Virus record (IMG/VR): IMGVR_UViG_3300037137_001277
Coordinates: 1-30,555 of that record
Strand: one strand, 5' to 3'
Origin: a virus
DNA length: 30,555 nucleotides
Shown here in pieces: positions 1-30,555 of the stretch. The notes below the pieces were generated by a model. The model did not search any database and was not told where the DNA came from. It worked only from the letters and a program-made list of their open reading frames with translations. Position 1 is the stretch's first letter. Every line of letters starts with the position of its first letter. Made by a program: the position numbers and the translations under genes.

Positions 1-200
1 CGCGCTCCTCCCGCTGCATCTCGAAATGCCGCATCACGGGCGGTGGCCTTCCGCGGCCGCCCACCTCGTTTTCCGCGCTCGCTCTGCCCAGCGCGGTATG
101 CCTCATCCCCCTGCGCCCGCCGCGCCTGGTGGGAGCGTCGGCCGAGGGCTGACATCGCCTCGCGGATGATCTCCGACTCTCGGTCGTCGCTCGATTTCAT
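1..200 (-). CDS. Partial basic hypothetical protein running off the left edge
   Basis: The last gene of the leftward operon that starts at the 900-927 promoter. It opens with ATG at 200 and stays open to the window edge, giving 66 visible residues that begin MKSSDDRESEIIREAMSALG. An AGGAG lies nine bases upstream of the start, 26 bases after the previous stop. The visible part is charged and rich in Arg, Ala and Gly, with a basic stretch SERGKRGGRPRK at about residues 44-55 that could touch nucleic acid. I do not recognise a family. The C-terminus is outside the window, so size and function are unknown. A six-codon reading frame (ATG GCT AGG AGC TGG CCC TGA) ends directly on this start and may only be a by-product of the ribosome binding site. 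Confidence 0.6.
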   Translation of the reverse strand, partial: MKSSDDRESEIIREAMSALGRRSHQARRAQGDEAYRAGQSERGKRGGRPRKATARDAAFRDAAGGA

Positions 201-225
201 CAGGGCCAGCTCCTAGCCATTCCGG

Positions 226-552
226 TTAGCGATAATATCCGTCGGCCCGCGTGCGCTTGCTCCGCTCCCAGGCGCTTTCGGGGATTAGGTCGGTGGCGGT
301 GTGCGCTGGAGCCATTGGATCATCCCCCGCCGCCACATGCGCAATACGCGCCAGCAGTTGAGTAGGAATCGCGTCGGCCGGGAACAAGTGTATGGATCGC
401 CCACTCCCGCCTTGAGTCCCACGCCACGCGAATCCCCATTGCTCCAATCGCAGCCGCCCGTCGCCCCGCCGGCTGAGCCGGAACCCGCAGCGGTAATCGT
501 ACGCGCCCACGCCATCCCATTCCGCCAAGATATCGCCATCAGTGCGCGGCAT
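226..552 (-). CDS. Hypothetical protein, 108 aa
   Basis: Second gene of the left operon. I chose the ATG at 552 because it follows the upstream stop codon by one base (TGA A ATG) and has GGAG about ten bases before it; an ATG at 561 is possible but its ribosome site would be too close. The product begins MPRTDGDILAEWDG and contains a Trp- and Arg-rich middle (LRLEQWGFAWRG), which suggests a small beta-rich domain. It ends in a basic tail, ERSKRTRADGYYR. No signal peptide or membrane segment is visible. No family recognised. Its position behind a strong host-type promoter and outside the structural block fits an accessory or early function, but that is inference. Confidence 0.6.
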   Translation of the reverse strand: MPRTDGDILAEWDGVGAYDYRCGFRLSRRGDGRLRLEQWGFAWRGTQGGSGRSIHLFPADAIPTQLLARIAHVAAGDDPMAPAHTATDLIPESAWERSKRTRADGYYR

Positions 553-553
553 T

Positions 554-841
554 TCACACATTCTCCGCGACAACCGTAAGCATCAGGGATCTATCCACGA
601 TCCGCCGAATCCGTTTGGTCGCCCTGGGAAATGCCCGGCTCCATCCGCCCAGCTCTACCGCCAACCCATCGGCGGTAGCCGCTTGGGCATATCGGCCACC
701 ACTCGCGATCTTTTGCAGGCATTCGATGGCTTCGGAGATTTCGGCGGCGAGTTCGGCCGGGGCTTGGGCGGATCGCTCGGCGAGAATGGCCGCGGCATTT
801 GCAGCGCGCTCAGCGGGTACCATCGCCTTGATTCGCTTCAT
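554..841 (-). CDS. Hypothetical helical protein, 95 aa
   Basis: First gene downstream of the strong leftward promoter at 900-927. The ATG at 841 is preceded by AGGAG with eight bases of spacing, which fixes the start although the frame is open further upstream. The product begins MKRIKAMVPAERAANAAAIL; residues 1-60 are Ala- and Glu-rich and probably helical, and the second half has a basic patch, RATKRIRRIVDR. It could be a small dimeric or DNA-binding protein, but no known motif is visible. It is probably co-transcribed with the next two genes, with one base between this stop and the next start. The leader between promoter and start is about 50 bases and carries an ATG ATG ATG run that is not otherwise supported as a start. 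Confidence 0.65.
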   Translation of the reverse strand: MKRIKAMVPAERAANAAAILAERSAQAPAELAAEISEAIECLQKIASGGRYAQAATADGLAVELGGWSRAFPRATKRIRRIVDRSLMLTVVAENV

Positions 842-899
842 CGTATCTGCTCCTGCCCTGCCCGCCAGGATATCGGGGCTTAGGGGCATCATCATTATT

Positions 900-927
900 A
901 TTATACCCTGCCGTGGGTTTTTGTCAA
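900..927 (-). promoter_or_regulatory. Consensus sigma-70 promoter driving the left operon
   Basis: On the minus strand a perfect -35 box TTGACA (927-922) and a perfect -10 box TATAAT (905-900) are separated by 16 bases. Transcription would start near 893 and read the genes at 841, 552 and 200. The region around it is AT-rich compared with the rest of the window, and a run of ATA/ATG triplets follows the -10 box. Nothing else in the leftward block has such a good promoter, so these three genes are likely expressed separately from the late structural operon. I saw no clear operator palindrome over the boxes. Confidence 0.9.
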
Positions 928-1058
928 TACGCCCGCCCAACTATTTTTCGGCGGTTTTGTGCGGTTTGGGGAGATGGATTTCGCACGAGGATGCCCCAGG
1001 ATCGCGTTTCGGGATGACCGCGGGAATGGTCGCGGCCGGAGCGGATCGCCGACGTAGC

Positions 1059-1083
1059 GCCAACCACGGCCTCGTGGGGTGGC
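1059..1083 (-). terminator. Weak hairpin after the fibre gene, possible terminator
   Basis: About a dozen bases past the fibre stop codon there is an interrupted inverted repeat, with a CCACG/CGTGG core around a four-base loop, extended by GCC/GGC across small bulges. There is no run of T after it, so it is not a classical intrinsic terminator. The rest of 842-1094 holds only the promoter described separately and no convincing gene. Its place at the end of the structural block is the main reason to note it. Confidence 0.3.
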
Positions 1084-1094
1084 ATATGCTAGGG

Positions 1095-3587
1095 TCAGCG
1101 CCCCTTGATCTTCGTCCGGATCTCTGGCGGCGCCGGCAGCCAGACAATCCCCTCGGGTGTCGGCAACCCGACCATCAGCTCATCGGCTCCCGCGATAGGG
1201 ATCCGGGCGAGCCGCAAGGCGTCGGCCGGCACGACCACGATCCCCTCGGGCTTCGGCAACCGTACGAGCAGATCCCAGTAGGTGGGATACCAGTCCAGCT
1301 CATGTGCGTGTATGAGCAGGACTTGCGAGCGCGCCAGTTCCCTCGCGAGTAACGTCGCGGCGCCCGCCTGCTCGATCCTGAGTTGCTGGCTCAGCGCCTC
1401 GACGATGGCCTGGAGCTCGCTGGCCTGCTGCACGATCAACAGCACCTGATTGCGCCCGAGTTCCTCGTACAGAATCCCGCCGTTGATACCCTGAACGATC
1501 AGCAAGCCTTGGTTCAGTTCGAGTTCGGTGCGGAGGGCACGATCGGAGATGGCCTGCGAAACAAAGATGCTCTGCGGCCGACTCTCCATGAACGCGGCGA
1601 TATCCTGCTCTGCCTGCTGCATCAATAGCCACTGCGCGCGGATTTCGGATGCGAACAATGCGGCGGCCGCACCCTGCACGATCAGCAATGGCTGCTCGAG
1701 GCCGAGTTCCGCGCGGATCGCCGCATCGATCACCACCTGATCCAATAGCAGCAACTGCTCCTTACCAGTCTCATCGTAGGTATTGGCGGATATCGGGATA
1801 TAGACGTCGGTGGCCTCCTGCGCGATCAGGAGCAATTGAGATAAGATCAGGTCGCCGCGGATCACGGTTTGGCCATCGATGGTCTGCGCGATCAGGAGAG
1901 GCTGGCTGCGGTTGAGTTCGCCGCGAGTCGCGGCCTGCCCGCCGATGGCCTGCGCGACGAGTATGGCCTGCGCCTTGGCGGTCTCTTTCCGGGTCGCGGC
2001 GGCGCTGTTGGTCTGCGCCACCTTGATGCTCTGGGCCTTGCCGGTCTCGTCGTAGTTCGAGATCGTGTGGTAGGTGATGTTCAATTTGGCTGGATGGCTC
2101 GGCGAATCATCGAAAAACGCCATCGTTGCCTGCTCATCGTTGTTGATCGCAGAACTCGACATCAGCATGAATGCCATATCGTTGTTGGAAGCCCAGAGCG
2201 CCCTATCTACAATCTCCTGAACGACTGTCTTGACGTTCCAGCTTTTATAGGCGGCGCCCCCGCTTAGAGATACTTCCGGACTAGCGGCGGTCGTCCTAGT
2301 CCTATCGCCTGGGCTTCCGGTCGCTACATTGGTGGTATTGGCCCAAATGGCAGCATCATCATGGTCATCGCCGTGGACCTTTAGGCTCGGCGTACCAACA
2401 ACTGTGCCATCGTAGTAGATCTGCACTGTGGATGTATCAACTACAACGCCCTGGGCCACAGGTATGGTGAGGAACCTCATGCCCATACACTTGGCGCGGG
2501 TTATAGAACTTGGCGGAGCGGTGGTATTCCAACCAATCCCGAAGGTCAGTGCCACTGCAGAGTAGATTTTATCCGTGCCAGTACCGGGCCAGCTTCCGCC
2601 GCCGGAATAGGCATCATCGCCGCTAGCTGCAACCAACTCCTCAGTGATAGTCGTATCCATATAGACCGGGTAGGTCGCCACGTTCAGCGCCGTCGCCGTC
2701 ACCGAGAATGCCATGAAACATCGAGAGGCCTTGCGGAGCAACCGCCACTGCACCGGCAGGACTTTCGGGAAACCCGTCTCGGGATCCGGGCCTCCGCTAT
2801 CCCAGGCCACTGGCTTCTGGAACCACCAGAGATCTCGACTCTGCTCGTCGAGTTGAGAGAATGCCGCGGGATCAGTGGCCTGCTCATCCGGCGCACCGAG
2901 CGCGTCAGTGAGATCATCACTCAGATCGGCCGGAGTCACCGCATTGGCGAATGTCCCCGCCTTCGTGCCCGCATCCCAGCTGACCGCCATCAGCAGCACC
3001 AACCGCAGGCCACTCATACCGATCGTGGGCGTCGGCAGAGATGCATTCCCCTCGATGATGAGTTGTTTGAAGAACTTGTCGGGCTTGAGGGAATACTGGA
3101 AATCGAGGCCTGTGCCGAATGCGCCGTACCACGTCACGGTATTGGTCACATCATCGATGGTCGGCGCGCCGAGGGTTTTGGGTGTGCTGATCAGCTGCCA
3201 CTGGCGGGCGTTGTTCATCCAGCCCAGGGCGACCGGCGCCATGGCAAACCAGCGGCCCGCTCGCCGGAACTGTGCGATATAGCGCACCGTGCGCCCGGCG
3301 ATCTGGCGACTCTGCCAGAACCGTACCTGGTAGCCGTTGCTCTCGCAGGCCGCGTCCCATTGCTGGCCGGGAGTCGAACGGACGTCGAGGTCGATCTCCT
3401 CGAACGCCAGGCTTTCATCGAACGGATCGGCGCGGTAGTGGATCGGGGAGATGTCGCCGCCGACCCGGAAGGTCCGACCATCGAGCTGGAACTTCTTGAA
3501 GTGGCGCGTGCGATGGCCGGGCAGTTCCGTCTCGCCCGGCCCCGCGCGCAGGATGCCAGTCGGATCACGCTCGGCCAGTGTGGCCAT
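1095..3587 (-). CDS. Long tail fibre / receptor-binding structural protein with C-terminal repeats
   Basis: 830 residues. It starts at ATG 3587, one base after the stop of the preceding gene. Residues 1-300 form a beta-rich N-terminal region that probably attaches to the tail. Residues about 305-510 look like a separate domain (GDDHDDAAIWANTTN, AAYKSWNVKTVVQEIV, then FFDDSPSHPAKLNITY); this recalls DNRLRE-type wall-associated modules, a weak match by eye. Residues 511-765 hold about twelve degenerate repeats of 19-27 residues with a core like RxELxxxQxLLIVQ. The C-terminus has two short copies of LPxPEGIVxxPA (for example LPKPEGIVVVPA). No enzyme motif is seen. Being the last and largest distal gene, after the baseplate accessory genes, it fits a fibre. 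The stretch coding for residues 305-520 looks richer in A and T than its surroundings. Confidence 0.75.
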   Translation of the reverse strand: MATLAERDPTGILRAGPGETELPGHRTRHFKKFQLDGRTFRVGGDISPIHYRADPFDESLAFEEIDLDVRSTPGQQWDAACESNGYQVRFWQSRQIAGRTVRYIAQFRRAGRWFAMAPVALGWMNNARQWQLISTPKTLGAPTIDDVTNTVTWYGAFGTGLDFQYSLKPDKFFKQLIIEGNASLPTPTIGMSGLRLVLLMAVSWDAGTKAGTFANAVTPADLSDDLTDALGAPDEQATDPAAFSQLDEQSRDLWWFQKPVAWDSGGPDPETGFPKVLPVQWRLLRKASRCFMAFSVTATALNVATYPVYMDTTITEELVAASGDDAYSGGGSWPGTGTDKIYSAVALTFGIGWNTTAPPSSITRAKCMGMRFLTIPVAQGVVVDTSTVQIYYDGTVVGTPSLKVHGDDHDDAAIWANTTNVATGSPGDRTRTTAASPEVSLSGGAAYKSWNVKTVVQEIVDRALWASNNDMAFMLMSSSAINNDEQATMAFFDDSPSHPAKLNITYHTISNYDETGKAQSIKVAQTNSAAATRKETAKAQAILVAQAIGGQAATRGELNRSQPLLIAQTIDGQTVIRGDLILSQLLLIAQEATDVYIPISANTYDETGKEQLLLLDQVVIDAAIRAELGLEQPLLIVQGAAAALFASEIRAQWLLMQQAEQDIAAFMESRPQSIFVSQAISDRALRTELELNQGLLIVQGINGGILYEELGRNQVLLIVQQASELQAIVEALSQQLRIEQAGAATLLARELARSQVLLIHAHELDWYPTYWDLLVRLPKPEGIVVVPADALRLARIPIAGADELMVGLPTPEGIVWLPAPPEIRTKIKGR

Positions 3588-3588
3588 G

Positions 3589-4134
3589 CTACTCGCTGAT
3601 GCCGATGCTCATGCTGGCCTGGAGGCTGTCGCCATCCAGCAACGTGCGGCTCGCGCTCAGCGCCAGCGTGCAGAGCAATCGCTGGCCCGAGGCCGAGGCG
3701 ACGGCGGTCAGGTGCGTGCACAGGAACAGCTTCGTCACCGCCGGCCAGTTGCCGCCCGTGGCGGTGAAGGTCTTCGTCGCGCTCAGCACCTGATAGGCGG
3801 CCGCCGGTTGGCTGATGACGAATGGCTGGCCGCTGGCCCCTGTGCCGTTCGTCGCGAGGGCCTGCCGGGCATAGTTGTATTGCCCGATCGTCGGCTCGCC
3901 GCTCAGGCTGGCGAGAGTATCGGCCTCCGCCACCGATGACCGGGCGTCCAGCCCCAGGTAGAGGTTCGCCGGCGGCGCGCCGTAGTTCGCGTAAGCCGTC
4001 GCGAAATAGGCGCTCAACAGCGAGAGCTCGCCCTCGTCATGCCAGGTGTTCTGATCGAGCCGTTCCTGCCACCTGAACTTCCCGTCGCGGTCGAAACATG
4101 TCAGGACCGCGGTTGCGTGCTGTCTCTTCTTCAT
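3589..4134 (-). CDS. Tail/baseplate structural protein, 181 aa
   Basis: Starts at ATG 4134 with AGGAG eight bases upstream, and lies directly before the fibre gene with one base between them. It begins MKKRQHATAVLTCFDRDGKF. The layout resembles that of the 178-residue product at 11962-12498: a short N-terminus, a segment around WHDEGELSLLSAYF, a LYLGLDARSS strand, an FTATGGNW strand and a final beta strand ending in SMSIGISE. By eye the two look like distant paralogues. No catalytic motif or membrane segment is visible. Position between a BppU-like protein and the fibre suggests a baseplate or fibre-collar component, but the role is inferred from location only. Confidence 0.7.
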   Translation of the reverse strand: MKKRQHATAVLTCFDRDGKFRWQERLDQNTWHDEGELSLLSAYFATAYANYGAPPANLYLGLDARSSVAEADTLASLSGEPTIGQYNYARQALATNGTGASGQPFVISQPAAAYQVLSATKTFTATGGNWPAVTKLFLCTHLTAVASASGQRLLCTLALSASRTLLDGDSLQASMSIGISE

Positions 4135-4153
4135 CAGTAGTTCTCCTCGCTCC

Positions 4154-4489
4154 CTATGGTACGGGAGCTGGCGCGGGGATCTCCCGCTCCACCTCGATAT
4201 CGAACGCCTCGCTGAGCCGGATCATGCCTGATCCGTACTCAACGATGACCTGCGCCTCGTAGGTGCCGCTCTCGACCAGGTCGGTATCCGTCCAGTCCAT
4301 GTGCGCTTTGCCCTCGACCTCGATGTCAACCGTACAGTCGCGTTCCCACAATGCCTGCTGGCCCTTGACAGCGAATCGGATGCGCACCGACTTATCGACG
4401 AGGGAAAGCGGCGTGTCGTTGTCTCCCTCGACCACCTGGAACCGCAAGGGCGGCCCCGTGCTGCCGCCGACGATCTTGATGTCGGGCAT
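4154..4489 (-). CDS. Baseplate upper protein-like (BppU-type N-terminal fold)
   Basis: 111 residues, ATG at 4489 with GAGGAG upstream at good spacing. The pattern IKIVGGSTGPPLRFQVVEG, then DTPLSLVDKSVRIRFAV, and later DLVESGTYEAQVIVEY is a compact immunoglobulin-like beta sandwich of the kind found at the N-terminus of phage baseplate upper proteins (BppU/DUF2479), where a polarised property is described as applied relative to a default. In those phages the domain docks receptor-binding proteins to the baseplate. Here only the small domain is present, ending in a Pro-rich tail (PAPAPVP). The neighbouring fibre gene is a plausible partner. Family assignment is by pattern, not by search. Confidence 0.6.
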   Translation of the reverse strand: MPDIKIVGGSTGPPLRFQVVEGDNDTPLSLVDKSVRIRFAVKGQQALWERDCTVDIEVEGKAHMDWTDTDLVESGTYEAQVIVEYGSGMIRLSEAFDIEVEREIPAPAPVP

Positions 4490-4501
4490 CGTGACTCCTC
4501 G

Positions 4502-4768
4502 CTATAGTCCGAACGCCTTCCTTACCTTCACCAGCGCGGCGGCGCAGATCGTCTCCAGCGCCCGATCAACGCCTCCCTGCTGTTCCGCCGTCAGCGCGCG
4601 GTAGACGACCTTGAATTGCGGCTGTCGCCGCACACTGTCGGCGAGATCGGCGGCGGTCGGCATAAACGTCGCCATCTCCGCCTTCCACTTGCCGATCAAG
4701 TCCTGGCCGAAGTCTAAGAGAGTCTTCGGCACACCCAGCCTCAACAGCGTATTGCTCAAGGTAGACAC
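4502..4768 (-). CDS. Hypothetical helical protein, 88 aa
   Basis: Starts at GTG 4768, four bases after the amidase stop, with GGAGGATAGG just upstream. The frame is open further into the amidase but without a ribosome site. The product begins VSTLSNTLLRLGVPKTLLDF (first residue read as Met), is largely helical and amphipathic, and has no Cys. A stretch ALTAEQQGGVDRALETICAAALVKVRKAF forms a likely long helix at the end. There is no transmembrane segment, so it is not an obvious second holin. Its place right after holin and amidase could mean a lysis accessory role, or it could be the first of the baseplate accessory genes. Function unknown. Confidence 0.65.
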   Translation of the reverse strand: MSTLSNTLLRLGVPKTLLDFGQDLIGKWKAEMATFMPTAADLADSVRRQPQFKVVYRALTAEQQGGVDRALETICAAALVKVRKAFGL

Positions 4769-4772
4769 GTTC

Positions 4773-5372
4773 CTATCCTCCGTGGGCCGCAGCCCATGAT
4801 TTGATCGCCCTGTCCAGGGCGTGTGCCGTTCTATCGATCCAGGCGGGAGTCCGCATTGCGGCGGCGACATGCGGGTCGCTCACAAAGCCAAGCTCCACCA
4901 GCACTGCCGCCCTGGTCGCACATTTCCTCAGCACGCCCGGCAGCAGCTCATAGGTTGAGCCATCCGGCCGGCATCTCAGGATGGGCGCGCACTTCGCCAG
5001 CCCATGCGAGGCAAATCCGTCATGCCCCATCGAGACCGCCGCCATTGTCCCTGCCAGCGCCCTGCTCGCCGCCCACCTCGCCCGGTCCGGATCCTCCGTC
5101 CAGTAGTAGACATGGCACTCGTGGATGCAGTGCCCGGCCTTCCACTCGTAGCCGTTGCAGTGCAGACTCACCAGCACATCGGGCGGGTTCGCGTGGAGCG
5201 CACCGAGCAGGACGCCCAGGCCCTTCGCGCCCGCCGGCTGCCGCTTCGTCTCATAGCCCAGGGCGGCCATCACAGCCGCCACTTGCTGCACGACGTGCGC
5301 CTCGCTCAGGCCATCGGGCCCGGGCGCGCCCGGGTCGCTCACGCTGTGGCCGGGGTTCACGACGATTCTCAC
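4773..5372 (-). CDS. Endolysin: N-acetylmuramoyl-L-alanine amidase, Amidase_3 type
   Basis: 199 residues. It cuts the bond between N-acetylmuramic acid and L-alanine in peptidoglycan and should release progeny at the end of infection. It starts with GTG at 5372, overlapping the holin stop in a GTGA. The Amidase_3 signature is complete: VNPGHS with zinc ligand His9, Glu24 in LSEAHV, His71 in SLHCNGYEW, and the catalytic Glu160 in VLVELGFVSDP. The catalytic domain fills the whole protein; no separate cell-wall binding domain and no signal peptide are visible, so export depends on the holin. Several Cys residues (72, 82, 86, 128, 134, 151) are more than usual for this family. Confidence 0.92.
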   Translation of the reverse strand: MRIVVNPGHSVSDPGAPGPDGLSEAHVVQQVAAVMAALGYETKRQPAGAKGLGVLLGALHANPPDVLVSLHCNGYEWKAGHCIHECHVYYWTEDPDRARWAASRALAGTMAAVSMGHDGFASHGLAKCAPILRCRPDGSTYELLPGVLRKCATRAAVLVELGFVSDPHVAAAMRTPAWIDRTAHALDRAIKSWAAAHGG

Positions 5373-5722
5373 GGCTTATCTCCAGGGGTCCCGATCTCAC
5401 TGACCGCGCAGGTAGCGTTCTTTTTTGGCCGGCCCTTGGCGGCCTTATAGTTCAGCGCCGTCTCGAGGAAATCGGGGCCGGCCCAGCCAGCGACCGCGCT
5501 GGTGATCCAATGATGGTCGGCCAGCACGCCGGCCGCTCCTCCGCAGATCATCGCGGCGATGAAGCCCAATCGCACGATGCAGGCTCCGTCCTCCATGCGT
5601 TGGACCCGCGGCAAGATCAGGCCCCCGGTCCTCATCAGGTCGCGCAGAAGCCCGGCACAGGAACCCACGATCAGGAAGAAGATCAGCAGGTCGGTGCTCG
5701 GCAGCGATGCGGTTATCGGCAT
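5369..5722 (-). CDS. Holin-like membrane protein
   Basis: 117 residues, ATG at 5722 with a strong AGGAGG upstream. Hydrophobic segments lie at about residues 11-27 (DLLIFFLIVGSCAGLL) and 47-67 (ACIVRLGFIAAMICGGAAG), and a weaker one at 71-81. The C-terminus is soluble and basic (KAAKGRPKKN). It sits directly upstream of and overlaps the amidase, the usual arrangement of a holin-endolysin cassette. Function is inferred from topology and context; holins share little sequence. No dual-start motif is evident. The cassette is placed inside the distal tail block, before the fibre, rather than after it. Confidence 0.75.
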   Translation of the reverse strand: MPITASLPSTDLLIFFLIVGSCAGLLRDLMRTGGLILPRVQRMEDGACIVRLGFIAAMICGGAAGVLADHHWITSAVAGWAGPDFLETALNYKAAKGRPKKNATCAVSEIGTPGDKP

Positions 5723-5754
5723 ATCACCCTCCTAGGTGGTCACACAACGTCGCA

Positions 5755-6108
5755 CTACTCTTCCGCGTCCAGGTAGATCGTCAGGTCGCAGTGTTTCTGC
5801 GCCTCCACCGCCGCCTTCAGACTCATGCGCAGGAAGCGGCTGTAGCTAGTGAATGTGAGCACGCCGTTCTCGCCCGCATCGAGCGCCGCGAAGCCGCTAC
5901 TCCCCAGGCTCTGGCTGAACCATGGGCCATCGGCTGTCGGCCCCGTCTCGACCGAGGCGGCCGCCAACCCGCAGCGATTGACGCCCGCTGCCACCGCGAC
6001 GGTGATGACGCGGTTCGGCCGCTCACCCAGATCCCGCGGCGGCATCACGAGCACCAGATCGGTGGTGCCCAGCGCCGCTACCGGTATCATCTCTCGCCAC
6101 GCGTTCAT
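5755..6108 (-). CDS. Small beta-rich structural protein, 117 aa
   Basis: Starts at ATG 6108 with AGAGGA upstream. It begins MNAWREMIPVAALGTTDLVL and continues with alternating strands: VITVAVAAGVN, ASVETGPTADGPWFSQSLGSS, GVLTFTSYSRFLRMSLKAAV, DLTIYLDAEE. The phrase VETGPTADGPWF followed by aromatic strands resembles small beta-sandwich proteins found among phage tail and virion accessory proteins, such as discoidin-like folds, but I cannot name a family. No signal or membrane segment. It lies between the spike-like OB protein and the holin, so a tail-tip accessory role is likely. Confidence 0.65.
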   Translation of the reverse strand: MNAWREMIPVAALGTTDLVLVMPPRDLGERPNRVITVAVAAGVNRCGLAAASVETGPTADGPWFSQSLGSSGFAALDAGENGVLTFTSYSRFLRMSLKAAVEAQKHCDLTIYLDAEE

Positions 6109-6126
6109 TGTCGTTCCTCTCTGTAT

Positions 6127-6363
6127 CTACGGACTCACAACTCCCAGCATCCCGATCGGCCGGCCCGTCTCGCCGCTCATCAGCACCGCGACCGCCTGCG
6201 CATCGAAGGCACAAGCGCCGCCGATCGCCGGCACATCTTCATGGGTCTGCCCGCCCACCTGGACCCGGTAGCGGCCCGGACCCGCGAGCGATACCACGGT
6301 CCCGATCGCCGCCCGATCGCCGTGCCCGGCCAGCCTCTTGATCGCGCGGTAGAGGCGACTCAT
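6127..6363 (-). CDS. Short OB-like baseplate/spike protein, 78 aa
   Basis: ATG at 6363 overlaps the stop of the preceding gene by four bases (ATGA). Residues 18-75 (RAAIGTVVSLAGPGRYRVQV, then THEDVPAIGG, then VAVLMSGETGRPIGMLGVV) follow the pattern of an oligonucleotide/oligosaccharide-binding barrel: two long strands, a short bridge and a last strand around a GxxxxPIGxLG turn. This type of domain is common in the gp5/gpV family of tail spikes and hub-associated proteins. Only the barrel is present, with no lysozyme domain or spike helix. Its place after two hub-type genes supports a role at the tail tip. Assignment is by pattern and moderate. Confidence 0.6.
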   Translation of the reverse strand: MSRLYRAIKRLAGHGDRAAIGTVVSLAGPGRYRVQVGGQTHEDVPAIGGACAFDAQAVAVLMSGETGRPIGMLGVVSP

Positions 6364-7499
6364 GATTCCTCCGGCCAGGGCAGGTCCGGCGATGCCCCCG
6401 CCACGATCCCATCATCGATGAAGCAGAACGATTCGGCTTGAATGGGCACGACCGGGATAGCCACCTCGCCGATATAGCCAACATCTGGCGGCGCCGCCCC
6501 ACCCACGGCAGGCAACGCGAATGGCGTCCGATAGAGCATGATGCGGTCGATGCCCTGATCCATGACGGTCGGCTCTTCGGTCTCGTTGGCGAACACCTCG
6601 AGGGCGACCCGGCAGGCCTTCAGCGTGTTCACGGTCGGCGGCGTGGGCCCGTCGCCAGGACCATAGATCGTCACGTCGAGATGATCGTAGATATCATAGC
6701 CCGGCGTGTTTTCGCCGCGGAACTCGAAGCAACGCAGATAGGGTCCGGGCGGGTCGTCGTCCACCCGCGTTGAGCAGTACACGCGCACGCCACCGTTCCG
6801 GGCCAATCCGGCACTGGGCAGGCGCAAATTGACTGAATAGTCATAGTCGCCGACCTCGGCCGGCATGTGCTGGATGGCGATCGAGGGCGTCGTTTCCTTG
6901 CTATCGTCATCAGCATCAAAAAAGGTCAACTTGAACCAGTACCCATAGAAGGGCGCCTCTTCGCTACGATGGAAAGAGCCCTGACCCACGTTGTAGTGGA
7001 GTCTTATCCCGTGCGGCGATGGATAGGTCAGAGGCACACTGGCCTGCCGAGTGAGAATCCATGCAGGCGCGCCAGGGTTGTAAGATGGCATCTGTATCCC
7101 GCCCTCATCAGGCGGGAAGCACGCGACGTAGTAGTACCAGCCGATGTTGAGGCCGTCTCCGAACAGCAGATCGGCAACGACTCCGATGTCGCCTAGGTCG
7201 AGTTCGCTGAGCAGCGGCGCCGGGCCGCCGATCGGCACGTTGTAACTCGCCACCAGCAAGTTCCGGTCCACCTGTAACCACGGTATGATGGTAGCGACCG
7301 CGGGCCTCACGTTGCCCGCCACCAGCACGCGCTCGGCGCGTCCCTCCAGCCTGATCTCGCCCGGGCGCACCACCTCGCTGACCTTTCCCATGCCCATGGT
7401 GCGCTCGGCCCGCAGAATGTCACGCACGACGCGGGCCAGCCGCCCGCCGCCGCCTGTCCTTTGCGCCCTCTGCGGTTCTGCGGTGAATGCCCGGCTCAC
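6360..7499 (-). CDS. Distal tail / baseplate structural protein, 379 aa
   Basis: The GTG at 7499 overlaps the upstream stop by four bases (GTGA) and is chosen on that basis; an ATG at 7397 (MGMGKVSEVV) is the alternative. The product has a short basic N-terminus, a segment KVSEVVRPGEIRLEGRAERVLVAGN, and then a long beta-rich region with many Tyr, Trp and Phe (LNIGWYYYVACFPPDEGG, FYGYWFKLTFFDADDDS). The C-terminus ends in acidic turns (DLPWPEES). No enzyme motif or repeat is visible. It lies between the hub protein and the small OB protein, so it is likely a tail-tip or baseplate component. The first 20 codons come from a sequence that resembles a dispersed repeat (see findings). Confidence 0.7.
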   Translation of the reverse strand: MSRAFTAEPQRAQRTGGGGRLARVVRDILRAERTMGMGKVSEVVRPGEIRLEGRAERVLVAGNVRPAVATIIPWLQVDRNLLVASYNVPIGGPAPLLSELDLGDIGVVADLLFGDGLNIGWYYYVACFPPDEGGIQMPSYNPGAPAWILTRQASVPLTYPSPHGIRLHYNVGQGSFHRSEEAPFYGYWFKLTFFDADDDSKETTPSIAIQHMPAEVGDYDYSVNLRLPSAGLARNGGVRVYCSTRVDDDPPGPYLRCFEFRGENTPGYDIYDHLDVTIYGPGDGPTPPTVNTLKACRVALEVFANETEEPTVMDQGIDRIMLYRTPFALPAVGGAAPPDVGYIGEVAIPVVPIQAESFCFIDDGIVAGASPDLPWPEES

Positions 7500-9154
7500 G
7501 CGTCCCTCCAGCACTCGACCTGCACCTCGTGCATCCACTCCGCCGCCTCGACATCGAACCGCGTGCGCAACGCCACGATTAGGGCATCGTCGAGGTCCGG
7601 ACATCCCCCGGGCAAATCGGTGAGTGTGACCTTCTGGCCCTTGCGGTACGCGAATGGCCGCGGCCAGCGCAGGCTCACCGAGTAGAGCCACTTGCCCGAT
7701 TCCGCCGCCAGATCGTCGGCGATCTGCTGCCCGATTGTGAAAACCGGAAAGGCAGTTCTGCTACCTAACAGGTTCTCATTGCGGTAGACTTTCGGGAAAG
7801 TGCCGAGGCCATCGGCCTGCGCGTGGTATTGCGAGGTGTATTCCTGGCCCTTCACCTGCTCGGGTTGGCTCCCATCCGGGTTTGTCTGCCACTGACCTTC
7901 CGGTGCCAGCGCGGGGTTCACCTGGAGAGCCGACTGCAAAGTGCCCGGCGCATCCTGGCGATCGGTGCTCAATACCTTCGCTTGCCCCTCGCTGTCAGGC
8001 TTGCCGACCTTCTGCGTCGTGGCGCGCACGTTGGTAGGGCTGATCTGATCGTACGAGGTGATTGTGTGAGCGACGAAAATGCTTGGCTCATCGCCGTTGG
8101 TCGGGTCACGCTGCCAGGTCTGTTCGTCCCGCAACACGAGCCGCCACTGATCGTCGTAGCCGAGTGTTGTGGTTGTGATCTTGCGCGTGGGTTGCTCGGA
8201 CCTGAGGTTTGTCTGCTCCTCGATCCGCGTCTTCCTGAGAATTCGGCCCTGCCAGGCGCCGCCCTCGTTCACATCCTCATAGGTCAGGTCCTCGGTCGTC
8301 CGGCTCACTGCCTGCCAGATCGATGATACGTTCGGGGCCTCTGGCTTCGTGCTGGTCTCGGTGACTCGATGGTTGGGCGACTGCTCGACGATCCGCATGC
8401 TCGCGGTGGGTTCGCCGCCGTCCTGGGTCGTGCCCGTGCTCAATACCTTCTCGGCCGAGGAGTAGACGGTCAGGTAGGTATAGGTGGCGCCGTAGACATC
8501 GATATCGCCGACCTGTGGCTGCCGGGCCCTCGAGACCGTCGTCATGCCCTGCGAGCAATCGATGGTGCCGGCGCTCGCACCGTTGCCCCGCCTCCGCACC
8601 ACCAGATTCTCACCATCCACCCAGGCATCGGCCCGATAGCGGCGGCTCTGCTGCAGCGGCTCCAACAGTCGGGCAATGGCCGCACTCACCGACTCATCAG
8701 CATTGACCACAAATTGCTTGAGCCCATAGTTCGAGGCATCCCAGATCAGCCGGAGATTGACGCGGGCTGCCAGGTCGGTGGCGACATGGATGGCACTGGG
8801 ATTGGTCGCCTCGGTCGCCTGCGCGCCATAGGACCGGTAGCCGAAGGTCTCTTCCCCCTGCTCCTCGATCAGTAGCGCCGCCTGGTCGCGCGCATGCACG
8901 TGCTGGCGCACCTGTCGCTCGCTGGCATCGATTGAGCAGTCGTCGACCCTAAACGTCCCGTAGTCATCGTAGCCCAGGTCGGCAAGGCCCAGCCGCACCC
9001 TGATGAGGTCGCCCCGATCGAGCGTGCGCCAACTCTGCGCCGTGGGAGTCAACGGCGCCGTGCTATCGCGCTCGACCAGCACCAGGTCCAGCGCATCGGC
9101 CAAACTGCCCAGATCCGAGTCGATATTCGCGCTGATCGGATGGACCTCGATCAC
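7496..9154 (-). CDS. Tail hub protein (gpD/gp27-like tail tip protein)
   Basis: 552 residues, GTG start at 9154 in a GTGA overlap with the preceding gene. The N-terminus (MIEVHPISANIDSD...) and a segment YGTFRVDDCSIDASERQVRQ recall hub proteins of the late-control-D/gp27 type, which form the ring below the tail tube. Residues about 115-175 contain AIHVATDLAARVNLRLIWDASNYGLKQ and ADESVSAAIARLLEPL, the helical pattern typical of the hub's peptidoglycan-side module. The middle (about 200-460) is a long beta-rich insertion with many Thr and Gln. The C-terminus (SLRWPRPFAYRKGQKVTL, then DALIVALRTRFDVEAAEW) looks like the final hub strand pair. Place in the tail order agrees. Assignment by pattern and context. 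Confidence 0.7.
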   Translation of the reverse strand: MIEVHPISANIDSDLGSLADALDLVLVERDSTAPLTPTAQSWRTLDRGDLIRVRLGLADLGYDDYGTFRVDDCSIDASERQVRQHVHARDQAALLIEEQGEETFGYRSYGAQATEATNPSAIHVATDLAARVNLRLIWDASNYGLKQFVVNADESVSAAIARLLEPLQQSRRYRADAWVDGENLVVRRRGNGASAGTIDCSQGMTTVSRARQPQVGDIDVYGATYTYLTVYSSAEKVLSTGTTQDGGEPTASMRIVEQSPNHRVTETSTKPEAPNVSSIWQAVSRTTEDLTYEDVNEGGAWQGRILRKTRIEEQTNLRSEQPTRKITTTTLGYDDQWRLVLRDEQTWQRDPTNGDEPSIFVAHTITSYDQISPTNVRATTQKVGKPDSEGQAKVLSTDRQDAPGTLQSALQVNPALAPEGQWQTNPDGSQPEQVKGQEYTSQYHAQADGLGTFPKVYRNENLLGSRTAFPVFTIGQQIADDLAAESGKWLYSVSLRWPRPFAYRKGQKVTLTDLPGGCPDLDDALIVALRTRFDVEAAEWMHEVQVECWRDA

Positions 9155-10479
9155 AGGAACGTCACCTCTGCCACCGGCGCGATCACCTCGGCCAGCGCCG
9201 CCGCCTCGAGCGCCTGGTTGATCACCGTCGCCTCAATCAGCACGCCATCCACGACCAACGGCATGACATCGACCTGCAATTGCAGCGCGTCAGACATCCG
9301 ATCATGGAAGACGCTTGCCGCGATCTGCACCCAATCACTGATCAGCGGGGCAACATCGACGATCAACTCCAGGGCATCGCTGATCGGATGATCCGTCCCG
9401 ATAGTCTCGCTCGCCACGCCCTCATCGGTGACGCTGAGGCCGAGCAGCAAGGATTCGGCGGCGATAGCGGAATCAGAAACCGAGATCCGGGTGATAACGA
9501 GCACAGAGATGGCGTCCGTGCCCGTCGCCGCCTCAGCCACTGTCGGTTCGTAATGTACGGCGGCGGATTCGCTGCTCTCTCCAGACTCACTTGACGCTTT
9601 GCTGACCGACCCGATTGTCCCGACTTTCCAGGCCCACCAGGTGTAAGTGCTACCGCTAGCATTCACATGGTTGTGAGAACCGAGCTGAAACCCATCCGCC
9701 TCGAGCGCCTGGATCGCGTTGGCGATCTCGGTGCTGCTGCCGACGTAGAAACTGGTGTCGCCCGGTTTCGTCGACGGATGCCAGACTGCCGGATACGAGC
9801 CGGTCGCATCGGTCATCACTACGTCCGGCCGAAAGCCGAGGCCGCTGATGGTGCGATCATCGGTTCCATCGCCGGCGTACTGGCCTCCATCGGCCATCCC
9901 CGCGAGCTTCTTGAAGGCCGCCCAGTAGATGGCCTTGCCGTTCTGGTTGGCATAGTTGCTTGACCCGACCTGGAAGCCATCGGCGGCGAATGACTGGATG
10001 ATGTTGGCTGCGTGGTTGGTCGCGCTGAAGAACTGCGTGTACCCCGCCGCCATGTCGGCGGTCGACCAGACCGCCTCTTGGTCCTCGCATTGGCACCAGA
10101 CCATCGCGGGCTCGAATCCCACGCCAGCGATATCGCGGTTGTCAGTCCCGTCGCCAGTGAACTTGCCGATCGTGAAATCATCGTTGCCATTGTCGGCGAT
10201 GGCGAGCCAGTGATAGGTGTAGCCGTTGCGGTTCACCGGCCAACTGTTCCCGATCGTGAACCCGTCTTCGTCCAGGCTTTCAATTCTGGTGGAAATGAGG
10301 CCGGCCGAGGCGGATGCCAGATAGCCGCTCTTACCGGCCGGCATCTCCCGGGTCTTCCAGACCGCGAGTTGCACCTGGCCCTCGGCCTTCACCACCACGA
10401 GATCAGGCGCGAAGCCGATCCCGGTGATCGGCCGGCCCTCGTTGCTATCGCCGACGTATGTCCCGACCGCAATCTGCAT
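9151..10479 (-). CDS. Receptor-binding-like tail protein with three repeated ~90-aa domains
   Basis: 442 residues. ATG at 10479 with GAGGGA upstream, eight bases after the glycoside hydrolase stop. Three tandem copies of one domain occupy about residues 1-95, 104-190 and 199-286. Each opens with a GxYxGDGTDxRxIxGxGFxPD motif, has a central AVW strand and an aromatic DGFxxGxSxxxNxNGxxYxWxA close. Domains of this type occur in phage tail fibres and other virion surface proteins and are thought to be beta-jelly-roll modules. Residues 290-442 form a different tail of short repeats with SDAL/xDAL and VDVxPLxxDxVxI patterns. No enzyme motif is visible. Likely surface-exposed binding protein; it follows the secreted glycoside hydrolase and precedes the hub. 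Confidence 0.75.
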   Translation of the reverse strand: MQIAVGTYVGDSNEGRPITGIGFAPDLVVVKAEGQVQLAVWKTREMPAGKSGYLASASAGLISTRIESLDEDGFTIGNSWPVNRNGYTYHWLAIADNGNDDFTIGKFTGDGTDNRDIAGVGFEPAMVWCQCEDQEAVWSTADMAAGYTQFFSATNHAANIIQSFAADGFQVGSSNYANQNGKAIYWAAFKKLAGMADGGQYAGDGTDDRTISGLGFRPDVVMTDATGSYPAVWHPSTKPGDTSFYVGSSTEIANAIQALEADGFQLGSHNHVNASGSTYTWWAWKVGTIGSVSKASSESGESSESAAVHYEPTVAEAATGTDAISVLVITRISVSDSAIAAESLLLGLSVTDEGVASETIGTDHPISDALELIVDVAPLISDWVQIAASVFHDRMSDALQLQVDVMPLVVDGVLIEATVINQALEAAALAEVIAPVAEVTFL

Positions 10480-10486
10480 CGATCCC

Positions 10487-11938
10487 TCAGTGAGGCGGGG
10501 CCGCCAACGACTGCAGTTTGGCGGCGAGCTGGCGGCGCACCGCCTCGATAGCCGCCGGATCCCGACTCCAAGTGTGCCAGTCCAGGGCGACGGGCGCGAT
10601 GGTCTGGCGGGCCCAATCCGTCTGTCCGCGAGGAGCCAGCATCGCTAGCAGATCGAAGTCATCGACGCCATCGCGCAGCCAGTTCATCCGGATGCTCGGG
10701 GCGAAACTGCCATCGACCAACTTGTAGACGAGCTGAGCTTCGCCCGGGTGACTCGATGAGTAGGCCTCCACGTTATCCCAGGGCGTGGCCGGCTGATCGA
10801 CTTTCCAGTAGAGCAGACCGGTGTAGCCAAGCCGCCAATTGATCATGCCGGCCATCAGACGGTAATTCGGCTCTGGGTAGTCGAGTTGCCAGCACGGAGC
10901 GTAGCCGCTCTGCTGCAGCGTCATGCAACTCCAGACGCGGCCGCCATGTGCGATGAATGCCGCCTGATCGGTCGCCACGTATTGCTGCGGCATGCCGACG
11001 CAGATATCGAGCCAGCTCGACCAGGGAGAGCGCGGCGGAACCGTCACCATGCGCTTGATCCGCCCCGCCAGGGCCCCCGACCATGCCTGTAATGCCGAGG
11101 AGCCGGTGGTGCCGATCGGCTCGTCCGCGAGATAGGCGTAGGATAGCGCCAGGCCAGGGAACTTCACGAGTGCCGCATCGACCATGGCCGCCGTGGGTTT
11201 GCTCGCGCCGATGACGCCGGTGCCCTTATTGATCGAGGCCCAGAAGCCGAGGCTCGCGCCGGTCTGCCCGAGCGCGATATCCGCGGCGGTATTGGCGCTG
11301 CCGATCCAGGTCGGTTGCAAACCGTGTTCGAGCAGTAGTTTCTCCAGCGCCGCGTTCCCGCGGTTGGGCGGCCAGGTGCCAAATGCTGTCTGCTCCGCCG
11401 ATCGATCGGGCAAGTCGAAGTTCCAGACCGTCACCATCAGATGGAGCGTGACCGCTCCGTTCGCATCGGTGACGATCATGGGCACGCAGTAATCGCCGGG
11501 CGCCAGACCCTTCGATGCGTAGACGTCAATCCACAATGGCTGATTCTGACCGGCCGCCACAGTCACCGACCCGGGCATTGGCAAGAGCGCGTCAGGATAC
11601 TGGCCCGGGCCCAGCGGCTTATTCGTTTGCATCGACCAGTTGGCGGAACCCCTGGTCACGGTCACATAGTGTTCGAGCGACAGTCGCACAGTCAGAGGCG
11701 TCTGGCCGACCGTGATGGTCACGCCGGTGACCGGCCCTCGCAGGATCAGTTGGGCCGATTCCCACTCGTTGTGGGCCAGCGCGATGTTCAATGCCTGCGC
11801 CGTTCCGGCTGCAGCCGTTGGCCCGATTCGCGCCCACGGGGGTTCCAGCCAGGCGGATCCGAATGCCGGCGCCGCCATTCCGATGAGCGCCAGCACCAAC
11901 ACCGACAACATGCATCGTCCCAACCATCGTCTCAGCAT
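10487..11938 (-). CDS. Secreted glycoside hydrolase-like protein, DUF4091/GH123 type
   Basis: 483 residues, ATG at 11938 behind AGGAGG. The N-terminus is a typical Sec signal peptide: basic MLRRWLGR, a hydrophobic core of about residues 10-22, and a likely cleavage after AFGS near residue 28. Residues 30-175 look like the N-terminal beta-sandwich of this group. The catalytic region carries FGTWPPNRGN and an adjacent Asp-Glu pair in YAYLADEP (Asp272-Glu273), as used by GH123 enzymes in substrate-assisted hydrolysis of N-acetyl-galactosaminides. The C-terminus has the DUF4091 hallmark SIRMNWLRDGVDDFDLL (415-431). Family membership is by pattern. It is coded inside the tail operon, so it may be a virion depolymerase or be exported by the infected cell; the signal peptide favours export. 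Confidence 0.8.
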   Translation of the reverse strand: MLRRWLGRCMLSVLVLALIGMAAPAFGSAWLEPPWARIGPTAAAGTAQALNIALAHNEWESAQLILRGPVTGVTITVGQTPLTVRLSLEHYVTVTRGSANWSMQTNKPLGPGQYPDALLPMPGSVTVAAGQNQPLWIDVYASKGLAPGDYCVPMIVTDANGAVTLHLMVTVWNFDLPDRSAEQTAFGTWPPNRGNAALEKLLLEHGLQPTWIGSANTAADIALGQTGASLGFWASINKGTGVIGASKPTAAMVDAALVKFPGLALSYAYLADEPIGTTGSSALQAWSGALAGRIKRMVTVPPRSPWSSWLDICVGMPQQYVATDQAAFIAHGGRVWSCMTLQQSGYAPCWQLDYPEPNYRLMAGMINWRLGYTGLLYWKVDQPATPWDNVEAYSSSHPGEAQLVYKLVDGSFAPSIRMNWLRDGVDDFDLLAMLAPRGQTDWARQTIAPVALDWHTWSRDPAAIEAVRRQLAAKLQSLAAPPH

Positions 11939-11961
11939 CGATGCCTCCTGATAATCCCCGG

Positions 11962-12498
11962 CTAGGTCAGGCTGATCTCGAGCGTCAACTGCCAGGAGCC
12001 GCCTGATTTCGTGCCGAGGGTCGCCACCTTGCGGTTGAGATTCATGCCGGCGGCCGCGCCGTTATCGACCGTGCATTCCTCCCATGCGAAGTTGGCGGCC
12101 GCTTCGCCGAAAGTGGCCTGGAACGTCACCTTGTGATCGGCCGTCGCCCCGACCACCGGGTAGCCGGTGTCCATCGCCTGATAGGCGGTGCTGCCACCCT
12201 GGAGCGCCGTCTGCACGCGGTTGGCGGCCGCCGTGCCATTGCCCACGCCCAGGCGCGCATTCGCCTCGCTGTAGGCGGTAGCAGTGTCCCCAGTCAGGAG
12301 CTTGAACAGCTCCTCGATCCCCTCATCAAGCAGGAGGTTGCCCTCGATCACGCGCTCGGCGAGGACTGGATGCTCCTCGAGGAACAGCCGCTCTCCGAAG
12401 CGCCGGCCATGCACGCGTCGGTATTGATCGATGTCGCCCGCATACTCACGGACCGTGAACCGCGCATGCCATTTGATCGCGTCAGTCTGTGCTGACAT
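11962..12498 (-). CDS. Tail structural protein, 178 aa
   Basis: ATG at 12498 overlaps the upstream stop by one base (TAATG). It begins MSAQTDAIKWHARFTVREYA and has DEGIEELFKLLTGDTATAYS, then ARLGVGNGTAAANRVQTALQ, KVTFQATFGEAAANFAWEE and a final WQLTLEISLT strand. The order of these segments resembles the 181-residue product at 3589-4134, so the two may be distant paralogues. Proteins with such layout are common, usually unnamed, in the distal tail operons of siphoviruses. No motif for enzymatic activity. Likely part of the tail tip or a fibre collar. Confidence 0.7.
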   Translation of the reverse strand: MSAQTDAIKWHARFTVREYAGDIDQYRRVHGRRFGERLFLEEHPVLAERVIEGNLLLDEGIEELFKLLTGDTATAYSEANARLGVGNGTAAANRVQTALQGGSTAYQAMDTGYPVVGATADHKVTFQATFGEAAANFAWEECTVDNGAAAGMNLNRKVATLGTKSGGSWQLTLEISLT

Positions 12499-12875
12499 TA
12501 GCCTAGCTCCTTGAACCGTACGTAGGCCCGGCGCGGGTTGCCAACCTGGCTCGTATCGGCCGGGATGTTATAGCGCATCCAGCAGGCGGCCCACCCGTTG
12601 ACCGCCACGTCGCCGATCGTGATGGGGGAGGTTGTCCAACTCCCGGGGTTGCCAGCAACATCGGGCGCAATCTCGAGGAACTCATCGCCATCGTTCGCGC
12701 CCACTGCCTCGATCACGAACTGGCAGTTTTCCAGCGTCTCCGCTGCGGTGCTCGTGTTCTGCCACCAGATCCGCCTTGGCGTCGTGGCCGCGCCATCGCG
12801 AACGCTCCCCTCATCGTAGGAATCCGCTGCCGGGGTGGCCTGATCGGTCTCGTATTTCGTGACTTGCTTAGCCAT
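12498..12875 (-). CDS. Tail structural protein, 125 aa
   Basis: I chose ATG 12875 (MAKQVTKYETDQATPAADSY) because GGGGAG lies four bases upstream; the open frame extends further but without a ribosome site. It overlaps the metalloprotein gene by eight bases. The product is a likely small beta-sandwich: RIWWQNTST, NCQFVIEAVG, EFLEIAPDVAG, SWTTSPITIGDVAVNGWAAC and a last YVRFKELG strand. No catalytic motif. Its Trp-rich strands and site between the tape measure and hub fit a virion surface or tail-tip accessory protein. No family recognised. Confidence 0.7.
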   Translation of the reverse strand: MAKQVTKYETDQATPAADSYDEGSVRDGAATTPRRIWWQNTSTAAETLENCQFVIEAVGANDGDEFLEIAPDVAGNPGSWTTSPITIGDVAVNGWAACWMRYNIPADTSQVGNPRRAYVRFKELG

Positions 12876-13239
12876 CGGACTCCCCATAGGCCCGCAGGAA
12901 GGCGCGGGCGATGCTGTCCACCGTCCCCTCCATCTCGTCTTTGAGGTAGCCCCGAATCGCCTCACCGGGATCGCCGAGGCGCTGGATCGCGTCATAGGCC
13001 GGCGACCACAGCCTCATCACAAGCGCGTGAACGACCTCATGACAGGCGATGAAGCTCGAGGGCGCGGCGCTGGGGCAGTAGCGGAATGAGACCGTCCTGT
13101 GCGAGAAGCAGCACTCGCAATCAGCCATGGTCGCCACGAACTGACCCGGTACGATCTCGACCGTCCACCCGCCATCCTCATTCAGGCGCTCCCACCACTT
13201 GCGGAACAGCCCCTCCCACTCTGCATTGTGGTCGCTCAC
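12868..13239 (-). CDS. Small HExxH metalloprotein (putative zinc peptidase)
   Basis: 123 residues, GTG at 13239 in a GTGA overlap with the preceding gene. It carries HEVVH at residues 67-71 inside the helix SSFIACHEVVHALVMRLW; His67, Glu68 and His71 match the zinc-binding and catalytic residues of zincin peptidases. A likely third ligand is Glu102 or Glu104 in the helix DEMEGTVDSIARAF, as in gluzincins. Cys41, Cys43, Cys44 and Cys55 form a separate cluster (CECC, then C) that could bind another metal. No signal peptide. It is not a usual member of the siphovirus tail block; it might process a tail protein or act on the host wall. Substrate is unknown. Confidence 0.7.
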   Translation of the reverse strand: MSDHNAEWEGLFRKWWERLNEDGGWTVEIVPGQFVATMADCECCFSHRTVSFRYCPSAAPSSFIACHEVVHALVMRLWSPAYDAIQRLGDPGEAIRGYLKDEMEGTVDSIARAFLRAYGESDG

Positions 13240-13613
13240 GTCGGGCCTCCGATCACCGCGAACACCATCTCGACCTGATAGGCCTCGACCCCGCGGAGGT
13301 GTATTGGGTTCAGGCCGATGAAGAAGACGTCATAGGTGTTGCCCTCGTGGTCATCCCACTTCCAAACCTGGCCGAGGACTGCGAACTTGGTCTGGAAATC
13401 CGCCAGGGTCGCCGCCTCCATGTAATCGGTGCGCAGGTTGATCCTGCTGTCGGCTGACAGGACGCCCAAGTCCTGATGGACCATGCCGCTGAGCGTCGGA
13501 TGCGAACTCGAGCGCCTGACCAGAGTGACCGTGTATTCGGCCGGGTCATAGTCCAGATAGGTGGGATCGGGCGTCTCCTCGCTGGGATATCTCAGGCAGC
13601 ACAGGCTCGCCAT
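13236..13613 (-). CDS. Tail protein downstream of the tape measure, 125 aa
   Basis: ATG at 13613, one base after the tape measure stop (TGA C ATG); the upstream extension of the frame is inside the tape measure gene and is discounted. The product begins MASLCCLRYPSEETPDPTYL and is beta-rich (EYTVTLVRRSSS, WKWDDHEGNTYDVFFIGL, AYQVEMVFAVIGG). Size and site are those of distal-tail-type adaptor genes that follow the tape measure in siphoviruses, but the sequence is not one I recognise. Likely a structural piece joining tube and tip. Confidence 0.7.
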   Translation of the reverse strand: MASLCCLRYPSEETPDPTYLDYDPAEYTVTLVRRSSSHPTLSGMVHQDLGVLSADSRINLRTDYMEAATLADFQTKFAVLGQVWKWDDHEGNTYDVFFIGLNPIHLRGVEAYQVEMVFAVIGGPT

Positions 13614-13614
13614 G

Positions 13615-16605
13615 TCAGTTCCTGGGGTGCTCCTGCTCGCGCTCCAATTCCGCAGCGATCTCATCCATCAGATCCCGGATCTTCGGGCTTGGCGTTTGGC
13701 GCTTGCCTTCGTAGTAGAAGTTGGTCACACGCCCACCCGTTTCCGTCGTCACGCGCCCCCAGCCGGCCAGCGCCGCCGTCATCGCCGGGCGCCCACCCAA
13801 TGCGCTGGCGATGGTCTTCTGGAGGTTCTCGCTGCTCTTTGCCAGTTGCTCGAAGACCCCGGAGAGCGCCTTGGAGGCCCGATCGACGTAGGTGGTGAGC
13901 TTGCCCTGCTCATCCTCCAGCATCTTCAGCATCTGCTCGTGCCAGCCTCGGCGCTCCTCGAACTTGGCCCGATCGACATCGGTGGCGCCCTTCTCTGCCT
14001 GGAGCGCCGTGTCCCTGGCCGCCGCCAGCCGCTGCTGCGCCTCGGTGTCGGAGATCGCGTGCTGTTCCCACGCGGTCATCACGGCCTCGCGGTATTTCTC
14101 GGCCCATGCTGAGAGCTCGTCGGGAGATGGCGTGGCGGCCGTCGCCTCGAGCCGCTGCTTCTCTGCAATCATGCCGGCGCCGAGCTGCCCCTGCAGATCC
14201 GGCGATATCCGCGGGCTCACGGCCAGCGCCTTCTCGATATTCTCAAGGCGGGCCTGGACCTCGGGCGCCAGCCCTTCGAGCGGCTTGGCCTTCGCGAGCT
14301 GATCGAGGTAGGCTTTGTTGATCAGGCCCTGCGTGTACTCACTGTCCTGCCGGGTGATCTTCAGCTGATCGAGCGCGTAGGCGCGCGTGAGTTCCAGCAT
14401 CCGAAGTTCGTGCTGATAGAGGCCGGCCCGCGCCTGCCGTTCTTCCTCGGTCCACTGGATGCGCTCGTCGTGGATCTGCTTGTCGGTCTCCCGGACCTTG
14501 TCCCTGAGCCTGACCAGTTCTTCGGCCGCCGCCATTTCCGCCTGAGTCTGCAGCTTGGTCAGCTCGATCCACTTGGGATCCTTGGCTTTCTTCTGCTGCT
14601 CGGCCAGTCGGCCAGCGGCCTCCGCAATGCGGTTGAGTTGATCGAGGTACTCCCCGGCATTCAACACCGCCGACTTATAGAGGTCCTGGGTCTCATCGAT
14701 CCATTGCTTGACCCGGGCGGCAGCCTCGGCCGCGGTCTCGCGCGCCCGCTGAGGTGCCGCTTTCTTGGGCGTGGCATCTACCGCGGTCGCGCCGAGGCCG
14801 GCCAGTTCTTTCTCGGCCTTGGCTACCTCAGCGCGTAGTTCCCTGATCTTGTCGGTGATCGAGATGGTGCCGGCAGCGAACTTGCCTTGCTCGAAGAACG
14901 TCTTCTGGGGCTCAGCCACCGCCGTCTTGATCAGGTCATCCAGCCACCTCTTCTGGTCGGAGATCTGGGCCTTGAGATAGTCGATCCTGGAGGTACGCCA
15001 GGTCTCGGCCCTCAGTTGCGCCGCGTATGCCGGGTCGGCCTCCATCCGCTGCAGCTTCAGCAATCGGAGGGCATCGGTCAGTGCGCCAACTGACTTGATC
15101 TCCGCGTCGTAGTGGCGGAGCAGCTCGGGGAAGTGTTCGCGCAGGCGATCCGAGATGTCGGCGAGCTCCTTGCTCTCGGCGGCCGTCCGATGCTGATTGG
15201 CCGCCAGCTCCTTCGCCCGCTCGGTCAGGGGCATCAGGGTCCTGAGCTCGTCCGCATTGGCCGCGCTGGCGCTGGCGGCCGCCTCCTGTGCCTGCGCCCA
15301 CTTGATCCAGGCGCCCACCCCGATGCCGACCGCGGCAACCACGACTCCCAGCCACCCCATGCCCCCGAGACCCGCGATCTCGACGGCGCCCATTGCCGTG
15401 GCGACCGATTTGTAGGCGACGGCCAGCATTCCCAGGGAGCCAGCAGCCGCGAAGGCGGCGGCCCCGCCAGCTGCCGTCGCGCCAGCCCATCCACTGCTCG
15501 CCTCTTTCGATGCCTTGAAACCAGCCGCGATCCCCTGGAGGCCTTTGGCCGCGCTGGTCAACGCCGGCAGCAATGCGCCGCCGATTTCCTCCGCCCCCTG
15601 CTGGATCGTGACGACGAACCGGGACCACTGCATCCCGAATGTCTTCTGCATTGCCTGGAATGCCTGGTCCACCGAGCCAGCCGCGCTGCTGACCTCCACC
15701 AGCTTCTGGGCGAACAGCTTCGAGTCGTTGGAGGCCAGGGCGGCGACCGCCTTGTAGGCACGGGCGCCACCCGCCATCTGGATCATCGCCAGTTCGTCGT
15801 CGCCCGCCGCTTTCGTGAGGAACGCGATAGCGCCAGCCAGGCCTTTCGCCTGGATGAGCGCCTGACCGGATGCGTAGCCGGCGCCCTGCAGGGCCGCTTT
15901 CAGTTGCGCGCTCGGGCTGGTCAACCGCACCATGACCATGTTCAGGCCCATCAGGCTATTCTCGGCGTCGTAGCCCACCGTCGTCATGGTGGCGAGCGCG
16001 GCAGCCAACTGGTCGTAGCCGATGCCCAGTTGGGAGGCGACCGGCACGAGCCCCTTGATCGCGCCAGCCAGCTCACCGAAGGTCATGCGGCCCTTGAGGC
16101 TCGCCCGGAACAGCGTATCGGTGACCCTGGTGGACTCCGAGGCGTTGAGGTTGTAGGCGCGCAGGATAGTGACCAGCGTATCGCCCACCTGTTGCACATC
16201 GGCTCTTCCTGCGACCGCCGCCTTGGTGGCCGCCCCGAGGATCTGCTGTCCGGCCTCGCCGCCGAATCCGATCTTGGCGATGTTGGAGAGAGCACCGGCC
16301 AGCGCCTCGTCCGCGATCCCGCTCTCGCGTGCCAGCGCATGGAGTTGCTCGGCCACCGCCGCGATGCCCTGATCGCTCAGCTGCAGCACCTTGTTGAGGT
16401 CAGTGAGCACCGACTGCATCTCGGTGGCCTCGCGGACCGCCATCTGCAGGCCGGCCACCATCCCGCCCCCGAAGCCAGCAAGGACCGCGGCTGTCGCCAG
16501 CGCGGTGCCGCGGCTCTGATCCAACAGCGAGTTCGCCTGCCGCAGGCCATCGCGGAAGTTGCTCAGATTCAGTTTCAATACCGCGGTGACTTCGCCGACC
16601 CTCAC
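13615..16605 (-). CDS. Tail tape measure protein
   Basis: 996 residues, ATG at 16605 in an ATGA overlap with the tail chaperone frame. It sets tail length and is released into the host at infection; by the usual rule of about 1.5 angstrom per residue the tail would be near 150 nm. Residues about 60-330 have the PhageMin_Tail/TP901 tape measure pattern (GEAGQQILGAATKAA, FGELAGAIKGLVPVASQLGI, YDQLAAALATMTTVGYDAE). Residues about 370-440 are hydrophobic Ala/Gly-rich segments that could cross the host membrane. The second half is a long charged coiled coil (MELTRAYAL-like helices, EAAGRLAEQQKKAKD). No lysozyme or peptidase motif is visible. Place after the frameshifting chaperones is standard. 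Confidence 0.92.
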   Translation of the reverse strand: MRVGEVTAVLKLNLSNFRDGLRQANSLLDQSRGTALATAAVLAGFGGGMVAGLQMAVREATEMQSVLTDLNKVLQLSDQGIAAVAEQLHALARESGIADEALAGALSNIAKIGFGGEAGQQILGAATKAAVAGRADVQQVGDTLVTILRAYNLNASESTRVTDTLFRASLKGRMTFGELAGAIKGLVPVASQLGIGYDQLAAALATMTTVGYDAENSLMGLNMVMVRLTSPSAQLKAALQGAGYASGQALIQAKGLAGAIAFLTKAAGDDELAMIQMAGGARAYKAVAALASNDSKLFAQKLVEVSSAAGSVDQAFQAMQKTFGMQWSRFVVTIQQGAEEIGGALLPALTSAAKGLQGIAAGFKASKEASSGWAGATAAGGAAAFAAAGSLGMLAVAYKSVATAMGAVEIAGLGGMGWLGVVVAAVGIGVGAWIKWAQAQEAAASASAANADELRTLMPLTERAKELAANQHRTAAESKELADISDRLREHFPELLRHYDAEIKSVGALTDALRLLKLQRMEADPAYAAQLRAETWRTSRIDYLKAQISDQKRWLDDLIKTAVAEPQKTFFEQGKFAAGTISITDKIRELRAEVAKAEKELAGLGATAVDATPKKAAPQRARETAAEAAARVKQWIDETQDLYKSAVLNAGEYLDQLNRIAEAAGRLAEQQKKAKDPKWIELTKLQTQAEMAAAEELVRLRDKVRETDKQIHDERIQWTEEERQARAGLYQHELRMLELTRAYALDQLKITRQDSEYTQGLINKAYLDQLAKAKPLEGLAPEVQARLENIEKALAVSPRISPDLQGQLGAGMIAEKQRLEATAATPSPDELSAWAEKYREAVMTAWEQHAISDTEAQQRLAAARDTALQAEKGATDVDRAKFEERRGWHEQMLKMLEDEQGKLTTYVDRASKALSGVFEQLAKSSENLQKTIASALGGRPAMTAALAGWGRVTTETGGRVTNFYYEGKRQTPSPKIRDLMDEIAAELEREQEHPRN

Positions 16606-17338
16606 TTCATCCTCAATCCGAGCGCCCGAGCGAACTCGGTGGCATCGAACTTCTTGGGCCGCACCCCGCCCTCTCGCCGCAGCAATTTGACCACTTTCTG
16701 CAGACTCTCGAATCCCCGCTTGCCGCCTCGAGCTGAGGCCGCCACCACATAGGCGAGGTCCATCTGCTCCGCGTCACGCAGGGCCCGCCGGCGCCGGATC
16801 CGCTCCACCATCACCATGACTTGGGCTGGCGTCCATTGCTCGGCGATCTGCGCGGGCGATCCGCCATACTCGGACATGACCAGATCGAACGCGTCAGCCC
16901 ATCCATGCTCTACAGCACCGGCGCCATCTCCAGTAGCGGCGCCATCGCCCGCATCTCCGCTATCAGTAAAGGGACCTGGTTGACCTCCAGCAACGCGCGC
17001 ACGATCCGCAGGCACAGAAGCGGAGTCAGATGCTGCATCAGATACTCGGGCTCGATGTCGAGGAGCTTGCCGAGGAACTCCTCGAGCGCACCGGCCAGCG
17101 CCGGCAGCAGCGTGGTGAGGTGCTGATCGAAATGGTCGATGTCGATCTCGGGGCACTGTGTGATGATCCGATGCAGAATCTCGCCCAGGTCGGCCGAAAC
17201 CACTTTGATCTGCCCGAGCACCAAGGGGCGGATGATGACAGTGCGCTCCCCGATCCGGAAGCGCCGCTCGTCAGGTAGCACTGTCTCATCGCCGAGCGTT
17301 CGAATCTGCCGAAAGAGTCGCCGAAGGAAGTCGTTCAT
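16602..17338 (-). CDS. Tail assembly chaperone, -1 frameshift product (gpG-gpT type)
   Basis: Translation begins at ATG 17338 and shifts by -1 at 16967-16973, then continues in the other frame to 16602. The fused product would have 124 residues from the first frame and 121 from the second, 245 in all. The second part starts TDSGDAGDGAATGDG, continues with WADAFDLVMSEYGGSPAQIA and a basic stretch ERIRRRRALRDAEQ, and ends ARALGLRMK. In lambda-like phages the long product coats the tape measure while the tube protein is recruited. The second frame has no ribosome site of its own at the shift, and it stops in an ATGA overlap with the tape measure start. This layout is the usual one, and the slippery heptamer is perfect. 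Confidence 0.87.
16910..17338 (-). CDS. Tail assembly chaperone, unshifted product (gpG type)
   Basis: 142 residues from ATG 17338, which follows a strong hairpin and AAGGGAAAG. It begins MNDFLRRLFRQIRTLGDETV and is mostly helical after residue 40, with many Leu and acidic residues, as chaperones of this position are. It ends PLLEMAPVL at 16910 when no shift occurs, 18 codons after the slippery site. In related phages the short form is made in large excess over the fused form and both are needed to assemble the tail, neither being in the virion. No sequence motif beyond context and frameshift defines it. Confidence 0.85.
   Translation of the reverse strand: MNDFLRRLFRQIRTLGDETVLPDERRFRIGERTVIIRPLVLGQIKVVSADLGEILHRIITQCPEIDIDHFDQHLTTLLPALAGALEEFLGKLLDIEPEYLMQHLTPLLCLRIVRALLEVNQVPLLIAEMRAMAPLLEMAPVL
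16967..16973 (-). promoter_or_regulatory. Programmed -1 ribosomal frameshift site CCCTTTA
   Basis: Read on the minus strand, the heptamer is C CCT TTA in the chaperone's zero frame, an exact X XXY YYZ slippery sequence; CCT is codon 123. After the slip the new frame reads ACT GAT AGC GGA and stays open to the tape measure overlap. GC-rich repeats of GGCGCC lie 25-60 bases downstream and can pair, so a stimulatory structure is plausible. Frameshifting between two chaperone frames upstream of the tape measure is conserved in long-tailed phages. Confidence 0.88.
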
Positions 17339-17355
17339 TGCTTTCCCTTAGCCTT

Positions 17356-17383
17356 GGGGGCGGCCCCGGGTGAAGCCGCCCCC
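17356..17383 (-). terminator. Strong hairpin between tail tube and chaperone genes
   Basis: A perfect nine-base-pair stem (GGGGGCGGC/GCCGCCCCC) with a ten-base loop lies in the 90-base gap between the tail tube stop and the chaperone start. On the minus strand it is followed by AAGGCTAAGGG, not a T tract, so it is better read as a partial terminator, RNA-stability or processing hairpin. Such a structure after a highly expressed tube gene would lower expression of the chaperones. The remaining part of the gap is GC-rich and shows no gene. Confidence 0.5.
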
Positions 17384-17428
17384 TCGCGCACGCAGCCACC
17401 CTGTCGGGGGGCCTGCAAGGAAGGCGTC

Positions 17429-18241
17429 TTAGATGATCGGGAACTTCTCCAGGTTGCCGAGTTGATCGTTGGCCAGCCGACTCGTGTCGGCCAGCACCGT
17501 GATCTTCATGGGGATGTTCAGCGGCTTCTCCTTGCCGATCGTGATGTCGCCATCGAAGCCGATGTTGCAGCGGTAGAACGTCGCCGCGTAGCGGTAGCCC
17601 GTCGGCCCGGGCAGGATCATCAGCACTTCCTCGTCCGTGATCGAGACGCGACCGCCGAATGTAATGCGGCGCGTCCCATTGCCCAGATCGACGGGAGCAC
17701 TCGCGCCGAGCACGATCTGGAAGTTCTCCAGACTGGCCTCGATCAGCGGCACGGTCAGCTCGCAACTGACCTCGCCCGGGAACGTCTTGATGGGCGAGCT
17801 GGAGTGCTGGCTGAAGATCTTGTTGATCGACTCGCTGAGCGTCCAGCCGATGGCGTCGCTGAAGTCCCCCATGTACTGGCCGCCAACATAGACGGCCAAC
17901 GCCGCGCCGACCACCACGTTATCCGGCTCATCGGCGCCACCCGTATAGAAGAACAGCGCCGATGACAGGTAGGCGTCCGGCGTGCTCTCACCGTTGTCGG
18001 CCACCCCGATATCCCAGAGGCCGCCTGCGTCGAACTCGGTGGCATGGGCGGTCAGCGTCATGGCGGTCGCCGAGACATAGGCGACTCGCGACGGGTCCAC
18101 TACGGTCCACGCGGTGTCGCCGTGTTTGCGGCACAGGATGACGCTCTTGCTCCCCGCATCGAGGAAGCCGGTTCCAACGACGCTGATCGCGTCCCCGGCC
18201 TTGCCGAAGCCAGCCTTGATGCTCGTAATCGTCGTCGCCAT
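17429..18241 (-). CDS. Major tail tube protein with N-terminal IPT/TIG-like domain
   Basis: 270 residues, ATG at 18241 behind AAGGAG. Residues 1-95 start MATTITSIKAGFGKAGDAIS and VVGTGFLDAGSKSVILCRK, the signature of an IPT/TIG immunoglobulin-like fold (a strand, a GxxxxIxGxGF turn, then two strands). Residues about 100-270 are the likely tube domain, with PDNVVVGAALAVYVGGQYMG, IKTFPGEVSCELTVPLIEAS and a closing MKITVLADTSRLANDQLGNL. The tube domain builds the hollow tail and the extra domain would decorate its outside. Immunoglobulin-like domains on tube proteins are more often at the C-terminus. Position just before the frameshifting chaperones and after the tail terminator is the usual one. 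Confidence 0.8.
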   Translation of the reverse strand: MATTITSIKAGFGKAGDAISVVGTGFLDAGSKSVILCRKHGDTAWTVVDPSRVAYVSATAMTLTAHATEFDAGGLWDIGVADNGESTPDAYLSSALFFYTGGADEPDNVVVGAALAVYVGGQYMGDFSDAIGWTLSESINKIFSQHSSSPIKTFPGEVSCELTVPLIEASLENFQIVLGASAPVDLGNGTRRITFGGRVSITDEEVLMILPGPTGYRYAATFYRCNIGFDGDITIGKEKPLNIPMKITVLADTSRLANDQLGNLEKFPII

Positions 18242-18251
18242 TGTCAGCTCC

Positions 18252-18650
18252 TTAGGTCCTGGGTGTTCGCAGATCGAACACCACGTTGAATGCGGCGAGA
18301 TGGCAGGTCAGATTGTCGGCCTGTTCTTCGCCGATGTAGGCGGGGCTGTTGGTCTTCTCGACGGTGAAGGCCTCGAGGTCGCCCATGAGGAGACCGCCCT
18401 TTCGAGGCAGCCGGTTGAAGATGCTGTAAGCCTTTGCGAGCGCGCCATTGGGAGTGATGGCCCGGGCCACCACCTGGATCGTCGGATGCTCGCGCACTCC
18501 GTAGAGCTCGGGCGGATAGCCGCCTGTCGCGTGCAGACTCACACAGGCGGCGGGACTGGCGGGACGTTCGATTTTGAAGAGCGTCGATGCGATCACGCCT
18601 TCGCCCTGCTCCTCGAGCCAGTCGCCGAACTCGTCGATCAGCAGGCTCAC
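18252..18650 (-). CDS. Tail terminator / minor capsid protein (Minor_capsid_3-like)
   Basis: 132 residues, GTG at 18650 in a GTGA overlap. Begins MSLLIDEFGDWLEEQGEGV (first residue coded GTG) and has FKIERPASPAACVSLHATGG, then TIQVVARAITPNGALAKAYS and a last NLTCHLAAFNVVFDLRTPRT strand. The alternation of an N-terminal helix, a phrase about a small base value, and three strands matches small tail terminator proteins of this connector position, which cap the tail tube and dock it on the head. Assignment is by pattern and by place immediately before the tail tube gene. Confidence 0.7.
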   Translation of the reverse strand: MSLLIDEFGDWLEEQGEGVIASTLFKIERPASPAACVSLHATGGYPPELYGVREHPTIQVVARAITPNGALAKAYSIFNRLPRKGGLLMGDLEAFTVEKTNSPAYIGEEQADNLTCHLAAFNVVFDLRTPRT

Positions 18651-19180
18651 GGTGCCGCTCCCGCTGCCGGGACTGTCGGCACGACCTGCTTGGTCGTCAT
18701 GCCGGAGATCGGGCGGCCATCCACATAGACCGCGGCGGTGCCGCTGGCGCGGAGAGTCCCCTCGTCGATCGGCGCCTCGCGCATGGCTCGGCCCAGCAGG
18801 TCCTCGGTCGCGTCGATCATGCCGTCGACCGCGCCAGCCAGCACCGCGGCCGCCAGCACGTGGCCAGAGGCCCCGGCAATCGCCGGGCCGGCAATCGCCC
18901 GTTTCATCTGAATGCCCATGCGATCGGCATATCGCTTCGCGTTCTGCTTGAGCGGGTCCTCGAGGTACTTGGCCTTCCCGCCCTTGGGATGGCGATAATC
19001 GAGGCGCTCGTGCTGAGCCAGGGCATAGGGTGTGTTGAAGCCCGCGATGCCCTTGATCTCGTGGGGCAGGGCTGCACCGGAGAGCGCGCGCATGAGTTCA
19101 TCCATGCCCTCGAACTCGAAGCCGATGGCACCCTTGCGATGTCCTTCGCGCCCACTGAACTTGACGCCGATCTTGGCCAT
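18647..19180 (-). CDS. Tail completion protein (HK97 gp10-like)
   Basis: 177 residues. ATG at 19180 overlaps the preceding stop by one base (TGATG) and is preferred over an in-frame TTG six bases upstream. The sequence has a Gly-rich start (MAKIGVKFSGREGHRKGAIG), then FEFEGMDELMRALSGAALPH and a central YALAQHERLDYRHPKGGKAK; a phrase of the form YAxxQHE..xYxHPxGGxAKYLE is typical of gp10-like head-tail joining and tail completion proteins. A hydrophobic helix around residues 95-125 and a C-terminal beta hairpin follow. Fits the order connector, closure, completion, terminator, tube. Confidence 0.75.
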   Translation of the reverse strand: MAKIGVKFSGREGHRKGAIGFEFEGMDELMRALSGAALPHEIKGIAGFNTPYALAQHERLDYRHPKGGKAKYLEDPLKQNAKRYADRMGIQMKRAIAGPAIAGASGHVLAAAVLAGAVDGMIDATEDLLGRAMREAPIDEGTLRASGTAAVYVDGRPISGMTTKQVVPTVPAAGAAP

Positions 19181-19485
19181 CAGCAAAATACCCTCGTGGT
19201 CAGTGCGTCGCCGCCTAGGCCGGGCGCGCGGCTCACCGCGATCACCTCGACATAGCTCTCGCCGTCGCTGGAGAGTTGATCGCCGGCCGCCACCTCGTGC
19301 TCGCCGGGCAACGTCACGCTGATCTCGGAGAGCAACTCACGGCCGTCTTTGCTGCGAACGACGCGCCGCTTTTCAACCCACCGGCCCTTGCTCTGGACGG
19401 CCCGGGCGACCACGGGTTGCCCATAACCATCATTGCCGGTCGCCTGTTTCCACCAGATATCCTGGGCGGCATATGAGCCGATCAT
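19180..19485 (-). CDS. Head-tail closure protein (Minor_capsid_1-like)
   Basis: 101 residues, ATG at 19485 overlapping the preceding stop by four bases (ATGA). Starts MIGSYAAQDIWWKQATGNDG and ends EVIAVSRAPGLGGDALTTRVFC. The pattern of a short start, a WVEKRRVVRSKDG turn, ISVTLPGEHEVAAGDQLSSD and a last strand matches the small SH3-like head-closure proteins between connector and completion proteins. It would close the portal vertex and bind the tail. Assignment by context and pattern. Confidence 0.7.
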   Translation of the reverse strand: MIGSYAAQDIWWKQATGNDGYGQPVVARAVQSKGRWVEKRRVVRSKDGRELLSEISVTLPGEHEVAAGDQLSSDGESYVEVIAVSRAPGLGGDALTTRVFC

Positions 19486-20033
19486 CGTCCACTCCCCAGC
19501 GTGAACTCGCCCAGCGGATTGTCCGACGTGGCAATGACGCCACCGCGACTGATGAACGGCATCATCATCCGCCTAGCCTCCGCGCTCATCAGGGGGCTGT
19601 TGGTCGCGCCCTTGCCGAAGGTCTCGCTCAACCCATCGATGGCGAACGTCTCGACGCCGCCGGCCTGCAACGCTGATCGCCGCTGCTGTTCCGCCCCGAA
19701 CGCCAACAGTGCCAGCGCCTCTTCGCACTGGGCCTGCTTCACGGGGATCGGGATGATGTAGGCGAGACTCGCATCCGTATCCCGGTATCGGGGGAAACTC
19801 AGCGCCTGGGTCGGGATCACGGGACTGAGCAACTCGCCGACGACCCGCCGGGTCACTTGGAGACGGCAACTCTCGACGTGGCGGCAGGCCATGACGAGTG
19901 CCTTCTCCCGATCGGCAGTCGCGGCAGTCTCCCACGCGCTCGCATGAAGCCGGCCGGCGAAGTAGTCAGTGGCCTCCGCCAGCGTGACGTAGGAGTTGCT
20001 TGAATCCCCCGAGATGGTCGCGACGATGTCCAC
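19482..20033 (-). CDS. Head-tail connector (adaptor) protein, DnaT_2/gp6-like
   Basis: 183 residues, GTG at 20033 with GAGGTGGAG upstream. It begins MDIVATISGDSSNSYVTLAE (first residue GTG) and continues with AEATDYFAGRLHASAWETAA, then TADREKALVMACRHVESCRL and a helix KQAQCEEALALLAF. The start SNSYVTLAEATDYFAGR is a familiar opening for adaptor proteins of the family annotated as putative DnaT-like or gp6-like, which form a ring beneath the portal. The name DnaT is historical and does not imply replication. Order after the decoration gene and before the closure gene agrees. Confidence 0.75.
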   Translation of the reverse strand: MDIVATISGDSSNSYVTLAEATDYFAGRLHASAWETAATADREKALVMACRHVESCRLQVTRRVVGELLSPVIPTQALSFPRYRDTDASLAYIIPIPVKQAQCEEALALLAFGAEQQRRSALQAGGVETFAIDGLSETFGKGATNSPLMSAEARRMMMPFISRGGVIATSDNPLGEFTLGSGR

Positions 20034-20378
20034 CTACGGCTCCACCTCGTCGACCAGACCCGGTCTCTTCCACAGGATGTGGATGGCGTGGGCGGCCGAG
20101 AAGCCCTTGGGGTTCTTGGTCACCGTCAGGATCAGGTCGCCATAGCAGATCTTGACATCGCGGCCCTTGGCGCGCAGATAGAACTGCTCGCCTTTGCTGG
20201 CCGCCTCCTCGAGCGCCTTCGTGCGCGCCGGCTCCGGCAACGCCATCCGTTGCGCCAGCGTCGGCCGACTCGGACTGGCAACGGCCCTGACCTGCGGTTG
20301 CGGTTCCTTGCTCACGGCGGTGTCGGGTTCCGGCGCGCCCGGCGCGTCGCCACCCGGTTTGTTTGGATGATCAGGCAT
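20034..20378 (-). CDS. Hypothetical protein in head-tail connector region, 114 aa
   Basis: ATG at 20378 behind AAGGAG. The N-terminal half is Pro-, Ala- and Ser-rich and probably disordered (MPDHPNKPGGDAPGAPEPDT and on to about residue 45). The second half has RTKALEEAASKGEQFYLRAK, then DVKICYGDLILTVTKNPKGF and a helix near the end; this resembles a small folded domain of unknown type. Stop at 20034 meets the connector's start directly. In related phages short genes here encode head proteins of unknown role. No family recognised. Confidence 0.65.
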   Translation of the reverse strand: MPDHPNKPGGDAPGAPEPDTAVSKEPQPQVRAVASPSRPTLAQRMALPEPARTKALEEAASKGEQFYLRAKGRDVKICYGDLILTVTKNPKGFSAAHAIHILWKRPGLVDEVEP

Positions 20379-20395
20379 CGTCGCTCCTTATATTA

Positions 20396-20423
20396 GGAGG
20401 CCTGGCCCCTCGACCGGGCCTCC
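20396..20423 (-). terminator. Hairpin after the decoration-like gene
   Basis: An inverted repeat GGAGGCC/GGCCTCC of seven pairs, extended inward by GG/CC, lies in the 66-base gap between the decoration-like stop and the next start. On the minus strand it is followed by TAATATAAGGAG, so there is no T tract and the ribosome site of the next gene begins seven bases later. It may attenuate or stabilise the head transcripts. Confidence 0.45.
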
Positions 20424-20444
20424 ACAGTCAACTATGGTCCGTGC

Positions 20445-21260
20445 CTACACCAGCGCGTAGGCGAGCAACACGTCGACGTGCGAGCTGCCCGTGAGAGGGT
20501 CGCCCGTCACGCCGATGGTGATCGGGTCGTCGACATCCAGCGCCACGAATGACGCGCCGTCTGCCAGGACCGCGGCGTTCGCCGCTCCCGCCCGCAGCAA
20601 CGCCGACCGCGTGAGTCCAGCGACAGCGGCTGCGACCAGCTTGGTCGAGCCATCCAGGATGTCCACCGTGGTGGCGCCGGCCGCTCCGGCCCCGATCGCA
20701 ATCAACGCGCAATCGACGAGGCGCAGGGCCTTGCCGGTGGGCGGAGCCACGACGGTGTGACCGCTGTTGATCTCCGCGGCAGTCACGCGGTGGCGAATGG
20801 TGAGCAGGACGCCAGCCGCCAGGGCGCTAGCCCCGACCGCGCCGTCCGCGATGTTGTCGGCCTCGACGGCCGCAGCATCCAACTTGGCATGCGTCACCTC
20901 GCCATCCAGGATGTTCGCGGCTTCGACCGCGTCATCATCGAGCGCCGCATGGCCGACCGCGCCGTCGGCGATGTTATCCGCCTCCACCGCGTCGGCTGCC
21001 AACTTGGCGTGCGTGACGTTGGCATCCAGGATCTTCGCGCTTGTCACCGCGTTGGATGCCAGGGATGCCGCGATCAGACCGCCTGGCTTGACCGCGAGCA
21101 GGCCGCCGACAGTCACATAGATCGTGCTGTCGTCGACGTTCGCATTCGCCAGGATGGCGTCTGTCTGCAGTTCGCGGATGATGGTGCCAAGTGCAACATC
21201 ACCCAGGTTCGGACACGTCGCGTGGTCGAGTTCTTCGACCTGCCTATCCGTGATGGCCAT
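20445..21260 (-). CDS. Capsid decoration-like protein with decapeptide repeats
   Basis: 271 residues. ATG at 21260, behind GAGGAG at rather long spacing. The N-terminus (1-60) begins MAITDRQVEELDHATCPNLG. Residues 71-150 are eight consecutive decapeptides of the type AVxxxxIxDG (for example AVEADNIADG, NVTHAKLAAD, EVTHAKLDAA), consistent with a narrow beta-solenoid or trimeric repeat. Residues 155-271 form a C-terminal beta domain with RHRVTAAEINSGHTVV and GKALRLVDCALIAIGA. It lies directly after the major capsid gene, the usual place for head decoration proteins; repeats like these also occur in tail fibres, so a fibre on the head is another reading. No enzyme motif. Confidence 0.65.
   Translation of the reverse strand: MAITDRQVEELDHATCPNLGDVALGTIIRELQTDAILANANVDDSTIYVTVGGLLAVKPGGLIAASLASNAVTSAKILDANVTHAKLAADAVEADNIADGAVGHAALDDDAVEAANILDGEVTHAKLDAAAVEADNIADGAVGASALAAGVLLTIRHRVTAAEINSGHTVVAPPTGKALRLVDCALIAIGAGAAGATTVDILDGSTKLVAAAVAGLTRSALLRAGAANAAVLADGASFVALDVDDPITIGVTGDPLTGSSHVDVLLAYALV
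20811..21050 (-). repeat. Internal decapeptide repeat, eight copies with a 120-base superperiod
   Basis: The coding DNA for eight decapeptides repeats every 30 bases at the protein level, and every 120 bases the DNA itself is clearly similar: a block ending ...GTTGTCGGCCTCGACGG at about 20850-20880 matches one at about 20970-21000. Substitutions fall largely at third positions, which shows duplication followed by selection on the protein. Confidence 0.8.
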
Positions 21261-21286
21261 CGGTCACATTCTCCTCAGTGGCGATC

Positions 21287-21306
21287 CCGAGACGCTAGGC
21301 GCTCGG
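21287..21306 (-). terminator. Small hairpin after the major capsid gene
   Basis: CCGAG and CGC on one side pair with GCG and CTCGG on the other, with one bulged base and a three-base loop, in the 59-base gap after the capsid stop. There is no T tract on either strand. It may be an RNA end or a processing hairpin that protects the abundant capsid message. Confidence 0.4.
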
Positions 21307-21319
21307 TATTGGCCTGCCC

Positions 21320-22303
21320 TTAGGCCAGGTCAGAGATCGACCCCTGGACGTAGGGGTTCGAGCAGACCAGCTGCGCATAGTGGATCAGCCACATCTCGAG
21401 GGCGTCCGAGGTGTTGCCCATCAGCAGGATCCCGAACCCCGGCATGCCGGGCACCGCGACCACATTGCGCAACGACCGCGCCAGCTCGCTGTTCGCGGTC
21501 ACCGGCAACATCTCGTAGCTGAACCGCGAGACATCGACCACATCCATGCGGGTGGCGGTGTAACCGGGGCATCGGATGACCTGAATCCCCTCGAAGTCCA
21601 GCGCCATGTAGCCGCCCGAGAGCCGGACGGCCGTCTGCCGGCGCTCGCCCTTGTAGAGCGCGCCGAAGTTGCGCCACTGGGTCGGGCCGGCCCAGATCTC
21701 CAGCGCCGACTGATCGGCGCCCCGGCCGATCACCTCGTCGACCACATCCGCGATCAACGCCTCGGAGAGGTTCCGGGGGGTCCCTGTATTGTCGTTGACA
21801 TACGACTTCCACCAAGTGTGCGTCGAGCGATCGACGCCGGCGTAGGTGCCGGTCTCGCCGATCGCTGCATAGAGTCCGGTGATGTCCTTGGCCGAGTTGC
21901 CCGTACCGTCCGACAGCAGCTGCGACTCGATGGACAGGCGCATGTCGCGCACGCCATTGTCGAGTTCGGCCCTCAGCATGTCGATGAACGTCCCCCCCTG
22001 CTCGGAAGTCGCCAGAGTCAGACCGCCCAGGCCGATCTCGGCCTTGACGCTCCTGTACTCGAGCGCAGCCGGATGATACGACTGCTTCCCTGAGCCGTCA
22101 GCCGTATCGCCCTCCGCATAGCTGCCCACGGAGGTGTTGCCGGCATAGTTCACCTGCCAGTTGAGGCGGGGTTTGCCCCCTCGGACGAGACCCTGCGCCT
22201 CGAGTCGGCTGAGCAGGAAGGTTCTCGTCTTGATCGCCGTCACAAAGGCCGGACCATACAGCGTGACGACCTGGTCGGCCAGATCCGTCAGTACTAGCGC
22301 CAT
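21320..22303 (-). CDS. Major capsid protein (HK97-type fold)
   Basis: 327 residues, ATG at 22303. It begins MALVLTDLADQVVTLYGPAF and has no signal. Features of HK97-fold coats are visible: an N-terminal helical arm, a beta-rich E-loop-like segment at about 40-95 (WQVNYAGNTSVGSYAEGDTA), a long spine-type helix with RAELDNGVRDMRLSIESQLL at about 115-135 and a P-domain-like core with SALEIWAGPTQWRNFGALYK. Order after the scaffold and before the decoration and connector genes is diagnostic. No protease is seen in the window, so the scaffold is probably removed or released by other means. The ribosome site lies inside a hairpin (see 22311-22331). Confidence 0.88.
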   Translation of the reverse strand: MALVLTDLADQVVTLYGPAFVTAIKTRTFLLSRLEAQGLVRGGKPRLNWQVNYAGNTSVGSYAEGDTADGSGKQSYHPAALEYRSVKAEIGLGGLTLATSEQGGTFIDMLRAELDNGVRDMRLSIESQLLSDGTGNSAKDITGLYAAIGETGTYAGVDRSTHTWWKSYVNDNTGTPRNLSEALIADVVDEVIGRGADQSALEIWAGPTQWRNFGALYKGERRQTAVRLSGGYMALDFEGIQVIRCPGYTATRMDVVDVSRFSYEMLPVTANSELARSLRNVVAVPGMPGFGILLMGNTSDALEMWLIHYAQLVCSNPYVQGSISDLA

Positions 22304-22310
22304 TTCCCAT

Positions 22311-22331
22311 GCCTCCCGCGCGGGTGGAGGC
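22311..22331 (-). promoter_or_regulatory. Hairpin that buries the capsid ribosome binding site
   Basis: GCCTCC pairs with GGAGGC, with a CCCGCGCGGG self-pairing core between them. On the minus strand the GGGAGG in the 3' arm lies eight bases before the capsid ATG and is its only good ribosome binding site. In the folded state it would be blocked; translating ribosomes from the scaffold gene, which stops ten bases upstream, could open it. Confidence 0.5.
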
Positions 22332-22340
22332 GGCTGCGCC

Positions 22341-23102
22341 CTAGGCGTGCCTCAATGCCCAGTCGGCCAGCGCGTCCCCAGCCTCCGCGACCGTTTTGGG
22401 GGCCGGGCGCTCCGAGCCTGACTGGCCCGGGTTGCTCGGTCCTCCCACCGTCGTCGGCTTTTGAGGCTGGGCGACCAGGTACGGCTTGTCTTTGACCAAC
22501 GCTGTCAGGAGATCTTCGAGGCCGCTGACCTTGCCTTCATCGTCCACCTGCACCGCCCCAAACCCCGGCAGTGTGCGTGCGATCACGAAGGCATCATCCG
22601 GATTGATCACTCCGGCCTTTGTCGCTGCGAGCAGGAAGCGGCTTTTCACGAGATCCTCTTTGCGGGCCACCCGATCTGTCTCCCGGGCCGTCCGCTCGGT
22701 CTCGTAGAGAGTCTGGAATTTCTTCTGCTCCTCGAGCGTCTTGCGCTCGGTCTCCTGTTGGGCAGCAGCGATATCGGTGAGTTTCTTCTCGGCGGCTTTA
22801 GCTCGCTGGCGGAGCGTCTCCATTTGGGAGCGCACCCCGCCCGTATACTGCTCGTCACTCAGATCGAGCGACCCATCCGCGAGAAGCTTGGCCTTCTGCT
22901 CCTCGGTCAGCGTCAAGCGGAAGCCACTTGACTCCTGCTGGGTCTGAGCGGGATCGGGCGCCTGCCCGCCGCCACCTCCAGCACCGCCTCCGGATCCGCC
23001 GTCGCCCGGGCCGCCGTCGCCGGCACCGGGCGCTTCGCCTTCCGCGAGAGCCATCGCCGCTCCACAGAAACCCGCTAGAATCAAAGACAGGCTTAGCATC
23101 AT
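22341..23102 (-). CDS. Capsid scaffolding protein
   Basis: 253 residues from ATG 23102, behind GGGAGG, or 237 from ATG 23054, behind GGAG. Gly/Ala/Pro-rich residues 20-50 are followed by RLTLTEEQKAKLLADGSLDL and a long charged coiled coil (about 95-150, with QRAKAAEKKLTDIAAAQQET and KKFQTLYETERTARETDRVA), typical of siphovirus scaffolds. The C-terminus is basic and Pro-rich. It lies directly before the capsid gene. The first 20 residues of the longer form (MMLSLSLILAGFCGAAMALA) look like a signal or membrane anchor, odd for a scaffold, which is why both starts are given. Confidence 0.85.
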   Translation of the reverse strand: MMLSLSLILAGFCGAAMALAEGEAPGAGDGGPGDGGSGGGAGGGGGQAPDPAQTQQESSGFRLTLTEEQKAKLLADGSLDLSDEQYTGGVRSQMETLRQRAKAAEKKLTDIAAAQQETERKTLEEQKKFQTLYETERTARETDRVARKEDLVKSRFLLAATKAGVINPDDAFVIARTLPGFGAVQVDDEGKVSGLEDLLTALVKDKPYLVAQPQKPTTVGGPSNPGQSGSERPAPKTVAEAGDALADWALRHA

Positions 23103-23187
23103 GGTCGCCTCCCGTTTTCGGCCCGTCGGCCTCTCGCGGGCAGTTCCGCTGACCGCTCCGTCTTATCAGAAAGCTCGATGTGTGAGC

Positions 23188-23346
23188 TCACTTCCGTTTC
23201 CTCTGGATCGCCCGGTTGCGAATCCGGGCCGATGCCTCGGCCGCCGTTTTGGTCGTGGATCGCCCCTTGATGTGGCCGGTCGACGCCTCCACGATCGCCC
23301 AGGGCTTCGATTTCACATTGCTCCGTTTCTGAACCGTCACTGGCAT
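23188..23346 (-). CDS. Small basic protein, 52 aa
   Basis: Read by hand; ATG at 23346 with AGGTGA upstream, directly behind the leader element at 23363-23438. The product begins MPVTVQKRSNVKSKPWAIVE and ends RNRAIQRKRK. The pattern of a KR-rich start, a PWAIVEASTGHIKGRSTTKT hairpin and a last helix AAEASARIRNRAI resembles a widespread group of tiny phage proteins with a consensus of the form VxKRxxKxxVVxxxTGxxxGxxxTKxKAxxxxRA, whose function is unknown. Strong positive charge suggests nucleic acid or capsid binding. It is followed by 85 bases without a gene before the scaffold. Confidence 0.75.
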   Translation of the reverse strand: MPVTVQKRSNVKSKPWAIVEASTGHIKGRSTTKTAAEASARIRNRAIQRKRK

Positions 23347-23362
23347 CGGTCACCTGGCAAAC

Positions 23363-23438
23363 AAAAAGAGGCGGACATCTCACAGCCTTGCGGAACGCAA
23401 CGCTCCAAGATGCCCGCCTCGTCTACTCGACTCCGGCG
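23363..23438 (-). promoter_or_regulatory. Structured leader element, copy B (before the 52-aa gene)
   Basis: On the minus strand: a 24-base motif at 23438-23415 (core GGAGTCGAGTAGACGAGG, flanked by CGCC and CG), identical to copy A. Its end is the 5' arm of a long stem: GAGGCGG/CCGCCTC, then AGATG/CATCT, with an apical hairpin TTGCG-TTC-CGCAA. A U5 tract (23367-23363) and then an AGGTGA ribosome site follow. The motif can also fold on itself (CGCC with GGCG, GTC with GAC), which would compete with the terminator-like stem. An attenuator or RNA switch is a reasonable reading; a plain terminator is possible. Confidence 0.7.
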
Positions 23439-23444
23439 GCCTAT

Positions 23445-23644
23445 TCAGTTCTCGTAAGGGCTATACCACGTCAGCGCGCGGAAGTCAATAGGACGTTCGC
23501 CGGCCAACCACACGCGGACAGGATCCGGCGCCGTCTCGGCCTGAAACGGCGGGCACGCCGACCGCCCTGCGGCGCCCGGTAATACTGGCGTATGTCGTGC
23601 ATGGTCCTATCCAGGTCAGACAGGCGGCCTATCTTCCTCGCCAT
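23445..23644 (-). pseudogene. Small gene with a probable -1 frame break
   Basis: ATG at 23644 overlaps the minor capsid stop by one base (TGATG) and has AGGAGG upstream, so a gene starts here. In its own frame it reads MARKIGRLSDLDRTMHDIRQ, then turns into Arg-rich low-quality sequence and stops at 23471 after 57 residues. The frame one base back is open from codon 13 on and, from about 23545, reads AETAPDPVRVWLAGERPIDF followed by RALTWYSPYEN, with a stop at 23445 just before leader copy B. The two parts read like one protein of about 66 residues split by a -1 shift. No canonical slippery heptamer lies in the region where the shift must occur. An assembly error, a true pseudogene or unusual recoding are all possible. 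Confidence 0.55.
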
Positions 23645-24627
23645 CACGCGGCCCTCCTGATTCTCTTCGCCTCGGCTCGGGCGCGGCCAGCGAACTCCTG
23701 CCGGAATACATTCTGCAGCTGCCCGGGCGACTTGTACGAGTACCGCGCTTCGATGCCGCCGCGCTGCTGCTCCTGCTCGGTCGCCAGCGCCAGCACGAAG
23801 GGCGTCAGCACATGCGCACAGTTCGGATGGAAGGGCGGGCCGCCGTTGATCGCGGACAGAGGCGGGTAGCCCATGACCGGTTCCCCCGTCAGGCTGACGA
23901 TCACCCCCTCGTAGTAGATGCAGAAGTCGGCGGCCTTGTGGGCGCTGACCTGTGCGAGCTGGACGTTGTGCTCTTGCAGCCGGTTGACCGTTCCTTCGGT
24001 CATCGCCTGACGAGTCGTGGTGCGTGCCACCATCTCTGTGTATCGGTCAAGATCCCAGTCACGGCCGAGCCGATCGGTGAACTTCAGCTTGCCCTTCGCC
24101 AGCAATTCGCCCTTGAGATCCCGACTGACCTGGATGCGGGTTTTGCCCTCGGCGATCCCCTGGGCAACCGCACGCATGCCCAACGTTCGGAAGTCATCCT
24201 TGACTCGCCGACCGATCTGAGCGAGTGCGAAGTCGGTGACCCGCTGCATCTCTGTGACCACCGCCTGGACTGCCTCGCGATGTACCTGGGCGAACGCCGC
24301 TCTCTGGGGCATGCCAAGGTTCACGCCTGCCCGCCGCACTCCGTTCGCCCCCTGATCGCCGAATGCGACTCCCGCCTGATAGGCCTCCGGGATGTTGAAG
24401 GCGATCCAGACTGCCGACTCATCATGGAGCTCGGCGAGCACCGTTTCATACTGCCGCAACAGCGCCATCGCGCGTTGCCGGGATGCCAGCGAACTGCTGG
24501 CTCTCGACAGGATATCGAGCACATCGGCCGCGGCCTTGCGATAGACGGAGACCAGTGAGTCGATCTGCTGGCCCGTGAAGGCCCTGCGGAATTCCTCGAC
24601 CCGGCGCCTGCTGATGTAGCGGGCCAT
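23644..24627 (-). CDS. Minor capsid / head morphogenesis protein (Phage_min_cap2-like)
   Basis: 327 residues; ATG at 24627 overlaps the previous stop by one base. It begins MARYISRRRVEEFRRAFTGQ and has long helices to about residue 200. The signature part is residues 200-290: DRYTEMVARTTTRQAMTEGT, then LAQVSAHKAADFCIYYEGVI and a close PPFHPNCAHVLTPFVLAL. The pattern of an R-T/S-T helix followed by a strand, Cys, a YEG and a PPxHPNCxH motif is that of SPP1 gp7/Mu gpF-type minor head proteins. They join the portal on the inside of the procapsid and can be injected with the DNA. Order directly after portal supports it. No nuclease or ADP-ribosyl domain is fused. Confidence 0.83.
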   Translation of the reverse strand: MARYISRRRVEEFRRAFTGQQIDSLVSVYRKAAADVLDILSRASSSLASRQRAMALLRQYETVLAELHDESAVWIAFNIPEAYQAGVAFGDQGANGVRRAGVNLGMPQRAAFAQVHREAVQAVVTEMQRVTDFALAQIGRRVKDDFRTLGMRAVAQGIAEGKTRIQVSRDLKGELLAKGKLKFTDRLGRDWDLDRYTEMVARTTTRQAMTEGTVNRLQEHNVQLAQVSAHKAADFCIYYEGVIVSLTGEPVMGYPPLSAINGGPPFHPNCAHVLTPFVLALATEQEQQRGGIEARYSYKSPGQLQNVFRQEFAGRARAEAKRIRRAA

Positions 24628-24836
24628 CAGCGTCCCCTATGAAATAGCCGCGTCATCCAATCGAACAGTCGCTGCCACCAGGACTTCGGGCGCCGTGTCG
24701 CGGACGCGATGATGCTGGCTTCCGCTGCCGCCATTGCCCGCCATACCTCCTCATGCTTACGCCGGCCCAATCCGAGTTTGCGGCGGCGCCGCTTATTCAT
24801 CGCGCCGTACACGAGACTGTGGAAGATCCGACTCAC
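24627..24836 (-). CDS. Small basic protein, 69 aa
   Basis: Starts with GTG at 24836 in a GTGA overlap with the portal stop, behind GGGGAGGG. It begins MSRIFHSLVYGAMNKRRRRK and ends WQRLFDWMTRLFHRGR. Very basic at residues 14-28 and amphipathic, with Trp and Phe, at the end. No known motif. Another start at ATG within (MNKRRRRKLG) lacks a ribosome site. Its site between portal and minor head protein, with translational coupling on both sides, argues that it is a real gene and perhaps a head component that touches DNA. Confidence 0.6.
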   Translation of the reverse strand: MSRIFHSLVYGAMNKRRRRKLGLGRRKHEEVWRAMAAAEASIIASATRRPKSWWQRLFDWMTRLFHRGR

Positions 24837-26242
24837 TGCTGCCCGCCCTCCCCGACCTGCGTCTGCCGTGGCCCGCCGAACGTCACCGCCCGACTCTCGT
24901 CCTCGGCGATCCGCTCCATCTCGCCCTCGACCGCCGCGGGTCCATCGAGGCGCCGGATGCTGCTCTCAATGCTGGTGTTGCCGGATGCCAACCGCTGAGC
25001 TTCCAGTTGGACCATCTCCATCATGTCCTCGGGCAGCCCATCGGCCCACGCGATACTCACCGGGCAGGGCTCATAGCTGGCCCCACCGTGCTGCTTTTCG
25101 AGCAGTTGTGCCGCGTAGAGCACCTGCTTCAACGCCCCGTCGAAGTACAGTCGCTTGCGGTTGATCTTAGCAATCGTGCGGATGAGCCGCAAGCGCAAGG
25201 CCGTGCCGCTCTGCGCGACCCCATACTTGTCCAACCCGAAGATGCTCGGACCAGTCTCGCTCAAGATGAACAGCAACTCGATGAGCTGGTCGATTTCCTT
25301 GTAGGCGGCCTGGAGGCTAGCATCCCAGAGGATATACTGCGGGATCTGTTCGCCGGCCTCAAGCGGGATGAGGTCGAGTTTGTTCCGGTCGATCTTATCG
25401 TCCTCCCCCATCATGCTCGGCGGCACCGCCAACTTCGGGCTCACGTGCTTGTCCAGCACTGCATCGATGCTGCTGATGCGGCTGTTGAGCGCCTCGATCA
25501 GTGACTCCAGCCCGACGTAATCGCTGATGCCCCAGAAGCGGCTGCCATAACGGAAGTTCGGGATGTGAAATACCGGGATGAACATCAGGCCGGTTTCGAC
25601 CTCGGGCTCGAGGCCAGCATACTCGGGCAGCATTGTGATATCCACCTCCTCGACCTTGCCGCCCGCTTGGCGGAACAGCCGGTTGCGGATCAGGCCGGCC
25701 TCGTGCTCTTCGACCCGTACGTACTTGAGGTTCCGTTTGCTCGGGTCCGGGTCGGCCTTCTGCCAGGCCAGCGATACCCTGTTGACCTGGCGGATGTCGT
25801 CCTCGCTCAGCTCGGGGAAGTAAATGGAACCAGGCACCTCCTCGATCAGCGCCTCGGGCTCGGCCTCCGGGTCGACAGGATTGCGGATTCCCCATCGGAC
25901 CTTGAGCACCGCGTCGCCCCGGAAACTGGACGCAAGCGCCGCCTCATAGGAGAGCACCCGCAGCCCGTTCTGCCCGACCAGCCGTTCGACCGCGTCTGCC
26001 GCCCCGGTGTTCGCCTCGTCCGTCACCAGGTAATCGGGCGGCTCGCCGAACAGCATGTCGGCGCTCAGAGTCGACAGGATGCCGGCGAAGTTGGCGACGA
26101 TATAGCGGCTCATCTGGAAGGGCCCGCCGGTTTTCACCTTGAAGATGGTCTGGTGCTGCGCCAGAAACAGCCCCTCGAAACGCCCATAGTCTTTGATGCG
26201 CGGTTCATGTGCGGCCGGTGGGTATGTCGCCCAGTTGATCAT
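24833..26242 (-). CDS. Portal protein
   Basis: 469 residues from ATG 26242, with AGGAG directly upstream; an in-frame TTG at 26257 lies in the terminator-like hairpin and is rejected. It forms the dodecameric ring at one capsid vertex through which DNA is packed. It begins MINWATYPPAAHEPRIKDYG and carries the portal phrase MSRYIVANFAGILSTLSADM, GEPPDYLV, then a strand-rich wing (AVLKVRWGIRNPVDPEAEPE) and a helical stem-crown region with LIELLFILSETGPSIFGLDK and ALRLRLIRTIAKINRKRLYF, as in SPP1 gp6-type portals. The order terminase, portal, minor head protein, scaffold, capsid is conserved. The leader element copy A lies eight bases upstream of its ribosome site. Confidence 0.88.
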   Translation of the reverse strand: MINWATYPPAAHEPRIKDYGRFEGLFLAQHQTIFKVKTGGPFQMSRYIVANFAGILSTLSADMLFGEPPDYLVTDEANTGAADAVERLVGQNGLRVLSYEAALASSFRGDAVLKVRWGIRNPVDPEAEPEALIEEVPGSIYFPELSEDDIRQVNRVSLAWQKADPDPSKRNLKYVRVEEHEAGLIRNRLFRQAGGKVEEVDITMLPEYAGLEPEVETGLMFIPVFHIPNFRYGSRFWGISDYVGLESLIEALNSRISSIDAVLDKHVSPKLAVPPSMMGEDDKIDRNKLDLIPLEAGEQIPQYILWDASLQAAYKEIDQLIELLFILSETGPSIFGLDKYGVAQSGTALRLRLIRTIAKINRKRLYFDGALKQVLYAAQLLEKQHGGASYEPCPVSIAWADGLPEDMMEMVQLEAQRLASGNTSIESSIRRLDGPAAVEGEMERIAEDESRAVTFGGPRQTQVGEGGQQ

Positions 26243-26255
26243 GTTCTCCTCACGC

Positions 26256-26318
26256 AAAAAGGCGACCCCAGGTCCGCTGAGCGGATCATCAGGTCGCCTC
26301 GTCTACTCGACTCCGGCG
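26256..26318 (-). promoter_or_regulatory. Structured leader element, copy A (before portal)
   Basis: On the minus strand: the 24-base motif at 26318-26295 (identical to copy B; core GGAGTCGAGTAGACGAGG) is followed by a stem AGGCGACC/GGTCGCCT at 26299-26260, with an apical hairpin TCCGC-TCA-GCGGA, a U5 tract at 26260-26256 and the portal's AGGAG seven bases on. Outer and apical stems have base pairs at the same places as copy B but different bases, so structure is kept while sequence is not. The stem-U5 end has the form of an intrinsic terminator. No other copy was seen in the window. Confidence 0.72.
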
Positions 26319-26342
26319 TGTATTGGATTGTCCGAGCAAATG

Positions 26343-26603
26343 CTAGCCGACGTCTCCCGCGCCGTCAACACCGGCAGGTATGTGGCCGGTCAGCGGCGCC
26401 AGGGCATTGCCCAACTTGAAGTGAGCCTCGGTGCCATCTGTGAACACCATCCGCGGTATGCCGCGGATGAAGATGACGCGCAACCTGGCCTCGCCGAAGC
26501 CGTTCATTGCGGCGGAGACGCGGGCAAGCGCTTCGCGCAGGTCCCGCCAGTAAGGTCCGTCGTCCTCGCCTTTTCTCTCGCCCCCGCTGGCCACTGCTCT
26601 CAC
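26343..26603 (-). CDS. Hypothetical protein, 86 aa
   Basis: Starts with GTG at 26603, overlapping the zinc ribbon stop in GTGA; the frame is open for 43 codons more but that part lies inside the other gene. The product begins MRAVASGGERKGEDDGPYWR (first residue GTG), has a helix DLREALARVSAAMNGF, then ARLRVIFIRGIPRMVFTDGT and a flexible Gly/Ala tail. A small alpha-beta fold is likely. No family recognised. It is the last of three small genes between terminase and portal and is followed by leader copy A. Confidence 0.6.
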   Translation of the reverse strand: MRAVASGGERKGEDDGPYWRDLREALARVSAAMNGFGEARLRVIFIRGIPRMVFTDGTEAHFKLGNALAPLTGHIPAGVDGAGDVG

Positions 26604-26773
26604 CCGATCGATGCTGCCTGCTCCGGCTCCGAGTACATGACTTCCTTGCACTCGCACTCCGGGCATTCCGCCTTGCGGACGGCGACGCCCTTCTTGAACA
26701 CGCCATCGCCTGCATACCCGCAGTTTCCACATCTCACCTTGACTGTGTAGACATCCTTCCCTGATGCGCTCAT
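26600..26773 (-). CDS. Small zinc ribbon protein, 57 aa
   Basis: ATG at 26773 with AGGAG five bases upstream; the longer open frame is discounted. It begins MSASGKDVYTVKVRCGNCGY. Two CxxC knuckles, CGNC at about residues 15-18 and CPEC at 34-37, about 15 residues apart, form a zinc ribbon; a further Cys lies just after the second (CEC). Such ribbons bind nucleic acid or proteins. It overlaps the next gene and is eight bases from the membrane peptide upstream. Function unknown. Confidence 0.72.
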   Translation of the reverse strand: MSASGKDVYTVKVRCGNCGYAGDGVFKKGVAVRKAECPECECKEVMYSEPEQAASIG

Positions 26774-26781
26774 GGTTGCTC

Positions 26782-26991
26782 CTATCTTCTGATCTTCACC
26801 AGCACCCAGGCCAATGCGCGGCACAAAGGCACGACGATCCTATCGGTCATGGACCGCCATACGGCCTCGAACTGTTGCGCCGCAACTCGGAGATCTCCAA
26901 TCTCTCGTCGGGCAGACCGCAGTAATGCATTCAGCCAAACCAGCAGGGCAGCCATCAACGCGAGACAGAGCACGATCAGTAACATGGTCAT
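26782..26991 (-). CDS. Small membrane protein, 69 aa
   Basis: ATG at 26991 (MTMLLIVLCLALMAALLVWL), nine bases after the terminase stop; GGTGG overlapping the terminase end can serve as the ribosome site. Residues 3-24 are one hydrophobic membrane span, followed by RSARREIGDLRVAAQQFEAV and a weaker hydrophobic end, VPLCRALAWVLVKIRR. The layout (N-terminal span, cytoplasmic coiled coil) is found in spanin-like or superinfection-exclusion peptides, but no lipobox or family motif is visible. Location beside terminase, far from the lysis cassette, makes a spanin role unlikely. Function unknown. Confidence 0.65.
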   Translation of the reverse strand: MTMLLIVLCLALMAALLVWLNALLRSARREIGDLRVAAQQFEAVWRSMTDRIVVPLCRALAWVLVKIRR

Positions 26992-26999
26992 GTCGCATT

Positions 27000-28589
27000 C
27001 TACCACCCAGGCGGCTTCTGCGCCCGCGCCTCGAACTGTCCGCGCTTGCGCACTTGCCAGGCGATGCCCGCCGCCATCACCCGGTCGTCGCGGGCGCCCT
27101 CCTGCGCCTCCTGCGCGCCATTGTCCTTCGTGACGAAACTGAAGCACTCGTCGATCAACGCCGTCGAATTCAACACGATGTGGCCGTTCGAGATCGCGGC
27201 TGCCAACTCGTCAACGAGAATCGGCTTGGTCTGCGCGTCGGTCGGCCATCCCAGCATCGGCTGAGCGGTGCGGGAATGAGCATCGTACCTGACATGCTGG
27301 TAGAGCCATGGGTAATGGCAGGTGTGCCGCAGCGTGTTGAGAGTCGAATGGCCGTGGTTGTTGCGCTCCACACCAACCAGCGCCCCGTTGTACCAGCGGC
27401 CCAGCGCGTCGAGCAGATGGCCGAACCGCTCCGGGCTCACCCAGCCATGCAACTCCGCTACCTGCTGGCACGACTTGCGCTCCATCACGAATGCGCAACT
27501 CCCGTCGCGCCCCTCAAGGCCCTCGCCGATATCCGCGCCGATCACGTAGCGCTCGCCCTGCTGCGGCCGCCGCCAGACCAGCAGTTGCGCCGGCGCCATG
27601 CTGATGGGCTCGCGCTTGCCCACCGTCAGACTGCCCACGACCTCGGCGCGCACGGTCGCCACTTTCGTCTGCTGTGCTCTCAGCGCGCCAGTGTCGAAGC
27701 AGCAACGACCGCTCGCAAGGAAGCAGGTGACGTCATCCTCCGGGTACTGTTCCTGGAACCGATCACGCAGATCCGCCTGCTTCTGCCGACGCCAGCGCAT
27801 CTGATCGTCATGCAGCGAGTGGGCCTGCTTGAGCGCCACTTCCTCGGCCGTCAGATCGGACAGCGCTGGCCCCGCGATCCTGTAGCTCGGGTCCTCCCAC
27901 CAGAAATAGCAGTGCGCGGCGAACCGCCCCCCGCCTGCCTTTGCCGAAGTCCACAACTGGTGGAAGTAGTTCCCCATGCCGTTCGCCGTCGATTCCAGCA
28001 CCACCCTGCCGCCCGCCGGCACGGCTTCGAGCAAGCCGGTCAGTGAGTCTTGCGGATGCGTCCAGCGACTGACCTCCGAGCAGTGCAGGTTATTGATCGT
28101 CAGACCATGGCCGAACCTGGTGCTGCCAGCCGTGCCGACGTAGTAGGTCGAGCCGATCTTCGGCCAGTAGAGCTCGCCCTTGCGGTCGTACTTCGGGCGC
28201 CCGACCTCGGCCTTTTCTCGGGCCGGCAGCCGCTCCCAGAACAGCCGCACGATCCGAAAGATGAGTTCCGAGGAATCGAAATCATGCGCCACCAGCACCG
28301 AGGTGGTGTTGGGCCGCAGGATCGTGTCGGCGAAGTATAGGCCGCTGATCAGTGTCGTGAACCCGAGCTGTCGCGGCTTGAGGATGATGTCCCAGGATGT
28401 GCGATAGTCGCAGTAGTCTCGCTGCGCCCAGTTCAGCGCGAAGGGAATGACGTGTCGCTCCTTCGTGCGAATCCAGAGGTTCGGCTCGATCCAGCCTCGC
28501 GGATCAGTTACCGCGACCGTTCCGCTTTCCAGCCTTTCGGCCATTCGTTCGAGTTCCGCCGACCCGGCCGCCTGCAGCAGTCCCACCAT
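27000..28589 (-). CDS. terL: Terminase large subunit
   Basis: 529 residues from ATG 28589, which has AGGAG six bases upstream; 27 more codons are open upstream but inside the small-subunit gene. It is the motor and nuclease that packs DNA into the procapsid. ATPase: a variant Walker A KPRQLGFT at residues 71-78, Walker B-type LTINNLHCSEVSRW with catalytic Glu172, and the coupling motif VLESTANG. Nuclease (RNase H fold): Asp353 in VIGADIGEG, Glu408 in LVGVERNNHG and Asp502 in ARDDRVMAAGI. A linker motif QYPEDDVTCFLASG lies between them. All key residues are present, so it should be active. It overlaps terS by 86 bases, more than usual. Confidence 0.93.
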   Translation of the reverse strand: MVGLLQAAGSAELERMAERLESGTVAVTDPRGWIEPNLWIRTKERHVIPFALNWAQRDYCDYRTSWDIILKPRQLGFTTLISGLYFADTILRPNTTSVLVAHDFDSSELIFRIVRLFWERLPAREKAEVGRPKYDRKGELYWPKIGSTYYVGTAGSTRFGHGLTINNLHCSEVSRWTHPQDSLTGLLEAVPAGGRVVLESTANGMGNYFHQLWTSAKAGGGRFAAHCYFWWEDPSYRIAGPALSDLTAEEVALKQAHSLHDDQMRWRRQKQADLRDRFQEQYPEDDVTCFLASGRCCFDTGALRAQQTKVATVRAEVVGSLTVGKREPISMAPAQLLVWRRPQQGERYVIGADIGEGLEGRDGSCAFVMERKSCQQVAELHGWVSPERFGHLLDALGRWYNGALVGVERNNHGHSTLNTLRHTCHYPWLYQHVRYDAHSRTAQPMLGWPTDAQTKPILVDELAAAISNGHIVLNSTALIDECFSFVTKDNGAQEAQEGARDDRVMAAGIAWQVRKRGQFEARAQKPPGW

Positions 28590-29076
28590 TCCGGCTCCTG
28601 AGTTCGGCTTTGACCGCCGCGAGGAGCTTGTCCGTCTCTTCGTCTGTGAGGTCCCGGACGCTACCGTCACTGAGTATCACCTCCTCTGCCGCCCTATCCA
28701 GCAGGCCCAATGACTGGCGGATTTCGATTTCCCGCCCGATCGCCTGCAGCAACACCGACATGAGCCGCGCCCTGACCGTCGTTCCCCGCGGCTCCGTCAG
28801 CAGGTCGCTCCAGGCCTGGCGCCGCACTGCCGCACACTCCTCGATCACCTCGATGCTCGCGTCGAGCGCCGCGTTCTGCTCGGCCACCGCCTGCCGCACA
28901 TGGTCTCGCCGGTGCTTGCGCATCTCGGCTAGGTCGAGTTCGATGGTGCTGCGCGCCACGCCCATCTGCTTCACGATCTCGGAGATGTCAAGGTGCTGCA
29001 CTACCCGCAGGCGCCAGACCTTCCAGCGCCGCTCTTGGATCGCTTGCTTCTTCTCCTCGGATGTCTGTCTCGCCAT
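28504..29076 (-). CDS. terS: Terminase small subunit-like DNA-binding protein
   Basis: 190 residues, ATG at 29076, 14 bases after the methyltransferase stop; the ribosome site is weak (GAGA). The N-terminal third has a helix-turn-helix pattern: VQHLDISEIVKQMGVARSTI followed by ELDLAEMRKH, suited to recognising the phage packaging site. A long helical middle (VAEQNAALDASIEVIEECAA and QAIGREIEIRQSLGLLDRAA) would form the oligomer, and the C-terminus is basic and Gly-rich (GRKAGKRNGRGN), suited to contacting terL. Small subunits differ widely in sequence, so the call rests on this layout and on being next to terL. Confidence 0.78.
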   Translation of the reverse strand: MARQTSEEKKQAIQERRWKVWRLRVVQHLDISEIVKQMGVARSTIELDLAEMRKHRRDHVRQAVAEQNAALDASIEVIEECAAVRRQAWSDLLTEPRGTTVRARLMSVLLQAIGREIEIRQSLGLLDRAAEEVILSDGSVRDLTDEETDKLLAAVKAELRSRNGGTAAGGRVGGTRTNGRKAGKRNGRGN

Positions 29077-29090
29077 TCTCGGATGTCCGA

Positions 29091-30398
29091 TTATGTCCTA
29101 CGACGCGCCCGCTTCGCAGCGCGCCCGGAGCCGCCCACGAGCCTTGCAGATGCACCAGCGAACGCCTCCCACCTCGCCAGCATAACATCACAGTACCGCG
29201 GCTCCAGGTCGAACCCGAAGCACCGCCGGCCGGTGCGCTCGGCGGCAATGATGGCGGTCCCAGATCCCAGGAAGGGGTCGACCACCAGTTGCCCCGGCTT
29301 GGTCGCGTTCTCGATGGTCCGCTCGATCAAGGCGAGGGGCTTCATGGTCCGATGCAGATCGTTGACTGCCGGCTTATCATGCTCCCAGACCGTCCGTTCG
29401 TTGGTCGGTCCGTGCCAGCGGGGTGCCTTCCCCTGCTTATGAGCGTAGAAGCACGGCTCATACCAGTGCTTGTACTGAGCGAACAACGCCCCGGCGCCGT
29501 TGTTCTTGACCCAGACGATCAGGTTGCGCTCCGCCCAGCCCGTGCCAGCCATGCACTCCAGCACACTGCGAAGGTGACTGCTGGCGAACCACAGGTAGAG
29601 TGGCGCCTTGTCGTCCGAGTGCTCGTAGGCGAGCGCCAGCGCGCCGTTGAGCAATGCCCGGTACTGCTCTGGCGTCAGGTCGTCCCAGTAAGCATCGCCT
29701 GCCTCGACCTTGCTGCCGCGACGTCGCTTCGAGATCCGTTGCTGCTGCACCGCCCGGCCCCCCACATAGTTGATGCCGTAGGGCGGGTCGGTGATCACCG
29801 CGTGCGCCTTCTCCCCGCCCATGAGCCGCTGCCAGCTCTCCAGAGCGGTCGCGTCGCCGCAGAGCAGCCGATGCTTGCCGAGCTCCCACAGCTCCCCGAG
29901 CTTCACACGAGTGGGGCCGCGGTGCTTGGCGGCCTCCGCCATCGCCTGATCGGCGTCAAACGTCTCCTCGCGGCCCCGCTTCGTCTCCGCCTCGAGCCGG
30001 GCGAGCAGTTCCCCCAGGTCGTCCTCGTTGAATGCCGACGCCAGCAGGCAGGCCTGCGCGTCCAGTTCCTTGAGCTGTGCCGCCAGCGCCGCCTCATCCC
30101 AGGTGGCGAACTCGTGCGTGCGGTTGTCGGCCAGGCTGAATGCCATCGCCTGCGCCTCGTCGTCATCCACCCAGATCACCGGGACCCGGTCCAGGCCGAG
30201 TTGCTTAGCGGCCCGCCAGCGTGTGTTGCCCGCTTCGATCTGTCCTGTGCGGCGGTTCACCACGATCGGCTGCCGGAAGCCAAAGCGGCGGATGGATTCC
30301 GCCACCGGCGCCACCGCCGCGTCGTTCAGCCTCGGGTTCCTCGGGTTCAGTTTGACTTGGTCTATCTCAACCATCTCGATCTTCGGCCTTGTCGCCAT
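29091..30398 (-). CDS. ParB-like domain fused to a DNA methyltransferase (N4/N6 type)
   Basis: 435 residues from ATG 30398, with GGGGAG eight bases upstream; a GTG at 30407 is possible. Residues 8-110 are a ParB/Srx-like domain (VKLNPRNPRLND, QPIVVNRRTGQIEAGNTRWR, DDDEAQAMAFSLADNR). The rest is a methyltransferase with DPPY at 204-207 (motif IV) before the AdoMet-binding motif DPFLGSG at 374-380 (motif I), the beta-class order, followed by GFDLEPRYCDVMLAR. It should methylate adenine N6 or cytosine N4 at a fixed site. No restriction enzyme lies beside it, so it is an orphan, likely protecting phage DNA or marking the packaging region. Such ParB-methylase fusions are common next to phage terminase genes. 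Confidence 0.9.
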   Translation of the reverse strand: MATRPKIEMVEIDQVKLNPRNPRLNDAAVAPVAESIRRFGFRQPIVVNRRTGQIEAGNTRWRAAKQLGLDRVPVIWVDDDEAQAMAFSLADNRTHEFATWDEAALAAQLKELDAQACLLASAFNEDDLGELLARLEAETKRGREETFDADQAMAEAAKHRGPTRVKLGELWELGKHRLLCGDATALESWQRLMGGEKAHAVITDPPYGINYVGGRAVQQQRISKRRRGSKVEAGDAYWDDLTPEQYRALLNGALALAYEHSDDKAPLYLWFASSHLRSVLECMAGTGWAERNLIVWVKNNGAGALFAQYKHWYEPCFYAHKQGKAPRWHGPTNERTVWEHDKPAVNDLHRTMKPLALIERTIENATKPGQLVVDPFLGSGTAIIAAERTGRRCFGFDLEPRYCDVMLARWEAFAGASARLVGGSGRAAKRARRRT

Positions 30399-30455
30399 CT
30401 CTGGCACTCCCCTGATTGCGGAATGACCTATCTAGTGTAGTGTCCCATTATTCTC

Positions 30456-30484
30456 TTGACATATAAATCGGGAGCGGCTATGCT
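30456..30484 (+). promoter_or_regulatory. Sigma-70 promoter for the divergent right-edge gene
   Basis: On the plus strand TTGACA (30456-30461) and TATGCT (30479-30484) are exactly 17 bases apart. Transcription would start at about 30491-30492, on the first base of the ATG at 30492. The 148-base gap 30408-30555 otherwise holds an AT-rich stretch; I saw no convincing opposite-strand promoter for the methyltransferase, though one must exist here or be read by another polymerase form. Confidence 0.8.
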
Positions 30485-30491
30485 CTCGTGC

Positions 30492-30555
30492 ATGAAAACA
30501 GCCACCGCCATCTACCTTACACCCGAGGTGCGCGAGCAGTTGGTTCGATGCGCAC
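30492..30555 (+). CDS. Partial gene on the plus strand, possible ribbon-helix-helix regulator
   Basis: Only gene on the plus strand; open from ATG 30492 to the window edge, 21 residues visible: MKTATAIYLTPEVREQLVRC followed by A. A strand of the form TAIYLTPEV followed by a helix REQLVRCA is how CopG/Arc-type ribbon-helix-helix proteins begin, but a fragment this small cannot prove it. An in-frame ATG at 30480 with GGAG upstream lies inside the -10 box, so it would not be on this transcript. That makes the message leaderless or nearly so. Being divergent from the late operon, it could be its regulator. Confidence 0.5.
   Translation, partial: MKTATAIYLTPEVREQLVRCA

Follow-up and report, generated by a model that had tools for sequence, protein, structure and literature searches.

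Matched leader hairpins overlapping predicted terminators ahead of head genes in a phage group from metagenomes

The window, meaning the whole stretch of 30,555 nucleotides that was analysed (IMG/VR record IMGVR_UViG_3300037137_001277, positions 1 to 30,555), carries a set of head genes on its minus strand. Pfam recognised a portal protein (SPP1_portal, PF05133; 24833..26242, ATG at 26242), a scaffolding protein (PF06810; 22341..23102) and a major capsid protein (SU10_MCP, PF17236; 21320..22303), and likewise a minor capsid and a terminase domain. Two further minus-strand genes matter here: a small basic ORF beginning MPVTVQKRSN (23184..23345, ATG at 23345), recognised by eye and with a homologue in the related contig L004, and a gene with a GTG start (26343..26594) for a hypervariable, weakly DUF2292-like protein of 83 amino acids, which we call class A and regard as the candidate hairpin-binding factor. 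Two copies of a leader element lie among these genes, and we refer to the copy ahead of the portal gene as P and to the copy on the scaffold side as S. A sequence-only reading of this DNA had placed both copies ahead of head genes. The portal gene does follow P directly, but S first precedes the small basic ORF, with the scaffold and capsid genes further on.

The two elements share 24 identical bases on the minus strand, CGCCGGAGTCGAGTAGACGAGGCG, at 26318-26295 (P) and 23438-23415 (S), and this repeat could be read directly in the sequence as had been claimed. An 18-base core, allowing up to three mismatches, occurred twice in the window against 0.03 times expected from shuffles. In both copies the 24 bases can form the same hairpin, H1 (P, 26295..26318; S, 23415..23438), a candidate antiterminator with outer arms CGCC and GGCG, inner arms GTC and GAC around a GAGTA loop, and GGA and GA between the arms. 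Each copy runs into a predicted intrinsic terminator on the same strand with a T5 tail (P, 26256..26300; S, 23363..23420, with a 15-bp lower stem). The basal 5' arm of the P terminator, GGCG, is also the 3' outer arm of H1, and the S terminator has GGCG in common with H1 in the same way. The terminator stems, the apical five-pair hairpins with three-nucleotide loops, the T5 tracts and the ribosome sites were all present as described in the sequence-only reading. A generic terminator scan of the window detected neither terminator because their stems contain internal loops.

Upstream of each hairpin we predicted a sigma70-type promoter, TTGACG-17-TAGCAT at P (26340..26368, minus strand, overlapping the 3' end of the class A gene) and TTGACT-17-TATAGC at S (23460..23488, minus strand). 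H1 lies about 20-21 nt downstream of the predicted promoter in both window copies. Between promoter and hairpin, each copy carries a short box resembling CAACYGAATA, ACAATCCAATA at P (26321..26331, minus strand, 8 of 10 positions matched) and GAACTGAATAG at S (23441..23451, minus strand, 9 of 10). Neither the promoters nor the boxes featured in the earlier reading.

Folding placed H1 and the terminator in competition. The 24-mer folded alone had H1 as its minimum-energy structure (-9.9 kcal/mol), which bears out the proposed self-fold of CGCC with GGCG around GTC and GAC, and the full leader preferred the terminator over H1 at both P and S. By computed energies for 36 elements from the window phage and its relatives, the fold with H1 forced lay only 4.8±1.6 kcal/mol above the terminator fold, and this cost stayed at that level while terminator energies ranged from about -16 to -54. 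In these models, a gap this small is suited to a switch that would be off by default and within reach of a binding protein.

Relatives were collected by scanning IMG/VR viral contigs with a portal alignment and then with a deeper alignment, which gave about 60 loci, many of the contigs compared being fragments. The cassette of promoter, box, H1 and terminator was found in at least 25 related contigs. Nearly all contigs with portals at least 52% identical carried the element, and those with portals at about 40% identity and below were without it. Long contigs normally had exactly two elements, one P and one S. There were exceptions: L085 had a further, promoter-less copy ahead of its capsid gene, G006 had a divergent P element with inserted genes, G006/L018 had unlike P and S hairpins with the P box absent, L083 had one inner H1 pair mismatched, and the two loops of L084 differed by 2 nt. 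On about 1 Mb of antisense sequence, a structural scanner, designed after the first family members had been seen, matched nothing beyond two hits that were G006's own elements in reverse.

A degenerate box-plus-H1 pattern run across all of IMG/VR returned members of this phage group only, and the exact 18-mer in viral contigs matched one near-identical fragment. Against genome contigs, a 20-mer had no match and the portal alignment found no relatives. No Rfam covariance model passed its gathering threshold, either in the window or in the 138 kb of 12 related loci, more permissive Rfam scans of each element gave chance-level matches only, and the element was not found described in our literature searches. 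The view that this is not a described RNA class thus stands for the window and the 138 kb of relatives.

Predicted promoters were a regular part of the family, with scores of at least 8.5 out of 12 in 35 of 37 elements; random positions taken from these loci reached that score in 4% of cases. The box matched CAACYGAATA at 9 or 10 of 10 positions in 25 of the 37, compared with less than 1% at random. The distance from promoter to H1 ranged from about 13 to 110 nt. Where the promoter is distant (e.g., L005S, L037S and L045S), the box mostly still adjoins H1 and thus seems to belong with the hairpin rather than the promoter.

H1 varies in sequence across the family in ways that preserve its pairing. 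Pairs were counted in a hand-made alignment of the 31 distinct H1 versions, which was checked against the sequences after a first alignment had gaps in the stem. Inner pair 2 (GC, AT, TA or CG) and inner pair 3 (TA, CG, GC or AT) were paired in all 31, and 95.5% of H1 cells were paired overall, compared with 82% in shuffles (maximum 87%). On the portal tree, all seven changes at inner pair 2 and all three at inner pair 3 of the P site were two-sided. Bases common to H1 and the terminator pair with both partners: in L037S and L045S, a shared G-to-A change is accompanied by one C-to-U change in the H1 arm and another in the terminator arm, turning (C,G,C) into (U,A,U). As judged from these alignments, selection on the H1 structure is strongly supported. 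Covariation had been claimed between the terminator arms of the two window copies, and there the evidence is weak because these are simply two terminators; the covariation that holds is in H1, and the covarying homologues sought in related phages were found in number, with compensatory changes.

The two hairpins of a genome tend to match each other. P and S loops were identical in 9 of 15 genomes, and the summed P-S loop distance was 8, compared with 52 when genomes were permuted (minimum 26). Three phages with portals 95-96% identical (L026, L028 and L038) have three unlike hairpins, each matched at P and S, and the bases flanking the S hairpin are alike in all three despite the change of hairpin. 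Since the match holds even among phages with such similar portals and unlike hairpins, it implies that a trans-acting factor reads both hairpins of one genome, as far as sequence comparison can indicate. Another account is that the terminators are plain and strong and the hairpin upstream is decoration, or that they leak and do no more than set head-protein ratios, with the P-S match arising by copying. The terminators are indeed strong in silico and the two window copies of H1 are identical. However, copying between sites does not explain the whole match, because two genomes pair the same loop with unlike stems: in L026 the hairpins are CCGG-AUAA-CCGG (P) and CUCG-AUAA-CGAG (S), in L037 CCGG-AAAA-CCGG (P) and CCAG-AAAA-CUGG (S). 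Flanks and terminator base also stay constant while H1 changes, and a terminator right behind its own promoter makes little sense if unregulated. We consider this account, plain or leaky terminators alike, improbable.

The best candidate from sequence for a trans-acting reader is the fast-evolving small protein encoded between terminase and P. A class A gene (about 75 codons) occupied this place in every genome with pentaloop-type hairpins that covered it. Compared with L004, the window phage is 90% identical in terminase, 80% in a zinc-ribbon ORF, 86% in portal and 75% in minor capsid, but 31% in class A, and both H1s differ between the two phages. The distance between S hairpins correlated with that between class A proteins (r=0.55, p=0.001), and did so with an identity measure after one uncertain genome was removed (r=0.29, p=0.007; the genome was L016, whose S partner L007 is a separate contig from another sample). 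These correlations rest on n=14-15, and r varies with the distance measure. None of the five structural genes tested (terminase, portal, minor capsid, scaffold and capsid) tracked S-hairpin distance (r<0.1, p>0.3). We note that class A lies directly beside the P element, so its association with the P hairpin could be linkage and, given that P and S match, its association with the S hairpin could be a consequence.

Five genomes with ANAA-tetraloop hairpins (L025, G009, G013, G020 and G015) lacked class A and had another, apparently unrelated small protein, class B, in the same place. No locus had both classes, and protein class matched hairpin class. On the portal tree, the class changed at least twice (L026 compared with L028 and L038; L037 compared with L045). 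In G009, over the 17 kb that precede P, class B was the only ORF listed that was common to G015 and absent from G016, G019 and G008, in a comparison that leaves aside short ORFs overlapping longer genes. Upstream of terminase, the early genes that are conserved (ParB-like, DNA methylases, integrase, SbcCD-like and RuvC-like) included no RNA-binding regulator that we could find. Among the class A proteins scanned, the likeness to DUF2292 reached at best 14.3 bits, in one of them, below the Pfam cut-off of 22. A structure model of class A consisted of a helix and a two-stranded beta-hairpin (core pLDDT of about 92), and a PDB fold search with it gave chance matches and no convincing RNA-binding relative. 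The class B model was of low confidence (pLDDT 50) and was not used.

Together, the anatomy of the elements, the covariation of H1, the matched pair of copies in each genome and their association with a small protein gene, all read from sequence, point to each element being a late-gene attenuator or antiterminator in which a phage protein stabilises H1, and we favour this reading as the probable one, with some reserve. A strong promoter for host sigma70 would start the leader, which would meet an intrinsic terminator at once, so the head genes would be off by default. H1 would be transcribed before the terminator and would compete with the terminator base for the same GGCG. A factor holding H1 closed would deprive the terminator of its basal pairs beside the U-tract, and polymerase would continue from the weakened terminator into the portal gene at P or the scaffold and capsid genes at S. 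The factor would recognise both stem and loop of H1, and both hairpins of a genome would therefore have to match. Class A would read pentaloop-type hairpins and class B ANAA-tetraloop hairpins. For the control of portal and scaffold-capsid expression, the sequence-only reading had offered an attenuator, an RNA that senses a ligand or a protein, or a put-like site. Of these, the protein-sensing attenuator is supported and favoured over ligand-sensing and put-like action on the grounds that the P and S hairpins of a genome vary in step and track the small protein gene; we infer regulation of the portal and scaffold/capsid genes.

A further step, which we hold as possible at somewhat less than even chances, is that specificity is modular. 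Two unrelated small-protein families, both so far undescribed, would each read their own hairpin class at two late promoters, and protein and both hairpins would be exchanged together between near-identical phages, so that relatives do not switch on each other's late genes. Such exchange would resemble the N and nut specificities of lambdoid phages. If the preferred reading is true, the elements would make up a structured RNA family not described before, and a new way of timing virion-gene expression, in phages so far seen in metagenomes alone. It would also be a protein-gated antiterminator without a known RNA-binding domain, possibly a source of orthogonal transcription switches. One particular protein stands as the candidate partner, and natural variants, dozens of matched hairpin pairs, make RNA-protein specificity directly testable.

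Two readings that do without an antiterminating protein fit the layout less well. H1 could be a DNA operator, an imperfect inverted repeat bound by a repressor, with the terminators being ordinary. There is an inverted repeat downstream of each promoter, and paired sites with a coevolving protein would also suit a repressor, yet the U-G pairs, the asymmetric internal loop, the variable promoter distance, the constant overlap with the terminator arm and the promoter-less copy all point to RNA, and we judge an operator very improbable. Alternatively, the terminated leader of about 100 nt could itself be a regulatory small RNA, as a strong promoter followed by a terminator would yield a discrete short RNA. 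This is the least probable of the readings we weighed, since the leader always stands ahead of head or late genes and is built as two exclusive folds.

A protein that stabilises H1 would work like the RAT/LicT systems, in which the antiterminator hairpin, once bound, leaves the terminator with a shorter stem that no longer adjoins the U-tract (PMC3369936). As in the BglG, LicT and SacY systems, leader hairpin and intrinsic terminator are mutually exclusive, here through a shared GGCG arm and near-isoenergetic folds, but the hairpin is a different one and the genes are phage head genes rather than sugar operons. The CAT_RBD domain (PF03123) was found in none of 11 phage records, some of them fragments; a host-encoded protein would fall outside this search. 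On the best reading of our comparisons, the elements are not members of the RAT/LicT family, though they may work like it. ANTAR proteins (AmiR/NasR) also stabilise a hairpin overlapping a terminator, but with two hairpins where we see one conserved hairpin and a single-stranded box, and the domain had no match above cut-off in the 11 records and one sub-threshold match. In the LoaP/dfn system, a leader hairpin ahead of the terminator is needed for protein-dependent read-through (PMC12691694). There the hairpin has a UNCG tetraloop and the protein is a NusG paralogue, whereas the loops here are not UNCG and NusG had no match above cut-off in the 11 records.

In phage lambda, the Q-dependent late promoter pR' is followed at once by the terminator tR', which a phage antiterminator opens. 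AlpA is a Q-like antiterminator (PMC7969949). The late promoter directly before a terminator is the same here, but the conserved target is an RNA hairpin, and Phage_antitermQ, the one Q family searched, had no match above cut-off in the 11 records. Phage HK022 carries two promoter-proximal put RNA elements, which are active without a phage protein. A put-like, factor-independent RNA modifying polymerase in cis would account for the two copies near promoters in each genome and for their conserved hairpins. However, the hairpins here coevolve with a phage protein: loops are wholly different even in close relatives, but P agrees with S inside one genome and the loops track the small protein gene, which is unexpected for a cis element acting on host polymerase and makes put-like action highly improbable.

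The lambda N/nut system has a conserved box 5' of a hairpin, and the specificity of that hairpin varies from phage to phage and is common to two sites per genome (PMC3526286 in part). A nut-like processive mechanism would use box and H1 to load a phage protein and host factors that modify RNA polymerase, which would then run through the terminator beside the site and those further on; the overlap between H1 and terminator would be secondary. A conserved single-stranded box that precedes a type-specific hairpin by 10-18 nt does recall boxA-boxB, both hairpin classes use one box, as expected for a host-factor site, and hairpin specificity varies among phages while matching inside one phage. Against this, the outer arm of H1 doubles as the terminator base in essentially every element, and the base they share covaries with its H1 partner and its terminator partner alike; a loading site would need neither feature. 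Every late promoter has its own copy, the third copy in L085 has no promoter, and NusG, CAT and ANTAR were without matches above cut-off. Compared with lambda itself, the box is by eye not boxA-like, the genes controlled would be head genes, and the candidate protein is a helix with a beta-hairpin, where lambda has the arginine-rich N peptide. Because the overlap of H1 with the terminator is constant, we favour local action by a protein that stabilises H1, and consider processive action unlikely. As a caveat on the box, at P it partly coincides in many genomes with the stop codon of the small upstream gene, but S copies also retain it.

The class A gene encodes a small hypervariable protein, a candidate binding factor for the conserved hairpin H1, and its 3' end contains the predicted promoter (26340-26368 of the window) of the P element, which stands ahead of the portal gene. 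The C-terminus of this protein would therefore be constrained by promoter sequence; in relatives it reads PPLTG...TE. A zinc-ribbon ORF (CxxC...CxxC; 26600-26772, minus strand) is flanked by terminase and the class A gene and is also kept in the related contigs L004, L016, L082, and G006. Upstream of terminase in G019, G013, G008, and G015, a ParB_N protein is conserved, as is a ParB_N-DNA methylase fusion immediately 5' of terminase.

Some leaders contained extra GC-rich hairpins between the promoter and the box, the CAACYGAATA-like sequence 5' of H1 (L005, 5838-5915; scaffold-side elements L037S and L028S). L085 carries a third copy of box, H1, and terminator (4774-4818), immediately 5' of the capsid gene and lacking its own promoter. 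The relative L018/G006 has its P and scaffold-side (S) elements at oriented positions 3219 and 11012, with hairpins that differ from each other. Its P leader, 100 nt long, has no box, and a large inserted gene separates the P element from the portal gene.
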